Shown here: in pieces, positions 1-64,000 of the stretch | How the letters are laid out: every line of letters begins with the position of its first letter | How positions within the stretch are numbered: the first letter of the stretch is position 1 | DNA from: Propioniciclava sinopodophylli | GTDB taxonomy: Bacteria; Actinomycetota; Actinomycetes; Propionibacteriales; Propionibacteriaceae | Length of the DNA: 64,000 nucleotides | Assembly (NCBI RefSeq): GCF_004324755.1 | Contig: NZ_SDMQ01000008.1 | Span: 62,001 to 126,000 of the forward strand | Reading direction: 5' to 3' | The notes under the pieces: generated by a model | Databases searched by the model: none | Told to the model about the DNA's origin: nothing | Seen by the model: only the letters and a program-made list of their open reading frames with translations | Program-made: the position numbers and the translations under genes

Positions 1-1
1 C

Positions 2-988
2 GAGCTGTGGACCCAGAAGGGCGTCACCACCTTGGTCGTGGAATCGGTCGACCGCAAGAGCGTGCTGTTGTTTGGCCTGATCCTGCTTGCCTCCGGCCTG
101 ACCGTGGCCACCGTCGCCAACGTCGCCGTTGCGGCGCAACGCACCGACCTGGGCGTGCTCGCCAGCATTGGCCACACCCCCGCCCGCATCACCGGCCTGG
201 TTCTGGCCCAACAAGCCACCCTCGGGTTCATCGCCGGACTCGCCGGCGCGCTGCTCGCCTGGCCGATTGCCACACTGATGCGCATCGACTACGCCCCCCT
301 GCGAGCCGTCGCAGCCATCCCCGTCGCGATCGCCTTGATGCTGCTGGCCAGCATCCCCGCCGCTCTGTGGGCAGCCCGCCTCGCCCCGATCGACTTGCTC
401 CGACCGCCCGTGCGCGCTGGACGCCGCAGCGCGCCGGTGAGCAACGAAGCCGCCCTCGGCTGGGCCCAACTCGCCCGCCGACCCCTGCGGCTCATCCGGG
501 CCGCCCTTGGCGTGGCTATCGCCGTTACCGCGCTGGGTCTACTGCTGGCAATCGCCTGGTCCTTTCGCGGCGCCATTGTCGGCAACCTTCTCGGCGACGC
601 CATCGCCCTCCAAGTGCGTACCGTCGACATCATCGCTGGAATCGTCCTCGCCCTCCTGGCGGCCATCGGGGTGGCCATGACCCTCAGCTTCGGCGCCCTC
701 GAGGACGCCCCCGACTGGGCCGTCCTCACCGCCATCGGCTGGACACCCCAACGCATCAGCCGAGCCATCCTCACCCAAGGAGCAGCCATCGGCATCTTTG
801 GGGCAACTCTCGGAGCCATCGCTGCCATCGCCTTTGCGGTGATCTTCACCGAAGCCACCCTGAACGATCTAGCCATCCCCATCGCCCTGGTGGCCCTTGG
901 TGCTATCGCTCTCAGCACCGTTGCTTCAACCATCCCCGCCGCAACCATCCGACGGCTACCCCCAGCACGCGTCCTCGCCGGACGATAA
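2..988 (+). CDS. FtsX-type ABC transporter permease, C-terminal part (cut by window start)
   Basis: The frame is open at the left edge, so the true start lies outside; 328 residues are visible. The protein is strongly hydrophobic, with membrane segments coded at about nt 60-140, 200-275, 300-375, 490-570, 625-700, 760-850 and 870-945. After the third segment comes ARLAPIDLLRPPVR, the usual Ala-x-x-x-P...LRP linker of FtsX/MacB-type permeases, followed by a second similar membrane block ending in PPARVLAG. These permeases pair with an ATPase to move lipids, lipoproteins or peptides, or to signal to cell-wall hydrolases. The ATPase is not in the window, so the substrate is unknown. A TTG at 32 could be read as a start but the frame runs on upstream of it. 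The stop is only 8 bases from the end of a transposase remnant on the other strand. Confidence 0.8.
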   Translation, partial: ELWTQKGVTTLVVESVDRKSVLLFGLILLASGLTVATVANVAVAAQRTDLGVLASIGHTPARITGLVLAQQATLGFIAGLAGALLAWPIATLMRIDYAPLRAVAAIPVAIALMLLASIPAALWAARLAPIDLLRPPVRAGRRSAPVSNEAALGWAQLARRPLRLIRAALGVAIAVTALGLLLAIAWSFRGAIVGNLLGDAIALQVRTVDIIAGIVLALLAAIGVAMTLSFGALEDAPDWAVLTAIGWTPQRISRAILTQGAAIGIFGATLGAIAAIAFAVIFTEATLNDLAIPIALVALGAIALSTVASTIPAATIRRLPPARVLAGR

Positions 989-996
989 GCGGCTCA

Positions 997-1145
997 TCAC
1001 AATCCACGGTGTAGTCGGGGTCTGAATCCGCCGGTTTCGAGTAGTGATCTGGCGATGTAGTGGGTGAGGTTACGGAAGCCGAGGGCGCTGCCGCGGCGGT
1101 GCTCGAGTGGGGTACGGACGCCTGCGCTGCACCCATGCGACCGGT
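997..1145 (-). pseudogene. Transposase C-terminal remnant
   Basis: On the minus strand a frame reads PLEHRRGSALGFRNLTHYIA and then RSLLETGGFRPRLHRGL before a TGA at 999-997. This looks like the C-terminus of an actinobacterial transposase (ISL3-like is my best guess; the family is not certain). There is no N-terminal or catalytic part: upstream the sequence passes straight into the beginning of an antitoxin-like gene. No terminal inverted repeat is evident. It is a decayed insertion-sequence end. Confidence 0.6.
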
Positions 1146-1154
1146 AACTCCGGC

Positions 1155-1241
1155 GGCCGCCGACCGGGAGAGAGACCGGCCGCGCGCGTAAGCATCCAAG
1201 GCGGCGACATCGTTCTCCGAGAGACTCACGCTCAACTTCAC
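1155..1241 (-). pseudogene. 5' fragment of a ribbon-helix-helix (MazE-like) antitoxin gene
   Basis: A GTG at 1241-1239, preceded by AGGGGAC as ribosome binding site, starts MKLSVSLSENDVAALDAYAR followed by GRSLSRSAA. This is the typical beginning of small RHH antitoxins (beta strand KLSVSLS, helix NDVAALDAYA, then SRSAAL...). Homology stops after about 29 residues; the frame continues 80 residues through unrelated sequence, including the reverse reading of the transposase remnant. The rest of the antitoxin and any toxin (normally just downstream) are missing. The chimeric 109-residue frame 1241-912 is probably not a functional gene. Confidence 0.55.
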
Positions 1242-1283
1242 CTGTCCCCTATCACCGCTCTTCCTCCTCCAGTAGCAGACTGC

Positions 1284-2225
1284 TCAGCTGAGCCAGCCCA
1301 GCGGGTCGACGTGGCGTCCGTCGGCCTTGACCCCGAAGTGGAGGTGGCACCCTGTCGACCAACCCGTGCTGCCCATCGTGCCCACCAGTTGGCCGCGCGC
1401 GAGCCGGTCGCCGGCCCGGACGCGGTAGCCCTCGGCGTGCAGGTAGACCGTCTGCAGGTTGACCCCGTCCACGCTGCCGTGGGAGAGGACGAGCCGCCAC
1501 CCGCCCGAGCTGTCGTACCCCATGTGGCTCACCACCGCGTCAGCGGCCGCGTACAGGGGCGTCCCGCACGCCGCGGACAGGTCGATGCCGTTGTGCATCC
1601 GCCACTCGTTGAAGATCGGGTGCAGCCGCATGCCGAAGCGGGAGCCGAGGCGTCCGACCGTCGGTGGGGTCAGCCGGCCGTTGCCCGCCGGACCCAGCGG
1701 GCTCGAGGCCGCGAGCGCGGCCTCCCGCGCCGCCGCGCGCTCGCGCACCTGGGCCGCCGCCGCCTCGGGCAGCAGCCGATAGGTCGCCGTCACCAGGGAG
1801 AGTGGGTCGCGGTATGCCTCGCCGTGCCTGAGACCCCAGTGCAGGCAGGCTGCCGTCGGGCACGGCTGGTGCCCAGGCTCGAGGCGTCCGACCGCCTCGC
1901 CCGCCGCGACCCGCGCCCCGATCGGCACCACCGCCACGACCGGCTCCAGCGTGGTGCGCTCGGTGCCGTGGTCGACCACGACCACCGGCCGCCCCGCGAC
2001 CTCGCCGGCGAACGACACCACCCCGGACGCCGGCGCCACGACCGCGTCCCCGGGCTCGCCGGCCAGGTCGACCCCGCGGTGCCCGGCGCCCCAGCGCACC
2101 TCGGGCGGGTCGTAGCCCCGCACCACGGGGCCCGCCAGCGGCCACAACCCGGACGCCACGGCCGGCGGCGCCACAGCGCCCACCAGCACAAGCACGCACA
2201 GCACCGTCCAGACCACTCGTCGCAT
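1284..2225 (-). CDS. Secreted protein with two tandem M23 (LytM) peptidase domains
   Basis: 313 residues. A Sec signal peptide covers about residues 1-25 (VVWTVLCVLVLVGAVAPPAVASG). The first M23 fold spans about 28-145: it has H49/D53 (HRGVD) but CLHWG at 127-131 where catalytic M23 domains have HxH, so His is replaced by Cys127. The second spans about 180-313 with a complete set: H211/D215 (HNGID) and HLHF at 294-297. The second domain should be an active zinc endopeptidase on peptidoglycan cross-links outside the cell; the first may be regulatory or a Cys-ligand variant. A one-domain M23 protein beside rpsB is common in actinobacteria; two fused copies are less usual. The ATG is preceded by TAGTGT six bases upstream (2237-2232), suggesting a leaderless mRNA. 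Confidence 0.85.
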   Translation of the reverse strand: MRRVVWTVLCVLVLVGAVAPPAVASGLWPLAGPVVRGYDPPEVRWGAGHRGVDLAGEPGDAVVAPASGVVSFAGEVAGRPVVVVDHGTERTTLEPVVAVVPIGARVAAGEAVGRLEPGHQPCPTAACLHWGLRHGEAYRDPLSLVTATYRLLPEAAAAQVRERAAAREAALAASSPLGPAGNGRLTPPTVGRLGSRFGMRLHPIFNEWRMHNGIDLSAACGTPLYAAADAVVSHMGYDSSGGWRLVLSHGSVDGVNLQTVYLHAEGYRVRAGDRLARGQLVGTMGSTGWSTGCHLHFGVKADGRHVDPLGWLS

Positions 2226-2268
2226 GCCGGGACACTAGGCAGCGCCTGTCACGTCACGTCTGCCCCGG

Positions 2269-2300
2269 CCCTTCGAGGCTCGCTGCGCTCGCACCTCTGA
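2269..2300. repeat. REP-like intergenic element
   Basis: The stretch beginning CCCTTCGAGGCTCGC and running through GCTCGCACCTC is of the kind scattered in actinobacterial intergenic regions as a short repeat. Only one copy of this type is seen here, so the assignment rests on memory of the pattern, not on a count. Confidence 0.35.
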
Positions 2301-2538
2301 GACGGTGGGCCGATTGGCGGCGCGGGGCGGGCGCGCCGTAGGATGAGCCCAGCGACCCGGCAGATCCGGGTCGACTTCGCGTGCAGGCCACGTCGAACCC
2401 CCGAGGTCCCCGGTGACGGGGTGGGGGGAGCGGCGCTGCACCAGGCGGGGCCGATCGCCGGCCCCACGAACCGAACCAGGCGGTCTCGCCCGGGCGCGTG
2501 CGCGTGCCCAGGGCCCGTCCGCCGAGAAAGGAACGGCC
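2301..2538 (+). promoter_or_regulatory. rpsB promoter and long 5' leader
   Basis: This is the only stretch over 300 bases without a gene (2226-2538, including the repeat at its left end). A TAGGAT -10 element lies at 2339-2344, giving a predicted leader of about 190 bases before rpsB. The leader contains a perfect hairpin GACCCGG-cagat-CCGGGTC just after the predicted start (about 2354-2372) and further G/C-rich foldable sequence, with no leader ORF that I trust. In many bacteria S2 represses its own rpsB-tsf mRNA through the leader; whether that happens here is inference. The SD is GAGAAAGGA just before the ATG. Confidence 0.55.
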
Positions 2539-3528
2539 ATGGCCGTCGTGACCACGCGTCAGCTGCTCGAGAGCGGTGTCCACTTCGGGCACCAGACCCG
2601 TCGTTGGAACCCGAAGATGAAGCGCTTCATCTTCGGTGAGCGCAACGGCATCTACATCATCGACCTCCAGCAGTCCCTCACCTACATCGACAAGGCGTAC
2701 TCCTTCGTCAAGGACACCGTCGCGCGCGGCGGCCAGATCCTGTTCGTGGGCACCAAGAAGCAGGCCCAGGAGGCCATCGCCGAGCAGGCCACCCGCGTCG
2801 GCATGCCCTATGTGAACCAGCGCTGGCTGGGCGGCATGCTCACCAACTACGCCACGATCTCCAAGCGCACCGCGAAGATGAAGGAACTCGAGGCGATCGA
2901 CTTCACCAACGTCGCCGCGTCCGGCCTCACCAAGAAGGAGCTCCTGCAGCAGGAGCGCAAGAAGGAGAAGCTGGAGAAGACCCTCGGTGGCATCCGCGAC
3001 ATGCACAAGCTGCCGCAGGCCATCTGGGTCGTCGACACCAAGAAGGAGCACCTCGCGATCGACGAGGCGCGCAAGCTGCGCATCCCGATCGTCGGCATCC
3101 TGGACACCAACTGCGACCCGGACGAGGTCGATTACGCGATCCCGGGCAACGACGACGCCATTCGCTCCGTCGCGCTGCTGACCCGCATCATCGCCGACGC
3201 CGCCGCCGAGGGCCTGCTGGCCCGTAGCTCCGGTGGCGTGTCCACCGGTGCCGCAGAGGTCGAGCCGATGGCCGAGTGGGAGCGCGAGCTCCTCGGTGCC
3301 GCCGAAGCCCCGCAGGCCGCCGCTGAGACTGTCGCCGACACCGATGAGCGTGCGGTTGCGGTCGAGGTCGACGAGGCCGCCCCGGTCCCCGCTGCGGCCG
3401 GTGACGAGCCGGTCCCGGCCGCCGTGTCCGCCGCCTCGCCCGTGTCGGCCGACTCGCCCGTGTCCGCGGACTCCCCGGATTCGCCCGAGTCGCCGGCCAG
3501 CCCGGCGTCGGCGTCCGACGACAAGTGA
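2539..3528 (+). CDS. rpsB: 30S ribosomal protein S2
   Basis: 329 residues; a 30S head protein needed late in subunit assembly and for S1/mRNA binding. Start ATG at 2539 follows GAGAAAGGAACGGCC. The N-terminus has the S2 signature [19 protein letters not shown], and RWLGGMLTN and [14 protein letters not shown] are also typical. The S2 core ends near residue 235; about 90 further residues are acidic and Ala/Pro/Ser-rich, ending in repeats of SADSP and SPESPASP. Such low-complexity tails occur in actinobacterial S2 but this one is long. tsf follows 34 bases downstream in the usual rpsB-tsf operon. A longer in-frame GTG-type start at 2413 is not supported by homology. Confidence 0.97.
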
Positions 3529-3562
3529 CTCCCCGACAGAACAACCAGGAAGCGAGATAGTC

Positions 3563-4372
3563 ATGGCGATCACCGCCCAGGACGTCAAGAAGCTCCGCGA
3601 CGCCACCGGCGCCGGGATGATGGATGCGAAGAAGGCCCTCATCGAGGCCGAGGGCGACTTCGAGGCCGCCATCGAGATCCTCCGCGTGACCGGCGCCGCC
3701 AAGGTGTCCAGCCGCTCCGACCGTGAGGCCAGCAACGGTCTCGTGGCCGCCGCCGGCACCACCCTCATCCAGCTGGGTGCCGAAACCGACTTCGTCGCCA
3801 AGAACGACGAGTTCGTCGCGCTCGCCACCCAGGTCGCCGAGGCCGTCTCCGCCGCGGGTGCCACCGACGTCGAGTCCGCCAACGCGGTCAAGCTCGGTGA
3901 CGTCACCGTGGCCGAGGCCATCGCGACGCTGGCCGCCAAGATCGGCGAGAAGCTCGAGCTCGCCGCCGTGGCCAGCTACGAGGCGCCCGCCGCCATCTAC
4001 CTCCACCGCCGCAGCCAGGACCTGCCCCCGCAGGTCGGGGTGATGGTCGAGTATGAGGGCGGTGACGACGAGTTCGTCCGCGGCATCGCCATGCAGATCG
4101 CCGCGATGCAGCCGCAGTGGGTCTCCCGTGAGGACGTCCCCGCCGACGTGCTCGAGAAGGAGCGCCACGTCGCCGAGCTCACCGCCAAGGAGGAGGGCAA
4201 GCCCGAGAACATCATCGGCCGCATCGTCGAGGGTCGTCTCGGTGGCTTCTTCAAGGAGGTGACCCTGCTCGAGCAGGCGTCCGTCTCCGACGACAAGAAG
4301 ACCGTGGGCCAGCTGCTCAAGGAGCACGGCGTGACCGTCAAGCGCTTCGTGCGCCTGTCGGCGGGCGCCTGA
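3563..4372 (+). CDS. tsf: Elongation factor Ts
   Basis: 269 residues; the guanine-nucleotide exchange factor that reloads EF-Tu with GTP in the cytoplasm. The N-terminal UBA-like domain has VKKLRDATGAGMMDAKKAL, and the conserved core motif GAETDFVAKNDEF is at about residues 72-84. Later come MQIAAMQPQWVSREDVP and the dimerization part ending in TVKRFVRLSAGA. The start ATG 3563 has AGGAAGCGAG upstream. The gene ends just before a REP-like repeat and a strong hairpin, which probably closes the rpsB-tsf transcript. Confidence 0.97.
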   Translation: MAITAQDVKKLRDATGAGMMDAKKALIEAEGDFEAAIEILRVTGAAKVSSRSDREASNGLVAAAGTTLIQLGAETDFVAKNDEFVALATQVAEAVSAAGATDVESANAVKLGDVTVAEAIATLAAKIGEKLELAAVASYEAPAAIYLHRRSQDLPPQVGVMVEYEGGDDEFVRGIAMQIAAMQPQWVSREDVPADVLEKERHVAELTAKEEGKPENIIGRIVEGRLGGFFKEVTLLEQASVSDDKKTVGQLLKEHGVTVKRFVRLSAGA

Positions 4373-4395
4373 CCCTTCGACAAGCTCAGGGACCC
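4373..4395. repeat. REP-like repeat between tsf and pyrH
   Basis: CCCTTCGACAAGCTCAGGG followed by ACCC, directly after the tsf stop. A closely related copy (about 20 of 23 positions identical) is inside recG at 49696-49718. The CCCT...AGGG ends can pair. Two copies in the window support calling it a dispersed repeat. Confidence 0.6.
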
Positions 4396-4405
4396 GAGCA
4401 TCAAC

Positions 4406-4445
4406 TAGAGTGGCGTGCACCGTGCTGGTCGCGGTGCACGCCACT
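4406..4445 (+). terminator. Hairpin after tsf, overlapping the pyrH -10 element
   Basis: A perfect 14-bp stem, AGTGGCGTGCACCG (4409-4422) with its complement at 4432-4445 and a nine-base loop. No U-tract follows. A -10-like TAGAGT (4406-4411) overlaps the left arm, so a transcript started there would begin inside the stem. It may therefore terminate rpsB-tsf read-through while pyrH starts from its own promoter. Confidence 0.55.
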
Positions 4446-4480
4446 TGACACGTCCGAACGCCACCGACCAAGGAGAACGC

Positions 4481-5191
4481 ATGCCTGCCTACGACCGGAT
4501 CCTGCTGAAGCTCTCGGGTGAGGCGTTCGGTGGGGGATCGGTGGGCGTCGACCCCGACATCATCTCCGGCATCGCGGGCGAGATCTCCGACATCGTCGCC
4601 GCGGGCACCCAGGTGGCGATCGTCACCGGCGGCGGCAACTTCTTCCGGGGCGCGCAGCTGCAGCAGCGCGGCATGGAGCGGCGCCGCGCCGACTACATGG
4701 GCATGCTCGGCACGGTGATGAACTGCCTCGCCCTCCAGGACTTCCTCGAGCAGGCGGGCGTCCCCACCCGCGTGCAGACCGCCATCACCATGGGCCAGGT
4801 AGCCGAGCCGTACGTGCCGCTGCGGGCCGTCCGGCACCTCGAGAAGGGCCGCGTCGTGCTCTTCGGCGCCGGCTCGGGCATGCCGTTCTTCTCCACCGAC
4901 ACCGTCGCCGCCCAGCGCGCACTGGAGATCGGCGCCGACGTCCTGCTGATGAGCAAGAACGGCACTGACGGCGTCTACGACTCCGACCCGCGCACCAACC
5001 CGGACGCACGTCGCTACGACGAGCTGTCCTACAACGACTTCCTCGCCCAGGACCTGAAGGTGGCCGACGCGACCGCCATCAGCCTGGCCCGGGACAACGG
5101 CCTGCCCATGGTCTTCTTCGACCTCGGCGTCCGCGGCAACATCGCGCGGGTCGTCAACGGTGAGAAGATCGGGACGACCGTCCACGCCTGA
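4481..5191 (+). CDS. pyrH: UMP kinase
   Basis: 236 residues; phosphorylates UMP to UDP with ATP, the bacterial amino-acid-kinase-fold enzyme of pyrimidine synthesis. Motifs: [13 protein letters not shown] at the N-terminus (phosphate-binding), [30 protein letters not shown] (UMP and GTP sites) and [19 protein letters not shown]. The start ATG at 4481 has AAGGAGAA at good spacing; the longer in-frame start at 4415 would lie inside the upstream hairpin and is rejected. frr follows after 30 bases. Confidence 0.96.
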
Positions 5192-5221
5192 CCAGACCAC
5201 CACGAGTAAGGAGCATCGACG

Positions 5222-5779
5222 ATGATCCCCGAGATCATGGCGACCGCCGAGCAGAAGATGAAGGCGACCATCGAGCACGTCAAGGACGAGCTCGCCGGCA
5301 TCCGCACCGGGCGCGCCCACCCGGCCATGTTCAACAAGATCATGGTCGACTACTACGGCACCCCGACCCCGCTGCAGCAGCTTGCGACCTTCCAGGTTCC
5401 CGAGGCCCGCCAGGTGCTGATCAGCCCCTTCGACCGCAACGCGATGAACGCGATCGAGAAGGCCATCCGTGACTCCGACCTGGGCGTGAATCCGGCCAAC
5501 GACGGCCAGCACGTGCGCATCGTGCTGCCCCAGCTGACCGAGGAGCGTCGCAAGGAGTACATCAAGATGGCCCGCAACAAGGCCGAGGAGGCCCGCGTCG
5601 CCGTCCGCAGCAACCGCCGTCACGCCGTCGACAGCATCAAGAAGCTGGAGAAGGACAAGGAGATCGGCGAGGACGACGGCCGCAACGGTGAGAAGCAGCT
5701 TGACACTTTGACCAAGAAGTACGAGGAGCAGGTCAACGAGCTGCTCAAGGCCAAGGAAGCCGAGCTCCTCGAGGTCTGA
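5222..5779 (+). CDS. frr: Ribosome recycling factor
   Basis: 185 residues, the normal family length. With EF-G it splits the post-termination ribosome. Motifs: ELAGIRTGRAHPAMFNKI, ISPFDRNAMNAIEKAIRDSD and LPQLTEERRKEYIKMA, with a helical three-helix-bundle C-terminus rich in Lys/Glu. Start ATG 5222 with AAGGAG nine bases upstream. The cdsA start is one base after the stop, so the two are probably translated together. Confidence 0.97.
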   Translation: MIPEIMATAEQKMKATIEHVKDELAGIRTGRAHPAMFNKIMVDYYGTPTPLQQLATFQVPEARQVLISPFDRNAMNAIEKAIRDSDLGVNPANDGQHVRIVLPQLTEERRKEYIKMARNKAEEARVAVRSNRRHAVDSIKKLEKDKEIGEDDGRNGEKQLDTLTKKYEEQVNELLKAKEAELLEV

Positions 5780-5780
5780 C

Positions 5781-6662
5781 GTGACGGACCACGCTGCGGC
5801 GCCCCCCAGGAAGAAGCGATCGGCCGGGCGCGACCTGCCGGCCGCGATCGCGGTGGGCGTCGGGCTGGTCGCCCTGCTGGTCCTGACGCTCGCCTTCTGG
5901 CACTGGGGCTTCATCCTGCTGGCGGCCCTCATGCTGAGTTTGGGCGCGATCGAGGTGCACCAGGCCATGAAGCGACTGGGCATGAACGCTGCCATCATCC
6001 CGATCGTCCTCGGTACGGTCGGGATGATCGTCGGAACCTACGCCGCAGCGACCGTCCCCGACGCGCTCCTGTGGCGGATGCCCTGGCACTCCGTGTTGCT
6101 GATGTTCCTGGGCGCCACGGTGCTGGCCGCGCTCATCGTGCGGTTCCCCAAGGGGCACGAGAACTTCGTCCGGGACGCGTCGGCGTCGGTGTTCATCATC
6201 GGCTACATCGCCCTGCTGGGCTCCTTCACCGCGCTCATCCTCGCCGGTGAGAACGGCGCCGCGCGCATGGTGACGTTCCTGCTGTGCGTCGTCGCCAACG
6301 ACACCGGCGGCTACGCGGTGGGCGTCCTGTTGGGCCGGACGCCCCTGGCGCCGGCCATCAGCCCCAAGAAGACCTGGGAGGGGCTGGCCGGGTCGCTCGG
6401 CTTCGCCATCGTGGCCGGGTCGGTGCTGGCCCACTTCGTCCTCGACGTCGGCTGGTGGGTCGGCGCGTTCGTCGGCATCGTCTGCGTGTTCTTCGGCACG
6501 GCCGGCGACCTGATCGAGAGCTCGATCAAGCGCGACGTCGGCATCAAGGACATGAGCTCGATCCTGCCCGGCCACGGCGGCGTCATGGACCGCCTCGACT
6601 CGATGCTCGTGGCCGCCGCCCCCGCCTGGCTGGTGATGTACCTGTTCGTCCCCGGCGGGTAG
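5781..6662 (+). CDS. cdsA: Phosphatidate cytidylyltransferase (CDP-diglyceride synthase)
   Basis: 293 residues. Makes CDP-diacylglycerol from phosphatidic acid and CTP in the membrane. The Cys/Lys-rich tail common to actinobacterial CdsA N-termini ([12 protein letters not shown]) is followed by about seven to eight membrane segments. The CDP-diglyceride synthase signature, [20 protein letters not shown] and then GVMDRLDS, is at about residues 246-273. The start GTG 5781 is one base after the frr stop. rlmN starts 11 bases after the stop. Confidence 0.93.
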
Positions 6663-6673
6663 CCTTCGGTGCG

Positions 6674-7846
6674 ATGACTGAGGGACTGACCGAGGCCGAG
6701 CGCGCACGCGCTGACGAACTGGACGCGCACGCCCGTGCCGGGCGGGTGTTCCCGCTCGTGTTCGACGCGCCGCGCCGCGGCAAGCCGCCGCGCCACTGGG
6801 CCGACCTGGCCCCCGACGAGCGCCGCGCTGCCGTCACCGAGGCGGGCCTGCCGGGCTTCCGTGCCTCCCAGTTCGACCACCATTACTACACCCAGGCGAG
6901 CACCGACCCGACGGCGTGGACGGACCTGCCGGCGTCCCTGCGCGAGCAGGTGGCGGTGACCTTCTTCCCCGACCTTCTGCACGAGGTGCGCTCCCAGACC
7001 GCCGACGAGGGCACCACGGTGAAGACCCTGTGGCGCCTGCACGACGGCAACCTCGTCGAGAGCGTGCTGATGGAGTACGGCGTCCCCGGCAAGCCCTCCA
7101 GCGGCGGCGGACGCCACCGCGCCACCCTCTGCATCTCCTCCCAGGCCGGCTGCGGCATGGCCTGTCCCTTCTGCGCGACCGGCCAGGGCGGCCTGCAGCG
7201 CAACCTGTCCACGGCCGAGATCGTGGGCCAGGTCGTGGCCGCCAGCCAGCGCGTCCGCCTCAACAACATCGTGTTCATGGGCATGGGCGAGCCGATGGCC
7301 AACTACCCGGCCATCATGGGCGCGATCCGGCGCATGGTCGACGACCTCGGGCTGTCGGCGCGCGGCATCACCGTCTCGACCGTCGGGCTCGTGCCGCGCA
7401 TCGAGAAGCTTGCCACCGAGGGGCTGCCGGTCACGCTCGCGGTCAGCCTCCACGCCCCCGACGACGAACTGCGCGACACGCTCGTGCCGATCAACACCCG
7501 CCACAAGGTCGACGAGGTTGTCGACGCCGCCCACGCCTACTTCACCGCGACCGGGCGCCGCGTCTCGATCGAGTACGCCCTGATCCGCGACGTCAACGAC
7601 CAGGCGTGGCGCGCGGACGCGCTGGCCGACCTGCTCACCCGGAAGGGGCGGGGCGCGCACTGGGTGCACGTCAACCCCATCCCGCTGAACCCGACGCCCG
7701 GCTCGAAGTGGACAGCCTCGCGGCGCCACGACGAGCAGGAGTTCGTCCGACGGCTCAACGCCCGCGGCATCGCGGCGACGATCCGGGACACCCGGGGGCA
7801 GGAGATCGACGGCGCCTGCGGGCAGCTCGCCGCCAAGGAGCGCTGA
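6674..7846 (+). CDS. rlmN: Dual-specificity rRNA/tRNA adenine-C2 methyltransferase
   Basis: 390 residues. Radical-SAM enzyme that makes 2-methyladenosine at A2503 of 23S rRNA and in some tRNAs. The CxxxCxxC cluster is C160, C164, C167 ([11 protein letters not shown]); the methyl-carrying cysteine near the C-terminus is C382 (GACGQLA). Also seen are [13 protein letters not shown] and the [17 protein letters not shown] stretch typical of RlmN. The start ATG 6674 is chosen because the preceding frame is a shadow of cdsA; there is no clear SD, and coupling to cdsA is likely. The stop overlaps the next gene's start by one base (TGATG). Confidence 0.95.
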
Positions 7847-8583
7847 TGGGGTACTTCTCCGCCAGCCCGGCCGGGCGCCCCTTCCGGCTGTTCGGAGGAC
7901 GCCACCTCGCCGCACTGGCGGGCACGAGCCTCGGCATCGCCGGCACGATCGCGCTCGGTCGCCGCCAGGACGAGGCCGGACGCCGCCGCACCAAGGCCGT
8001 CGTCATCGCGGCCCTGTGGGGCCAGGAGCTCGCCTACCACGCCTGGAAGGCCCGCCACGGGCAGTGGAACGTGCGGGAGATGCTGCCGCTGCACCTGTGC
8101 TCGGTGCTGGTGTGGGCCGGCGGCATCAACTTTCTCCGGCCGACCCGGCTCGGCGACGACCTCACCTGGTACTGGGGGCTGACGGGTGCGCCACAGGCGC
8201 TGCTGACCCCCGACCTGGCCGACTATGGCGACCGGCACTTCCGATTCCACCAGTTCTTCATCAGCCATGGCTTCCTGCTGACGGTGCCGCTGTGGCAGGT
8301 GTTCGTCGAGGGCCGACGCCCGACCCCGGCCGGGGGCGTCCGCGCGTTCGCGATGCTGCTGGCCCAGGCTGGGCTCGCGCACGTGGTCAACCGCCGCATC
8401 GGCAGCAACTACCTGTTCGTCACCCGCAAGCCGGACACCGCGAGCATCCTCGACAAGCTGCCTCCGTGGCCGGGCTACATCCCCTATCTGGTGGCGATGG
8501 CGGGCGTCCTGTTCGCCGCCGAGTACGCCCCGTTCGCCGTGGCAGACGCCCTGCGCGACCGCCGCCCGCGGCGCCGCGCCTGA
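7846..8583 (+). CDS. YwaF/TIGR02206-type integral membrane protein
   Basis: 245 residues. About six membrane segments, with LPLHLCSVLVWAGG and FRFHQFFISHGFLL, the His-rich motifs of the TIGR02206/YwaF group. Function is unknown for the family. The start ATG 7846 overlaps the rlmN stop by one base, so it is translationally coupled. The stop TGA (8581-8583) abuts the stop of the convergent LOG-family gene, together forming TGATCA, with no intergenic base and no terminator. Confidence 0.75.
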   Translation: MGYFSASPAGRPFRLFGGRHLAALAGTSLGIAGTIALGRRQDEAGRRRTKAVVIAALWGQELAYHAWKARHGQWNVREMLPLHLCSVLVWAGGINFLRPTRLGDDLTWYWGLTGAPQALLTPDLADYGDRHFRFHQFFISHGFLLTVPLWQVFVEGRRPTPAGGVRAFAMLLAQAGLAHVVNRRIGSNYLFVTRKPDTASILDKLPPWPGYIPYLVAMAGVLFAAEYAPFAVADALRDRRPRRRA

Positions 8584-9660
8584 TCAGCTCAGCAGCGCGA
8601 GAACCTCGTCGACGCTGTCGACCAGATGGATCTGCGACTCCATCAGCCGTCCCTTCGCCAGCGCCTTGAGCAGCGGCCAAGCCGGGACGGTCCGCGTCCA
8701 GTACTCGTGGCCCAGCAGCACCATGGGCCGGATCTCGTGGGTCTCCAGGGCGTAGAAGTTGCGGGTGAGGGCCTGGAAGATCTCCTGCGTGGTTCCGGCG
8801 CGGCCGGGGGAGTAGACGATGCCCGCTCCGCACAGGCGCAGCAGGATGTCCTCGCGGATGGCGTTGTCGAAGTACTTCGCGATCGCAGTGCCGAAGACGT
8901 TGGGCGGCTCGTGGCCGTAGAACCACGTCGGGACGCCCACGGACAGGCGCGAGCAGTCCCAGCGCTTCTTCACCGCGAAGCCCGCGGCTGCCCACACGCC
9001 CGCATCCGGCGCGAAGGAGGGCACCTCGGCGAGCACCGAGCAGGCCAGCGGCAGGGCCTCGGCACCGTCGCGGAAGCTGGCGCCGAGGTTCGCCGCCTCC
9101 ATCGCGCCCGGCCCCCCGCCGGTCAGCACAAGGTGCCCCGCCTCGGCGAGGCCGTGCCCCAGCCGGGCGGCCTGCACGAACTCGGGCGTACCGCGTCCGA
9201 CCGAGTGGCCGCCCATGACGCCCACGCCTGCCCCCGGCGCGGTGACGATGTCGATCAGCGCGTCGCTGACGAAGTGGTCGTGCAGCGACTGCGCCAAGGT
9301 GGCGTCCAGCAGGCGGGAGCGCTCGCGCAGCGTCCAGCCGTAGACCTTGGCGTCCGGCGTGGCGGCGTAGCCCCCCTCCAGGCCGGCGTAGAGGTCTTCG
9401 GGGGCGTAGAGGCGCGAGGGGTAGGCGTCGAACGGCAGCTGCGGCAGCCGGGGGAAGATCGCGGCGCCGCGCTCGGCCAGGCTCGCCGCGACCCGGTGCT
9501 TGAGCCGGCAGCCGAGGAAGAAGGCGTTGTGCACGGGGGTGCGCTCCAGAACCTCGCCGCGGCCGCGCAGGTCGAGCGCCTGGACGACGCACCCGGCCAG
9601 CGACCGCTCGCGCCGCACGTGCTCGTCGAACGCCTCGATGGTCTCGATCTCGGCACGCAT
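8584..9660 (-). CDS. LOG-family (lysine-decarboxylase-like) Rossmann protein
   Basis: 358 residues. The second half has VLTGGGPGAMEAANLGA and the SPGRAGTTQEIFQAL motif, a variant of the PGGxGTxxE phosphoribohydrolase signature of the LOG family (cytokinin nucleoside-monophosphate hydrolases and relatives). The usual second Gly of PGG is Arg here. About 125 N-terminal residues precede the Rossmann part, longer than plain LOG proteins (about 180-200 residues). A purine-nucleotide hydrolase role is possible but not proven. The ATG is preceded by TAGTCT (9672-9667) six bases upstream, indicating a leaderless mRNA. Only 18 bases separate it from the divergent dxr start. Confidence 0.8.
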   Translation of the reverse strand: MRAEIETIEAFDEHVRRERSLAGCVVQALDLRGRGEVLERTPVHNAFFLGCRLKHRVAASLAERGAAIFPRLPQLPFDAYPSRLYAPEDLYAGLEGGYAATPDAKVYGWTLRERSRLLDATLAQSLHDHFVSDALIDIVTAPGAGVGVMGGHSVGRGTPEFVQAARLGHGLAEAGHLVLTGGGPGAMEAANLGASFRDGAEALPLACSVLAEVPSFAPDAGVWAAAGFAVKKRWDCSRLSVGVPTWFYGHEPPNVFGTAIAKYFDNAIREDILLRLCGAGIVYSPGRAGTTQEIFQALTRNFYALETHEIRPMVLLGHEYWTRTVPAWPLLKALAKGRLMESQIHLVDSVDEVLALLS

Positions 9661-9678
9661 GGTGAGAGACTAGCTCCC

Positions 9679-10833
9679 GTGCGTGACGTCGTGATCCTTG
9701 GCAGTACCGGCTCGATCGGGACGCAGGCGTTGGACGTGGTCGCGTCCCGCCGCGACCGGTTCCGGGTGGTGGCGCTGACCGCGGGGGGCTCCCAGCTGGC
9801 GCTGCTGGCCGACCAGGTGCGGGCGTTCGCGCCGCGGTTCGTGGGCGTCCCGACCCCCGACGCCGCCGAAGAGCTGCGCGCCCTGCTGGGGGAGACAGAC
9901 GTCGAGGTGGTGGGCACCGACGCGAACGAGATGGCCGCCCGGCTGCCCGCCGACGTCGTCCTGAACGCCATCACGGGTGCGGCCGGGCTGCTGGCCACCC
10001 TCGCGGCGCTGGAGTCCGGCACCACCCTGGCGCTGGCCAACAAGGAGTCCCTGGTCATCGGCGGGCGGCTCGTGACGGACGCCGCGGCCCCGGGCCAGCT
10101 GGTTGCCGTCGACTCCGAGCACTCGGCGTTCGCCCAGGCGCTGCGGGCCGGGCGGGCGAGCGAGGTGCGCCGGCTCATCCTGACCGCCTCGGGCGGGCCG
10201 TTCCGGGGGCGGACGCGCGCCGAGCTGGCCGACGTCACGCCCGAGCAGGCGATGGCCCACCCGACCTGGGACATGGGCCGGGTCATCACTATCAACTCCT
10301 CGACCCTGGTCAACAAGGGCCTCGAGCTGATCGAGGCGGCCCTGCTGTACGGCGTCGACTACGACGCCATCCACGTGGTCGTGCACCCCACCAGCGACAT
10401 CCACTCCATGGTCGAGTTCGTGGACGGGGCGACCATCGCCCAGGCCAGCCCGCCAGATATGCGCCTGCCGATCGCGCTCGGCCTGGCCTGGCCCGACCGC
10501 GTGCCGGACGCCGCGGCGTCCTACGACTGGTCGGTGCCACGCACGTGGCACTTCGAGCCGCTGGACGACGCGTCCTTCGGCGCGGTCGAGCTCGCACGCC
10601 GCGCCGGGAAGGCGGCCGGCACCGCGCCCGCGGTCTACAACGCGGCCAACGAGGTGTGCGTGGACGCCTTCTGCGCCGGCCGGATCGGCTTCTTGGACAT
10701 CGTGGATACCGTGGAGGCCGTGCTGGACGAACACCTCGCGACGGGCCACGTGCCCGACGATGCCCTGACCGTCGAGGCCGTGCTGGCCGCCGACGCCTGG
10801 GCCCGCGAACGGGCCACCTCGGGGTCGCGCTGA
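9679..10833 (+). CDS. dxr: 1-deoxy-D-xylulose 5-phosphate reductoisomerase
   Basis: 384 residues. Second step of the MEP isoprenoid pathway: NADPH-dependent conversion of DXP to MEP. N-terminal ILGSTGSIGTQALDVV binds NADPH; ALANKESLVIGG, VDSEHSAFAQAL and ILTASGGPFRG carry metal and substrate residues; HPTWDMGRVITINSSTLVNK is the catalytic loop region. The start GTG at 9679 fits the family's N-terminus exactly. There is no SD; GAGACT at 9666-9671 may be a weak -10 for a leaderless mRNA, overlapping the -10 of the LOG gene on the other strand. rseP overlaps the stop by one base. Confidence 0.96.
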   Translation: MRDVVILGSTGSIGTQALDVVASRRDRFRVVALTAGGSQLALLADQVRAFAPRFVGVPTPDAAEELRALLGETDVEVVGTDANEMAARLPADVVLNAITGAAGLLATLAALESGTTLALANKESLVIGGRLVTDAAAPGQLVAVDSEHSAFAQALRAGRASEVRRLILTASGGPFRGRTRAELADVTPEQAMAHPTWDMGRVITINSSTLVNKGLELIEAALLYGVDYDAIHVVVHPTSDIHSMVEFVDGATIAQASPPDMRLPIALGLAWPDRVPDAAASYDWSVPRTWHFEPLDDASFGAVELARRAGKAAGTAPAVYNAANEVCVDAFCAGRIGFLDIVDTVEAVLDEHLATGHVPDDALTVEAVLAADAWARERATSGSR

Positions 10834-12119
10834 TGGAGCTGTTCTGGACCATCGTCTTCGGGCTGCTCTTCTTCGGCCTGCTGATGGCCTCGGTCGCGCT
10901 CCACGAGGTCGGCCACTTGCTGCCCGCCAAGCTGTTCGGCGTCCGGGTGCCGCAGTACTTCGTCGGCTTCGGACGTACCCTGTGGTCGATCCGGCGGGGC
11001 GAGACCGAGTACGGCGTCAAACTGTTCCCCCTGGGCGGGTTCGTCCGGCTGCTCGGCATGTACCCGCCGACCCGGCCGGGCGCGAGGCAGACCTGGCTCC
11101 AGCGATTCGCCGACGACGCCCGCGGCTACGAGTGGGACGAGGTACGCCCCGGTGACGTCGAGGGCAACCGGCTCTTCTACCAGAAGAAGACGTACCAGAA
11201 GCTGATCATCATGGCCGGCGGCATCACGGTGAACCTCATTCTGGCTTTCCTGCTGTTCTGGGGCGTCACCGGCCTGCACGGCACGTGGCGCGAGCAGCCT
11301 GTCGTCCGAAGCATCCAGCAGTGCGTCATCACCGAGCAGCGCGAGGACATGGCCTGCCGGCCGTCCGACCCGCTGACGCCGGCCGCGCAGGCCGGCCTGA
11401 CCGAGGGCGACCGCATCCTGAGCTTCAACGGTGCCCCGATCGCCGAGTACGCCGACCTGACCGAGCTCATCCGGGCGAACCTCGACCGCCCGGCGACGCT
11501 GGTCGTCGAGCGCGGCGGCCAGCAGGTCACGCTGCCCACCGTGAACACCCGCGTCACGGGCGTCCGCGACACCCTCGACCCTTCCCGCGTCATCCCCGCC
11601 GGCTGGCTCGGCGTCGTGCCCGTGATGGAGAAGGAGTACGGCGGCCCCGTCGACGTGCTGCAGGACATGGGCCAGATGGCCGCCCAGTCGGTCGTCGCGC
11701 TGGCCCAGTTCCCGGTCAAGGTGTTCCACGTGATCGCCGACATGGTCACCGGCCAGCCCCGCGACGTGTACTCGCCGATCAGCATCTTCGGCGCCAGCTC
11801 GCTGGCCGGGCAGGCCGCCGTCCAGGAGGCGCCCATCGCCGACCGGGCCGCCATGTTCGCCAGCCTGCTGGGCTCGATCAACCTGTTCCTGGCCCTGTTC
11901 AACCTCGTCCCGCTGCCGCCGCTGGACGGAGGCCACATCCTCGGCGCCCTGTGGGAGTGGGTGCGCCGCACGGCCGCCCGCCTGGCCGGCCGCCCCGACC
12001 CCGGCCCGGTCGACACCGCCAAGATGGTGCCGGTGGCCTATGCGGTGGGAGGATTCCTCCTGCTGTGCGGCATCGCCCTGATCGTGGCCGACATCGTCTC
12101 GCCCGTGAAGATCTTCTGA
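10833..12119 (+). CDS. rseP: Site-2 intramembrane metalloprotease (RseP/RIP type)
   Basis: 428 residues. M50 zinc protease that cuts membrane-bound substrates such as anti-sigma factors. HEVGH is at residues 24-28 within the first membrane helix, and LPPLDGGH at about 361-368 supplies the third metal ligand. A PDZ domain (about 150-250) contains [16 protein letters not shown]. Two cysteines in the extracytoplasmic region ([14 protein letters not shown]) may form a disulfide. It lies between dxr and ispG as in most actinobacteria. Start ATG 10833 overlaps the dxr stop (TGATG). Confidence 0.93.
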
Positions 12120-12130
12120 AGGAGACAACC

Positions 12131-13276
12131 ATGACCGTGAACCTCGGAATGCCCGTCACGCCGCCGCCCGTCCTCGCGCCGCGCCGCCCAACCCGGCGGA
12201 TCAACGTCGGGAAGGTCGCCGTCGGCGGGGGAGCGCCCGTGTCGGTGCAGTCGATGACCACCACGAAGACGACCGACATCAACGCCACCCTGCAGCAGAT
12301 CGCCGAGCTGACCGCGACCGGCTGCGACATCGTCCGCGTCGCCGTGCCCAGCCAGGACGACGCCGACGTGCTGCACATCATCGCGAAGAAGTCGCAGATC
12401 CCGGTGATCGCCGACATCCACTTCCAGCCCAAGTACGTGTTCGCCGCGATCGACGCCGGCTGCGCCGCCGTCCGCGTGAACCCGGGCAACATCAAGCAGT
12501 TCGACGACAAGGTCGGCGAGATCGCCAGGGCGGCCGCGGACGCCGGCATCAGCCTGCGCATCGGCGTCAATGCCGGCTCCCTCGACAAACGCATCCTCGC
12601 CAAGCACGGCGGCCCGACCGCCGAGGCCCTGGCCGAGTCGGCCCTGTGGGAGGCGTCCCTGTTCGAGGAGCACGGCTTCGGTGACTTCAAGATCTCGGTC
12701 AAGCACAACGACCCGATCGTCATGGTGAACGCCTACCGGCAACTCGCCGCCCAGTGCGACTACCCGCTGCACCTGGGCGTGACCGAGGCCGGCCCGGCGT
12801 TCCAGGGCACCATCAAGAGCTCGGTCGCGTTCGGCATCCTGCTGGCCGAGGGCATCGGCGACACCATCCGCGTGTCGCTGTCGGCGCCGCCGGTGGAGGA
12901 GGTCAAGGTCGGCCAGAAGATCCTCGAGGCGCTCAACCTGCGCCAGCGCCAGATGGAGATCGTCTCCTGCCCCGGCTGCGGTCGTGCCCAGGTGGACATC
13001 TGGGGCCTGGCCAACGACGTCACCGACGGGCTGGAGGGCCTGACCGCCCCGCTGCGCATCGCCGTCATGGGCTGTGTCGTGAACGGCCCGGGCGAGGCCC
13101 GCGAGGCCGACCTCGGCGTGGCCGCCGGCAACGGCAAGGGCCAGATCTTCATCAGGGGCGAGGTCATCAAGACGGTACCGGAATCCGAGATCGTCGCCAC
13201 GCTCATCGAGGAGGCCAACAAGCTGGCCGCGGAGATGGAGCACACCGGGCAGGCCCCGGAGGTCGTCGTCCGCTGA
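12131..13276 (+). CDS. ispG: 4-hydroxy-3-methylbut-2-enyl diphosphate synthase
   Basis: 381 residues. Reduces MEcPP to HMBPP, the sixth enzyme of the MEP pathway (GcpE). The [4Fe-4S] cysteines are C280 and C283 ([10 protein letters not shown]) and C315 (GCVVNGPGE). The N-terminal TIM barrel has [11 protein letters not shown] and ADIHFQPKY. Start ATG 12131 with AAGGAGACAACC upstream. It shares an operon with dxr and rseP, so two MEP-pathway steps are co-transcribed with a protease gene. Confidence 0.96.
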
Positions 13277-13414
13277 CCGGCCCGGGGCAGTGACGCACCT
13301 ACAGCTGCGAGCGTGGTGAGCTCATCGAACACGTGCCACGCCCGCCACGGGCTCGGCGCCTTCGATGGCCGGATCCTGCTCCGGGGCGCGTGAGCGGCCA
13401 CTACCCTGAACGCC

Positions 13415-14242
13415 ATGCGTGCGCGAGTGCTCGACGAGGGTGACAGGCCGGTCGTCCAGCGGCTGTTGGACACAGACCCGGTCGGCCATTGCTTCGTCGC
13501 CTCCCGGGTCGACGCCGGCGTCCTGCGGGCCCATCGCGCGGGGGAGTTGTGGGGCTACCCGGCCCACGCTCCCCGATCGTTGCTGCACGTGGGAGCCAAT
13601 GTTTTCCCGGTCAACGCCGACGACGAGGCGCTGGACGCCTTCGCCCTCGACCTGGGTCGTTGGCGCAGCTTCGTCGCACTCGTCGGACCCGTCCCCGCCG
13701 CCTTCGGTCTGTGGAACCGCCTCGTCGACGCATGGCCCGAGGTCTACGACCGCGCGCGGGTCGTCCGGGCCCGCCAGTTGCTGATGTCGTGTGCCGAACC
13801 CAGCGGGGTGGAACTGGACCCCCGCGTACGCCGGGCGTCGGCGTCCGACTTCGAATCGTACCTGCAGGCCGCGGCGCACATGTACCGCGAGGAACTGGAG
13901 GAGGACCCGCTCGGGACCAATCCTGCCGGCTACCGCGCCTACGTGCGGTCCCTGGTCGAGCGAGGGCTGGCCTACGCGATCGTGGAGGACGGCCGGGTGA
14001 TCTTCAAAGCCGACCTCGGGGCAGTCTCCGCGAGGGTGGCGCAGGTGCAGGGCGTGTGGGTGAGGCCCGACCTACGTGGCCGGGGCGTCTCGGCGCCGGC
14101 CATGGCGGCCGTCACCACCGCGATCATCGAGCAGGGTCGGGTGGCTTCGCTGTACGTCAACGACTTCAACGCGCGCGCCATCGCCAGCTACCGCAGGGTC
14201 GGTTACGAGGTCGTCGGGGAGTTGGCCTCGGTCCTCTTTTGA
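13415..14242 (+). CDS. DUF4081 plus GNAT acetyltransferase
   Basis: 275 residues. The N-terminal half (about 1-125) matches the DUF4081 pattern that precedes an actinobacterial GNAT; the C-terminal half has VQGVWVRPDLRGRGVSAPAM, the acetyl-CoA binding motif A, and YVNDFNARAIASYRRVGYE. The substrate is unknown. It commonly follows ispG in actinobacteria. The ATG at 13415 lies seven bases after TACCCT (13402-13407), so the mRNA is probably leaderless. The 138 bases between ispG and this gene hold no clear ORF. The terC promoter overlaps the end of this gene. Confidence 0.85.
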   Translation: MRARVLDEGDRPVVQRLLDTDPVGHCFVASRVDAGVLRAHRAGELWGYPAHAPRSLLHVGANVFPVNADDEALDAFALDLGRWRSFVALVGPVPAAFGLWNRLVDAWPEVYDRARVVRARQLLMSCAEPSGVELDPRVRRASASDFESYLQAAAHMYREELEEDPLGTNPAGYRAYVRSLVERGLAYAIVEDGRVIFKADLGAVSARVAQVQGVWVRPDLRGRGVSAPAMAAVTTAIIEQGRVASLYVNDFNARAIASYRRVGYEVVGELASVLF

Positions 14243-14265
14243 ATCGTGTACTTTTCCCCTATTCT
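14238..14265 (+). promoter_or_regulatory. terC promoter
   Basis: A -35-like TTGAAT at 14239-14244 overlaps the stop of the GNAT gene, and TATTCT at 14260-14265 is a good -10 with a 15-base spacer. The expected transcript start is about 14272, at the beginning of the riboswitch candidate. Confidence 0.6.
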
Positions 14266-14271
14266 GGTCAC

Positions 14272-14391
14272 CAGAGGGGAGTACTTCCCAAGTCCGTGTC
14301 CGGCCAGTGCGGCACCCCAAGGTGTCCCGGCGCGACGCCTGTTCCGGCAGGCGAAGGAGACCTCGGCCATCGTCAAGACCGAGGAGTTTCC
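14272..14391 (+). ncRNA. Candidate yybP-ykoY (Mn2+) riboswitch before terC
   Basis: The leader begins CAGAGGGGAGTAC (14272-14284), matching the conserved AGGGGAGUA start of the yybP-ykoY class, and carries GCGAAGGAGACCTC near its 3' end (14351-14364), like the conserved GAGACC segment. GAGG 14274-14277 can pair with CCTC 14361-14364 to close the aptamer. The same CCTCGG (14361-14366) can instead pair with CCGAGG (14379-14384), which covers the SD GAGGAG (14381-14386) five bases before the ATG. This gives a simple translational ON switch: Mn2+ closes the first stem and frees the SD. TerC-family Mn exporters are a known target of this riboswitch. The class assignment is by eye. Confidence 0.7.
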
Positions 14392-15408
14392 ATGCCGCCT
14401 GTCGGCACCCCCCTTCTGTGGGCCATCACCCTCGGCGCCGTGCTCGTGCTCGTCGCCGTTGACTTCGCCCTGACCCGCCGTCCGCACGAGGTCTCCATGA
14501 AGGAGGCGCTCGGGTGGTCGGCCTTCTACATCGCGTTGCCCCTTGCCTTCGGCGCCTGGGTGTGGGGCGGTTACGGCCCCCAGCGGGGGCTTGAGTTCTT
14601 GACCGGTTACCTCGTCGAGAAGACGCTGAGCGTCGACAACCTGTTCGTCTTCATGGTGCTGCTCGCGGCGTTCGCGGTGCCGGCCGAACTCCGCCAGCGG
14701 GTCCTCCTGTTCGGCATCGTCGGGGCGCTGGTGCTCCGCGGCGTGTTCATCGCCGTGGGTGCCCAGCTCATCGCCAGCTTCTCGTGGGCGTTCCTCCTGT
14801 TCGGGGCCATCCTGCTCGTCACCGCCGTGAAGGTGCTCCGCGACGCGCTCGCGCCCAGCCATCACGCGATCGACGTCTCGCAGCTGCGTTCGGTGCGCCT
14901 CGTGCGCCGCTTCATGCCGGTCACGGACGACTACCACGGCCCGCGCCTGTCGGTCGTCGAGGGGGGTCGTCGCGCGCTCACGCCGATGGCGCTGGTGGTG
15001 CTCGCCATCCTCAGCGTCGACGTGGTGTTCGCGGTCGACTCGGTCCCGGCCGTGTACGGCATCACCGATGACCCGTACCTCGTCTTCGCCACCAACGCGT
15101 TCGCGCTGCTCGGCCTGCGTGCGCTCTACTTCGTGCTCGAGGGCGCGCTCGGGCGCCTCGTCCACCTCGGTTACGGCCTGGCCGCGATCCTCGCCTTCAT
15201 CGGCGTGAAGCTCGTCCTGCACTGGGCGCACGGCCTGTGGTCGTGGGTGCCCGAGGTTCCCACGCTGGCCTCTCTGGGCGTCATCGTGGGCATCCTCGCC
15301 CTGGTGGTGACGACGAGCCTCATCGCCACCCGGAACGGGTCCCACCCCCGGGGTGACGCCGCTGCCGCGACGGACGCCGAGTCCCAGCCGGCGCGGCGCG
15401 AGGCCTGA
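14392..15408 (+). CDS. TerC/Alx-family membrane protein (probable Mn2+ exporter)
   Basis: 338 residues with about nine membrane segments. TerC motifs: EKTLSVDNLFVFMVLL and SVDVVFAVDSVPAVYGITDD, each with the paired acidic residues typical of the family. Relatives (Alx, MntP-regulon TerC, YkoY) export manganese, including for Mn-loading of secreted proteins. The soluble C-terminal tail (about 310-338) is Ala/Asp-rich. The start ATG 14392 fits the SD GAGGAG. Mn2+ control through the leader above would raise expression when manganese is in excess. Confidence 0.88.
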   Translation: MPPVGTPLLWAITLGAVLVLVAVDFALTRRPHEVSMKEALGWSAFYIALPLAFGAWVWGGYGPQRGLEFLTGYLVEKTLSVDNLFVFMVLLAAFAVPAELRQRVLLFGIVGALVLRGVFIAVGAQLIASFSWAFLLFGAILLVTAVKVLRDALAPSHHAIDVSQLRSVRLVRRFMPVTDDYHGPRLSVVEGGRRALTPMALVVLAILSVDVVFAVDSVPAVYGITDDPYLVFATNAFALLGLRALYFVLEGALGRLVHLGYGLAAILAFIGVKLVLHWAHGLWSWVPEVPTLASLGVIVGILALVVTTSLIATRNGSHPRGDAAAATDAESQPARREA

Positions 15409-15486
15409 GGTGTGGCTGTGGGCCTGCAGGGCGCGGAGGCGACCGAGGTCGGCTGAGGCCGCCCTCATCCCCTAGGCTTGGCGCTC

Positions 15487-17250
15487 GTGATCACACGCCT
15501 GTCCGAGCTGTTCGTCCGTACCCTCCGCGAGGACCCCGCCGACGCCGAGGTGCCGAGCCACCGCTGGCTCGTCCGCGCGGGGTACGTCCGCCGCGTAGCT
15601 CCGGGCATCTACAGTTGGCTGCCGCTCGGCCTGCGCGTGCTGCACAAGGTCGAGCAGATCGTCCGCGAGGAGATGGACGCCATCGGCGCACAGGAGGTGC
15701 GCTTCCCGGCGCTGCTGCCCCGCGAGCCGTACGAGGCCACCAACCGCTGGACGGAGTATGGCCCCAACCTGTTGCGGCTGACCGACCGCAAGGGTGCCGA
15801 CATGCTGCTCGGCCCCACCCACGAGGAGATGTTCACCCTCATGGTCAAGGACCTCTACTCCTCCTACAAGGACCTGCCACTCAGCCTGTACCAGATCCAG
15901 ACCAAGTACCGGGACGAGGCCCGTCCCCGCGCGGGCCTCCTGCGCGGCCGCGAGTTCGTGATGAAGGATTCCTACTCCTTCGACATCGACGAGGCCGGAC
16001 TGCAGGCGTCCTACGACCGGCACCGCGAGGCCTACCAGCGCATATTCGACCGGCTCGGACTGGAGTACGTCATCGTGTCGGCGACCTCTGGCGCGATGGG
16101 CGGCTCGGCCTCGGAGGAGTTCCTCGCCGTCGCCGAGATCGGCGAGGACACCTTCGTCCGCAGCGCCGGCGGCTATGCCGCCAACGTCGAGGCCGTCAAG
16201 CGCCCGCTCGCACCCCAGCAGGACGCCACGAGCGTCCCCGCCGCACACGTCGAGGACACCCCCGATACGCCGACCATCGAGACCCTCGTCGCGCTGAGCA
16301 ACGAGCGGTACCCCCGCGCCGACCGCGCGTGGAAGGCCGCCGACACGCTGAAGAACGTCCTGTTCATGCTCAAGCATGCCGACGGCACCCGGACGCCGCT
16401 GGCCGTCGGGCTGCCCGGCGACCGCGAGGTGGACGCCAAGCGCCTCGAGGCCGCCGTCGAGCCCGCCGAGGTCGAGCCCTTCGGTGACGCGGACTTCGAC
16501 CAGTACCCCCAGCTCGTGAAGGGCTACATCGGCCCCGGCGCCGCCCTCGGGCTGGACGCCGACGGCAACGGGATCCGCTACCTGACCGACCCCGACGTGG
16601 TGCACGGCACCCGCTGGATCACGGGCGCGAACGAGGCCGGACGCCACGTCTACGACCTGGTCTACGGTCGCGACTTCGCCTCCGACGGCGTGCTGGACGT
16701 CGCCGAGATCCGCGAGGGCGATCCCGCCCCCGACGGCTCCGGCCCGCTGGCGCTGGCCCGCGGCATCGAGATGGGCCACATCTTCCAGCTCGGCCGCAAG
16801 TACGCGGACGCGCTGGGCCTGAAGGTGCTCGACCCGAACGGCAAGCTCGTGACGGTGACCATGGGCTCCTACGGCGTCGGCGTCTCGCGCGCGGTCGCGG
16901 CCGTGGCCGAGTCGACCTGCGACGACAAGGGCCTGGCCTGGCCGCGCAACGTCGCCCCGTTCGACGTGCACATCGTCGCCACCGGCAAGGACGAGGCGGC
17001 GCTCACGTTCGCCAACCGCCTCGCGCACGAGCTGGACGAGGCCGGCGTGTCGGTCCTGCTGGACGACCGCAAGGCGTCCCCGGGCGTGAAGTTCGCCGAC
17101 GCCGAGCTGCTGGGAATGCCCACCTCGGTCGTGGTGGGCCGCACGTTGGCCGACGGAGTCGTCGAGGTGCGCGACCGCGCCAGCGGCGCCAAGGAGGAGC
17201 TGGGCGTCGACGTCGTGGCCAACCACGTGGTCGCGCTCGTCAAGGGGTGA
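15487..17250 (+). CDS. proS: Prolyl-tRNA synthetase (bacterial type)
   Basis: 587 residues. Class II synthetase charging tRNA-Pro. Motifs: [27 protein letters not shown] and [17 protein letters not shown] (motif 2), an insertion (editing) domain in about residues 220-400, and [14 protein letters not shown] (motif 3). The C-terminal anticodon-binding domain ends [12 protein letters not shown] chose GTG 15487 because TAGGCT at 15473-15478 sits eight bases upstream, implying a leaderless start; the TTG at 15478 would overlap the -10. The TSUP gene overlaps its stop by four bases (GTGA). Confidence 0.95.
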
Positions 17251-18041
17251 CCGGCCTCGAGCTGCCGCTACTGACGATCGCCCTGCTCGTCGCGGCCTCG
17301 TTCCTGGCCGGCTGGGTCGACTCGATCGTCGGTGGGGGCGGACTCATCCAGCTGCCGTCGCTCTTGATCGGGCTGCCCGCGGACACGCCCGTCCCGACGA
17401 TCGCCGGCACCAACAAGCTGCCCAGCGCCATGGGCACGGCGGTGGCCGTCATCACCTACCTGCGGCGGGTGCGCATTCCGTGGGCCGCGCTCCTGCCCTT
17501 GATCGCCTTCTCCTACCTGGGCTCCTCGCTGGGCGCCCAGCTCACCCACTTCCTTGACCGCGCCGCCTTCACCCCGCTGGTGCTGGCCGCCATCGTGGGC
17601 GTGGGCTGGTACACGTGGCGGCGTCCGCAGCTCGGCCTGCACCACGAGGTGCGGCACGCGGGCTGGCGCGGGTTCGCGTGGCTGGCGCTGATCGGGCTCG
17701 TCGTGGGTCTGTGGGATGGCTTCATCGGCCCCGGCACCGGCTCGTTCTTCCTGATCCTGATCGTCGCCGTCATGGGCTTCGACTTCCTCACCTCCACCGC
17801 GTTGGCCAAGATCGCCAACCTGACCACCAACATCGCCGCGATCGTCGTGTTCGGCATCTCTGGCAACATCCTGTGGGGCCTGGGCGCGGCGATGGGCGTG
17901 GCCAACCTGCTGGGTGGTCTCCTCGGCGCCACCATGGCGCTCAAGCACGGCAACGGGTTCGTCCGCAAGGTGTTCCTGGTCGTGATCGTCGCCCTCGGCC
18001 TCAAGCTCTGCTGGGACATGGTCGCACCGCTGTTCGCCTGA
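17247..18041 (+). CDS. TSUP (TauE/SafE) family permease
   Basis: 264 residues, about eight membrane segments in two repeats. The paired family motifs are seen: [15 protein letters not shown] with AGTNKLPS in the first half, and [14 protein letters not shown] with [11 protein letters not shown] in the second. TSUP proteins move sulfur oxyanions or organic acids; the substrate here is unknown. GTG 17247 overlaps the proS stop, so it is translated from the proS mRNA. The stop TGA (18039-18041) faces the convergent lipoprotein's stop across only four bases. Confidence 0.85.
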
Positions 18042-18045
18042 GGCG

Positions 18046-18993
18046 TCAGGTCGACGGCAGCCCCGGCCAGCGCTCCAGCAGCCCGCCCCAGCGCGGCACG
18101 TCCGCGGCGACGTCGCCGAGCGCGGTGACCAGCAGCGGGCGCAGGGCGGCCGGTCCGTGGGCCAGCGCCCGTCCGAGCACGGGCAGGGCCGCGGCTTGCA
18201 GGCGGGCCGCCAGCGCGCGCCCCGCGGCGGCGTCGGCGGGCCGATCGACCGCGTACCACGGGGGAGCGGGCGTCGGGGTCGCCGAGGCGGCCGTGATGCC
18301 GGCGGCGAGGTCGTCCCGCAGACCCGACCAGAACTCCAGTCGGCCACGCAGCGCGTCCGTCTCGTCGGCCGCCAATCCGGGCGCGCCCGCCGCGACCTGC
18401 AGCCCGTACAGGGTGGCCGCGGCCGCGTCGAGCGCGGCCTGGGCGGCGGCGTCCGGCTCCTGCGGCGCCGGCAGGCGGACGCCGCGGCCCGGCTCGCGCG
18501 CCCCGGAGGCCTCCGGGAACTGTGCGGCCAGCGCGACCGTCCACGCGGCCATGGACGCCCAGACGATCGGTCGGGCCGTGCTCGCGTCGAGGGCCTGGGC
18601 GGTGAAGGCCTCCTGCGCCGTCTCCAGCGCAGCGGCCAGGCCGGTGGGCGTGGGCGGGGGGGCGGGCGTGCTGGTCGCCTCGGCCGCCGGGGTCGGGACG
18701 GGTACCAGCGAGGGGGTCGGGGCGGCCGTCGCCACGGGCGCGGACAGCGACACGGCCGGGAACTGGTCGTCGGTCACGTCCAGCGCCCATCCCAGCAGGT
18801 CGGCCTGCGCCCGCGTCAGCGGGCCTGACGCCGCGGTCACCAGCTGGGCGCGCAGCTCCTGCAGCGCCTCGTGCCCGGGCACGGAGGGATCGGGCGTGGG
18901 GGCGCTGACCGGGGGCACCCCGGACGGGAGGACGCCGCACCCGGTGAGCGCCGCCAGCGCGGCACCCCCCAGCAGGACGCGTCGGGTCAGCAC
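18046..18993 (-). CDS. Ferritin-like (DUF4439-type) lipoprotein
   Basis: 315 residues. The N-terminus RRVLLGGAALAALTGCG is a lipoprotein signal with lipobox LTGC. Pro/Thr-rich linkers flank Ala-rich helical stretches that suggest a DUF4439 ferritin-like bundle; I see no clear di-iron motif, so metal binding is not asserted. Such a gene often lies between proS and rimP in actinobacteria. The start GTG 18993 was preferred over an ATG at 19104 because it places the signal at the N-terminus and because TAGCCT (19006-19001) ends seven bases before it, indicating a leaderless mRNA. Confidence 0.65.
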   Translation of the reverse strand: MLTRRVLLGGAALAALTGCGVLPSGVPPVSAPTPDPSVPGHEALQELRAQLVTAASGPLTRAQADLLGWALDVTDDQFPAVSLSAPVATAAPTPSLVPVPTPAAEATSTPAPPPTPTGLAAALETAQEAFTAQALDASTARPIVWASMAAWTVALAAQFPEASGAREPGRGVRLPAPQEPDAAAQAALDAAAATLYGLQVAAGAPGLAADETDALRGRLEFWSGLRDDLAAGITAASATPTPAPPWYAVDRPADAAAGRALAARLQAAALPVLGRALAHGPAALRPLLVTALGDVAADVPRWGGLLERWPGLPST

Positions 18994-19079
18994 GCGAACG
19001 AGGCTACACCGGGGGCCAGCGGCCGGCGGGCTACACTGTCCTTCACACAACTGCACGGCCACAACAGGAACGGAGCGCC

Positions 19080-19559
19080 ATGAAGGAACAAGCCATCGCC
19101 GCACTCGTGGGGCCCGTTGCCGAGCAGCACGGCCTCGAGGTCGACCGCATCGAGATCGCCAGCGCCGGACGGCGCAGCTTCCTGCGGGTCTACCTCGACG
19201 GCGACGGCCCGGACGGCCGCGGCCCCAGCCTCGACGAGATCGCCGACGCCACGCGCGCCCTCTCGGTCGCCCTCGACGAGTCGGACGCCACCGGGCAGGC
19301 CCCGTACACCCTGGAGGTCTCCAGCCGCGGCGTGAGCCGTCCGCTGACCGAGGCCAAGCACTACCGCCGCAACGTCGGACGCCTGGTCGCCCTCACCCTC
19401 GCCGATGGCCAGGTCACCGGGCGCATCGAGGCCTCCGACGCCGACGGCGTGGACCTGGACGTGGACGGGCACACTCGTCGCGTCGCGTACACCGACATCA
19501 GCAAGGCCGTCGTGCAGGCCGAGCTCCGCAAGGACGCCGGCGACGACGAGGAGGAGTGA
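19080..19559 (+). CDS. rimP: Ribosome maturation factor RimP
   Basis: 159 residues. Needed for 30S maturation before S12 joins. Features: the N-terminal domain with [20 protein letters not shown], then [15 protein letters not shown] (the conserved LEVSSPG region) and a C-terminal Sm-like barrel with [20 protein letters not shown], ending in an acidic DDEEE tail. A promoter with TACACT at 19032-19037 gives a leader of about 36 bases; there is weak GGAAC before GAGCGCC and the ATG. nusA follows after seven bases. Confidence 0.93.
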
Positions 19560-19566
19560 GCAGGAC

Positions 19567-20535
19567 ATGGACATCGACATGACGGCACTGCGTTCCCTGG
19601 AGCGCGACAAGGAGATCCCCATGACGGTCCTCGTGGGCGCGATGGAGGAGGCCATCCTCAACGCCTACGAGAAGTCGGCCCACCCGGTGAAGGGCGCGCG
19701 CGTGGAGCTGGACACCAAGACCGGCCGCTTCGCCGTCATGGCGCCCGAGACCGACGACGAGGGCGTCGTCGTCGGTTGGTACGAGGACACGCCGGAGGGC
19801 TTCGGCCGCGTCGCCGCGGCGACGGCCCGGCAGGTCATCTTCCAGCGCCTGCGCGAGGCCGAGGACGAGCAGAAGTTCGGCCATTTCTCGGCCAAGGAGG
19901 GTGACATCGTCACCGGCGTCGTCCAGGCCGACCGCGACTCGCGCACCGTCCGGGTCGACCTCGGCCCGCTGGAGGCCATCATGCCCCCGGCCGAGCAGGT
20001 GCCCAACGAGACCTACACCCACGGCCAGCGACTCAAGGTGTACGTGGTGGCCGTCCGCCGCGAGCCCAAGGGCCCCCAGGTGGTCGTCTCCCGCACGCAC
20101 CCGAACCTGGTGCAGCGCCTGTTCAAGCTGGAGGCGCCCGAGATCGCCTCCGGCGTGGTGGAGATCAAGGCCGTGGCCCGCGAGGCCGGCTTCCGCACGA
20201 AGATCGCCGTGGTGAGCCACGACACCAACGTGTCGGCCAAGGGCGCCTGCATCGGCCCGATGGGCCAGCGGGTCCGGGCTGTCATGAACGAGCTGAGCGG
20301 CGAGAAGATCGACATCATCGACTGGTCCGAGGACGGCGCCAAGTTCGTCGCCGAGGCGCTCAGCCCGGCCAAGGTGTCGTCGGTGATCGTCACCGACCAG
20401 TTCGCCAAGGCAGCCCGCGTCATCGTGCCGGACTACCAGCTGTCGCTGGCGATCGGGCGCGAGGGGCAGAACGCCCGCCTCGCCGCCCGCCTCACCGGCT
20501 GGCGCATCGACATCCGCCCCGACACCCAGGCCTGA
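19567..20535 (+). CDS. nusA: Transcription termination/antitermination factor NusA
   Basis: 322 residues. Binds RNA polymerase and controls pausing, termination and rRNA antitermination. Layout: N-terminal domain to about 105, S1 domain ([20 protein letters not shown]), KH1 with ISSPA-like elements, and KH2 ending in [20 protein letters not shown]. The acidic repeats of the E. coli protein are absent, as expected for actinobacteria. Usually ylxR-infB follow directly; here a strong terminator and a minus-strand cassette of 3 kb come next. Confidence 0.96.
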
Positions 20536-20551
20536 GCCCCGGGTTCACGAC

Positions 20552-20592
20552 ACGGACGCCGCCCGCAGCGCATCGCTGCGGGCGGCGTCCGT
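20552..20592. terminator. 19-bp hairpin after nusA
   Basis: A perfect stem of 19 bp, with arms 20552-20570 and 20574-20592 and loop CAT. The outer arm reads ACGGACGCCGCCCGC. No U-run follows. It ends rimP-nusA and can also act on the convergent minus-strand gene at 20614. Its GGACGCCGCCCGC core recurs in the terminator after glpK. Confidence 0.8.
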
Positions 20593-20613
20593 CCCTTCTC
20601 CCCAGGAGTGCGG

Positions 20614-21195
20614 TCAGCGGCCGCCGCGGCCCATTCCCTTGCCGCCCCCGCCCGGGCCGCCGTCGCCAATGACGCCGGCCTCGACGGCCTTCTTGACGGC
20701 GTCGGCCTCGGCCTGGGTGAGCTTGCCGTCGGTGACGGCCTGCTCGAGGCGGTCCTGCAGCGCGGCCGCGCGCTCGGCGTCGCGCTCGCTCTCCAGCGCG
20801 GTGAGTGCTTCGGCGACCTTGGCCTCGTCGACGCCCAGCGCCTTGGCCAGCTCTGCCGCGAGCTCGGCGCGGCGCTCCTCCTGCGTCGGGCGCGTGGTGG
20901 AGTCGTCGGCCTGGCGCGCCTCGCGCAGCGCGTCATGCGCGGTCTGGAGGGCCTCGGACACCTTCGCCTCGTCGAGGCCGAGCTTCTCGGCGAGCTCGGC
21001 GGCCTGCATGCCGCCGCGGTGCTTCTCGCCGGCCTCCCCGCGCCCGCCCTGCTGGGACTGGTCCGCCTGGGGTGTGGTCGTCGTGGGCGCCGCCGTCGGG
21101 TCCGCCGCCTGCGCGAGGCTGGAGATCCCCGCGACACCCCCGAGGGCGAGAGCGGCGGTGCCGAGGGTCAGTCCGACCTTCTGGATGCTGTTCAT
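20614..21195 (-). CDS. Secreted helical-repeat protein with Gly/Arg-rich tail
   Basis: 193 residues; function not recognised. The signal peptide is about residues 1-30, with a likely cut in AQA|ADP. A Thr/Gln/Gly-rich linker leads to two similar helical units, AAELAEKLGLDEAKVSEAL and AAELAKALGVDEAKVAEAL, each followed by a charged helix, and then a third helical unit, QAVTDGKLTQAEADAVKKA. The tail is GGPGGGGKGMGRGGR. The repeats resemble DUF2680/YckD-like folds but that is a guess. Start ATG 21195 has AAAGGAAA upstream; the longer start at 21231 has none. A TTGACA on the minus strand about 70 bases upstream could be its -35. Confidence 0.7.
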   Translation of the reverse strand: MNSIQKVGLTLGTAALALGGVAGISSLAQAADPTAAPTTTTPQADQSQQGGRGEAGEKHRGGMQAAELAEKLGLDEAKVSEALQTAHDALREARQADDSTTRPTQEERRAELAAELAKALGVDEAKVAEALTALESERDAERAAALQDRLEQAVTDGKLTQAEADAVKKAVEAGVIGDGGPGGGGKGMGRGGR

Positions 21196-21290
21196 GGTGT
21201 TTCCTTTCGGTGCTCCTTGCATGATCACCATTCAGCCGCTCGGATCTGTCGAGGGCCTTCGGCGTTCCTGTCAACGCCCTGTGAATGCCC

Positions 21291-21322
21291 GGACGGCCGG
21301 CCCCGGGTGGGGCCGGCCGTCC
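21291..21322 (-). terminator. Terminator after the symporter gene
   Basis: A perfect 14-bp stem: GGACGGCCGGCCCC (21291-21304), loop GGGT, complementary arm 21309-21322. It lies just past the symporter stop on the minus strand and separates it from the secreted helical protein. Confidence 0.7.
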
Positions 21323-21365
21323 GTAGTGGGTCGGCGTACAGCGACGTCGGTGCACGCCAGCATTC

Positions 21366-22988
21366 TCAGTGGGCGATGGCCTCGCCCGCGCCCGCACCGG
21401 TCATGGAGCGGACCTCCATCTCGGCGGCGAGCTCCTGGTCGCCGCGCACCGCGGAGGTGACCGTGCCGATGTAGCCGGCCAGGAAGGCCAGCGGCACCGA
21501 GACGAGCGCCGGGTTCGTGAGCGGGAACCACGCGAAGTTGACCGCCTCGCCCAGCATCGCGGACTTGGAGCCCGAGATGGAGGGGGAGAACAGGATCAGC
21601 ACGACGGAGCTGATCAGGCCGGCATAGATCGACCAGACCGAGCCGCGCGTGTTGAACCGGCGCCAGTACATCGTGTACAGGATGGACGGCAGGTTGGCCG
21701 ATGCCGCCACCGCGAACGCCAGCGAGATCAGGAAGGCGATGTTCTGGCCGTTGGCGAAGATGCCGCCGATGATCGCCAGCACGCCGATGACGACCGACGT
21801 GATGCGGGCGACCTTGACCTCCTGCTCGGGATCGGCCTTGCCGCCCTTGAGGATGGAGTTGTACACGTCATGGGCGAACGAGGCGGACGCCGTGATCGTG
21901 AGGCCGGCGACCACCGCGAGGATCGTCGCGAAGGCGACGCCCGAGATGACGCCCATGAAGATCTCACCACCCAACTCGAGGGCGAGCAGCGGGGCTGCGG
22001 CGTTCGCCCCACCGGGTGCGGCGAGGATCGCGGCCGGGCCGACCAGCTTGGCGGCACCCATGCCGAGCACCAGCGTGATCAGGAAGAACACGCCGATCAG
22101 GGCGATGGCCCAGACGGCGGAGCGACGGGCCTCCTTGGCGGTGGGCACCGTCTAGAAGCGCATGAGAACGTGGGGCAGGCCCGAGGGGCCGGCGACCAGC
22201 GCGATCGACAGCGACAGGAAGGACAGCTTGGTGAACTCCGAGGCTCCGTACTGCTGCATGGGCACCAGGAGGTCCTTGCCGTTGCCGTAGGCAGGGTCGA
22301 GGGCCGCGGTCTGGGCCTGGGCCATCAGCTCCGACAGGTTGAAGCCGTCGCCGAGCAGCACGAGCAGGGCCATGACGGAGGCGCCGCCCACGAGCAGGAC
22401 GGCCTTGATCATCTGCACCCAGGTGGTGCCCTTCATGCCGCCGATGAGGACGTAAGCGACCATCAGCAGGCCGACCAGGGCGATCACGAGCGACTGCATG
22501 TTGCGGTCGGACACGCCGAGCAGCAGGGCCACGAGGCCACCGGCGCCGGCCATCTGGGCCAGCAGGTACACGAACGAGATGACCAGGGTGGAGGTCGCGG
22601 CCGCGGTGCGGACCGGCTTCTGGTTCATGCGGAAGCTGAGGACGTCGGCCATCGTGTACTTGCCGGTGTTGCGCAGCGGCTCGGCCACGAGGAACAGGGC
22701 CACGATCCAGGCCACGAAGAAGCCGACGGAGTAGAGCAGGCCGTCGTAGCCGTAGAGGGCGATGGCGCCCGTCACGCCGAGGAAGGCGGCGGCCGACAGG
22801 TAGTCGCCGGTGATGGCGAGGCCGTTCTGGCGGCCCGAGAAGGCGGCGCCGCCGGTGTAGAAGTCGGTGGCCTTGGACTTCTGGCGCGTCACGACGATGA
22901 CGATGCCCATCGTGGCGACGACGAACAGGGCGAACACCCCGATGTTGATCATCGGGTTGCCGTACTGGGTGGTTTCCAACAGCGTCAT
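21366..22988 (-). pseudogene. Cation:acetate-type symporter (ActP/MctC-like) interrupted by an in-frame amber codon
   Basis: Reads as one 540-codon SSS-family (solute:sodium symporter) frame except for a TAG at 22154-22152. Upstream part: MTLLETTQYG to GPSGLPHVLMRF; downstream, in the same frame, TVPTAKEARRSAVWAI to the end. In this family the junction normally reads LMRF-Y/F-TVPTAKEAR, so a Tyr TAC to TAG single change is the simplest cause. All membrane segments on both sides are intact, with no frameshift or other stop. The downstream part could start at a GTG (22148) but has no SD there. It is either a recent pseudogene, a sequencing error, or a gene read through by suppression. The DUF485 gene upstream overlaps it by four bases (ATGA). 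Confidence 0.8.
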
Positions 22989-23422
22989 GCCTGGACCCCC
23001 TTCTCGAGCTGGGCCTTCAGGGCACCCGACACGGGGTCGAGCTTCTTGGTGGCGAATTTGACGTAGATGAAGGTCCAGGCGTACACGACGGCGAACTGGA
23101 GCAGGCCGATCGTCATGCCGACGCTCAGTGAACCGACCAGCGGGGTCGCCATGAAGTCGACGGCGTAGATCGACAGCAGCACGAAGGTGAAGTAGGACAC
23201 CAGGCCGGCGACCGTCATCGGGAACGCGAAGTTGCGGAACGTCGAGCGCAGATTCAGGTACTCGGCGGTCTTGGAGACGGCGACGAAGGAGTCGGTGGTC
23301 GGCGCCTCGTGCGGCTTCTCGGTGTGGACCAGCTCAGGCAGCGGCCAGTGGTCCTCGGGGAGGTGGAACTCGGTTTCGTCGGCCCAGGGCTTGCCCTGTG
23401 ACTCGTCACGGTCTGGCGACAT
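22985..23422 (-). CDS. DUF485 membrane protein, symporter partner
   Basis: 145 residues. A hydrophilic N-terminus of about 75 residues is followed by two membrane helices (FAFPMTVAGLVSYFTFVLLS and an equally hydrophobic second one), the DUF485 pattern seen beside acetate/pyruvate symporters (YjcH beside ActP). It is probably a small subunit or stabiliser of the symporter. Start ATG 23422 follows GAGGAGCGCCTGC; the longer frame to 23494 lacks support. Stop and symporter start overlap as ATGA, so loss of the symporter would leave this protein without its partner. Confidence 0.8.
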   Translation of the reverse strand: MSPDRDESQGKPWADETEFHLPEDHWPLPELVHTEKPHEAPTTDSFVAVSKTAEYLNLRSTFRNFAFPMTVAGLVSYFTFVLLSIYAVDFMATPLVGSLSVGMTIGLLQFAVVYAWTFIYVKFATKKLDPVSGALKAQLEKGVQA

Positions 23423-23475
23423 GCAGGCGCTCCTCACGCGGCAGTGGGGCCGTCGTTGGCCCCGGTCTTCTCCAG

Positions 23476-23504
23476 AAGGTAAGGCATGGAGCAAAGAATC
23501 TCAA
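23476..23504 (-). promoter_or_regulatory. Promoter of the DUF485-symporter operon
   Basis: On the minus strand TTGAGA (23504-23499) and TACCTT (23481-23476) are separated by exactly 17 bases, one of the most consensus-like promoters in the window. The predicted start is near 23469, leaving a leader of about 47 bases before the DUF485 ATG. Confidence 0.65.
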
Positions 23505-23538
23505 CATCGAGATTGTCGAGATCAAGTAACTTGATCTC
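23497..23538. promoter_or_regulatory. Double inverted-repeat operator (MarR-like)
   Basis: Two perfect inverted repeats stand side by side: AATCTC (23497-23502) with GAGATT (23509-23514), spaced by six bases, and GAGATCAAG (23518-23526) with CTTGATCTC (23530-23538), spaced by TAA. The region is AT-richer than its surroundings. The first repeat overlaps the -35 of the symporter promoter, so binding should repress it. The pattern resembles MarR-family sites; no MarR gene is in the window, so the regulator would act from elsewhere. Confidence 0.6.
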
Positions 23539-23607
23539 CGCCCTACACTTCTCCCCTCAGCGGCAGCGTGCCACGGGCGCATCGTTGCGGGCCACTAGGG
23601 TTGTCCC

Positions 23608-23883
23608 GTGCCGATCAGGACGTGTGTGGGGTGCCGGAGGACCGACGACCAGGCCTCGCTCGTGCGCGTGGCCCGCGGGGCCGCGGGCGGGGTCGTGGTG
23701 AGCCGTACCGCACCCGGACGCGGTGCGTGGCTGCACCCCGGGTGCGGGGCCGCCGCGCTGAAGCGCCGGGCGATCCCGCGGGCGCTCCGGTTGCCGGTGA
23801 GTGAGTCGGCGGCGCTGGCCGAGGTCGTCGCGCAGGTCGACGCGCTGGGCCCCGCTTGGGCATTTCGGCCCCCGAGCGACTAG
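23608..23883 (+). CDS. ylxR: YlxR-family RNA-binding protein
   Basis: 91 residues. Family motif RTCVGCRRTDDQASLVRV at the N-terminus and PGRGAWLHPGCGAAALKRRA in the middle; the fold is a small basic RNA-binding domain (DUF448/RnpM), in some bacteria a partner of RNase P or a nucleoid-type regulator. It normally sits between nusA and infB, as here apart from the inserted cassette. GTG 23608 lies six bases after TAGGGT (23596-23601), indicating a leaderless mRNA. Its stop TAG is part of the infB -10 element TAGACT. Confidence 0.9.
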   Translation: MPIRTCVGCRRTDDQASLVRVARGAAGGVVVSRTAPGRGAWLHPGCGAAALKRRAIPRALRLPVSESAALAEVVAQVDALGPAWAFRPPSD

Positions 23884-24021
23884 ACTATTTGACGCGCTTC
23901 GCGCAGCTCGTGCGCGAACACAACCAGAAGGTGGGCTAACGCTCATGACCACTCGATGAGTTCCCAGAAATGAGCATCAACAACTAACTGGCCTGCGCAC
24001 TCGCGGGCCTGAAGGAGAGTA
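23881..24021 (+). promoter_or_regulatory. infB promoter and leader with three overlapping mini-ORFs and an SD-proximal hairpin
   Basis: TAGACT (23881-23886) is the likely -10. The leader has a hairpin TTCGCGCA-gctcg-TGCGCGAA (about 23898-23918), then three mini-ORFs: MTTR (23945-23959), MSSQK (23956-23973) and MSINN (23970-23987). Each stop overlaps the next start as ATGA. Next is a second hairpin, GGCCTGCG (23990-23997) with CGCGGGCC (24002-24009), and immediately the SD GAAGGAG (24011-24017) before the infB GTG. I recall a similar series of ATGAGT-type mini-ORFs and a hairpin before Streptomyces infB; that is memory, not a search. It could make IF2 synthesis depend on initiation or re-initiation efficiency. 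Confidence 0.6.
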
Positions 24022-26991
24022 GTGGCCAAGGTCCGCGTCTACGAACTCGCGAAAGAGTTCGGACTCGAAAGCAAGGATGTCCTCAAGACACTCCAGGACA
24101 TGGGCGAGTACGTCCGGTCCGCATCATCCACGATCGAGCCGCCGGTTGTCCGGCGGCTGACCGAGAAGCTCAAGGGCGGCCAGTCCGGCAAGCCCGCCCC
24201 CGGCGCGCCCGCTCCCGCGGCGCCTGCCACGAAGCCCGCGGCCCCCGCCGCAGGTTCGCCGCGTCCCGGCGCCCCCGGCCCGCGCCCCGGCGCACCGCGT
24301 CCGGCCGCCCCGCAGCCAGCCGCCCCCGCCGCCCAGTCGCCGGCCCCGGCTCCCGCCGAGGCGATCCCGGCCCCGGTTCCCGCAGAGGCGGCTCCGGCCC
24401 CGCAGGCACCGGCCCAGCCGGCCGCGCCCGCGGCGTCCGCCGCACCGCAGGCCCCGGAGCAGCGTCCGGCAGCCCCCGCTGCCCGTCCCGGTGCCCCGGC
24501 GCCCCGCCCCAGCGCCCAGGCCCCCGCGCCCGCGCCCGCGCCGCGTCCGGGTGCTCCGGCCCCCCGTCCCGGCGCCGCGGCTCCCCGGCCTGGTGCCCCC
24601 GGCCCCCGTCCGGGCGGTTCGGGCGGCCTGCCCGGCAACCGTCCCGGTCGTCCGTCCGGCGCCCCGCGCCCGGGCAACAACCCCTTCGCACCCAGCCAGG
24701 GCATGGGCGTCCGTCGCCCGCGTCCCGAGGGCCCCGGCGGCGCACCGCGTCCCGGTGCGCCGGGTGCGGCGGGTCGTCCCGGCCCCCGCCCCGGTGGCGA
24801 GGGTGCCCCGCGCATGCCGCGTCCGGGTGGCACGGGCGGACTGCCCGGCATGCCGCGCCCGAACCCGGCTATGATGCCCAAGCAGGTCTCCAACCAGCTC
24901 AGCCCCGCGGGTGCCCGCGCGGGTCGCCCCGGTGGCGGCCCCGGCGGCCCCGGCCGCGGTCGCCCCGGCGGTGCCGGTGGCGGTCGTCCGGGCATGGGCG
25001 GCGGCCCCTCGACGGGCCCGATCGGTGGCGGCGGTGGCCGCGGCCGTGGCGGTCGCGCCGGTGGTGGCACCCAGGGTGCGTTCGGCCGTGGCGGTGGCCC
25101 GGCCCGGCGCGGACGGAAGAGCAAGAAGGCGCGTCGCGCAGAGTTCGACCAGATGGAGGCCCCGACGATCGGTGGCGTGCGGATCCGCAGCGGTGAGGGC
25201 CAGAAGGTCCGCCTCCGTCGCGGAGCGTCGCTGACCGACCTGGCCGAGAAGATCGGCGTCGAGCCGGCATCGCTGGTGCAGGTGCTGTTCCACCTGGGCG
25301 AGATGGTCAACGCCACCCAGTCGGTGGCCGACGACACCCTCCAGGTGCTGGGCGCGGAGTTGAACTACACCATCGAGGTCGTCTCCCCCGAGGACGAGGA
25401 CCGCGAACTGCTCGAGTCGTTCGACATCGAGTTCGGCGAGGACTTCGGCGACGAGGACGACCTCGAGTCGCGCCCGCCGGTGGTCACCGTCATGGGCCAC
25501 GTCGACCACGGCAAGACGAAGCTGCTGGACGCGCTGCGCCACGCCAACGTGGTGGCCGGCGAGGCCGGTGGCATCACGCAGGCCATCGGTGCCTACCAGG
25601 TCGCCACCGAGATCGGTGACGTCGAGCGTCGCATCACCTTCATCGACACCCCGGGCCACGAGGCGTTCACCGCCATGCGTGCCCGTGGCGCCAAGTCGAC
25701 CGACATCGCCATCCTCGTGGTCGCGGCCGACGACGGCGTGATGCCCCAGACGATCGAGGCGCTGAACCACGCGAAGGCGGCCGACGTGCCGATCGTGGTC
25801 GCGGTCAACAAGGTCGACAAGGAGACCGCCGACCCCGTCAAGGTGCGCGGCGAGATGACCGAGTACGGCCTGATCCCCGAGGAGTACGGCGGCGACACGA
25901 TGTTCGTCGACGTCTCGGCGGTCACGCACCAGGGCCTGGACAACCTGCTCGAGGCCATCGTGCTGACGGCGGACGCCGCCCTCGACCTGCGCGCCAACCC
26001 GGACATGCCCGCCCAGGGTGTGGCCATCGAGGCGCACCTCGACAAGGGCCGCGGCCCCGTGGCCACCGTCCTGGTGCACCGCGGCACGCTGAGGACCGGA
26101 GACTCGATCGTCGCCGGCTCCGCCCACGGCCGCGTCCGCGCGATGATCACCGACACCGGCGAGACCGTCGACGAGGCCCCGCCCTCGATGCCGGTGCAGG
26201 TGCTCGGCCTGACCTCCGTGCCGGGGGCCGGCGACAACTTCCTGGTCGTCGAGGACGACCGGATGGCCCGCCAGATCGCCGACAAGCGCGAGGCCCGCCA
26301 GCGTGCGGCCTTCCTGGCCAAGACGACGCGCCGCAAGACCCTCGACCAGCTGTTCGAGCAGATCGAGAAGGGCGAGACCCAAGAGCTCAAGCTCATCCTC
26401 AAGGGCGACTCGGCCGGTTCGGTCGAGGCGCTGGAGGACTCGCTGGCCCAGATCGACGTCGGCGACGAGGTGTCGCTGCGCGTCATCGACCGCGGTGTCG
26501 GTGCCATCACCGAGACGAACGTTTCGCTGGCCGCGGCGTCCGACGCCGTCATCATCGGCTACAACGTCCGCCCGCAGGGCAAGGCGACGCAGCTGGCCGA
26601 CTCCGAGGGCGTCGACATCCGCTACTACTCGGTCATCTACGCGGCGATCGACGACGTGGAGGCCGCCCTCAAGGGTCTGCTCAAGCCGATCTTCGAGGAG
26701 AAGACGATGGGTCAGGCGGAGATCCGCGAGATCTTCCGCAGCTCGAAGTTCGGCACGATCGCCGGCTGCATGGTGCTCGATGGTCACATCAAGCGCAATG
26801 CGAAGGCGCGTCTGCTCCGCGACGGCGTGGTCGTCACGGAGACCTCGATCGCGTCGCTGCGGCGCGAGAAGGACGACGTCACCGATGTCCGCGAGGGTTA
26901 CGAGTGTGGTCTCACGCTCCACAACTACAACGACATCAGGAACGGCGACATCGTCGAGACCTACGAGATGCTGGAAAAGCCGCGCGACTGA
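24022..26991 (+). CDS. infB: Translation initiation factor IF-2
   Basis: 989 residues. GTPase that brings fMet-tRNA to the 30S subunit and drives subunit joining. The N-terminal IF2N domain ([20 protein letters not shown]) is followed by about 330 residues that are Pro/Ala-rich and then Gly/Arg-rich ([13 protein letters not shown]). A second IF2N-like part lies around residues 390-460. The GTPase P-loop GHVDHGKT is at 492-499, with [11 protein letters not shown] and NKVDK following. Domains II-IV end in [11 protein letters not shown]. Start GTG 24022 follows a clear SD. The long low-complexity N-terminus is usual for actinobacteria. Confidence 0.97.
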
Positions 26992-27018
26992 GCTCGGCGA
27001 CCTGACCTGACCTGATCG

Positions 27019-27065
27019 GATCGCTCCCATCCTGATGCAGCCCACGCATCAGGGTGGGAGCGATC
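27019..27065 (+). terminator. Terminator after infB
   Basis: A 20-bp stem (one G-T pair) with arms 27019-27038 and 27046-27065. The tip is CTGATGC, loop AGCCCAC, GCATCAG; almost the same tip is found after ftsY. It separates infB from rbfA, which has its own promoter. Confidence 0.8.
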
Positions 27066-27133
27066 GCGTTGCGTGCCTGTCTCCGGCGCCCCACTAGACT
27101 GCAGATTCCGTTCGAGAGAGAGGAAACCCGACC

Positions 27134-27601
27134 ATGGGCAACCCGAGGTACATCAAGGTCGCCGAGCAGATCAAGGTGATCGTGGCGGAGCTCATCGAAC
27201 GCCGCATCAAGGATCCGCGCCTGGGCGACTTCGTCACGGTGACCGACGTGCGACTCACCGGTGACGGCCGCGAGGCCACCGTGTTCTACACCGTCCTGGG
27301 TGGCGAGGAGGAGCGCGTGGGCACCGCCGCGGCCCTCAACTCGGCCACGGGCATGATCCGCTCCACGGTCGGCAAGAACCTGGGCATGAAGTTCACCCCG
27401 ACGATCGCGTTCGTGCTGGACGCCGTGCAGGAGACCGCCGCCGAGATGGAGGCCCTGCTCGCCAAGGCGCGCGCCTCCGACGCCGACCTGGCCGCCCGCT
27501 CCGCCGGGGCCACCTACGCCGGCGAGGCCGACCCCTACAAGAAGCCCCACGAGGACGAAGCGGACGACGCGGACGCCTTGGGCGAGGGCGACGAGGCCTG
27601 A
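27134..27601 (+). CDS. rbfA: Ribosome-binding factor A
   Basis: 155 residues. Helps 16S 5'-end maturation and 30S assembly, especially in the cold. KH-like fold with VAEQIKVIVAELIERRIKDP and LGDFVTVTDVRLTGDGREATVF; the C-terminus is extended and acidic ([18 protein letters not shown]). Promoter -10 TAGACT is at 27095-27100, with a leader of about 27 bases and SD AGAGAGGAAA. truB starts four bases after the stop. In many actinobacteria nrnA (DHH phosphoesterase) lies between rbfA and truB; it is absent here. Confidence 0.94.
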   Translation: MGNPRYIKVAEQIKVIVAELIERRIKDPRLGDFVTVTDVRLTGDGREATVFYTVLGGEEERVGTAAALNSATGMIRSTVGKNLGMKFTPTIAFVLDAVQETAAEMEALLAKARASDADLAARSAGATYAGEADPYKKPHEDEADDADALGEGDEA

Positions 27602-27605
27602 GCCG

Positions 27606-28505
27606 GTGGCCGAGCCGTCCCTCCTGGTCGTCGACAAGCCCTCGGGCATCACGAGCCACCGGGTCGTCGCGCGGGCGCGCCGGGCGCTGGGCACCAAGAA
27701 GGTGGGCCACGCCGGCACGCTCGACCCGATGGCCACCGGGGTGCTCGTCCTCGGCGTCGAGAAGGGCACCCGGCTGCTCGGCCACCTGCTGCTCACCACC
27801 AAGACTTACGAGGCCACGATCCGGCTCGGTCAGGCGACCAACACCGACGACGCCGACGGTGAGGTGACGGACGCGGCGGGCGCGACCCTGGCCGCCGTGG
27901 GGTCGCGCCTGCGTGCCGGGGTGGAAGCCCTGACGGGCACCATCTCGCAGGTGCCCAGCACCGTGTCCGCGATCAAGGTCAACGGCCAACGCGCCTACGC
28001 GCTGGCCCGCAGGGGTGAGGACGTCGCGCTGGCGGCTCGGGAGGTCACAGTCTCCCGCTTCGACGTCGCCGACGTGCGCCGGGCCGACGTCGACGGGCTG
28101 GGCGTCGTCGACGTGGACGTCGTGGTCGATTGCAGCTCGGGCACCTACATCCGGGCCCTGGCGCGCGACCTGGGCGCCGCCCTCGGCGTGGGCGGGCACC
28201 TGACCGCCCTGCGCCGCACCCGCGTGGGGCCGTTCGGGCTCGACCACGCAACGTGGGACGCCGACCTGCCCCAGTTGGAGCGCGGCGAGCTGTTCGACGT
28301 GCGCCCCTACCCGCTGGGCGCCATCGCCCCGCTCGCCTTCGCCACCGTCGAGGTGGACGCCGGCGCCGCCCGCGACATCGGCTACGGCCGCGCCCTCTCG
28401 CTCGCGGTGCCCGCCGACCCCACCGCGCTCGTCCACGACGGGCGGCTGCTGGCGCTCTACCGGCCCGCGGCGTCCGGCAGCGAGCCCGTCGCGGTGCTGG
28501 CCTGA
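27606..28505 (+). CDS. truB: tRNA pseudouridine-55 synthase
   Basis: 299 residues. Makes pseudouridine 55 in the T-loop of tRNA. The catalytic Asp is D40 in GHAGTLDPMATG; other conserved parts are DKPSGITSHRVVARAR, KTYEATIRLGQATNTDDADG, QVPSTVSAIKVNGQRAYALAR and CSSGTYIRALARDLG. The C-terminal domain is the actinobacterial type. Start GTG 27606 is close behind rbfA, so the two are co-translated from one mRNA. Confidence 0.95.
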   Translation: MAEPSLLVVDKPSGITSHRVVARARRALGTKKVGHAGTLDPMATGVLVLGVEKGTRLLGHLLLTTKTYEATIRLGQATNTDDADGEVTDAAGATLAAVGSRLRAGVEALTGTISQVPSTVSAIKVNGQRAYALARRGEDVALAAREVTVSRFDVADVRRADVDGLGVVDVDVVVDCSSGTYIRALARDLGAALGVGGHLTALRRTRVGPFGLDHATWDADLPQLERGELFDVRPYPLGAIAPLAFATVEVDAGAARDIGYGRALSLAVPADPTALVHDGRLLALYRPAASGSEPVAVLA

Positions 28506-28555
28506 GCGTGTGGCGTTGTAGGGTGAGCGGGCAGCGAAACCGGAGGGAGCAGGCG

Positions 28556-29494
28556 TTGACAGGGTCCGTGGTGGTCATCGGCAACTTCGACGGCGTGCAC
28601 CCCGGGCACCAGCAGGTGCTCGCCGCGGCCAAGCGGGCCGAGCCGGGCGTGCCCCTGGTCGTCCTCACCTTCTGGCCGCACCCGGCCTCGGTCGTCCGCC
28701 CCGACGGGGGCCCCAAGCTGCTCACCAACCTCGAGGACCGCGTCGCCCTGCTGCGCGCTGCCGGCGCCGACGAGGTGCGGGTGATCGACTTCACCCGCGA
28801 GCTGTCGCAGCAGACCCCGGCCGAGTTCGTCGAGTCCCACATCCTCCCGCTGGCGCCCCGCCGCGTCGTGGTGGGGGAGAACTTCCGCTTCGGCCACAGG
28901 GCGGCCGGTGACGTCGCAGCGCTGACCTCGCTCGGGGAGGGCCGTTTCGCGGTGACCGGGCTGCCGCTCGTGCACGTCGGCGACGAGGAGACCTGCAGCT
29001 CCGGCGTCCGGGCCGCCCTCGAGTCGGGCGACGTGGTGCACGCCGCCGAGCTGCTGGGTCGCCCGTTCCGCTTCCGCGGCATCGTCCGCCATGGGGACAA
29101 GCGCGGCCGCGAGCTGGGCTTCCCGACCGCGAACCTGCCGGTGCCCAACGAGTACGCCTGTCCCGCCGACGGTGTCTACGCCGGCTGGGTCACCCGCATG
29201 GACGGCCGCGACGCCCACGGCAACCCCCTGCCCGCCGGCGAGCGGACGCCCGCGTGGCCGGCCGCCATCTCGGTGGGCTCGAACCCGACCTTCGACGGCC
29301 ACGACCGCCGTGTGGAGAGCTTCGTGCTCGACCGCGACGACCTGGAGCTCTACGACGCCCCGATCGCGGTCGACTTCTGCTCGCGCATCCGCGGGCAGGT
29401 CCGCTTTGACGGCATCGAGGCGCTGGTCGCCCAGATGGACGCCGACGTCGAGGCCACGCGTCAGGCCCTTGCTGAAGCCCGCACCGCGGGATAG
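28556..29494 (+). CDS. ribF: Bifunctional riboflavin kinase / FAD synthetase
   Basis: 312 residues. Makes FMN from riboflavin and FAD from FMN. The N-terminal adenylyltransferase half has VVIGNFDGVHPGHQQVL and PRRVVVGENFRFGHRAAGD; the C-terminal kinase half has GDKRGRELGFPTANLPVPNE and the YDAPIAVDFCSRIRGQVRF region. The start is uncertain: TTG 28556 has GGAGGG eight bases upstream and the promoter TAGGGT (28519-28524), while GTG 28508 directly follows the truB stop and would add 16 residues. I favour the TTG. It ends before a perfect bidirectional terminator. Confidence 0.92.
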   Translation: MTGSVVVIGNFDGVHPGHQQVLAAAKRAEPGVPLVVLTFWPHPASVVRPDGGPKLLTNLEDRVALLRAAGADEVRVIDFTRELSQQTPAEFVESHILPLAPRRVVVGENFRFGHRAAGDVAALTSLGEGRFAVTGLPLVHVGDEETCSSGVRAALESGDVVHAAELLGRPFRFRGIVRHGDKRGRELGFPTANLPVPNEYACPADGVYAGWVTRMDGRDAHGNPLPAGERTPAWPAAISVGSNPTFDGHDRRVESFVLDRDDLELYDAPIAVDFCSRIRGQVRFDGIEALVAQMDADVEATRQALAEARTAG

Positions 29495-29576
29495 CGCCGC
29501 CCGTTGAGCCGGGCCCCCTTCCTCTTCGGCGCGCGCGGGCGGGGCCGAGCTGGACGCCGTCGTGCAGCCAGACATG

Positions 29577-29614
29577 CGTCGAGGGCCCCACCCGCACGGG
29601 TGGGGCCCTCGACG
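29577..29614. terminator. Bidirectional terminator between ribF and a GNAT gene
   Basis: A perfect 17-bp stem with arms 29577-29593 and 29598-29614, loop GCAC, centred on GAGGGCCCCACCC. It sits between the convergent ribF (plus) and GNAT (minus) genes and can serve both. Confidence 0.8.
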
Positions 29615-29621
29615 TCGGCGG

Positions 29622-30128
29622 TCAGCGGACCGTCAGCGACTTGCGGAAGATCGCCTCGATCGGGTCGTTGGTGCCCTCGCCCTCGCCGTCGATGACGGAC
29701 AGGTTGATGGCCGAGCGGTGCTCGCCCGTCGGGGCGTAGCCCAGGCCGACGTAGAGGGGGATGGCGGCCGGGTTGTCGGGAGTGACGCCGAGGAAGACCT
29801 CGTCGTAGCCGAGCTCGCGGGCCAGCTCCTCCAGATGTTGGGTGAGCGCGGCGCCGAGGCCCTTGCGGCGACCCTGCGGGTAGACCCACAGGAGCTTCAT
29901 CTCGGGGACGAGCGGCGTGCCGTCGTCGTCGCGGGTGTCGAGGATCACGCGGCCGGCGATCTCGCCGTCGATGAGGCCGACGACGACGTAGTAGCCGCCC
30001 TTGGCCTGCTCCTCCAGGTACGAGGCCGAGAGACCCTTCGTCTTGGCGGTCTCGTTGGCCTCGAGGGCCGGAAGGTCCTCCGCCGTCGCGAGTCGCGTCT
30101 CGATCGATGCCCTGCCAGCCCCGGCCAT
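29622..30128 (-). CDS. GNAT-family N-acetyltransferase
   Basis: 168 residues. Single GNAT domain: MKLLWVYPQGRRKGLGAALT is motif A with the acetyl-CoA loop (R/Q-x-x-G-x-G/A), and LGVTPDNPAAIPLYVGLGYA is motif B. The substrate cannot be named. Start ATG 30128 has GGAGGAG about eight bases upstream; an ATG at 30146 lies before that SD and is rejected. The C-terminal part (about 140-168) is acidic and variable. Confidence 0.82.
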   Translation of the reverse strand: MAGAGRASIETRLATAEDLPALEANETAKTKGLSASYLEEQAKGGYYVVVGLIDGEIAGRVILDTRDDDGTPLVPEMKLLWVYPQGRRKGLGAALTQHLEELARELGYDEVFLGVTPDNPAAIPLYVGLGYAPTGEHRSAINLSVIDGEGEGTNDPIEAIFRKSLTVR

Positions 30129-30212
30129 GTCCTCACTCCTCCTCATGTGCGCATCCCCACGCACTGCCCCAGTGTTGCGGATGCTCGGCGAAACGCAAGT
30201 CCGTCTTACCCG

Positions 30213-30240
30213 GCGGGCATCGTCGGCCGACGATGCCCGC
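30213..30240 (-). terminator. Terminator after pntB
   Basis: A perfect 28-base palindrome with arms starting GCGGGCATCGTC and a minimal loop. It lies past the pntB stop on the minus strand and upstream of the GNAT gene, so it should end the pnt transcript. Confidence 0.7.
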
Positions 30241-30268
30241 GTGGGCCCACGCACCGCCCCCTTGGGGC

Positions 30269-31669
30269 TCAGCTGAGCTCCTTGATGTGCGTGACGACCT
30301 CGGCGACCGCCTGCTGGGCCGAGCCGTACAGCATCGAGGTGTTGTCGGCGAAGAACAGCGCGTTCTCGATGCCCGAGTAGCCCGCACCGCGTCCACGCTT
30401 GATGACGATGCACTGGCGCGCCTTGTCGGCGTCCAGGATCGGCATGCCGTAGATGGGGCTGGATTTGTCGGTGCGGGCGACGGGGTTGACCACGTCGTTC
30501 GCGCCGATGACCAGGGCCACGTCGCACAGCGGGAAGTCGGAGTTGATCTCGTCCAGGTCGAAGATCTGGTCGTAGGGGACGCCGGCCTCGGCCAGGAGCA
30601 CGTTCATGTGGCCGGGCATGCGACCCGCGACCGGGTGGATGGCGAACTTCACGTCGACACCCTCGGCCTCGAGCAGCTTGGTCATCTCGTAGACCTTGTG
30701 CTGGGCGCCGGCCACCGCCATGCCGTAGCCGGGCACGATGATGACGCTCTCGGCGTAGCGCATCATGGCGGCGGCGTCCATGGCGGAGGCCTCCTTCATG
30801 GTGCCGCCGGGGCCGTCGACGGACTGGGCCTCGCCGGAGATGGGTGTGAACAGCACATTGGTGAGCGGCCGGTTCATGGCCTTGGCCATGAGCAGGGTCA
30901 GCAGCGTGCCGGCAGCGCCGACCACGATGCCGGCGATGATCAGGGCCGGGTTGCCCAGCACGTAGCCCTCCAGGCCGACGGCCAGGCCGGTGAACGCGTT
31001 GAGCAGGGAGATGACCACCGGCATGTCGGCGCCGCCGATGGGGGAGGTCAGGGCCAGGCCCAGGATCAGGGCCATGAGGAAGAAGGCCACCACGAGGATC
31101 GGGTGTGGGCCCACCACCACGATCGCGATGCCGAGGCCGAGGGTGACCAGCGTGTGGATCACGTTGCCCAGGTTCTGCACCGGCCAGCGGACCGCCTTGC
31201 CCATGACGCCCTGCAGCTTCGCCCACGCCAGCACCGAGCCGGAGAAGGCGACCGAGCCGATGAACGCGCCCAGCATGGCCAGCACGGCGTGCAGGCCGGT
31301 CGGGGGCACCGGGCGGGTGAACTCGACCGCGGCGATCAGGGCCGCAGCGCCGCCGCCCATGCCGTTGTAGATGGCGACCATCTGCGGCATGTCGGTCATC
31401 TTGACGACCTTGCCGAGCCAGGCCGCCACACCGCCGCCGACGACGATGGCGACCACGGCCAGGACCAGGTTGATCGTCTTGTCCGGCGCGAAGTAGGCCA
31501 GCCCGCCGCTCTCGCCGGGGATGAAGAAGGTCGCCAGGGTCGCGAGCACCATGCCCACGCCGGCCCACTTGATGCCCGCGGCCGCGGTCTTGGGCGAGCT
31601 CATCGCCTTCAGGCCGAGGATGAACAGGACGGCGGCGACCAGGTAGACGCCGTTGAGCACCCAGGTCAT
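30269..31669 (-). CDS. pntB: NAD(P) transhydrogenase subunit beta
   Basis: 466 residues. The proton-translocating transhydrogenase passes hydride between NADH and NADP+. PntB carries about nine membrane helices and the NADP(H)-binding domain III at the C-terminus (VIIVPGYGMAVAGAQHKVYE, then GRMPGHMNVLLAEAGVPYD and VALVIGANDVVNP). The start ATG 31669 overlaps the alpha-2 stop (ATGA). Third gene of a coupled pntAa-pntAb-pntB operon. Confidence 0.95.
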   Translation of the reverse strand: MTWVLNGVYLVAAVLFILGLKAMSSPKTAAAGIKWAGVGMVLATLATFFIPGESGGLAYFAPDKTINLVLAVVAIVVGGGVAAWLGKVVKMTDMPQMVAIYNGMGGGAAALIAAVEFTRPVPPTGLHAVLAMLGAFIGSVAFSGSVLAWAKLQGVMGKAVRWPVQNLGNVIHTLVTLGLGIAIVVVGPHPILVVAFFLMALILGLALTSPIGGADMPVVISLLNAFTGLAVGLEGYVLGNPALIIAGIVVGAAGTLLTLLMAKAMNRPLTNVLFTPISGEAQSVDGPGGTMKEASAMDAAAMMRYAESVIIVPGYGMAVAGAQHKVYEMTKLLEAEGVDVKFAIHPVAGRMPGHMNVLLAEAGVPYDQIFDLDEINSDFPLCDVALVIGANDVVNPVARTDKSSPIYGMPILDADKARQCIVIKRGRGAGYSGIENALFFADNTSMLYGSAQQAVAEVVTHIKELS

Positions 31670-31962
31670 GCCTCGACCGCCTTCTTGTCCTTGGTGGTGA
31701 ACATGCCGAGCATCCGCTCGGTCACGATGTAGCCGCCCGCGGCGTTCGCCGCGCCGAGCAACACCGCGAGGAAGCCCAGCACCAGCTGGATGGGCGTCTC
31801 GGCGTGGGCCAGCGCCCACATCGAGCCGACCAGGACGACGCCGTGCACGAAGTTGGAGCCGGACATCAAAGGCGTGTGCAGGATCACTGGCACCCGCGAG
31901 ATAACCTCGTAGCCGACGAAGGCGGCGAGGATGAAGATGTAGAGGTAGAGCAGGTCGATCAT
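31666..31962 (-). CDS. pntAb: NAD(P) transhydrogenase subunit alpha, membrane part
   Basis: 98 residues, three to four membrane helices. Contains the family's membrane segment ending TPLMSGSNFVHGVVLVGSMW and AANAAGGYIVTERML. In E. coli this part is fused to the NAD-binding domain; here it is a separate small gene, as in many actinobacteria and Rhodospirillum. Start and stop both overlap neighbours by four bases (ATGA), so the three subunits are translated in sequence. Confidence 0.93.
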   Translation of the reverse strand: MIDLLYLYIFILAAFVGYEVISRVPVILHTPLMSGSNFVHGVVLVGSMWALAHAETPIQLVLGFLAVLLGAANAAGGYIVTERMLGMFTTKDKKAVEA

Positions 31963-33134
31963 GCGGTCGGCTCCTTCGACGCTGTGGCTTCGGTGGGCAG
32001 CGGGGTGGGCTGGGGCAGGCCGAGCACCTTGGCGACGCCCGCGTGGACGACCCGGCCGTCGTGGGTCAGCGCGGTGCCCGCGATGACCTCGTCGCCCCAG
32101 TCGATGGAGAGCCTGCCGTCGGCGATCATCGGCGTGGTGAAGCTGAGCAGGTTCTTGGCGAACATCTCCGAGGTGTGGACGGGCATCCTGCCGGGCAGGT
32201 TCACCGGGCCCACGACGCGGGCGCCGCCGACCTTGACCTCCTTGCCAGCCGCGGTCCCCTCGACGTTGCCGCCGCCTTCGGCGGCCATGTCGACCACCAC
32301 GGACCCGGGCTTCATGGCCTCGACCATCGCGCGGGTCACGATGACCGGCGCCTTCCTACCGGGGACGGCCGCGGTCGTGATCAGCACGTCGGCGTCCGCC
32401 ACGGCCTTGGCCAGGGCGGCGCGCTGCTGGTCGACCTCCTCGGCGGTCAGCTCGCGGGCGTAGCCGCCCTCGCCGGCCGCGTGGACGCCGGTGTCGACGA
32501 ACTTGGCGCCCAGGCTCTCGACCTGCTCGCGGGTCTCGGGGCGGACGTCGTAGCCCTGCACCATGGCGCCCAGGCGCTTGGCGGTGGCGATCGCCTGCAG
32601 GCCGGCCACGCCGGCGCCGATGACCAGCACGCGGCTGGGCCGAATCGTGCCCGCGGCATACGTCAGCATCGGGAAGAACTTGGGCGCGCGGGCCGCGGCG
32701 ATCAGCACGCACTGGTAGCCGGACGCCGAACCCTGCGAGCTGAGGATGTCCATCGACTGGGCGCGCGAGATGCGCGGCAGCAGCTCCAGCGCGAAGGTGG
32801 TCGCGCCCGTCGCGGCCAGGGCGTTCGCGTGCTCGGCGCTGGCGTACGGCGTCAGCAGGCCCATCAGCACCTGGCCGGGGCGCAGGGCCGCGGCGTCGGC
32901 GTCCGACAGGTTGCCGATGGTCCAGACGATGTCGCTGCCGGCGATGACGTCCGCGGTGGAGTCGGCCCACTCGACGTCGCCGAGGGATTCGGGGGTGGCG
33001 AACGCGGTGTCGGTCGCCCCTCGCTGCACGAGCACGCGGGCACCCAACCCGGCCAGCTTCTTGACGACGTCACCGACGATGGGGGAGCGGGTCTCGTGCT
33101 CCGCACTCGCCGGGATCCCGATCACAACGCTCAT
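31959..33134 (-). CDS. pntAa: NAD(P) transhydrogenase subunit alpha, NAD(H)-binding part
   Basis: 391 residues. Soluble domain I, related to alanine dehydrogenase. GIPASAEHETRSPIV opens it, LLPRISRAQSMDILSSQG is conserved, and VLVIGAGVAGLQAIATAKRLGA is the nucleotide-binding loop. The C-terminus ends in a Pro/Thr-rich tail. SD AAAGGAGTGCC precedes the ATG; TAGCCT upstream on the minus strand is a possible -10. The operon probably balances NADH and NADPH. Confidence 0.95.
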   Translation of the reverse strand: MSVVIGIPASAEHETRSPIVGDVVKKLAGLGARVLVQRGATDTAFATPESLGDVEWADSTADVIAGSDIVWTIGNLSDADAAALRPGQVLMGLLTPYASAEHANALAATGATTFALELLPRISRAQSMDILSSQGSASGYQCVLIAAARAPKFFPMLTYAAGTIRPSRVLVIGAGVAGLQAIATAKRLGAMVQGYDVRPETREQVESLGAKFVDTGVHAAGEGGYARELTAEEVDQQRAALAKAVADADVLITTAAVPGRKAPVIVTRAMVEAMKPGSVVVDMAAEGGGNVEGTAAGKEVKVGGARVVGPVNLPGRMPVHTSEMFAKNLLSFTTPMIADGRLSIDWGDEVIAGTALTHDGRVVHAGVAKVLGLPQPTPLPTEATASKEPTA

Positions 33135-33364
33135 GGCACTCCTTTGCGCTTGGCCCGCTCAGGCTACTACGACGTGTCGTGGTGTGCACGGCCTCACGGC
33201 ATCGAGAGTTTCGACTTCGACAGGTTGAAAGGGCATCCGACGTGGGCGATTGGGAGGTGCGGTGCGGCGTCCGGTAGAGTGGTCCACCGGCGTCAGAGCG
33301 CCCGCGGATCAAGAGAGCCACCCGACCGGGAACGGCACCGCGCAACGGACGAGGGGAGCAGCAC

Positions 33365-33628
33365 ATGGATGCCGCAACGAAGAAGGCCATCATCGAGGAG
33401 TACGCGACGACGCCGGGCGACACGGGCTCTCCCGATGTCCAGATCGCCCTGCTGTCCAAGCGAATCTCGCACCTGACCGAGCACCTGAAGCAGCACAAGG
33501 GTGACCACCACAGCCGTCGTGGCCTCATGCTGCTGGTCGGCCAGCGCCGGCGCCTGCTCAACTACGTCGCCAAGAACGACGTCGAGCACTACCGTGCGCT
33601 GATCGCGCGTCTCGGCCTGCGCCGTTGA
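33365..33628 (+). CDS. rpsO: 30S ribosomal protein S15
   Basis: 87 residues. Primary 16S-binding protein of the platform. Diagnostic motifs: [40 protein letters not shown] and the end [12 protein letters not shown]. Promoter -10 TAGAGT lies at 33275-33280, leaving a leader of about 77 bases that may carry an S15 autoregulatory fold (not resolved by eye). SD GAGGGGAGCAGCAC precedes the ATG. The usual partner pnp follows, with a terminator and its own promoter in between. Confidence 0.97.
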
Positions 33629-33642
33629 CGTACACGTCCCCA

Positions 33643-33677
33643 CATCAGGGAGTGGCCTGCGCGGCCGCTCCCTGATG
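33643..33677 (+). terminator. Terminator after rpsO
   Basis: A 15-bp stem (one G-T pair) with arms 33643-33657 and 33663-33677, from CATCAGGGAG to CTCCCTGATG, and a five-base loop. The pnp -10 element follows at 33693. Confidence 0.75.
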
Positions 33678-33692
33678 CGCATGTCCAGGCGC

Positions 33693-33865
33693 TAGCCTGA
33701 ACACCACAACTGAACACATGTCCACCGCTGCACCTGGCCCGCGCTATTCGGTCCTCGGTAGTGGCCTCCGGGGCGACAAGCGTCCCGTGGGCCTCGATCG
33801 AAGACCGAAACCCTACGAATGAGTGGCCGGAGCTCAGGTGTTGCACGCTTGAAAGGAAATACTCC
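33693..33865 (+). ncRNA. pnp promoter and structured leader (Actino-pnp motif candidate)
   Basis: TAGCCT at 33693-33698 is a likely -10, giving a leader of about 160 bases. It holds a long nested hairpin: TTCGGTC 33747-33753 with GACCGAA 33803-33809, TCG/CGA, GGCC 33763-33766 with GGCC 33790-33793, and GGGGCG 33770-33775 with CGTCCC 33781-33786 around a five-base loop. A structured element called Actino-pnp is known upstream of actinobacterial exoribonuclease genes; position and fold fit. A plausible job is feedback control of pnp mRNA. Confidence 0.65.
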
Positions 33866-36094
33866 ATGGCCATGGAGGGTCCCGAGGTCCGCTTCACGGA
33901 AGCGGTCATCGACAACGGTTCGTACGGCAAGCACGTCGTGCGCTTCGAATCCGGCCTGCTCGCGCAGCAGGCGAACGGCTCCGCCGCCGTGTACCTCGAC
34001 GAGGACACGATGCTGCTGAGCGCCACCACCGCCCAGAACAACCCGCGTGACGCGATCGACTTCTTCCCGCTGACGGTCGACGTCGAAGAGCGCATGTACG
34101 CCGCGGGCCGCATCCCCGGCTCGTTCTTCCGCCGCGAGGGCCGCCCGTCCGAGGCCGCCATCCTCGCGTGCCGCCTGATCGACCGCCCGCTGCGCCCCTG
34201 CTTCGTCAAGGGCCTGCGCAACGAGGTCCAGGTCGTCGTCACGGTCATGGCGCTGAACCCGAACGTCCGCTACGACGTGCTCGCGATCAACGCCGCGTCG
34301 GCGTCCACCACGCTCGCCGGCCTGCCGTTCGCCGGCCCGGTCGGTGGCGTCCGCGTCTCCCTCATCGGCGACCAGTGGGTCGGCTTCCCGACCGTGGAGC
34401 AGATGGAGGCCTCGGTCTTCGACATGGCCGTCGCCGGCCGCGTCCTGCCCGACGGCGACGTCGCGATCATGATGGTCGAGGCCGGTGGCACCGAGACCAC
34501 CGTCGACCAGGTCCGCGCCGGCAAGAAGGCTCCGACCGAGGAGGTCGTGGCGTCCGGTCTCGAGGCCGCCAAGCCCTTCATCAAGGCCCTCTGCGAGGCC
34601 CAGGCCGAGCTGGCCAACCAGCTGCCCAAGGCGATGAAGTCCTTCCCGGTCTTCCGCGACTACGAGGACGACGTCTTCGAGGCCGTCGCCCAGGTCGCCA
34701 CCGAGCGCCTGCAGGCCGTCATGAGCATCGCTGGCAAGCACGAGCGCGAGACCTCCACCGAGGATCTGCTCGCCGCCGTCCGCGAGGAGGTGGGCCCCCG
34801 CTTCGAGGGCCGCGAGAAGGAGGTCACCGGCGCGTACCGTGCCCTGACCAAGAAGGTCGTCCGCCGCAAGACCCTCACCGAGGGCGTCCGCATCGACGGC
34901 CGCGGCACCCGCGACATCCGCACCCTGTCGGCCGAGGTCGGCGTGATCCCGCGCGTCCACGGCTCGGCGCTGTTCATGCGCGGCGAGACCCAGATCCTGG
35001 GCGTCTCCACGCTGAACATGCTCGACATGGAGCAGAAGCTGGACACGCTCTCGCCCGAGACGACCAAGCGCTACATGCACAACTACAACTTCCCGCCGTA
35101 CTCCACCGGTGAGACCGGTCGCGTTGGTTCCCCCAAGCGCCGCGAGATCGGCCACGGGGCGCTCGCCGAGCGCGCGCTGGTGCCGGTGCTGCCGGGCCGC
35201 GAGGAGTTCCCCTACGCGATCCGTCAGGTGTCGGAGGCACTCGGCTCGAACGGCTCGACGTCCATGGGTTCGGTCTGCGCCAGCTCGCTGTCGCTGATGA
35301 ACGCCGGCGTGCCGCTGAAGGCCCCCGTGGCCGGCATCGCCATGGGCCTCATGTCCGAGGAGATCGACGGCGAGATGCGCTACGTCGCGCTCACCGACAT
35401 CCTGGGCGCCGAGGACGCGCTGGGCGACATGGACTTCAAGGTCGCCGGCACGCGTGACTTCATCACCGCGCTCCAGCTCGACACCAAGCTCGACGGCATC
35501 CCGTCGGAGGTGCTCGCCTCGGCGCTGCAGCAGGCCCGCGAGGCGCGCCACACGCTGCTCGACGTCATGAGCGAGGCCATCGACACTCCCGACGAGATGA
35601 GCCTGTATGCGCCGCGCATCATCACGGTGAAGATCCCGGTCGACAAGATCGGCGAGGTCATCGGCCCCAAGGGCAAGATGATCAACCAGATCCAGGATGA
35701 CACTGGCGCCAACATCTCCATCGAGGACGACGGCACGATCTTCATCGGCGCGACCAACGGCGAGTCCGCCGAGGCCGCCCGCTCGCTGATCAACGCGATC
35801 GCCAACCCGACCATGCCGGAGAAGGGCGAGCGGTACCTCGGTACCGTCGTCAAGCTGATGGCGTTCGGCGCGTTCGTGTCGCTGCTGCCCGGCAAGGACG
35901 GCCTGTTGCACATCAGCAAGCTGCGCACGCTGAACAACGGCAACCGCGTCGAGAACGTCGAGGACGTCCTGTCGGTCGGCCAGAAGGTCCAGGTCGAGAT
36001 CTCCGAGATCGACGACAAGGGCAAGCTGTCGCTGGTCCCGGTCGTTGAGGGCGAGAAGAAGGCCGAGGACGCCGAGGCTCCCGCCGAGGCATGA
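33866..36094 (+). CDS. pnp: Polyribonucleotide nucleotidyltransferase (PNPase)
   Basis: 742 residues. Phosphorolytic 3'-5' exoribonuclease. Two RNase PH domains (about 20-240 and 335-570), the second with [16 protein letters not shown] and the catalytic-site part [19 protein letters not shown]; then a KH domain ([20 protein letters not shown]) and an S1 domain ([20 protein letters not shown]). The C-terminal tail is acidic. Start ATG 33866 ([10 protein letters not shown]) has AAAGGAAA upstream; the in-frame 33761 start lies in the structured leader and is rejected. Confidence 0.97.
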
Positions 36095-36114
36095 TCCCGA
36101 GCCACGGCTCACCA

Positions 36115-36149
36115 CGAACGGCGTCGCTCCTGAGGGGCGGCGCCGTTCG
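36115..36149 (+). terminator. Terminator after pnp
   Basis: CGAACGGCG (36115-36123) pairs with CGCCGTTCG (36141-36149), with further partial pairing of CGCTCC and GGGGCG inside. It sits 20 bases past the pnp stop. Confidence 0.65.
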
Positions 36150-36214
36150 GCGTCCCGGGTCGGCCCACCGGGTCGCGCCCCTCGTGGGGGCTGGTTTCCC
36201 GACACTTCGCGGTG

Positions 36215-36238
36215 GCAACACCACTTTGCCGGTGTTGC
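36215..36238 (-). terminator. Hairpin after the AbiEi-like nuclease gene
   Basis: GCAACACC (36215-36222) and GGTGTTGC (36231-36238) form a perfect 8-bp stem with loop ACTTTGCC. It is about 45 bases beyond the minus-strand gene's stop and is the likely end of that transcript. Confidence 0.5.
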
Positions 36239-36284
36239 ACTGCCGGTGGAGTGGCGCTGGGCCAGCGTAGTGGGGCGGAGCCAG

Positions 36285-37190
36285 TCACGATGTCTGTCGG
36301 CGGCCGTGGTCGAGGGCCCGCCGCACCCGTTCCGCCAGTTCGGCGGGTCGGAGGAGTTCGCTCCAGCCCCAGCGCACGAGCCACCAGCCTTCGTCGCGGA
36401 ACGCCTGCTCGCGCCGCTTCTCCGCCATGATCACGTCCTCGGGGCGCCCGAGCCCCCCGTCGTACTTGAGAGCACCGTCGAACTCACCGATCACCCGCTC
36501 GTCCTCCCAGCCGAAGTCACCCAGGCCGACGACGATGCCGGACGCCGTGCGCACCACGCGCTGCAACACGGGCGCGGGGACGCCCTGGAGGAGAAAGTGG
36601 GCTCGGCTCAGGGACTCACCCGGCGAGCCGGCTCGTCCATCGGCGAACGCGACCACCCGGCGCGCCCGGCGCATGCCCGGACGCCTCCTGGCTCTGTCCA
36701 GCGCCTGTTCGAGCGCGACGCGTTGCACCCCCTGACGGAGCGTGGCGTCCGCCGCGGCGACACCCCACTCGAACGGGACGGTCCGCGCCAGATCGACCAC
36801 GGTGCGGGCCAGCGATGTGACCGGGACGCCCTGCACCACCGTGCGCTCGTCGTCGGGCACGGGGGCACGGAAGGCGCGAAGCGTCGGCGTCCGCTCACCG
36901 TTGGAGTGTGGCCGGGTGACCCAGACCGACGAGAGCAGGGACTGAGGCACCGGGAGACCCAGGAGCACGGCAGCCGAGATGTGGCTCACGACGGTTCCTT
37001 CGCCCAGCGCGTGCGCCGCGGCACGGACCCGGGCGATGTGCGCCGCACCGGGTCTGGGCGCCGGCGCCTCGATGAAGGATCCCCGTCTCACTCGGGTGAT
37101 GCGTCCCTCCCGTACGGCGCTCCGCACCTGGGCGGGGCCCCAGCCTTTGAGGGCGGCGAGTTCGGAGGTCGACCAGATGCGAGGTTCCAT
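36285..37190 (-). CDS. AbiEi-like winged-helix protein with C-terminal Vsr/DUF559-type nuclease domain
   Basis: 301 residues. The N-terminal part (about 1-60: IWSTSELAALKGWGPAQVRS, then EGRITRVRRGSF) resembles the AbiEi antitoxin/wHTH domain. The middle has VPVTSLARTVVDLARTVPFE, often seen in this family. The C-terminal part, VIGEFDGALKYDGGLGR with EKRREQAFRDEGWWLVRWGW, has the E-x-D...K and Q-x-x-x-x-x-G-W/Y-x-V-x-R/W spacing of DUF559/Vsr-like restriction-fold nucleases. Solitary genes of this kind are common in actinobacteria, with no proven role; DNA repair, defence or regulation are all possible. The start ATG 37190 has no clear SD or leaderless -10. Confidence 0.7.
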   Translation of the reverse strand: MEPRIWSTSELAALKGWGPAQVRSAVREGRITRVRRGSFIEAPAPRPGAAHIARVRAAAHALGEGTVVSHISAAVLLGLPVPQSLLSSVWVTRPHSNGERTPTLRAFRAPVPDDERTVVQGVPVTSLARTVVDLARTVPFEWGVAAADATLRQGVQRVALEQALDRARRRPGMRRARRVVAFADGRAGSPGESLSRAHFLLQGVPAPVLQRVVRTASGIVVGLGDFGWEDERVIGEFDGALKYDGGLGRPEDVIMAEKRREQAFRDEGWWLVRWGWSELLRPAELAERVRRALDHGRRQTS

Positions 37191-37397
37191 GGAGACCAGC
37201 CAACCGGGTGTCGGCGGGCCCAGCTGTTGTCCAGCGGGCAGGGGGTGTTGTCCGTAGGCCAACCTGTGCCGCGTCGTCCACCTCGCTGCCCAGGGTGCAG
37301 GGAGCTGGCGTTGCGACGCCGGCTTCCTTGCACTCGGGCAGTGACGTGGGCGGATGCCGGCCGGGCGCACGACCCGGGGCGGCCCTAGGATGGCCGC

Positions 37398-38132
37398 ATG
37401 TTGAAAGTGGCGGTGTTCGGGGCGAAGGGGCGCATGGGCGTCGAGGTGTGTCGTGCGGTCGAGGCGGCCGACGACCTGGAGCTGGTCGCCGCCCTCGACG
37501 TGGGCGACGATCCGGCCCTGGCGGTGGACTCCGATGTGGCCATCGACTTCACCGTGCCGGACGCCGTGATGGGCAACCTCGAGTGGTGCGCCGCCCAGGG
37601 CGTCCACGCCGTCGTGGGCACGACGGGCTTCACCCCCGAGCGCCTGGACCGCGTCCGGGAGCTGTTCGCCGACGGGCGGGCCAACGCCATCGTGGCGTCC
37701 AACTACTCCATCGGCTCGCTGCTGATGATGAAGTTCGCCGAGATCGCCGCCCCGTTCTTCGAGTCGGTCGAGATCATCGAGCTGCACCACCCGATGAAGG
37801 TGGACGCCCCCTCCGGTACGGCCATCACCACCGCCGGCCGGATCGCCGCGGCGCGCGCCACCGCCGGCCTGGGAGAGACCCCCGATGCCACCGAGACCGA
37901 CCCCCACGGCGCCCGCGGCGCCAAGATCGACGGGATCAGCGTCCACAGCGTTCGCCAGCGCGGGCTGTTCGCCAACCAGGAGGTCCGGTTCGGCAACGAG
38001 GGCGAGCAACTCGTCATCGCCGAGAACGGGTTCACCCGGGCGTCCTACATGCCGGGCGTCATCGCCGCCGTCCGAGCCGTGCCCGGTCTGCCGGGCGTGA
38101 CCGTGGGCATCGAGTCACTGCTGGGGATCTGA
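37398..38132 (+). CDS. dapB: 4-hydroxy-tetrahydrodipicolinate reductase
   Basis: 244 residues. NAD(P)H-dependent reductase of lysine/diaminopimelate synthesis. N-terminal VAVFGAKGRMG binds the cofactor; VVGTTGFTPERL is conserved; the catalytic His/Lys motif ELHHPMKVDAPSGTA has H130, H131 and K134. Length is normal for actinobacteria. The ATG is six bases after TAGGAT (37386-37391), a leaderless start. The 207 bases before it (37191-37397) hold no other clear feature. The next gene starts four bases after the stop. Confidence 0.95.
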   Translation: MLKVAVFGAKGRMGVEVCRAVEAADDLELVAALDVGDDPALAVDSDVAIDFTVPDAVMGNLEWCAAQGVHAVVGTTGFTPERLDRVRELFADGRANAIVASNYSIGSLLMMKFAEIAAPFFESVEIIELHHPMKVDAPSGTAITTAGRIAAARATAGLGETPDATETDPHGARGAKIDGISVHSVRQRGLFANQEVRFGNEGEQLVIAENGFTRASYMPGVIAAVRAVPGLPGVTVGIESLLGI

Positions 38133-38136
38133 GCGC

Positions 38137-38844
38137 ATGAAGCGCTTCCTCGGGGTCCTGGTCGTGCTGGTGCTGCTGCTCGCCGGCTTGGTCGTGGGGG
38201 GCGCCTACGTCTTCGACGACCGCATCCGGTCCACCGTCGAGGACCGGGTCGCCGTCGAACTGCAGCGCAGCGTGCCGTTCGCGACGCGCCCGACGGTGCG
38301 CATCGAGGGCGAGCCCCTCGCGCTGCACCTGGTCACGCGCGAGTTCCCGAGCGTGAACGTCCGGGCCCGCGAGATGCCGGTCCAAGCCGCGGAGGCGATC
38401 ACAATCCCGCTGTACGACGTCGACTTCACCCTCGCCGGCGTCCGCTACGAAACGGACGCCGTGCACGCGGCCTCGTTGACCGGTGGCGGGTGGCTCGACT
38501 ACGCCGACCTCGCGGCCGTGGCCGGGGTGCGGATCCAGCCGACCGAGGACGGACGCCTCGCGCTGGAGCGGGACGTCGAGTTCCTCGGCATCGCCTTAAC
38601 CGGACGCCTCGTCGGCCGGGCCGCGCTCGACCGGGCCATGCAGACGATCAGCCTGACCGACACCGAGCTCGACCTGGCCGGCGTCGCCATCCCGCCTGAC
38701 GCCACGCAGGCGCTCGTGGACGCGATCCTGCAGCCGATCCCGGTGGCGCTGCCCTACGGCCTCCAACTCAGCGCGCTGGGACCGGGGGAGCAGGGCCTCG
38801 ACGTGGTCGTGGACGCGACCGACGTGACGTTCCCGACGCGGTGA
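38137..38844 (+). CDS. DUF2993 (LmeA-like) secreted or anchored protein
   Basis: 235 residues. One N-terminal membrane helix or signal (FLGVLVVLVLLLAGLVVGGAY) and a long beta-rich domain matching DUF2993, e.g. VRIEGEPLALHLVTREFPSV and the C-terminal LPYGLQLSALGPGEQGLDVV. Mycobacterial LmeA is a member linked to lipomannan elongation; whether this protein does the same is unknown. Co-transcribed with dapB. Its TGA (38842-38844) abuts the convergent gene's stop, forming TGATCA. Confidence 0.72.
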   Translation: MKRFLGVLVVLVLLLAGLVVGGAYVFDDRIRSTVEDRVAVELQRSVPFATRPTVRIEGEPLALHLVTREFPSVNVRAREMPVQAAEAITIPLYDVDFTLAGVRYETDAVHAASLTGGGWLDYADLAAVAGVRIQPTEDGRLALERDVEFLGIALTGRLVGRAALDRAMQTISLTDTELDLAGVAIPPDATQALVDAILQPIPVALPYGLQLSALGPGEQGLDVVVDATDVTFPTR

Positions 38845-39888
38845 TCAGGCCAGCTCCACCGGGTTGGGGGAGCGCTCGCCGTTGCGGACCTGCCCGGGGG
38901 GCGTCCCCTCGCCGAAGGGGGACCCGTCGAGCTCCTCGCGGTGGTGCGGGCTGAGCCACGCCACGGGGTCTGGCCCCTTGGGCACGATCTGGTTCGGGTT
39001 CAGGTCGGTGTGCACGAGGTAGTAGTGGCGCTTGATCTGCTCGAAATCGATCGTGTCGCCGAACCCGGGGGTCTGGAACAGGTCGCGGGCATAAGCCCAC
39101 AGCACGGGCATCTCGGTCAGCTTGGAGCGGTTGCACTTGAAGTGGCCGTGGTAGACGGCGTCGAAACGCACCAGCGTGGTGAACAGGCGCACGTCGGCCT
39201 CGGTGATCGAGTCGCCGACGAGGTAGCGCTGCAGCGTGAGGCGGTCCTCGAGCCAGTCGAGCGCTTCGAACAGCCGTAGGTAGGCCGCCTCGTACGCCTC
39301 CTGCGAGCCTGCGAACCCGCACCGGTACACGCCGTTGTTGACGTCGTGGTAGATCCGCGCCATGACCTCGTCGATCTCCTCGCGCAGTCCCTCGGGGTAG
39401 AGGTCGGGCGCGCCGGGCCGGTGGTGCTCGGTCCACTCGGTGGAGAAGTCGAGTGTCATCTGGGCGTAGTCGTTGGTCACCACCGCGCCGGTGGTCACGT
39501 CGACCAGGGCGGGGACCGTGATGCCGCGCGAGTAGTGCGGGTCGCGCTTGAGGTAGGCGTCCTTGAGCCGGTGGATGCCGAGCACGGGGTCGACCTCACC
39601 GGGGTCGAGGTCGAAGGTCCACGAGTCGGCGTCGTGGGTGGGGCCTGGCAGGCCAAGGCTGATCGCGTCCTCAAGGCCCAGTAGACGCCGCACGATGATC
39701 GTCCGGTTCGCCCACGGGCAGGCTCGCGCGGCGATGAGGCGGTACCGGTCTGGTTCGACGGGCACGGCGTCCTCACCGTCGTCGACGGTGCGCTTGACGC
39801 GCGTGGCGATGTAGCGGGTGTCGCGGTCGAACTCCTCACCCTTGCGGGAGTACACACCGCCCTTGCTGTGCTCGGGTCGCTCGGCCAT
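38845..39888 (-). CDS. Glutathionyl/mycothiol-type hydroquinone reductase (YqjG/ECM4 family)
   Basis: 347 residues. Thioredoxin-like N-terminal domain with the catalytic ACPWANR (C57 in CPWA) and an all-alpha GST C-terminal domain (GDSITEADVRLFTTLVRFDA, the family's conserved stretch). In proteobacteria such enzymes reduce glutathionyl-hydroquinones; actinobacteria lack glutathione in general, so mycothiol is the likely thiol (inference). It lies 56 bases downstream of the SorC-type regulator on the same strand, and no SD is obvious, so its expression may depend on that transcript. Confidence 0.85.
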   Translation of the reverse strand: MAERPEHSKGGVYSRKGEEFDRDTRYIATRVKRTVDDGEDAVPVEPDRYRLIAARACPWANRTIIVRRLLGLEDAISLGLPGPTHDADSWTFDLDPGEVDPVLGIHRLKDAYLKRDPHYSRGITVPALVDVTTGAVVTNDYAQMTLDFSTEWTEHHRPGAPDLYPEGLREEIDEVMARIYHDVNNGVYRCGFAGSQEAYEAAYLRLFEALDWLEDRLTLQRYLVGDSITEADVRLFTTLVRFDAVYHGHFKCNRSKLTEMPVLWAYARDLFQTPGFGDTIDFEQIKRHYYLVHTDLNPNQIVPKGPDPVAWLSPHHREELDGSPFGEGTPPGQVRNGERSPNPVELA

Positions 39889-39944
39889 GACACCACCGTC
39901 TCACGCCGGGACGCCCCACAGCCACGTCTCGCAGCAGGGGACCT

Positions 39945-40895
39945 CTACAGCCGACGCAGCGTGGCCCGGGCGGTCGCCTCGTCCAGCACGAGGTCGGTCG
40001 CGACCCCGGCTCGCAGGGCCCCGACCACCGCCGGCGCTCGCAGCGGGTCGGCCACCACGCAGATCCGACGGGGCACGCGGGCCAGCTCGCCCGGAGTGAG
40101 CCCGGTGGCCCGTTCGTTGGCGGCGATGTCGGCGTAGCTGCCGTCCTCGCGCAGCAGTACGGTGCAGATGTCGCCGACGACGCCGTCGGCGGCCAACTGC
40201 AGGCGCTCGTCCTCGTCGAGGTAGCCGGTGGCGTACACGTGGGAGGGGATGGAGCCGGTCAACGAACCCACCCCGAAGATGGCGACGTCGAGGCGGGCGA
40301 GCTGGTCCAGCACATGGCGTACCGACCGCTCGCGCCACATGGCGGCCTTGGTGTCGGGGTAGTCGAAGAACGCCGGCACGGGGAAGAGGACCACCGCGGA
40401 GTCGAACGCGTCACCGATCGACTGCATGATTTCGCGGATGTAGGGCACGCCGGACGACCGCTGGTTGGCGCCCCCGTTCATTTGGATGATCGCGCTGCCC
40501 GTCAGCGGCCGGTGGCGCAGGTGCTGGGTCAGCGACGCCATGGTGACGCCCCACGCGACCCCGATGTTCATCGAGTCGCCGACGACCTCCGTGAGCAGGC
40601 CGGCGGCGCGTTGGGCGACCTGGTCGATGCGTGCCATGGGGGAGAGGCCCCCGCGCAGGGCGACCAGGTGAACCCGGACACCGAAGGCGTCCGACAGGGA
40701 CCGGGCGACCGGCGCCTGCGAGCTCGACCCCTCGGCGATGGTGATGCGCACCAGACCGGTCTTGCGCGCGTCGGCCAGCAGGCGCGACACCGTCGAGCGA
40801 GAAACGTCGAGCCCGTGGGCGATCGCCTCCATCGTCTCGCCCTGAATGTAGTAGCGCGTCGCCGCGCGGTACATCTGTTCGTACCGCTCGTTCAC
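39945..40895 (-). CDS. SorC-family sugar-binding transcriptional regulator (probable glp regulator)
   Basis: 316 residues. N-terminal HTH: QMYRAATRYYIQGETMEAIA with HGLDVSRSTVSRLLADAR, then a C-terminal phosphosugar-binding domain with VGVAWGVTM-like and GVGSLTGSIPS motifs (SorC/DeoR effector type). Start GTG 40895 has GGAGGCAAGCA upstream. The gene is divergent from glpD with GTGCA-type operator repeats between them, so control of glpDFK by glycerol-3-phosphate or a related phosphate is the simplest reading. Classical glp repressors are DeoR-type GlpR; a SorC-type one is less usual. Confidence 0.82.
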   Translation of the reverse strand: MNERYEQMYRAATRYYIQGETMEAIAHGLDVSRSTVSRLLADARKTGLVRITIAEGSSSQAPVARSLSDAFGVRVHLVALRGGLSPMARIDQVAQRAAGLLTEVVGDSMNIGVAWGVTMASLTQHLRHRPLTGSAIIQMNGGANQRSSGVPYIREIMQSIGDAFDSAVVLFPVPAFFDYPDTKAAMWRERSVRHVLDQLARLDVAIFGVGSLTGSIPSHVYATGYLDEDERLQLAADGVVGDICTVLLREDGSYADIAANERATGLTPGELARVPRRICVVADPLRAPAVVGALRAGVATDLVLDEATARATLRRL

Positions 40896-40909
40896 TGCTT
40901 GCCTCCTTG

Positions 40910-40946
40910 CTGCACGTTCGTGCAGAAGCGTGCACCATCCGTGCAG
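40910..40946. promoter_or_regulatory. Operator repeats between the SorC regulator and glpD
   Basis: CTGCACG-TT-CGTGCAG (40910-40925) is a perfect palindrome, followed by CGTGCA at 40929-40934 and CGTGCAG at 40940-40946. The CGTGCA starts are 10 and 11 bases apart (40919, 40929, 40940), so copies lie on one face of the helix. A CAAGAT -10-like element for glpD follows at 40952-40957. Likely the binding site of the adjacent SorC regulator, controlling both directions. Confidence 0.7.
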
Positions 40947-41001
40947 TTGGGGCAAGATGAGGCCGTCAGCGACGAAGACGACGCACACCGGGAGCCCAAA
41001 G

Positions 41002-42729
41002 ATGACCATTCCTGCCCTCAATCCGACGCAGCGCGCGCGCGACCTCGAGGCGGTGACCGAAGAGACGTTCGACATCCTGGTGATCGGGGGCGGCGTGACC
41101 GGCGCCGGCGCCGCGTTGGACGCCGCCACGCGCGGGCTGAGCGTGGCGATCGTGGAGGCCCAGGACTGGGCCTCGGGCACGTCCAGCCGCTCGAGCCGGC
41201 TGATCCACGGCGGCCTGCGCTACCTCTACAACCTTGATTTCGCCCTCGTGGCCGAGGCCCTCGCCGAGCGCGGTCGCCTGCTGACCAAGCTCGCCCCCCA
41301 CCTCGTCAAGGCCCAGCCATTCCTCTGGCCCCTGAAGCAGCGCGTCATCGAGCGCGCCTACTCCGCGGTCGGTGTGGGCCTCTACGACGTCCTCGCCGTG
41401 GCGGGCGCCGGCGGCCGCAAGACCGTTCCGATCCAGAAGCACCTGAGCAAGCAGGGGGCCAAGGAGCGCTTCACCGACGTGCGCGACGACGCCCTCATCG
41501 GTGCGATCGAGTTCTACGACGCCCGCGTCGACGACTCGCGCATGGTCATCAACCTCGTCCGCAGCGCCGTGCGCCACGGCGCCCGGGCGCTCTCGCGTGC
41601 CCAGGTGGTCGGCTTCGTGCAGGACGCCGGGGGTCGCGTCGGCGGCGCCACGGTCAAGGACCTGGAGTCGGGCGAGGAGTTCACCATCAAGGCGCGGGCC
41701 GTGATCAACGCCACCGGCGTGTGGACCGAGACGACCCAGGCGTACGCCAAGACCACCAAGGGCCTGAAGGTGCTCGCCAGCAAGGGCATCCACATCGTGG
41801 TGCCGCGCGAGCGCATCAACGCCCGCTCCGGCATGTTCCTGCGCACCGAGAAGTCGGTGCTGTTCATCATCCCGTGGCGCCACTACTGGGTGATCGGCAC
41901 CACCGACACCGCGTGGCACGAGCAGCTGAAGCACCCCGTGCCCACCGCGGCCGACATCGACTATCTGCTGGACCACGCCAACGCCGTCCTGTCCGCCAAC
42001 CTGACCCGCGACGACGTGATCGGCACCTACGCCGGGCTGCGGCCGCTGCTGCAGCCCGTCGGGCACGACGAGGCCAAGTCGGCCAAGGTGTCGCGCGAGC
42101 ACACGACGCTGGAGGCGGCGCCCGGCCTCGTGGTGATCGCCGGCGGCAAGTACACGACCTACCGCGTCATGGCGGCGGACGCCGTCGACGTCGCCCTCGG
42201 CAAAGTGCGCGCCAAGGAGCTGCCGTCGATCACCAAGGACGTCCCCCTGCTGGGCGCCGATGGGTTCGATGCCTTCGCGCGGCGGGCGGCGTCCCTCGGC
42301 GCGGAGTACGCGCTGACCTCCGAGCAGGTCGAGGACCTGCTCGACCGCTACGGCTCGGAACTGCCTGCTCTGTTCGCCCTCATCGACGAGGATCCCTCTC
42401 TCGGCCAACGGCTCGAGGCGTGCCCGTGGTACCTGCGGGCCGAGGTCGCCTTCGCGTGCCTGTACGAGGGTGCCCTCCACCTCGAGGACATCCTCATCCA
42501 GCGCATCCGGCTGAACTCGACCACGCCCGACCGTGGGGCGTCCGCGGTCGACGAGGTGGCGCAGATCGCCGCTCCCTTGTTGGGATGGGACGACGAGCGC
42601 ACGGCGTCGGAGAAGGCCAACTACACCGCGCGAGCCGCCGCTGAGCTCGCGGCCCAGGAACAGCCGAACGACGCTGCGGCGTCGCAGGCCCGCATCGAGG
42701 CTACGGATGTGACGCCGTCCTCGTTGTAG
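41002..42729 (+). CDS. glpD: Aerobic glycerol-3-phosphate dehydrogenase
   Basis: 575 residues. FAD enzyme at the membrane that oxidises glycerol-3-phosphate to DHAP and feeds quinone. FAD site DILVIGGGVTGAG (about 24-36); the family motifs SSRSSRLIHGGLRYL, NATGVWTE and AGGKYTTYRVMA; the C-terminal domain covers about 400-540. The last 30 residues are Ala/Gln-rich and probably disordered. Start ATG 41002 has GGGAGCCCAAAG upstream. First gene of glpD-glpF-glpK. Confidence 0.95.
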   Translation: MTIPALNPTQRARDLEAVTEETFDILVIGGGVTGAGAALDAATRGLSVAIVEAQDWASGTSSRSSRLIHGGLRYLYNLDFALVAEALAERGRLLTKLAPHLVKAQPFLWPLKQRVIERAYSAVGVGLYDVLAVAGAGGRKTVPIQKHLSKQGAKERFTDVRDDALIGAIEFYDARVDDSRMVINLVRSAVRHGARALSRAQVVGFVQDAGGRVGGATVKDLESGEEFTIKARAVINATGVWTETTQAYAKTTKGLKVLASKGIHIVVPRERINARSGMFLRTEKSVLFIIPWRHYWVIGTTDTAWHEQLKHPVPTAADIDYLLDHANAVLSANLTRDDVIGTYAGLRPLLQPVGHDEAKSAKVSREHTTLEAAPGLVVIAGGKYTTYRVMAADAVDVALGKVRAKELPSITKDVPLLGADGFDAFARRAASLGAEYALTSEQVEDLLDRYGSELPALFALIDEDPSLGQRLEACPWYLRAEVAFACLYEGALHLEDILIQRIRLNSTTPDRGASAVDEVAQIAAPLLGWDDERTASEKANYTARAAAELAAQEQPNDAAASQARIEATDVTPSSL

Positions 42730-42845
42730 AACACCCCTGGCTCGTCGTAACCGCGGCGGGCCACCATCACCCAACCAGTGGCGACCCCGCTCCCCGCGGA
42801 CGCCGTTTCGGCACTCGCACCGTCGATGCCAGAAAGTGAGATCAC

Positions 42846-43610
42846 GTGTCTCTAGGAACCGTCTTCCTCTCGGAGGTCGTCGGCACGGCGATGCTGCTGT
42901 TGCTCGGCGGTGGCGTCGTCGCCAACAACATCCTGCCCAAGAACAAGGGCGCCGGCACGGGCTTCCTGCACGTCAACTGGGGCTGGGGCCTGGCGGTCTT
43001 CGCCGGTGTTCTCGTCTCCTACAAGTCCGGTGGCCACCTGAACCCGGCCGTGACCCTCGGCCTCGTGGCCGCGGGCAATAACGAGTTCGTGCCCGGCATC
43101 GCCGTCAACGCGATGTCCATCGCCACGTACATCAGCGCGCAGATGGTCGGCGCCTTCATCGGTGCCGTCCTGTGCTGGCTGGCCTACAAGAAGCAGTTCG
43201 ACGATGACGCCCCCGCGGGCGCCAAGCTCGGCGTCTTCTCGACCGGCCCCGAGATCCGCAACCCGCTGTGGAACCTCGTCACCGAGGCCATCGGCACCTT
43301 CGTGCTGGTGCTGGTCGTCCTCGCGTCCGGCAACTGGGGCGACTCGGCCACCAAGACCCCGGCCGGCCTCGGCTGGCTCGGCGCCCTCGGCGTCGCCCTG
43401 CTGGTCGTCGGCATCGGCGCCTCGCTCGGTGGCCCCACCGGCTACGCCATCAACCCGGCTCGTGACCTCGGCCCGCGCATTGCGCACGCCGTGCTCCCGA
43501 TCCCGAACAAGGGCAGCTCCGACTGGGGCTACAGCTGGGTCCCGGTTGTGGGCCCCATCATCGGCGGCGTGCTCGCCGGCCTCATGAGCGGCGTGCTGCT
43601 CCCCGCCTGA
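42846..43610 (+). CDS. glpF: Glycerol uptake facilitator (aquaglyceroporin)
   Basis: 254 residues, six membrane helices and two half-helices. NPA boxes at N66-A68 (HLNPAVT) and N203-A205, the latter as NPARDLGPR with D207 typical of glycerol-conducting GlpF rather than water-only channels. It admits glycerol for GlpK. Start GTG 42846 with GAAAGTGAG upstream. The 116-base gap after glpD shows no strong hairpin, so read-through is likely. Confidence 0.94.
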   Translation: MSLGTVFLSEVVGTAMLLLLGGGVVANNILPKNKGAGTGFLHVNWGWGLAVFAGVLVSYKSGGHLNPAVTLGLVAAGNNEFVPGIAVNAMSIATYISAQMVGAFIGAVLCWLAYKKQFDDDAPAGAKLGVFSTGPEIRNPLWNLVTEAIGTFVLVLVVLASGNWGDSATKTPAGLGWLGALGVALLVVGIGASLGGPTGYAINPARDLGPRIAHAVLPIPNKGSSDWGYSWVPVVGPIIGGVLAGLMSGVLLPA

Positions 43611-43693
43611 CCCACCCCGCACCATGGGTGGCCGGACGCCGGGCGTCCGGCCAGCCACCCCGACTGAACAACACAACGATGTGAAGGAACACC

Positions 43694-45208
<1,515 letters not shown>

Positions 45209-45220
45209 CGCTGATCAGAC

Positions 45221-45260
45221 CGGACGCCGCCCGCGGGAGTTTCCCGCGGGCGGCGTTCCG
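45221..45260 (+). terminator. Terminator after glpK
   Basis: A nearly perfect stem of about 17 bp with arms 45221-45237 and 45243-45259 and a short AGTTT loop. It carries the same GGACGCCGCCCGC start as the terminator after nusA. Confidence 0.75.
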
Positions 45261-45335
45261 CGTTGCCAGACGGAGCGGCGTCCAGGTGTCAGTTCTGGCC
45301 GTCGGTGGGACAGGTGCCGGAGCGAGCGCCGTGGG

Positions 45336-45884
45336 TCACCGCAGCGCGGTGTGCAGGCGAATCATCTTGACCGACGCCGCCTCGTCCTCGGTACCGACGG
45401 TGCGGTGGCTGCCGTCGGGGCCCCAGCCGGCCGAATCGAGGAAGCGGCGCAGGGGGTCGTCGGTCGAGCGCACCCACCACGTGGCGCGGGTGAAGCCGTC
45501 GGCACGCAGGGTGTCGGCGACGGCGTTCAGCAGCCGTGACCCGTGGCCCTGGCGCTGGGCGGGCGGGTCGATGATGAACTCGCCCACCATCGCGTCCTGC
45601 CCCGGGTGGGCGTCGGTGTCGTCGCTCGGGCCCACTGCGGCGAACCCGACCACCCGGCTCTGCTCTATTGCGACCAGGACGCGGAACTGGGCCAAGGGCG
45701 GCCGGGCGATGGCGGACGCCCATGATTCGGTCATGCTGGACAGGTCGACCGACGCGAGAACGTGCTCGGCGACGTCGGCGGGGAACAGCTGCTGCCAACT
45801 GCGCCGCTGGATGGCGGCGATGCGCTCGGCCTCGTTCGGCAGGGCCAGGCGGCAGGAGTCGGCGGTGCGCGCGGGTTGGTTCAC
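45336..45884 (-). CDS. GNAT-family N-acetyltransferase
   Basis: 182 residues. GNAT fold: VAIEQSRVVGFAAVGPSDD, then EFIIDPPAQRQGHGSRLLNA, the acetyl-CoA motif A, and RFLDSAGWGPDGSHR near the end. The substrate is unknown. An ATG at 45893 is in frame, but TACGAT (45897-45892) overlaps it and ends seven bases before GTG 45884, the spacing seen in other leaderless genes here, so I chose the GTG. It is divergent from the RNase J gene, 60 bases apart. Confidence 0.78.
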   Translation of the reverse strand: MNQPARTADSCRLALPNEAERIAAIQRRSWQQLFPADVAEHVLASVDLSSMTESWASAIARPPLAQFRVLVAIEQSRVVGFAAVGPSDDTDAHPGQDAMVGEFIIDPPAQRQGHGSRLLNAVADTLRADGFTRATWWVRSTDDPLRRFLDSAGWGPDGSHRTVGTEDEAASVKMIRLHTALR

Positions 45885-45944
45885 GCCGTTCATCGTAGCG
45901 GCGCGGACCGACCGTCCGTCCCGAGGCCCCGCTACAGTGGCGGG

Positions 45945-47627
45945 GTGCGTGAAGCCCTGAAGACACCGCCCCAGCTCGCTCCCGACACTCTCCGGATCAC
46001 CCCTCTGGGCGGCCTGGGGGATGTCGGCCGCAACAGCGCGACCTTCGAGGTCAATGGCGAGATCCTGATGGTCGACTGCGGGGTGCTGTTCCCCGACGAG
46101 ACCCACCCCGGTGTCGACCTGATCCTGCCCGGCCTGCACCTGGTCAACGACCGCCTCGACGACATGGTCGCGCTCGTCCTCACCCACGGCCACGAGGACC
46201 ACATCGGCGCCGTGCCCTACCTGCTCCGCCGCCGTCCCGACATCCCCGTGCTCGGCAGCAAGCTCACGCTGGCGTTCGTGCGCGAGAAGCTCAAGGAGCA
46301 CCGCATTCGCAACACCGACCTGCGCGAGGTCGAGGAGGGGTCGCGCACCCGGATCGGCGGGTTCGACCTGGAGTTCATCGCGGTGAACCACTCGATCCCC
46401 GACGCGCTGGCGGTCCACATCCGCACGGCCGGCGGCAGCGTGCTGCACACCGGCGACTTCAAGATGGACCAGCTGCCCCTCGACGGGCGCATCACCGACC
46501 TGCGCGCCTTCGCGAAGGTGGGGGAGGAGGGGCTCGACCTGTTCATGGTCGACTCCACCAACGCCGAGACCCCCGGCTTCACCACGCTGGAGAAGGACAT
46601 CCAGCCGGCGATGGAGCGCGTCTTCGCCCACGCGAAGGGCAAGCTGATCGTGGCCTGCTTCGCCAGCCACGTGCATCGCGTCCAGCAGGTGATGGATGAG
46701 GCGGTCAAGGCCGGCCGCAAGGTCGTCTACGTGGGCCGCTCGATGGTGCGCAACATGACGCTGGCCGCCCAGCTGGGCTACCTTGACGTGCCCGGCAACA
46801 CGCTGATCGCGCTCGATGACATCGACAAGTACGCTGACCACGAGGTGGTGATCATCTCCACCGGATCGCAGGGCGAGCCGCTGAGCGCCCTGAGCCGCAT
46901 CGCCAACCACGAGCACCCGATCATCCGCGCCGGCCACGGCGACACGGTGCTGCTGGCCAGCTCACTCATCCCCGGCAACGAGAACTCGGTCTACCGCGTC
47001 ATCAACGGCCTGACCAAGAACGGCGTCAAGGTCGTCCACAAGGGCAACGCGCTGGTGCACGTCTCCGGCCACGCTTCGGCCGGCGAGCTGCTCTACTGCT
47101 ACAACATCGTCCGCCCGCGCAACGTGATGCCGGTGCACGGCGAGGTGCGCCACCTGGTGGCGAACGCCGAGCTGGCCATCGCCACGGGCGTCCCGCGCGA
47201 GAACACCGTCGTCGTCGAGGACGGCGCAGTGGTCGACCTGCGCGAGGGTCGCGTGAAGGTCGTCGGACGCCTCGAGTGCGGCTACATCTTCGTCGACGGC
47301 TCGACGGTGGACGCCGTGGGCGACGCCGAGCTGGACGAGCGCCGCATCCTCGGCGAGGAGGGCTTCATCTCCGCGATCGCCGTGGTCAACCTGCACTCCG
47401 GGTCGCTCGTCGAGGGCCCCATCATCACCGCCCGCGGCTTCGTGGGTGCCGAGGGCATCTTCGACGACATCACCGCCGAGGTGGCGACGGCGCTGCGTGA
47501 GGCGTTGGAGGAGGGTGCCGACGACACCCACCAGCTGCAGCAGGTCATGCGCCGGCGCATCGGGCGTTGGGTGAGCAAGCGGTTCCGGGCGCGCCCGATG
47601 ATCGTCCCGGTGGTGCTCGCCACCTGA
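45945..47627 (+). CDS. rnj: Ribonuclease J
   Basis: 560 residues. Metallo-beta-lactamase/beta-CASP ribonuclease with 5'-3' exo- and endonuclease activity, in mRNA decay and rRNA maturation. Metal-binding HxHxDH is H81, H83, D85, H86 (THGHEDHIGA); PLGGLGDVGRNS and DCGVLFPDE are at the start, HVSGHASAGEL is the beta-CASP part, and a C-terminal domain follows. Start GTG 45945 lies six bases after TACAGT (45933-45938), a leaderless start. With PNPase and RNase III it gives the window three major RNases. Confidence 0.94.
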   Translation: MREALKTPPQLAPDTLRITPLGGLGDVGRNSATFEVNGEILMVDCGVLFPDETHPGVDLILPGLHLVNDRLDDMVALVLTHGHEDHIGAVPYLLRRRPDIPVLGSKLTLAFVREKLKEHRIRNTDLREVEEGSRTRIGGFDLEFIAVNHSIPDALAVHIRTAGGSVLHTGDFKMDQLPLDGRITDLRAFAKVGEEGLDLFMVDSTNAETPGFTTLEKDIQPAMERVFAHAKGKLIVACFASHVHRVQQVMDEAVKAGRKVVYVGRSMVRNMTLAAQLGYLDVPGNTLIALDDIDKYADHEVVIISTGSQGEPLSALSRIANHEHPIIRAGHGDTVLLASSLIPGNENSVYRVINGLTKNGVKVVHKGNALVHVSGHASAGELLYCYNIVRPRNVMPVHGEVRHLVANAELAIATGVPRENTVVVEDGAVVDLREGRVKVVGRLECGYIFVDGSTVDAVGDAELDERRILGEEGFISAIAVVNLHSGSLVEGPIITARGFVGAEGIFDDITAEVATALREALEEGADDTHQLQQVMRRRIGRWVSKRFRARPMIVPVVLAT

Positions 47628-47738
47628 GTCACCGCCCAACGCGACCTTCTTCCTCGACGCGGACGACAACGTATCGGCGATGACGGGGGGTTGGGTCTGC
47701 CCCTGAGGTGTCGATTTCGTCCCGGGCGTGAACTCGGG

Positions 47739-47819
47739 TACGATGGACAGGTTCCGATTTCGAACCTCGGCCCCGACGCGTTCCCCGTCGCGGGGGTCGA
47801 ACACCAAAGGAGTAAAGCC
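47739..47819 (+). promoter_or_regulatory. rpmB promoter and leader
   Basis: TACGAT at 47739-47744 is the likely -10. The leader of about 70 bases contains CCCCGACG and CGTCGCGGGG, which can form a bulged hairpin, and the SD AAAGGAG at 47816-47812 region before the ATG. Nothing else is evident between the rnj stop and this promoter. Confidence 0.5.
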
Positions 47820-48005
47820 ATGGCCGCCGTGTGCGACGTCTGCGCCAAGAAGCCGACCTTCGGCCACAACGTGCCGTGGTCGAAGAAGAAGACCAACCGT
47901 CGTTGGAGCCCGAACATCCAGTCTGTGCGCGCCGTCATCAACGGTGGCACCAAGCGCATGAACGTGTGCACCTCCTGCATCAAGGCAGGCAAGGTCGCGC
48001 GCTGA
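47820..48005 (+). CDS. rpmB: 50S ribosomal protein L28, cysteine (zinc) type
   Basis: 61 residues. Motifs: AAVCDVCAKKPTFGHNV, SKKKTNRRWSPNIQ and NVCTSCIKAGKVAR. It keeps two CxxC pairs (CDVC and CTSC), so this is the zinc-binding C+ form; many actinobacteria also have a zinc-free paralog for zinc starvation, not seen here. Start ATG 47820 after AAAGGAGTAAAGCC. A hairpin follows; the DAK-domain gene often found between rpmB and recG is absent. Confidence 0.95.
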   Translation: MAAVCDVCAKKPTFGHNVPWSKKKTNRRWSPNIQSVRAVINGGTKRMNVCTSCIKAGKVAR

Positions 48006-48029
48006 CCCAGCGCCCCGCAAGGCACTCCG

Positions 48030-48052
48030 AGGACCCGCCACGGCGGGTCCTT
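48030..48052 (+). terminator. Terminator after rpmB
   Basis: AGGACCCGCC then GGCGGGTCCT with a short central loop (about 48030-48051), followed by T-containing TTCGTGCGTC. It lies 25 bases after the rpmB stop and shortly before the recG -10. Confidence 0.75.
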
Positions 48053-48107
48053 CGTGCGTCCCGGCCGGGCTGCGGAAGTGGCGGAGCCGGTGGCTAGGAT
48101 CGCCGCC

Positions 48108-50333
48108 ATGGTGACCCAGCGGTGGCAGACCCGCGCGTTCGCGGAGCTGAACGCGCCGCTCGGCGACGTGGTGGCCGGCCAGGCCAAGCTGTTCGAGGCG
48201 CTGCGCATCCACACCGTGGGCGACCTGCTGCGCCACCTGCCCCGGCACTACCTGTCCGGCACCGAGCTGACCGACCTCGCCACGCTGGAGGAGGGCGAGC
48301 ACGTGGCCGTCATGGCGCGCGTGGAGCGCATCGACCTGCACGAGGGCCGCGGCGGCTCCCGGGGCAACAGCCGGCAGCCGAACTCGCGCCTGGAGGTCAC
48401 CCTCACCGACGGCCACGGCCGCATCAAGGCCTCCTTCTTCGGTCGCGACCACACCGTGAGGTGGTGGCAGCGCGGGCTGAGCCAGGGCGTCCGCGGCATC
48501 TTCGTGGGCAAGATCGGCTCCTTCAACGGCCACCCCCAGATGACCCACCCGGCCTTCGTGATGCTGGACGCCGCGGGCCGGGTCGTCGGCAACTCCGAGG
48601 AGAAGGAGAAGATCGCCGAGCTGTCGCGGTCGGGGCTGGTCGGGCTGTACCCGGCGACGGCGAAGCTGAAGACGTGGACGATCGCCGAGTCCGTGCGGCT
48701 CGCCCTGGGCGTCCTGGACGGTGTCGAGGACCCGTGGCCGGCTTGGGTCCGCGAGCAAGCCGGCGTCGTTGGCCTCACCGAGGCCTACACCGGCGTGCAC
48801 CGGCCGGAGGGGCGCAGCGACGTCGAGCGCGGCAACCGACGCCTCCAGTTCGACGAGGCCTTCTCCACCCAGCTGACCATGGCCTACCGGCGCGCCGAGA
48901 ACGCACGGCAGTCGGCCGGGCCGCGCGCACGGCGTCCGGGTGGGCTGCTGGACGCCTTCGACGCCCGACTCCCGTTCACCCTCACCCGCGGGCAGCAGGA
49001 GACCTCTGAGGAGATCCTGGCCGACCTGGCCCGCAGCCAACCCATGCAGCGGCTGCTGCAGGGCGAGGTGGGCTCGGGCAAGACGCTCGTGGCGCTGCGA
49101 GCGATGCTGGCGGTCGTGGACGCCGGGGGCCAGGCCGTCCTGCTGGCGCCGACCGAGGTGCTCGCCCAGCAGCACCACCAGACGATCCTCGGGTTGATGG
49201 GGGAGCTGGGCATGGGTGGCGGCGTCCTCGGGGCACCGGAGTACGCGACCGATGTGGTCTGCCTCACCGGCTCCATGAGCGCCGGCGCCAAGAAGGCGGC
49301 CCTGCTCAAGGTCGCCTCGGGCGAGGCCGGCATCGTCGTGGGCACCCACGCGCTGCTGGCCGACCACGTCCAGTTCGTCGACCTCGGCCTCGTCGTCGTC
49401 GACGAGCAGCACCGCTTTGGGGTCGAGCAGCGCGCTGCCCTGACCGACCGGGCGGTCGCCAAGCCCCACGTGCTGGTGCTCACCGCCACTCCCATCCCGC
49501 GGTCGGTGGCCATGACCGTGTTCGGCGACCTGGAGGTCTCCACCCTGGCGGAGCTTCCGCGCGGGCGCGCCGAGGTCACCACCACCGTCGTGGACGCCGG
49601 GCGGAAGCCCGCCTGGGTCGAACGTGCCTGGGAGCGCGTGCGCGAGGAGGTCGCCCAGGGCCGCCAGGTGTTCGTGGTGGCGCCGCGGATCGGCGCCCCT
49701 CGACAGGCTCAGGGAACCGAATCGGAGGGGCTCGGGGTCCTGCAGCTGGCCGAGCAGCTCGGTTCGGGGCCGCTGTCAGGCGTCCGGTTGGGCGTCCTGC
49801 ACGGCCAGCTGGCCGCCGATGCCAAGGAGGAGGTGATGGGGGCCTTCGCCCGCGGTGAGCTCGACGTGCTCGTGGCGACGACGATCGTCGAGGTCGGCGT
49901 GGACGTCCCCAACGCCTCGATGATGGTGATCTGGGACGCCGACCGCTTCGGCATCAGCCAGCTCCACCAGCTGCGCGGGCGCATCGGCCGCAGTTCGCTG
50001 CCCGGGGTGTGTCTGCTCGTCAGCTCCGCCGAACCCGAGGCGGCGTCGTGGCAACGCCTGGCGGCCGTGGCGTCCACCCGCGACGGCTTCGTGCTGGCCG
50101 AGCTCGACCTCGCCCAACGGCGCGAGGGTGACGTGCTCGGGGCCAGCCAGTCGGGCGGGCGCTCCACCCTGCGCCTGCTGCGGGTGCTGGAACACGCCGA
50201 CATCATCGACGCGGCACGCGCCGTGGCGGAGGACGCGGTGCGTCGCGACCCGGACTGCGGTACGCCCGGGTTCGCCGACGCGGTGCTCCAGACCAACCTC
50301 GTCGCCGACGGCGACTGGATCGACCGGAGCTGA
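48108..50333 (+). CDS. recG: ATP-dependent DNA helicase RecG
   Basis: 741 residues. Branch-migrating helicase that remodels stalled forks. N-terminal wedge (OB) domain, then a superfamily-2 motor: GEVGSGKT at 319-326, DEQHRFG from D432, TATPIPRS, VVEVGVDVPNASMM-type motif (here TIVEVGVDVPNASMM) and QLHQLRGRIGRS. At residues 530-537 (APRQAQGT) the DNA is a copy of the REP-like repeat, in a loop that varies among homologs. ATG 48108 is seven bases after TAGGAT (48095-48100), a leaderless start. Its stop faces that of the next convergent gene across four bases. Confidence 0.94.
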   Translation: MVTQRWQTRAFAELNAPLGDVVAGQAKLFEALRIHTVGDLLRHLPRHYLSGTELTDLATLEEGEHVAVMARVERIDLHEGRGGSRGNSRQPNSRLEVTLTDGHGRIKASFFGRDHTVRWWQRGLSQGVRGIFVGKIGSFNGHPQMTHPAFVMLDAAGRVVGNSEEKEKIAELSRSGLVGLYPATAKLKTWTIAESVRLALGVLDGVEDPWPAWVREQAGVVGLTEAYTGVHRPEGRSDVERGNRRLQFDEAFSTQLTMAYRRAENARQSAGPRARRPGGLLDAFDARLPFTLTRGQQETSEEILADLARSQPMQRLLQGEVGSGKTLVALRAMLAVVDAGGQAVLLAPTEVLAQQHHQTILGLMGELGMGGGVLGAPEYATDVVCLTGSMSAGAKKAALLKVASGEAGIVVGTHALLADHVQFVDLGLVVVDEQHRFGVEQRAALTDRAVAKPHVLVLTATPIPRSVAMTVFGDLEVSTLAELPRGRAEVTTTVVDAGRKPAWVERAWERVREEVAQGRQVFVVAPRIGAPRQAQGTESEGLGVLQLAEQLGSGPLSGVRLGVLHGQLAADAKEEVMGAFARGELDVLVATTIVEVGVDVPNASMMVIWDADRFGISQLHQLRGRIGRSSLPGVCLLVSSAEPEAASWQRLAAVASTRDGFVLAELDLAQRREGDVLGASQSGGRSTLRLLRVLEHADIIDAARAVAEDAVRRDPDCGTPGFADAVLQTNLVADGDWIDRS
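49696..49718. repeat. REP-like repeat inside recG
   Basis: CCCCTCGACAGGCTCAGGG then AACC, matching the element after tsf at about 20 of 23 positions. It is in frame and adds no stop, coding for PRQAQGT in a loop between helicase motifs. Confidence 0.6.
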
Positions 50334-50337
50334 GGCC

Positions 50338-50769
50338 TCAACCGAGGGGGTGGAAGTCCTCGGGCTCGGGGCCGAACGCGAACGCGCGGCCGGCGATCTC
50401 GTCCACCTCGAGGCGCACCCAGTGCACCTTCAGGGTGGCGACCCACGGCGTCAGCCCGAGCTGCTCGACGGACTGGATTTCCCCGGGCCCGAGCTCGCGG
50501 GCCGTCCCGTGTGCCAGCACGCTGACCGCGCCGGTGTGGTCCCACTCATCGACCTGGAAGGCCATCCGGCCGCCCAGCGCGACGGCCAGCATCTTGCTGC
50601 CCTCGGCGGTGCGGAACACGATCGAGCGTCCGTCCACCACGTAGTTCACGGGGAAGATGTCCGGCTCACCGCCGATCACGATGGCGAGGCGTCCGATGCG
50701 GTGCTCGGTGAGGAACTGCCAGGACTGTGCCTCGTCGAGGGCCTGTGTCAGGTCGTCTGCCGTCGTCAT
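50338..50769 (-). CDS. Pyridoxamine 5'-phosphate oxidase-family (flavin/F420-binding split barrel) protein
   Basis: 143 residues. HRIGRLAIVIGGEPDIFPVN followed by YVVDGRSIVFRTAEGSKM is the start of the split-barrel fold used by small actinobacterial PPOX/nitroreductase-like proteins; WDHTGAVSVLAHGTARELGP and VRLEVDEIAGRAFAF complete the barrel. Cofactor (FMN, F420 or heme) and substrate cannot be told. The ATG is six bases after TACATT (50781-50776), a leaderless start. It is divergent from rsmD with 35 bases between starts. Confidence 0.75.
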   Translation of the reverse strand: MTTADDLTQALDEAQSWQFLTEHRIGRLAIVIGGEPDIFPVNYVVDGRSIVFRTAEGSKMLAVALGGRMAFQVDEWDHTGAVSVLAHGTARELGPGEIQSVEQLGLTPWVATLKVHWVRLEVDEIAGRAFAFGPEPEDFHPLG

Positions 50770-50804
50770 GCGCCCAATGTAACGCGCCCGCTACCCTGCC
50801 ACCC

Positions 50805-51389
50805 GTGAGTCGCATCATTGCCGGAAGTGCGGGCGGGCACCGCCTGGCCACCCCCAGCCACAGCCGCACCCGGCCGACGAGCGATCTGGTGCGCGAATCA
50901 GCGTTCAACCTCATCGCCGACTGGGCGGGCACGGTGGGGGAGCCGGCCGACGCGATGCTGGAGCGCTTCTCCTTCCTCGACCTGTACGGCGGGACGGGCG
51001 CGGTCGCACTCGAGGCCGCCAGCCGCGGCGCCGGCCCGGTGGTGTGCGTGGAGAAGGACCGCGGCACCGCGGCGCTGGCGCGCGGCAACGCGGATGCCAC
51101 AGGCCTGCCCGTTCAGGTGGTCGCCCAGTCGGTGGACGCCTACCTCGCCGGGACGCCGCACACCTTCGACGTCGTGTGGTTCGACCCGCCCTACGAGGTG
51201 CCCACTGCGGTGGTGGAGGCGCAGGTCGCCGCCGTCGTCGACCGGTGGCTCGCGTCCGACGGCCTGGTCATCGTGGAACGCTCGAGCCGCGACACGCCGC
51301 CCTCATGGCCGATATCCCTCACCGACGTGCGAAAACGACGTTACGGTGAGACCACGCTGTACCTTGCCGCCAAGGAGGACGATGCATGA
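50805..51389 (+). CDS. rsmD: 16S rRNA (guanine-966 N2)-methyltransferase
   Basis: 194 residues. SAM-dependent methyltransferase acting on 16S G966. RIIAGSAGGHRLATP at the start, FLDLYGGTGAVALEAASRGA for the SAM site, and the catalytic (N/D)PPY motif DPPYE at 127-131. Start GTG 50805 is seven bases after TACCCT (50792-50797), a leaderless start. coaD overlaps the stop by four bases (ATGA). Confidence 0.93.
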   Translation: MSRIIAGSAGGHRLATPSHSRTRPTSDLVRESAFNLIADWAGTVGEPADAMLERFSFLDLYGGTGAVALEAASRGAGPVVCVEKDRGTAALARGNADATGLPVQVVAQSVDAYLAGTPHTFDVVWFDPPYEVPTAVVEAQVAAVVDRWLASDGLVIVERSSRDTPPSWPISLTDVRKRRYGETTLYLAAKEDDA

Positions 51390-51880
51390 GGGCGATCTGC
51401 CCCGGCTCCTTTGACCCGGTGACCCACGGTCACCTCGACATCGTCGTGCGCGCCTCGCGCATGTTCGACGAGGTGCTCGTCGCGGTCGGCCGCAACAGCG
51501 CCAAGAACTACCTGTTCAGCCCCGACGAGCGCGCTGCGATGCTGGCCGACGCGACGTCCGAGCTGCCCAACGTGCGGGTCGACCTGCTGGACGGTCTGCT
51601 GGTCGACTACTGCCGCGAGCGGGAGATCGACGTGATCGTCAAGGGTCTGCGCTTCGCCGGCGACTTCGAGTTCGAGTTGCAGATGGCGCAGATGAACTTC
51701 GCGCTGTCCGGTATCGAGACGATCATGTTGCCGACGGCGGCCAAGTGGGCGCACCTGAGTTCGACCATGATCCGCGAGGTGGCCAAGCTGGGTGGGGACG
51801 TCACGCAGTTCGTGACACCCGCGGTGGCCGAACGGATCCGGGGCAAGATGGCGACCGACAACCAAGGAGGACGGGCATGA
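51386..51880 (+). CDS. coaD: Phosphopantetheine adenylyltransferase
   Basis: 164 residues. Penultimate step of CoA synthesis. AICPGSFDPVTHGHLDIVVR carries the HxGH nucleotidyltransferase motif; VVKGLRFAGDFEFELQMAQM-type central part (here VIVKGLRFAGDFEFELQMA); and HLSSTMIREVAKLGGDV near the end binds ATP. Coupled to rsmD upstream and to the next gene downstream by ATGA overlaps. Confidence 0.96.
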   Translation: MRAICPGSFDPVTHGHLDIVVRASRMFDEVLVAVGRNSAKNYLFSPDERAAMLADATSELPNVRVDLLDGLLVDYCREREIDVIVKGLRFAGDFEFELQMAQMNFALSGIETIMLPTAAKWAHLSSTMIREVAKLGGDVTQFVTPAVAERIRGKMATDNQGGRA

Positions 51881-52305
51881 CCACCCCCAACGAGGCACTG
51901 GCTGCCATTCGGCACATTGTCGAGCAGGCCAAGGGCGTCCCGATGACCTCGAACGTGATGGTCTCGCGGGCTGAGCTGCTCGGCCTCATCGCCCGGGCCG
52001 AGGCCGCGGCGTCCGTCACCGCCGCCGACCCGGAGATGGGCGAGGCGGCGGCGACTCTCGCGGACGCCCGGACCGAGGCGGAGCGCATCGTCGCCGAGGC
52101 CCGCGAGGAAGCGGTGGCGCTGGTGGGCGAGTCCGAGGTCGCCCAGGCTGCCGAGGCCGAGGCCGAGGCGCTGCGCCTGGAGTCCCACACGTGGGTCGAC
52201 AACCATCTCGCCGAGTTCGAAACCGGCCTGCAGCGCGCGATCGAGCAGGTCGAGACGCTGCGCGACCGGCTCGCGTCGCGGTCCCAGGGCGACGACACGC
52301 TCTGA
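51877..52305 (+). CDS. Small coiled-coil protein, SepIVA-like by position
   Basis: 142 residues. After a short N-terminal stretch (TPNEALAAIRHIVEQAKGVP, MVSRAELLGLIARAEAA) the rest is highly charged helix rich in Ala/Glu (ARTEAERIVAEAREEAVALV), a likely coiled coil. In mycobacteria the DivIVA-like septation protein SepIVA is coded right before the DUF177-rnc-mutM block, as here. The N-terminal LLxLI pattern also fits. At 142 residues it is shorter than mycobacterial SepIVA (about 245). A role in septation or envelope growth is inference. Coupled to coaD (ATGA). Confidence 0.65.
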   Translation: MTTPNEALAAIRHIVEQAKGVPMTSNVMVSRAELLGLIARAEAAASVTAADPEMGEAAATLADARTEAERIVAEAREEAVALVGESEVAQAAEAEAEALRLESHTWVDNHLAEFETGLQRAIEQVETLRDRLASRSQGDDTL

Positions 52306-52349
52306 TCCGGGCCTGGGGGGAAGGGGTCCGCCCACGGCCATCGGCCCGG

Positions 52350-52379
52350 TTGGACTCCGTTCGGACAAGTCGGTAAAGT
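52350..52379 (+). promoter_or_regulatory. Promoter of the DUF177-rpmF-rnc-mutM operon
   Basis: TTGGAC (52350-52355) and TAAAGT (52374-52379) with an 18-base spacer. Expected leader about 40 bases. This is the clearest two-element promoter in the second half of the window. Confidence 0.6.
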
Positions 52380-52426
52380 AGCCATTCGGTTATGACGCTG
52401 TCGTGCCAACACGTGAGGGGCCTGCG

Positions 52427-52972
52427 ATGACGAATCGCTCCATCGACCCCCGTTCCGGTCTCGTTTTCGACATTCGCGAATTCGGGCACCGCGCGGGCGG
52501 GAGCACGGAGATCGTCGACGACGTACCCGCACGTGAGGGCATCGGCAACGACGTGATCGGAGTGCCGACCGAGTCTCCGATCCACCTCGACCTTCGGCTC
52601 GAGGGGGTGGGTGACGGGGTGTTGGCCACCGGCGTCGCTGAGGTTCAGTTGCGCGGGGAGTGCGCTCGGTGCCTGACCGAGATCGAGGCGGACGCCGAGA
52701 TCGACCTGCAGGAACTGTTCCTCTTCCCGGGCGTGGATCCGGACGACGAGGAGGCCAGCCGTGTCGAGGCCGAGATGATCGACCTCGAACCCGTCCTGAG
52801 GGACGCGGCGATGCTCGACCTGCCGTTCATCCCCTTGTGTCGGGAGGATTGCGCCGGGTTGTGCCCCACCTGTGGGGTGAACCTGAACGACGATCCCGAC
52901 CACGAGCACGGTGAGGTGATCGACCCTCGTTGGGCGAGCCTGACCGTGTGGACCGAAGGCGACCAGAACTGA
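52427..52972 (+). CDS. YceD/DUF177-family protein
   Basis: 181 residues. Conserved in front of rpmF in most bacteria; linked to 23S rRNA/50S accumulation in some, exact function unclear. Seen: [19 protein letters not shown]-like beta part (here [20 protein letters not shown]), the CARC pair, and [17 protein letters not shown] with cysteines suited to zinc binding. Start ATG 52427 follows GAGGGGCCTGCG; a GTG at 52403 is possible but has no SD. rpmF follows 35 bases later. Confidence 0.88.
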
Positions 52973-53007
52973 AGCGGGCACCGTGCCCCAGATTCGAGGA
53001 GTTTGAC

Positions 53008-53199
53008 GTGGCTGTTCCCAAGCGGAAGATGTCCCGCAGCAACACGCGCGCCCGCCGTGCACAGTGGAAGATGTCCGCGCCGCAGCTGGTGACCTGCGCC
53101 AACGCCGCCTGCCGTGCGAAGCACCTGCCGCACACTGCGTGCCCGAGCTGCGGCCAGTACGGCCCCCGCGCGGCGCGCCGCCAGGTCTTCGAGCTGTGA
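53008..53199 (+). CDS. rpmF: 50S ribosomal protein L32
   Basis: 63 residues. [20 protein letters not shown] is the L32 signature; zinc-type cysteines are in [20 protein letters not shown]. Start GTG 53008 after GAGGAGTTTGAC. The rnc start overlaps its stop by four bases (GTGA). Confidence 0.96.
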
Positions 53200-53918
53200 C
53201 CGACGCGGCCGTGGGCCGCGTTCATGACCTCTTCGACGAGCTGGGGATCGACATCGATCCCCAGCTCCTCGAGCTCGCCCTGACCCACCGGTCCTGGGCG
53301 TACGAGAACGGTGGCACCCCGCACAACGAGCGCCTGGAGTTCCTGGGCGATTCGGTGCTCGGCGTCGTCGTCACCGAGCACCTCTACCGCTCCTACCCGG
53401 ACGAGCCGGAGGGCTGGCTCGCCAAGATGCGCGCGGCGGTGGTGAACACCTACGCGCTGGCCGACGTGGCCCGCACGCTGGGGCTGGGTTCGCTGATCAA
53501 GCTCGGCAAGGGGGAGATCGGCACGGGCGGGTCCGACAAGGATTCGATCCTCGCCGACGCCACCGAGGCCGTCATCGCCGCCGTCTTCCTGTCGGCCGGC
53601 CGGGATGCTGCCGAGCGGTTCGTGCACACGCTGATGGACCCGGTCGTCGCGATGGCGTCCGCCGAGGGCCGCTCGACCGACTGGAAGACCGCCCTGCAGG
53701 AGCTGGCCGCCGAGCACGGGCTCGGGGCCCCCACCTACGAGCACGTGTCCACCGGACCCGACCACGACAAGCGCTTCGAGGCGGTCGCCGTTGTCGCCGG
53801 CGTGGCCCACCCCGGGTCGGTCGCGCGCTCCAAGAAGCTCGCCGAGCAGGGGGCGGCCAAGCTCGCCCACGAGGCGCTGACGCGCACGCTGGCCCCGCTC
53901 CCGCCCGCGGCGGGCTGA
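53196..53918 (+). CDS. rnc: Ribonuclease III
   Basis: 240 residues. Cuts double-stranded RNA, including rRNA precursors. The signature [13 protein letters not shown] carries catalytic Glu/Asp residues; [14 protein letters not shown] is the second acidic site; the C-terminal dsRNA-binding domain ([20 protein letters not shown] to the end) is present. The GTG 53196 overlaps the rpmF stop, and the stop overlaps the mutM start by one base. Confidence 0.95.
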
Positions 53919-54754
53919 TGCCCGAGTTGCCCGAGGTCGAGGTCGTCCGCGCCGGCCTCGAGCCCGCGATCGCCGGACGCCGCATCGACGGCGTCCGCGT
54001 GCTGCACCCCCGCCCCGTTCGCCGCCACCTCGCGGGCCCGGACGACTTCGCGGTCACCTTGGCGGGCCGGACGTTCGCCGTCCCCCGCCGGCGCGGCAAG
54101 TACCTCTGGCTGCCCCTGGCCGACGGCGACGCCGTGCTGGCCCACCTCGGCATGAGCGGCCAGTTCCTCCTCGACAGCCCTGGCTCCCCTCTGCAGCGGC
54201 ACGTCCGCGTGCTGTTCGACCTGGCCGACGGCGTCCAGCTGCGCTTCGTCGACCAGCGCATGTTCGGCGGCCTGTCGTTGGCCCACGGGGGAGCGGAGCT
54301 GCCGGACGAGGTGGCTCACATCGCCCGCGACCTGTTCGACCCCGATCTCGACCGGACAGCCCTCGTCGGCCGGATCCGTGGGAAGCGCAGCGCGATCAAG
54401 CGCGTCCTGCTCGACCAGACGGTCGTCTCCGGGATCGGCAACATCTACGCCGACGAGGCGCTCTGGGCGGCGCGCATCCACGGGGGGACGCCGGCGTCCG
54501 CGCTGTCGGACGCCCAGGTGTCGGCGCTGCTGGACGCCACCCACGCGGTGATGGCGGCGGCCCTGTCGGTCGGGGGCACGTCGTTCGACGCGCTGTACGT
54601 CAACGTCAACGGCGAATCGGGCTACTTCGACCGCACGCTCCAGGCGTACGGGCGCGAAGGCGAACCGTGCAGCCGGTGCGGCGGGGCGATCGTCCGGGAG
54701 CCGTTCATGAACCGCAGCTCATTCCGCTGCCCGGTTTGCCAGCCGCCGGCCTAG
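53918..54754 (+). CDS. mutM: Formamidopyrimidine-DNA glycosylase
   Basis: 278 residues. Removes 8-oxoguanine and FaPy from DNA, with AP-lyase activity. N-terminal [14 protein letters not shown] has catalytic P2 and E3; K in [11 protein letters not shown] is the conserved lysine; [16 protein letters not shown] is the helix-two-turns-helix; the zinc finger is CSRCGG...CPVCQ at the end. Coupled to rnc (TGATG). Confidence 0.96.
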
Positions 54755-55078
54755 TTGTCGCCGACCGGTTCGCCGAGCTGCCGCCGGGCCGCAGGACGGG
54801 CGCGAGAAGCTGTCAGCGGTGCCTGTGACTGTGGGTGCCTGGACGCTCCCACCCTCCTCGACGTCCAGGGATTCATCCGCCGCGTCCGGCGCCGGGCCGA
54901 CCTCAGCCAGCGAGGTCTCGCCGCTGTCCTCGGCGTCGACCAGTCCCTCGTCGCCCGGTGGGAGACCCCCACCGCGTGCTGGCTCGCGCCCCACTGCGAC
55001 GACGGCCGCGCGTGCGCGTGCGAGCCGAGCCGTGGAGCCGCGCGGTGGCAGCAAATGGTGTGCTGGGCCGAGGCGTAG
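54755..55078 (+). pseudogene. Truncated XRE-type helix-turn-helix gene remnant
   Basis: In the frame after the mutM stop there is CDCGCLDAPTLLDVQGFIRR, then VRRRADLSQRGLAAVLGVDQ SLVARWET, a clear XRE HTH with QRGLAAVLGVDQ as turn. After RWETPT homology stops and the frame continues with Cys/Ala/Arg-rich residues to a TAG at 55076. No SD or good start is visible. It is probably the 5' part of a regulator of which the rest was lost, lying between mutM and the GtrA gene. Confidence 0.5.
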
Positions 55079-55099
55079 AGGCGCTACGATCGGTCTCTT

Positions 55100-55687
55100 G
55101 TGAGCCCCTCCACCTCCTTCCTCGGTCGCTACGAGAACACGGCGCGGCAGTTCGTGAAGTTCGGGCTCATCGGCGGCGGGGGCGTCCTGGTGAACATGGC
55201 CACGGTCGCCGTCGCGAACGCGATCGGCGTAGGCATCTTCGGAGTCGTCGACAAGGACCCCTTCATCCCGCTGCCCGGCACCGAGCGCGCCCTGCGGTTC
55301 TACATCCTCTACGCGGGCATCGCGTTCCTCGTCGCCAACGTGTTCAACTTCATGCTCAACCGGCACTGGACGTTCAAGGACCACCACGGCAAGCCGGCCC
55401 CCTTCTTCAAGGAGTTCCTGCCGTTCCTCATGGTTGGCGGCGTCGCCCAGCTGGTGGGCTTCGTCATCCTCTACCTGCTGCGCAACGAGACCTCCCCGCT
55501 CTACCTGAGCCATCCGTTCTTCACCTACGACGGGCCGTGGTGGACGCTGCGCCTCTACTGGGCCCAGCTCATCCAGATCATCTGCGTGATGCCCATCAAC
55601 TTCGTCGTCAACAAGCTCTGGACCTTCCGCCTCGTGCGGCAGCGACACGCGGCGTCGGCCGCCGGGGATAGCGTCGGGCCTTCGTAA
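55100..55687 (+). CDS. GtrA-family membrane protein
   Basis: 195 residues, four membrane helices. RQFVKFGLIGGGGVLVNMAT opens it, ANVFNFMLNRHWTFKDH is the family hallmark and NFVVNKLWTFR repeats it near the end. GtrA proteins help flip lipid-linked sugars for cell-wall polysaccharide decoration; the partner glycosyltransferase is not here. A soluble loop (about 55-75) and one near 150 are larger than in short GtrA proteins. GTG 55100 is nine bases after TACGAT (55085-55090), so it may be leaderless. Its stop TAA lies within the smc -10 element. Confidence 0.85.
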   Translation: MSPSTSFLGRYENTARQFVKFGLIGGGGVLVNMATVAVANAIGVGIFGVVDKDPFIPLPGTERALRFYILYAGIAFLVANVFNFMLNRHWTFKDHHGKPAPFFKEFLPFLMVGGVAQLVGFVILYLLRNETSPLYLSHPFFTYDGPWWTLRLYWAQLIQIICVMPINFVVNKLWTFRLVRQRHAASAAGDSVGPS

Positions 55688-55696
55688 GGTGGGCGT

Positions 55697-58600
55697 GTGT
55701 ACCTCAAGTCCCTGACGCTGCGCGGCTTCAAGTCGTTCGCGTCGGCGACGACCCTGAACTTCGAACCCGGCATCACCTGCGTCGTGGGTCCGAACGGGTC
55801 CGGCAAGTCGAACGTCGTGGACGCCCTCAGCTGGGTGATGGGCGAGCAGGGCGCCAAGACCCTCCGCGGCGGCAAGATGGAGGACGTCATCTTCGCAGGC
55901 ACCACCGGACGCGCGCCCCTGGGCCGCGCCGAGGTCAGCCTCACCATCGACAACACCGACGGCGCGTTGCCGATCGAGTACACCGAGGTGACGATCAGCC
56001 GCACCATGTTCCGCTCCGGTGGCTCGGAGTACGCGATCAACGGCAACCCCGCCCGCCTCCTCGACGTCCAGGAACTGCTCAGCGACTCCGGCATCGGCCG
56101 CGAGATGCACGTCATCGTCGGGCAGGGCCAGCTCGACACCATCCTGCAGGCGACCCCCGAGGTGCGCCGCGGCTTCATCGAGGAGGCCGCGGGCGTCCTC
56201 AAGCACCGCAAGCGCAAGGAGAAGGCGCTCCGCAAGCTGGACGCCACCCAGGTCAACCTCGACCGGCTCGCCGACCTGGTGGCCGAGATCCGTCGCCAGC
56301 TCAAGCCCCTGGGCCGCCAGGCTGAGGTCGCGCGCAAGGCGGCGGTCGTCCAGGCCGAGCTCCGCGACGCCAAGGCCCGGCTGCTCGCCGACGACTACGT
56401 CATGGCGTCCCTCGCGCTGGAGTCCGACCTCGCCGCCGAAGCCGAGATCAAGGCGCGCCGCATCGCGCTGGAGGAGGCCCTGGAGGCCGCCCGCGAGTCC
56501 GAGGCCGAGGCCGAGGCGTCCGCCCGCGCCGCCACCCCCGAAGTGAACCGCGCACAGGAGACCTGGTACGCGCTCGCCGCGCTGCGCGAGCGCATCGCCA
56601 GCACCCTGACGATCGCGAACGAGCGCGTCCGTAACGCCGTCACCGCGACGGCCGAAGAGCGGCGCGGCCGCGACCCCGAGGCCATCGAGGCCGAGGCGGC
56701 CGGCATCCGGGAGTCCGAGGAGGCGATCGCCGCGCAGGTGGCCGAGCGCGCCGCGGCCCTCACGTCCGCCTCCGCCGCGCGCGAGCAGGCCGAGACGGCC
56801 CACGCCGAGGCCGAGAAGCAGTACGCGGCCCAGCTCCGGGCCATCGCCGACCGGCGCGAGGGGCTGGCCCGGCTCGCCGGCGAGGTGAACTCGCTCAAGT
56901 CCCGCACCGAGGCCGCGGACGCCGAGATCGAGCGGCTCCGCTCGGCCGGTGCCGAGGCCCGTAAGCGCGCCGACGAGGCCCGCGCCACGTTCACCCGTCT
57001 CGAGACCGAGCTCGGCGGCCTCACCGAGGGCGAGGAGGGTCTCGACGCCACGTACGAGGCCGCGGACGCCGAACGCGTCGCCGCCGCGCAGGCGCTGGAG
57101 CAGATCCGCGCCGACGAACAGCAAGCCCAGTCGGAACGGGCCTCGATCGCGGCCCGGCTCGAGGGGCTCAAGGTCGGCCTCGACCGGCCCGACGGCTCGG
57201 GGGCGCTGCTCGCGGCGTCCGAGCAGTTGGCCGGGGTTCTCGGTTCGGTGGGCGCACTCGTTCGCGTCGAGGCCGGCTACGAGGCTGCGGTGGCCGCCGC
57301 CCTCGGCGGGGCCGCCGAAGCCGTCGCCGTCACCGGGGTGGACGCCGCCGTCTCCGCGCTGTCCCACCTCAAGACCGACGACCTGGGCCGCGCCGGGCTG
57401 CTCCTGGGCGGCGCCGACACCGTCGACGACCGCGCCGACTGGCCCGCCCTGCCCGCCGGCGCCCGCTACGCCATCGACACCGTCACTGCCGACGCGGCGC
57501 TCGTCCCCGCGCTGAGCCGCCTCCTGCGCAAGGTCGCCGTCGTCGACGACCTGGCGGACGCCCGCGCGCTGGTCGGCTCGCTCCCGGACACCACGGCGAT
57601 CACCCGCGACGGCGACCTCCTGTCGGCCTGGTTCTCCATCGGCGGGTCGTCCGCGCGCCCGAGCCTCATCGAGGTCCAGGCCGCCGTGGACGCCGCCACC
57701 GACGCGCTTCGCCGGGCCCAGCAGGACGTCGAGCGACTCGCCTTCGCGCGGGCGTCCGCCACGACGACGCTTGAGGAGGCCACCGCCCGCACCGAGGCGG
57801 CTCTGGCGCGCCTGCACGAGTCCGACGCCCAGTACTCGGCCCTGGCCGACCAGCTCGGTCGCCTCAACCAGGCCTCCCGCGCGGCGATGGCCGAGGCGGA
57901 GCGGCACGACGCGTCCGTCGCTCGGGCCGAGGAGGCCCGCGACCGCAACGCCGCGTCGCTCGCGGCGCTCAGCGAGCGGCTCCGCGTGGCGCAGGACACC
58001 ACCGAGGTGAGGGAGGCCGACCCCGCCGAGCGCGATCGACTGGCGCTGGAGGCCGCCCGCGCACGGCAGGCTGAGATGGAGGCCCGCCTGGCGCTGCGCA
58101 CCGACGAGGAGCGCGCCCGCGCCCTGGCCGGCCGGGCCGATTCCCTGCTGCGGGCCGCTCGCGCCGAGCGCAACGCCCGCGCCGAGGCGGCCGCCCGTCG
58201 CGAGAGGATGCGCCGCGAGGCGGAGGTGGCCCGGGCCGCGGCCGCGGCGTCCGAGTGGTTGCTCGGGGTCGTCGCGACGTCCCAGGAGCAGGCCGGTCGG
58301 GCCCGCAAGGCCGCCGACGAGCGCCGGGTCGAGGCGGACCGCCGCGTCCACGACGCCCGGCAGCGCAGCCGCGACCTGGCCCGCCAGTTCGAGGGGATCG
58401 TGGACGTCGCCCACCGCGACGAGCTGGCGCGCGCCGAGCAGCGCATGCGCATCGAGGCGCTGGCGGAGAAGGCGTTGGACGAGCTGGGCCTGTCGGGCGA
58501 GGTGCTCGCCGCCGAGTACGGCCCCGACCAGCTCGTCCCGGTGCTGACGCGGCCCGACGGCACCGCCCTGACCGAGGACGACGAGCAGCCCGAGCCGCGC

Positions 58601-59260
58601 CCGTTCGTCCGGGCCGACCAGGAGAAGCGCTTCCGGACCGCGCAGCGCAACCTCGATCTCCTCGGGCGCGTGAACCCGCTCGCTCTGGAGGAGTTCGAGG
58701 CGATGAGCGAGCGCCACCAGTTCCTCGCCGAGCAACTCGACGACCTCAAGCGCACCCGCACCGACCTGCTCGGCATCATCGCCGACGTGGACGCCCGTGT
58801 GGAGCAGGTGTTCGCCGAGGCGTACGCCGACGTCGAGGTGGCCTTCGAGCACGCGTTCGCCCGACTGTTCCCCGGCGGTGAGGGACGCCTCGTGCTCACC
58901 GAGCCGGGCTCCTGGCTCACCACCGGGGTGGACGTCGAGGCGCGGCCCGCGGGCAAGAAGGTGAAGCGCCTGTCGCTGCTGTCCGGCGGCGAGCGCTCCC
59001 TGGTGGCCGTGGCGTTCCTCGTGGCCCTGTTCAAGGCGCGCCCGAGTCCGTTCTACATCCTCGACGAGGTCGAGGCCGCGCTCGACGACACCAATCTCGG
59101 CCGCCTCCTCGGCATTTACGAGGAACTGCGCGAGAACAGCCAGATGCTCGTCATCACCCACCAGAAGCGGACCATGGAGATCGCCGATGCCCTCTACGGC
59201 GTGACGATGCGCGAGCACGGCATCTCCACCGTGATCAGCCAACGTCTGCGTGATGGGTGA
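55697..59260 (+). CDS. smc: Chromosome segregation protein SMC
   Basis: 1187 residues. ATPase of the SMC-ScpAB condensin. N-terminal Walker A GPNGSGKSN at 31-39; coiled-coil arms about 170-480 and 670-1020, very rich in Ala/Glu/Arg; hinge about 490-650 with GALVRVEAGYEAAVAAALGG. Signature LLSGGERSLVAVAF at about 1094-1107 and Walker B DEVEAALDDTN at about 1120. Start GTG 55697 is six bases after TAAGGT (55685-55690), a leaderless start. A long opposite-strand open frame is only a shadow of the biased codons. Confidence 0.96.
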   Translation: MYLKSLTLRGFKSFASATTLNFEPGITCVVGPNGSGKSNVVDALSWVMGEQGAKTLRGGKMEDVIFAGTTGRAPLGRAEVSLTIDNTDGALPIEYTEVTISRTMFRSGGSEYAINGNPARLLDVQELLSDSGIGREMHVIVGQGQLDTILQATPEVRRGFIEEAAGVLKHRKRKEKALRKLDATQVNLDRLADLVAEIRRQLKPLGRQAEVARKAAVVQAELRDAKARLLADDYVMASLALESDLAAEAEIKARRIALEEALEAARESEAEAEASARAATPEVNRAQETWYALAALRERIASTLTIANERVRNAVTATAEERRGRDPEAIEAEAAGIRESEEAIAAQVAERAAALTSASAAREQAETAHAEAEKQYAAQLRAIADRREGLARLAGEVNSLKSRTEAADAEIERLRSAGAEARKRADEARATFTRLETELGGLTEGEEGLDATYEAADAERVAAAQALEQIRADEQQAQSERASIAARLEGLKVGLDRPDGSGALLAASEQLAGVLGSVGALVRVEAGYEAAVAAALGGAAEAVAVTGVDAAVSALSHLKTDDLGRAGLLLGGADTVDDRADWPALPAGARYAIDTVTADAALVPALSRLLRKVAVVDDLADARALVGSLPDTTAITRDGDLLSAWFSIGGSSARPSLIEVQAAVDAATDALRRAQQDVERLAFARASATTTLEEATARTEAALARLHESDAQYSALADQLGRLNQASRAAMAEAERHDASVARAEEARDRNAASLAALSERLRVAQDTTEVREADPAERDRLALEAARARQAEMEARLALRTDEERARALAGRADSLLRAARAERNARAEAAARRERMRREAEVARAAAAASEWLLGVVATSQEQAGRARKAADERRVEADRRVHDARQRSRDLARQFEGIVDVAHRDELARAEQRMRIEALAEKALDELGLSGEVLAAEYGPDQLVPVLTRPDGTALTEDDEQPEPRPFVRADQEKRFRTAQRNLDLLGRVNPLALEEFEAMSERHQFLAEQLDDLKRTRTDLLGIIADVDARVEQVFAEAYADVEVAFEHAFARLFPGGEGRLVLTEPGSWLTTGVDVEARPAGKKVKRLSLLSGGERSLVAVAFLVALFKARPSPFYILDEVEAALDDTNLGRLLGIYEELRENSQMLVITHQKRTMEIADALYGVTMREHGISTVISQRLRDG

Positions 59261-59302
59261 CCCGACCGCTCGGGCATACTGATAGCACCAGGAGGTGAAC
59301 CG

Positions 59303-59866
59303 ATGCCGATCATGATCTTCACGATGCTCGTCGTGCTCGTGCTGGCCGCCGGCGTCATCGCCGTGGTCGTGATGGGCATGGAGGGCACCGGGCGCACCAA
59401 GCACCCGGAGATCGCCGAGGCCATGCAGCGCACGGCCCGCCACCTCAACGGGGAGGGCGAGCCGCCCCGCGCCCTCGTCGCCGTCTTCGACGAGATGGAC
59501 GAGGTGGGCGACATCAACGTCCGCGAGCTGCCCCGAAAGCTGCGCACCGCGGCGTCCGCCGCATCGGCCGCCTCCGCCCGCTCGGCGCGCACCGCGTGGT
59601 CGTCGTTGTCCGCCCGTTCGGCCGCCTCGGCCAACCCGCCGGAGACCGAATCCGCCGACGAGGAGCCCGCCGCGGATCCCTCGGCCGCCATCAGCGCGGC
59701 GCTCGCGGCACCCGCCCCCGAGGACCCCGCCGAGGTCGACCCCTACGGCGTGTGGGGCCCCGCCGACCTCGAGGCGGTCGGGGGTGACACCGTCGACCGC
59801 AACGCCACGGTCGACGGCGACACCGTCGTCCGCGTGCGCCTGCCCGAAGGCGACGACCGGGCCTGA
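59303..59866 (+). CDS. Small membrane-anchored protein between smc and ftsY
   Basis: 187 residues; function not recognised. One N-terminal membrane helix (IMIFTMLVVLVLAAGVIAVV VM, about residues 3-24), then a cytoplasmic part: HPEIAEAMQRTARHLNGEGE and ALVAVFDEMDEVGDINVREL, followed by Ser/Ala-rich and acidic low-complexity sequence and a short beta-like end. It has the strongest SD here, AGGAGGTG, so translation should be efficient. Its place between smc and ftsY suggests envelope or secretion work, but this is only context. Confidence 0.75.
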   Translation: MPIMIFTMLVVLVLAAGVIAVVVMGMEGTGRTKHPEIAEAMQRTARHLNGEGEPPRALVAVFDEMDEVGDINVRELPRKLRTAASAASAASARSARTAWSSLSARSAASANPPETESADEEPAADPSAAISAALAAPAPEDPAEVDPYGVWGPADLEAVGGDTVDRNATVDGDTVVRVRLPEGDDRA

Positions 59867-59888
59867 GCCCCACCACTAGGATGGCGGC

Positions 59889-61043
59889 GTGCTGACCCCC
59901 ATCGACCCCATCGTCTGGATCATCGTCGGCGGTGTCGTGGCGCTGGCCGCCATCCTGACGACCGTCCTCGTCGTCCGCAACCGGCGCCAGCGGGAGCTGA
60001 CCCGCCGGGACCGGCGCCCGATCGAGGCCCCGGCCGCCCGACCCGAGGCGCCGGTCGAGCCGGGAGCCCGCGAGGCCGCGGTCGAGGCGCCCGCGCCGGC
60101 CCCGACGGCCGACCGGCCCGAGGCCGCCGGCACGCGCCTGGCGCGCCTGCGCCGCCGCCTGGCCGGCTCGAACAACGTGCTGGCCCAGGCGCTGCTCGGC
60201 CTGATCAGCACCGACCGCCTGGACGCCGACACCTGGGACGACTTCGAGGCGACCCTCATCGGCTCCGATCTGGGCGTCGGCCCGACCACCGAGCTGGTCG
60301 ACACGCTGCGCAAGGAGCTCTCCATCGACGGCGTCAACGACCCGACGCGCGCAAGGACGGTGCTGCGCGAGGAGCTCGTGAAGCTGGCCGACCCGACGTT
60401 GGACCGCACGCTGAACGTCACAGGCTCCGCCGGGCTGCCCGCGGTGGTTCTGGTCGTCGGCGTGAACGGCACGGGCAAGACCACCACCGTCGGCAAGCTC
60501 GCCCGCCTGCTGGTCGCCGAGGGCAAGACCGTCCTGTTGGGCGCCGCCGACACGTTCCGGGCCGCGGCGTCCGAGCAGTTGCAGACGTGGGGCGACCGCG
60601 TCGGCGTCGAGACCGTGCGCGGGGCAGAGGGCGCCGACCCGGCGTCCGTGGCGTTCGATGCGGTGAACACCGGCGCGGACAAGGGTGTCGACGTGGTGCT
60701 GGTCGACACGGCCGGACGCCTCCACAACAAGTCCAACCTGATGGACGAGCTGGGCAAGATCCGGCGCGTCATCGAGAAGAGGGCCCCGATCACCGAGTGT
60801 CTCCTGCTGCTCGACGCGACCACCGGGCAGAACGGACTCATCCAGGCGCGCGTGTTCAACGAGGTCACCGACGTCACCGGCATCGTCCTGAGCAAGCTGG
60901 ACGGCTCGGCCAAGGGCGGCATCGTCGTCCAGGTGCAGCGGGAGCTCGGCGTCCCGGTCAAGTTGATCGGCCTGGGCGAGGGCGTGGACGACCTGGCCCC
61001 CTTCACCGCCGAGGGATTCGTCGACGGCCTCCTGGGTGAGTAG
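59889..61043 (+). CDS. ftsY: Signal recognition particle receptor FtsY
   Basis: 384 residues. GTPase that docks Ffh-ribosome complexes at the membrane. One N-terminal membrane helix (IVWIIVGGVVALAAILTTVL) instead of the E. coli acidic A domain; Pro/Ala linker to about 75; N domain; G domain with GVNGTGKT at 191-198, DTAGRLHNK, and SKLDGSAKGG. GTG 59889 is six bases after TAGGAT (59877-59882), a leaderless start. A hairpin ends the transcript before ffh. Confidence 0.96.
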   Translation: MLTPIDPIVWIIVGGVVALAAILTTVLVVRNRRQRELTRRDRRPIEAPAARPEAPVEPGAREAAVEAPAPAPTADRPEAAGTRLARLRRRLAGSNNVLAQALLGLISTDRLDADTWDDFEATLIGSDLGVGPTTELVDTLRKELSIDGVNDPTRARTVLREELVKLADPTLDRTLNVTGSAGLPAVVLVVGVNGTGKTTTVGKLARLLVAEGKTVLLGAADTFRAAASEQLQTWGDRVGVETVRGAEGADPASVAFDAVNTGADKGVDVVLVDTAGRLHNKSNLMDELGKIRRVIEKRAPITECLLLLDATTGQNGLIQARVFNEVTDVTGIVLSKLDGSAKGGIVVQVQRELGVPVKLIGLGEGVDDLAPFTAEGFVDGLLGE

Positions 61044-61066
61044 GTCCCCTTGGATCCACTGAAACC

Positions 61067-61087
61067 CTGATGCGTCCCACGCATCAG
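61067..61087 (+). terminator. Hairpin after ftsY
   Basis: CTGATGC (61067-61073), loop GTCCCAC, GCATCAG (61081-61087). Except for two loop bases it equals the tip of the terminator after infB. The following 190 bases (61090-61283) hold no recognisable RNA gene or ORF; TAGGCT at 61242-61247 is the probable ffh -10. Confidence 0.65.
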
Positions 61088-61283
61088 AGTCCCAGTCGCG
61101 TGGAAACCACCACCAACCGCCCGCAGCGTCAGGCTTCGGGGAGCCGCCCCAGGAGGAACGACGGGGGGACGAGCGCCCAGGCCCCGCGGCAAGGATCCGA
61201 CGCCCGCGGCGTCCCCGGGGGGCGAGGTGGGCCGGTCACGGTAGGCTGGGGCGGCACCGATCCGTCTTGATGAGAAGGCACGC

Positions 61284-62861
61284 ATGTTCGACACCCTGCA
61301 AGACCGCCTCCAAGCCACGTTCCGCAACCTGCGTGGCAAGGGACGGCTCACCGACGCCGACATCGACGCGACCGCGCGCGAGATCCGCCTGGCGCTGCTC
61401 GAGGCCGACGTCAACCTGGGGGTCGTCAAGGAGTTCGTGGGCGCCGTCAAGGAGCGCGCCAAGGGCGAGGAGCTCAGCCAGGCGCTGAACCCCACCCAGC
61501 AGATCATCAAGATCGTCAACGAGGAGCTCGTCGAGATCCTCGGCGGGCAGGCCCGCCAGCTGCGGTTCGCCAAGAACCCGCCGACCGTCATCATGCTCGC
61601 GGGCCTCCAGGGCTCCGGCAAGACGACGCTCGCCGGCAAGCTCGGCCTGTGGCTGCGCGAGCAGGGCCACACCCCGATGCTGGTCGCCGCCGACCTCCAG
61701 CGCCCCAACGCCGTCAACCAGCTCCAGGTCGTGGGCGGGCGCGCGGGCGTCCCCGTGTTCGCTCCCGAGCCGGGCAACGGCGTCGGCAACCCGGTCGAGG
61801 TGGCGCGGGCGTCCATCGAGGAGGCCAAGCGCAAGTACTACGACACGGTCATCGTCGACACCGCCGGACGCCTCGGCGTGGACGCCGAGCTCATGCAGCA
61901 GGCCGCCGACATCCGTGACGCGGTCGACCCAGACGAGATCCTGTTCGTCGTCGACGCGATGATCGGCCAGGACGCCGTCAACACCGCCAACGCGTTCGCC
62001 GAGGGCGTCGGCTTCGACGGCGTCGTGCTGTCCAAGCTCGACGGCGACGCCCGCGGCGGCGCGGCCCTGTCCATCGCCAAGGTGACCGGTAAGCCGATCA
62101 TGTTCGCCTCCAACGGCGAAGCGCTGAAGGACTTCGACCTCTTCCACCCCGACCGGATGGCCTCGCGCATCCTCGACATGGGCGACCTGCTCACCCTCAT
62201 CGAGCAGGCCGAGAAGACCTTCGATGTCGAGCAGTCGCGCAAGGCCGCCGAGAAGATCATGGGCTCGGGCGACTTCGGGCTGGACGACTTCCTGCAGCAG
62301 ATGCAGGCCGTCCGCAAGATGGGCCCGATGAGCAAGATCCTCGGCATGATGCCGGGCATGGGGCAGTACAAGGACGCCCTGGGCGCCATCGACGAGCGGG
62401 AGATCGACCGCATCGAGGCGATCATCTACTCGATGACGCCGGCCGAGCGGGCCAAGCCGGAGATCCTCAACGGGTCCCGCCGCTCACGCATCGCCAGCGG
62501 CTCCGGCACTACCGTCCAGGACGTCAACGGCCTGGTGAACCGCTTCATGGAGACCCGCAAGCTCATGCGCCAGATGGGCAAGGGCGGCGGCATGCCGGGC
62601 ATGCCCGCCGGCATGGGCGCGATGGGCGGAATGCCCGGCCTGCCCGGGCGACCCGCCAAGCAGCAGCCCAAGAAGGGCAAGAACGCGCGCAAGGTCTCCG
62701 GCAACCCCGCCAAGCGCTCGGGCAACCCCGCCGCGGCGGCCGCCCAGCAGCCGCAGACGCCCCAGACCGAGGCGGAGATGCAGGCCGCGATGGCCGACTT
62801 CCAGCTGCCGCCGGAGCTGCAGAAGATGCTCAACCAGAACAACTTGGGCCCCTTCGGCTGA
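61284..62861 (+). CDS. ffh: Signal recognition particle protein Ffh
   Basis: 525 residues. SRP54 GTPase that binds signal peptides and 4.5S RNA. N domain (1-90), G domain with GLQGSGKT at 107-114, DTAGRLGVD, and SKLDGDARGG; M domain with KMGPMSKILGMMPGMGQYK and SRRSRIASGSGT (RNA-binding), then a Met/Gly-rich segment (MPGMPAGMGAMGGMPGLPG) and a Lys/Pro/Gln-rich tail. SD GAGAAGGCACGC precedes ATG 61284. The SRP RNA gene itself is not in the window. Confidence 0.97.
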   Translation: MFDTLQDRLQATFRNLRGKGRLTDADIDATAREIRLALLEADVNLGVVKEFVGAVKERAKGEELSQALNPTQQIIKIVNEELVEILGGQARQLRFAKNPPTVIMLAGLQGSGKTTLAGKLGLWLREQGHTPMLVAADLQRPNAVNQLQVVGGRAGVPVFAPEPGNGVGNPVEVARASIEEAKRKYYDTVIVDTAGRLGVDAELMQQAADIRDAVDPDEILFVVDAMIGQDAVNTANAFAEGVGFDGVVLSKLDGDARGGAALSIAKVTGKPIMFASNGEALKDFDLFHPDRMASRILDMGDLLTLIEQAEKTFDVEQSRKAAEKIMGSGDFGLDDFLQQMQAVRKMGPMSKILGMMPGMGQYKDALGAIDEREIDRIEAIIYSMTPAERAKPEILNGSRRSRIASGSGTTVQDVNGLVNRFMETRKLMRQMGKGGGMPGMPAGMGAMGGMPGLPGRPAKQQPKKGKNARKVSGNPAKRSGNPAAAAAQQPQTPQTEAEMQAAMADFQLPPELQKMLNQNNLGPFG

Positions 62862-62894
62862 CGCCGGGTCGCCCGGTGGGGCAAGCTGGGGCCC

Positions 62895-64000
62895 ATGGCG
62901 CACTCGCACGACGACGTACCGCTGGACGCCCTCGGTCAGCCCCTGTTCGCCCACACCCACACCCACGACGGGTCGACCCACACCCACGTGCGCAGGGTGG
63001 CCGACGATGACGCACGCCTGAGCCCGGCCCGCCCGCGCCTCCACCTGCGCGGCGTGGTGCTGCCCGGCAACGAGGTGGTCGACCTCTGGGTCGTCGACGG
63101 GCACGTCACATATGAACCCGTCGCGGACGCCCTCACCGTCGCCACCGACTGCTGGATCATGCCGGGCCTCGTGGACGCCCACTGCCACATCGGCATGGGC
63201 CCCCAGGGTCCGACCGACGCCGAGGACGTCGAGCGTCAGGCCCTCACCGACAGGGACGCCGGCACGCTCCTGGCCCGCTCCCCGGGCGTCCCGACCGACA
63301 CCAGCTGGGTGGACGACCGCGAGGACCTGCCCCGCCTGATCCGGGCCGGACGCCACATCGCCCGGCCCCGGCGCTACATCCGCAACCTCGCCGAGGAGGT
63401 CGAGCCCGACGGGCTCGTCGAAGAGGTGCGCACCCAGGCCCGCGCCGGCGACGGTTGGGTCAAGATCGTCGGCGACTGGATCGACCGGGACGCCGGCGAC
63501 CTGCGCCCGCTGTGGCCCGCCGACGTGGCCGCCGCGGCGATCGAGGCGGCCCACGACGAGGGGGCGCGGGTGACTGCGCACTGCTTCGACGAGCAGTCGG
63601 TGACCGAACTCGTGGACGCCGGCATCGACGGCATCGAGCACGGCACCGGCCTGGACGACGCCACCATCGCCACCATGGCCGAGCGAGGGGTCTCGCTCGT
63701 CCCGACGCTGGTCAACATCGACACCTTCCCCGAGATCGCCGCGGCGGGGGAGGCGAAGTTCCCCACCTACGCCGCCCACATGCGCGCCCTCCACGAGCGC
63801 CGCTTCGAGACCATCGGCAAGGCCGTGGACGCCGGCGTCCCGGTGTTCGCGGGCACGGATGCCGGGACCGTCATCCCGCACGGCATCCTCCCCGACGAGA
63901 TCGCCCTGCTCGCCCGGGTCGGCGGCCCCGAGTTCGCGTTGGGCGCCGCGTCCTGGCGCGCCCGGGAGTGGCTGGGCGCGGACGGTCTGGAGGAGGGGGC
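62895..64000 (+). CDS. Amidohydrolase-family protein with His-rich N-terminus (cut by window end)
   Basis: 368 codons seen; the frame is open at the right edge. The N-terminus is unusual: AHSHDDVPLD, then FAHTHTHDGSTHTHV, nine His within about 30 residues. Next is the metal-dependent hydrolase pattern: PGLVDAHCHIG (HxH site), KIVGDWID with a possible carboxylated Lys, VTAHCFDEQ, IEHGTGLDD and FAGTDAGTV (final Asp). Substrate unknown; relatives include prolidase- and imidazolonepropionase-like enzymes. An amidohydrolase gene often follows ffh in actinobacteria. The ATG is seven bases after CAAGCT (62882-62887), possibly leaderless. Confidence 0.85.
   Translation, partial: MAHSHDDVPLDALGQPLFAHTHTHDGSTHTHVRRVADDDARLSPARPRLHLRGVVLPGNEVVDLWVVDGHVTYEPVADALTVATDCWIMPGLVDAHCHIGMGPQGPTDAEDVERQALTDRDAGTLLARSPGVPTDTSWVDDREDLPRLIRAGRHIARPRRYIRNLAEEVEPDGLVEEVRTQARAGDGWVKIVGDWIDRDAGDLRPLWPADVAAAAIEAAHDEGARVTAHCFDEQSVTELVDAGIDGIEHGTGLDDATIATMAERGVSLVPTLVNIDTFPEIAAAGEAKFPTYAAHMRALHERRFETIGKAVDAGVPVFAGTDAGTVIPHGILPDEIALLARVGGPEFALGAASWRAREWLGADGLEEG

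Follow-up and report, generated by a model that had tools for sequence, protein, structure and literature searches.

Why should the gene for a translation initiation factor be preceded by three minimal open reading frames, each ending where the next begins? The question is raised by the infB leader of the 64-kb stretch of DNA analysed here (the window). A first-pass annotation had described mini-ORFs encoding MTTR, MSSQK and MSINN joined by ATGA overlaps, with a hairpin touching the Shine-Dalgarno (SD) sequence of infB, and had proposed that ribosome flow through the frames could switch the gene. To our knowledge, the control of IF2 levels in bacteria is largely an open question, and an element of an essential gene in nearly every sampled Actinomycetes species makes this question directly testable.

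Organization of the window leader

Direct reading confirmed the three mini-ORFs base by base, and the claim made for them turned out to be understated. The features of the region are as follows:

23608..23883, + strand: presumed ylxR (DUF448-like), from the ORF list, upstream of infB; its stop overlaps the TAGACT hexamer
23881..23886, + strand: TAGACT, weak candidate -10 box of the infB leader transcript, seen by eye; similar hexamers in L002-L006 and L057
23898..23918, + strand: 8-bp perfect hairpin TTCGCGCA-GCTCG-TGCGCGAA near the 5' end of the leader, from sequence and fold
23928..23934, + strand: AAGGTGG, SD-like sequence of mini-ORF 1; anti-SD duplex -9.1 kcal/mol
23945..23959, + strand: mini-ORF 1, MTTR and stop (ATG ACC ACT CGA TGA), direct reading
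23956..23973, + strand: mini-ORF 2, MSSQK and stop (ATG AGT TCC CAG AAA TGA); start shares ATGA with the stop of mini-ORF 1
23970..23987, + strand: mini-ORF 3, MSINN and stop (ATG AGC ATC AAC AAC TAA); start shares ATGA with the stop of mini-ORF 2
23990..24009, + strand: hairpin P2, with 5' arm GGCCTGCG (23990-23997), loop (23998-24001) and 3' arm CGCGGGCC (24002-24009); -15.4 kcal/mol
24002..24037, + strand: alternative hairpin P3, CGCGGGCCT (24002-24010) pairing with AGGTCCGCG (24029-24037); -16.8 kcal/mol
24012..24017, + strand: AAGGAG, SD of infB, 2 nt after P2; anti-SD duplex -9.5 kcal/mol
24022..26991, + strand: infB, translation initiation factor IF2, GTG start at 24022, from the ORF list

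We take 23608..23883 to be ylxR from the known order of the nusA-ylxR-infB operon, and the infB product to be IF2. The 8-bp hairpin was seen by eye in close relatives only. Mini-ORFs 2 and 3 have no SD in the window (anti-SD duplexes of -0.6 and -2.2 kcal/mol, respectively), and P2 begins 2 nt after the stop of mini-ORF 3. The hairpin of the first-pass annotation is thus real and very close to the infB SD, but the SD does not lie inside it. P3 consists of 9 bp including one G-U, has infB codons 3-6 as its 3' side and carries the infB SD and GTG in its 18-nt loop (24011-24028); the synonymous base 24036 (C) lies opposite 24003 (G).

No other chain of three is formed by ATG codons on either strand of the window. 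Folded as a whole, the 151-nt leader has an unremarkable minimum energy (z -1.19), so the evidence presented below is comparative. No intrinsic terminator, as expected of a transcription attenuator, was found in 23700-24100, and a sigma-70 consensus scan found no promoter at the infB leader. A nusA-like gene (to 20535) and ylxR-infB (names by eye) are separated by minus-strand open frames at 20614-23494, so that a separate promoter is probable for ylxR-infB here. Within the same region, a minus-strand symporter-like gene (21366-22988, by eye) lies in two open frames split near 22150 and is either a broken gene or the result of a sequencing error. Rfam 15 gave no match at gathering score at the leader and none at E ≤1 in 23860-24120; the sole gathering-score match in the window is an Actino-pnp RNA (RF01688, 74.7 bits) at 33747-33809.

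Conservation of the mini-ORF chain

The first-pass annotation had pointed to a comparable layout before Streptomyces infB and suspected wide conservation in actinobacteria. Using the N-terminus of IF2 (first 52 residues), infB was located in 136 of 148 genomes of the class Actinomycetes and in 324 of 396 genomes of the phylum; the leaders of all 136 class genomes were compared with 28 from other classes, a small part of those available. With frames of at most 8 residues, the rule of the main count, 130 of the 136 class leaders (window included) have at least three coupled mini-ORFs upstream of infB, against none of the 28 other-class leaders, one of which (L251) has no well-placed infB start (score -4). 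The suspicion was therefore correct in that the layout is kept throughout the class Actinomycetes. Three of the six class leaders below three (L106, L199 and L216) reach that number with frames of up to 13 residues, under which rule 133 of 136 have at least three; L110 and L179 have two and L219 has none, and no clear chain is present in L308 either. One outgroup leader, L247, has three joined GTG frames once GTG/TTG starts and frames of up to 22 residues are allowed.

Such chains are rare in randomized sequence. First-order Markov versions of the 136 class leaders had at least three coupled frames in about 0.6% of cases (ATG/GTG starts), and with ATG starts only the figures were 109 of 136 observed leaders versus 0.07% of Markov versions. 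Under the 8-residue rule the chain was also found in 79 of 80 further named loci, the best among 245 confirmed on GTDB contigs; the exception, L072, seemingly has its chain further upstream. Under the looser rule (up to 13 residues), it was found in 57 of 60 held-out leaders, which were hand-picked among the best-matching places (E ≤1e-14) and so lean to IF2s like that of the window. Among 21 relatives, 18 have a single copy of the spaced pattern ATGA-N7-ATGA-N10-ATGA in the genome, and the backward control was absent from all; four of the five matches fetched were infB leaders, and L255 was not. A strict pattern with AGGAG found 6 matches in the 396 phylum genomes, all in the class, a lower bound given the spacing limits. 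We conclude that the chain is real, conserved and not ordinary.

Examples of chains, each frame being closed by a stop codon, are i) MSTR, MSTR and MSTPMK (Streptomyces-like), ii) MSTP, a GTG-started KSRR and MTMRRS (mycobacteria-like, both labels being inferred from sequence), and iii) MKLK, MSSFTS and MRSNN (AT-rich genomes of 1.3 Mb). Four-unit chains are present in some genomes, e.g. Cellulomonas L070 and L079.

Frames, overlaps and Shine-Dalgarno pattern

The chain was dissected in 105 representatives less than 90% alike, loci with the last stop outside 25–75 nt of infB having been dropped first (L072 and L219 gave no chain). Unit 1 has 4 residues in 85/104, unit 2 has 5 in 91/104 and unit 3 has 6 in 59/104. 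The units are joined mainly by ATGA (206 overlaps), as the annotation had it, and otherwise by GTGA (10), TGATG (6) or TAATG (3). TGA is the stop in 222 of 225 chain-internal cases, and the last stop is TAA in 45, TAG in 40 and TGA in 20 of the 105 representatives. In all 105, the last stop lies 0–7 nt upstream of the predicted P2 stem. In one group of leaders (L150, L160, L173, L174, L182-L185 and L191), unit 1 has ACG instead of ATG, with an in-frame GTG nine bases upstream and AAGGAG before that GTG. By this comparison, what is conserved is the set of frames, while the sequence varies. The encoded peptides (MSTR, MSTQR etc.) vary likewise and have no single-residue run; neither an arrest peptide nor a run of regulatory codons was found in them.

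Anti-SD energies were -8.2 kcal/mol for unit 1 (shuffled windows -6.6), -3.2 for unit 2 (-4.2), -2.2 for unit 3 (-2.7) and -9.3 for infB (-6.9), with values of -5 or lower in 97, 18, 2 and 102 of 104 leaders, respectively. The presence of an SD at unit 1 and infB and its absence at units 2 and 3 suggest that ribosomes load at the former pair, and that units 2 and 3 need coupling; the absence is consistent with a second start that depends on translation of the first. Stop and start overlap between the mini-ORFs, as in termination-reinitiation, and not between mini-ORF 3 and infB. The earlier reading of the chain as successive termination and re-initiation events can be accepted, since these frames would force both.

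Hairpin P2

The energy of P2 averages -17.6 kcal/mol, and 95 of 105 representatives have a z below -1.5. Its loops are too diverse for alignment, and MAFFT with RNAalifold across all P2 regions accordingly gave no structure; the arms were compared in register instead. Matched arms score 18.06 versus 14.52 when swapped between lineages (sd 0.29, n=101, z 12), the pairing being kept by compensatory changes. The span of P2 is variable (28.0, sd 7.6), but the remaining distance from stop to SD is far less so (7.1, sd 2.8).

The proposal that P2 controls infB by opening and closing did not hold as stated. Opening of the SD alone costs a median of 1.5 kcal/mol, so P2 does not mask it, and there is no consistent change with a ribosome on the last stop (cost up by more than 1 kcal/mol in 17/105, down in 8/105); P2 as a direct SD mask was rejected.

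Alternative hairpin P3

A predicted two-way hairpin switch was nevertheless found, between P2 and P3, the latter having been missed in the first-pass annotation. In the comparison and in folding, the two hairpins are mutually exclusive, sharing the arm 24002-24009 in the window, and P3 encloses the start of the gene. The pairing score of the P2 3' arm with the infB start is 20.1 when matched, 16.8 when swapped (0/300 as high) and 12.0 with a shuffled code (n=103). At least 7 contiguous P3 pairs at infB codons 3-6 are present in 76/105 representatives and 89/135 class leaders, versus 12% with codons shuffled.

The key test concerns codon 5 of infB, an arginine CGN whose third base is free as far as the protein is concerned. 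The test could be applied to 72 of the 105 representatives, since 30 have other codons and 3 lack an arm of the expected form. The synonymous base pairs with the facing arm base in 68 of the 72 (43.8 expected, 0/10000 permutations, a figure that overstates independence as the species are related). Among 33 infB positions tested, codon 5 has an excess of 24.3, followed by codon 12 with 7.5, perhaps a lineage effect, and all others with 2.1 or less. C-G replaces G-C in Propionibacteriaceae, Citricoccus, Cellulomonas, Rarobacter and four further families. The arm base has no partner within P2 in 31 cases, and in 30 of these it still pairs in P3 (26.3 expected, 16/10000). Held-out leaders gave 33/36 (0/10000), or 20/22 (9/10000) without leaders 95% like the first set; the three mismatches include L271, of the window's own family.

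The energies of the two hairpins are close (means of -17.6 kcal/mol for P2 and -19.4 for P3). P3 is the more stable in 71/105 and P2 in 34/105, so an open default state is not assured. P3 at codons 3-6 was not found by the contiguous-pair count in 29/105, of which L114 and L169 show pairing by fit score. Since some of the 29, including mycobacteria-like leaders, keep the chain and P2, P3 is not the whole function there. On comparative evidence, the chain, its frames, the SD pattern and P2 are established, as is P3 in most representatives; the frames, the SD pattern and, in most, the two alternative helices appear to be under selection.

Modelling of the proposed switch

For the infB initiation footprint (-13 to +19), the energy needed for opening was calculated with a ribosome modelled as 27 nt covered at each stop. 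Mean costs were 12.5 kcal/mol for the free leader and 12.3, 12.0 and 17.3 with a ribosome on stops 1, 2 and 3, a rise of at least 2 kcal/mol occurring in 7/104, 7/104 and 82/104, respectively; codon-shuffled controls (mean of 8 shuffles each) gave a stop-3 rise in 28/105. Of 44 held-out leaders, 0, 1 and 30 rose at stops 1, 2 and 3 (control 10). In most of the modelled leaders, then, infB is predicted to be closed by a ribosome on stop 3 and not by one on stop 1 or 2, and ribosome position is calculated to switch P2 and P3. The calculation thereby supports the suggestion that ribosome flow could switch infB, although the change is weak in the window itself (14.1 free; 13.6, 12.1 and 14.6 at stops 1, 2 and 3) because the free leader makes long-range pairing there; with a ribosome on stop 3, the window leader folds as P3.

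Some lineages depart from this pattern. The mycobacteria-like L098 and L106 have the chain and P2 without P3, and the calculation is reversed (-3.5 and -1.5). Related genera (L102, L103, L104 and L203) have no P3 at that place, yet the cost rises by 3.2 to 7.8; another family (L207, L210, L212 and L213), also without P3 at codons 3-6, rises by 2.0 to 6.6. In L208 and L209, the last stop is 17–18 nt from infB and there is no room for P2.

Proposed mechanism and alternatives

We propose, with about an even chance of being right, that the leader attenuates infB at the level of translation, counting initiations in succession and repressing IF2 at high initiation capacity. Ribosomes would load at mini-ORF 1 by its SD. 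As its stop overlaps the SD-less start of mini-ORF 2, and likewise onward, only ribosomes re-initiating twice would arrive at the end of mini-ORF 3. Termination at this point would place a ribosome over the 5' arm of P2 and release the 3' arm to pair with infB codons 3-6; the resulting P3 would trap the SD and start in its loop, turning infB off. At low initiation capacity (IF2 among others), ribosomes would drop out earlier, P2 would form and infB would be on. The outcome would be negative feedback, steep with re-initiation efficiency: flux through the chain would go as a power of that efficiency, giving a steep set-point for initiation capacity. With P3 often the stabler, the open state would presumably rest on P2 forming first during transcription. 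The mini-ORFs are presumably translated in vivo, repression is the probable sign of control, and the identity of the gene suggests that the level of IF2 is what is sensed. That infB has a strong, mostly open SD of its own counts against attenuation. The full form of the proposal, a class-wide autogenous IF2 sensor in which three initiations in a row, two of them SD-less, flip P2 and P3 and shut IF2 synthesis, is put forward tentatively, at somewhat below an even chance.

The chain could instead act constitutively as a relay or 'antenna', capturing ribosomes and passing them to infB by termination-reinitiation over a folded P2, which would bridge the last stop to the infB SD, comparable to the ribosome shunt of some plant viruses, and so raise IF2 synthesis. 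Folding of P2 does bring the two to within 7.1 nt (sd 2.8), versus 35.2 nt (sd 7.7) along the sequence. Re-initiation at AUGA has been demonstrated for ppe2 in mycobacteria (PMC11260477), and Korolev et al. (2016) propose leader genes in Actinobacteria as antennas raising expression through re-initiation (PMC4833913). However, the distance peak given there is 10–11 nt (PMC4833913), infB has its own strong SD 33–72 nt past the last stop, and the tracking of a synonymous infB base by the P2 3' arm is left unexplained, so we consider this explanation unlikely. A trans-acting protein (IF2, NusA or a ribosomal protein) binding P2 or P3, with the mini-ORFs merely keeping the leader translated, would account for the recurrence of the stem GGUCCG/CGGACC in P2 of many lineages. 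The stem differs in other lineages, though, while frames and spacing are constant, and the conserved infB codons required for P3 account for its conservation; this explanation seems very improbable.

Ribosome arrest or loss within the chain, rather than the level of IF2, might also spare P2 and turn infB on under stress, the triggers being antibiotics, a shortage of release or recycling factors, or a CGA codon before the stop. CGA precedes the ATGA overlap in 144 of 192 cases (23954-23959 in the window, and relatives), versus CG before 40 of the 130 ATGA sites that the + strand of the window contains, and TGA prevails among the chain-internal stops. The SigR targets listed for Streptomyces include infB (PMC5472188), and a WhiB7 ChIP peak lies upstream of infB in M. 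abscessus (PMC10727445), both also consistent with a promoter just before the leader. On the other hand, the ATGA overlap itself imposes TGA and an A at the end of the preceding codon, and the peptides are variable, with no run of one amino acid. We regard stress-induced attenuation as quite unlikely, and continue with the counting of initiations as the preferred reading.

Relation to known systems

By kind, the element would be a translational attenuator, in a new form. The translational attenuators ermC and cat have two hairpins, and translation of a leader ORF determines whether the one containing the SD and start codon forms, as it would in the infB leader by calculation. Unlike these, the infB leader consists of three chained ORFs, the last two without SD and with no evident arrest peptide, and a ribosome that completes the chain would shut the gene rather than open it. 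Autogenous control of RF2 by the prfB frameshift is a well-known case of a translation-factor mRNA that tests the factor's own step, and the non-canonical start of infC in IF3 autogenous control is another (PMC5472188). The infB leader is proposed to do likewise, but its step would be repeated initiation, read by an RNA switch, with a putative dependence on IF2. It would thereby add the counting of repeated re-initiations to the known mRNA measures of translation, and it shows selection on mini-ORFs of 4–6 codons, which gene finders ignore.

Termination-reinitiation at an AUGA overlap is described for the ppe2 uORF of mycobacteria (PMC11260477), and 'coupled' RTGA small ORFs are described in mycobacteria (PMC4633059). 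They share with the infB chain four bases common to stop and start, and a second start without SD; they have a single overlap from uORF to gene, whereas the infB overlaps join three mini-ORFs to one another and not to the gene. The leader genes of PMC4833913 are likewise short ORFs before genes of the same phylum for which re-initiation is proposed, but only the longest ORF of each gene is retained there, and infB is absent from the main text. The E. coli infB study deals with promoters, mRNA stability and cold bias, and a word search of it found no uORF. As the first-pass annotation had supposed, no named element corresponding to the leader was found in Rfam or in the open-access papers searched, which gave neither a description of the infB chain nor an IF2 sensor of this kind.

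Further features of the leaders

In Nonomuraea-type leaders (L015-L020, L113 and L117-L119), an extra TTG-started frame ends at the start of mini-ORF 1, and the junction after mini-ORF 1 is TGATG in place of ATGA. The CGA before the ATGA overlap is commoner than codon usage or the ATGA sites of the window suggest, and may have a role in termination or re-initiation. A candidate stem, P0, surrounding the start codon of mini-ORF 1 (TCGAG/CTCGA or CGGGT/ACCCG by lineage) scored 11.4 matched versus 10.9 swapped in 84 representatives (1/200 swaps as high); it is absent from many lineages and is not claimed.

Pairing of the P2 loop with the infB SD scored 7.05 versus 6.06 (1/200) and is strong in 16/102, including Cellulomonas, Pedococcus and Rarobacter; by this comparison it is a lineage-restricted extra. 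Complementary loops were seen in L067, L070, L074, L078, L081, L093 and L094, for example CTCCTGTC/GACAGGAG in L074 and CTTCATCT/AGATGAAG in L078, and may form a pseudoknot. In small AT-rich genomes (L157-L159, L161, L167 and L168), GGATGCGA upstream of mini-ORF 1 is, by eye, complementary to TCGCATCC in the P2 5' arm, for which it is a possible third pairing partner.
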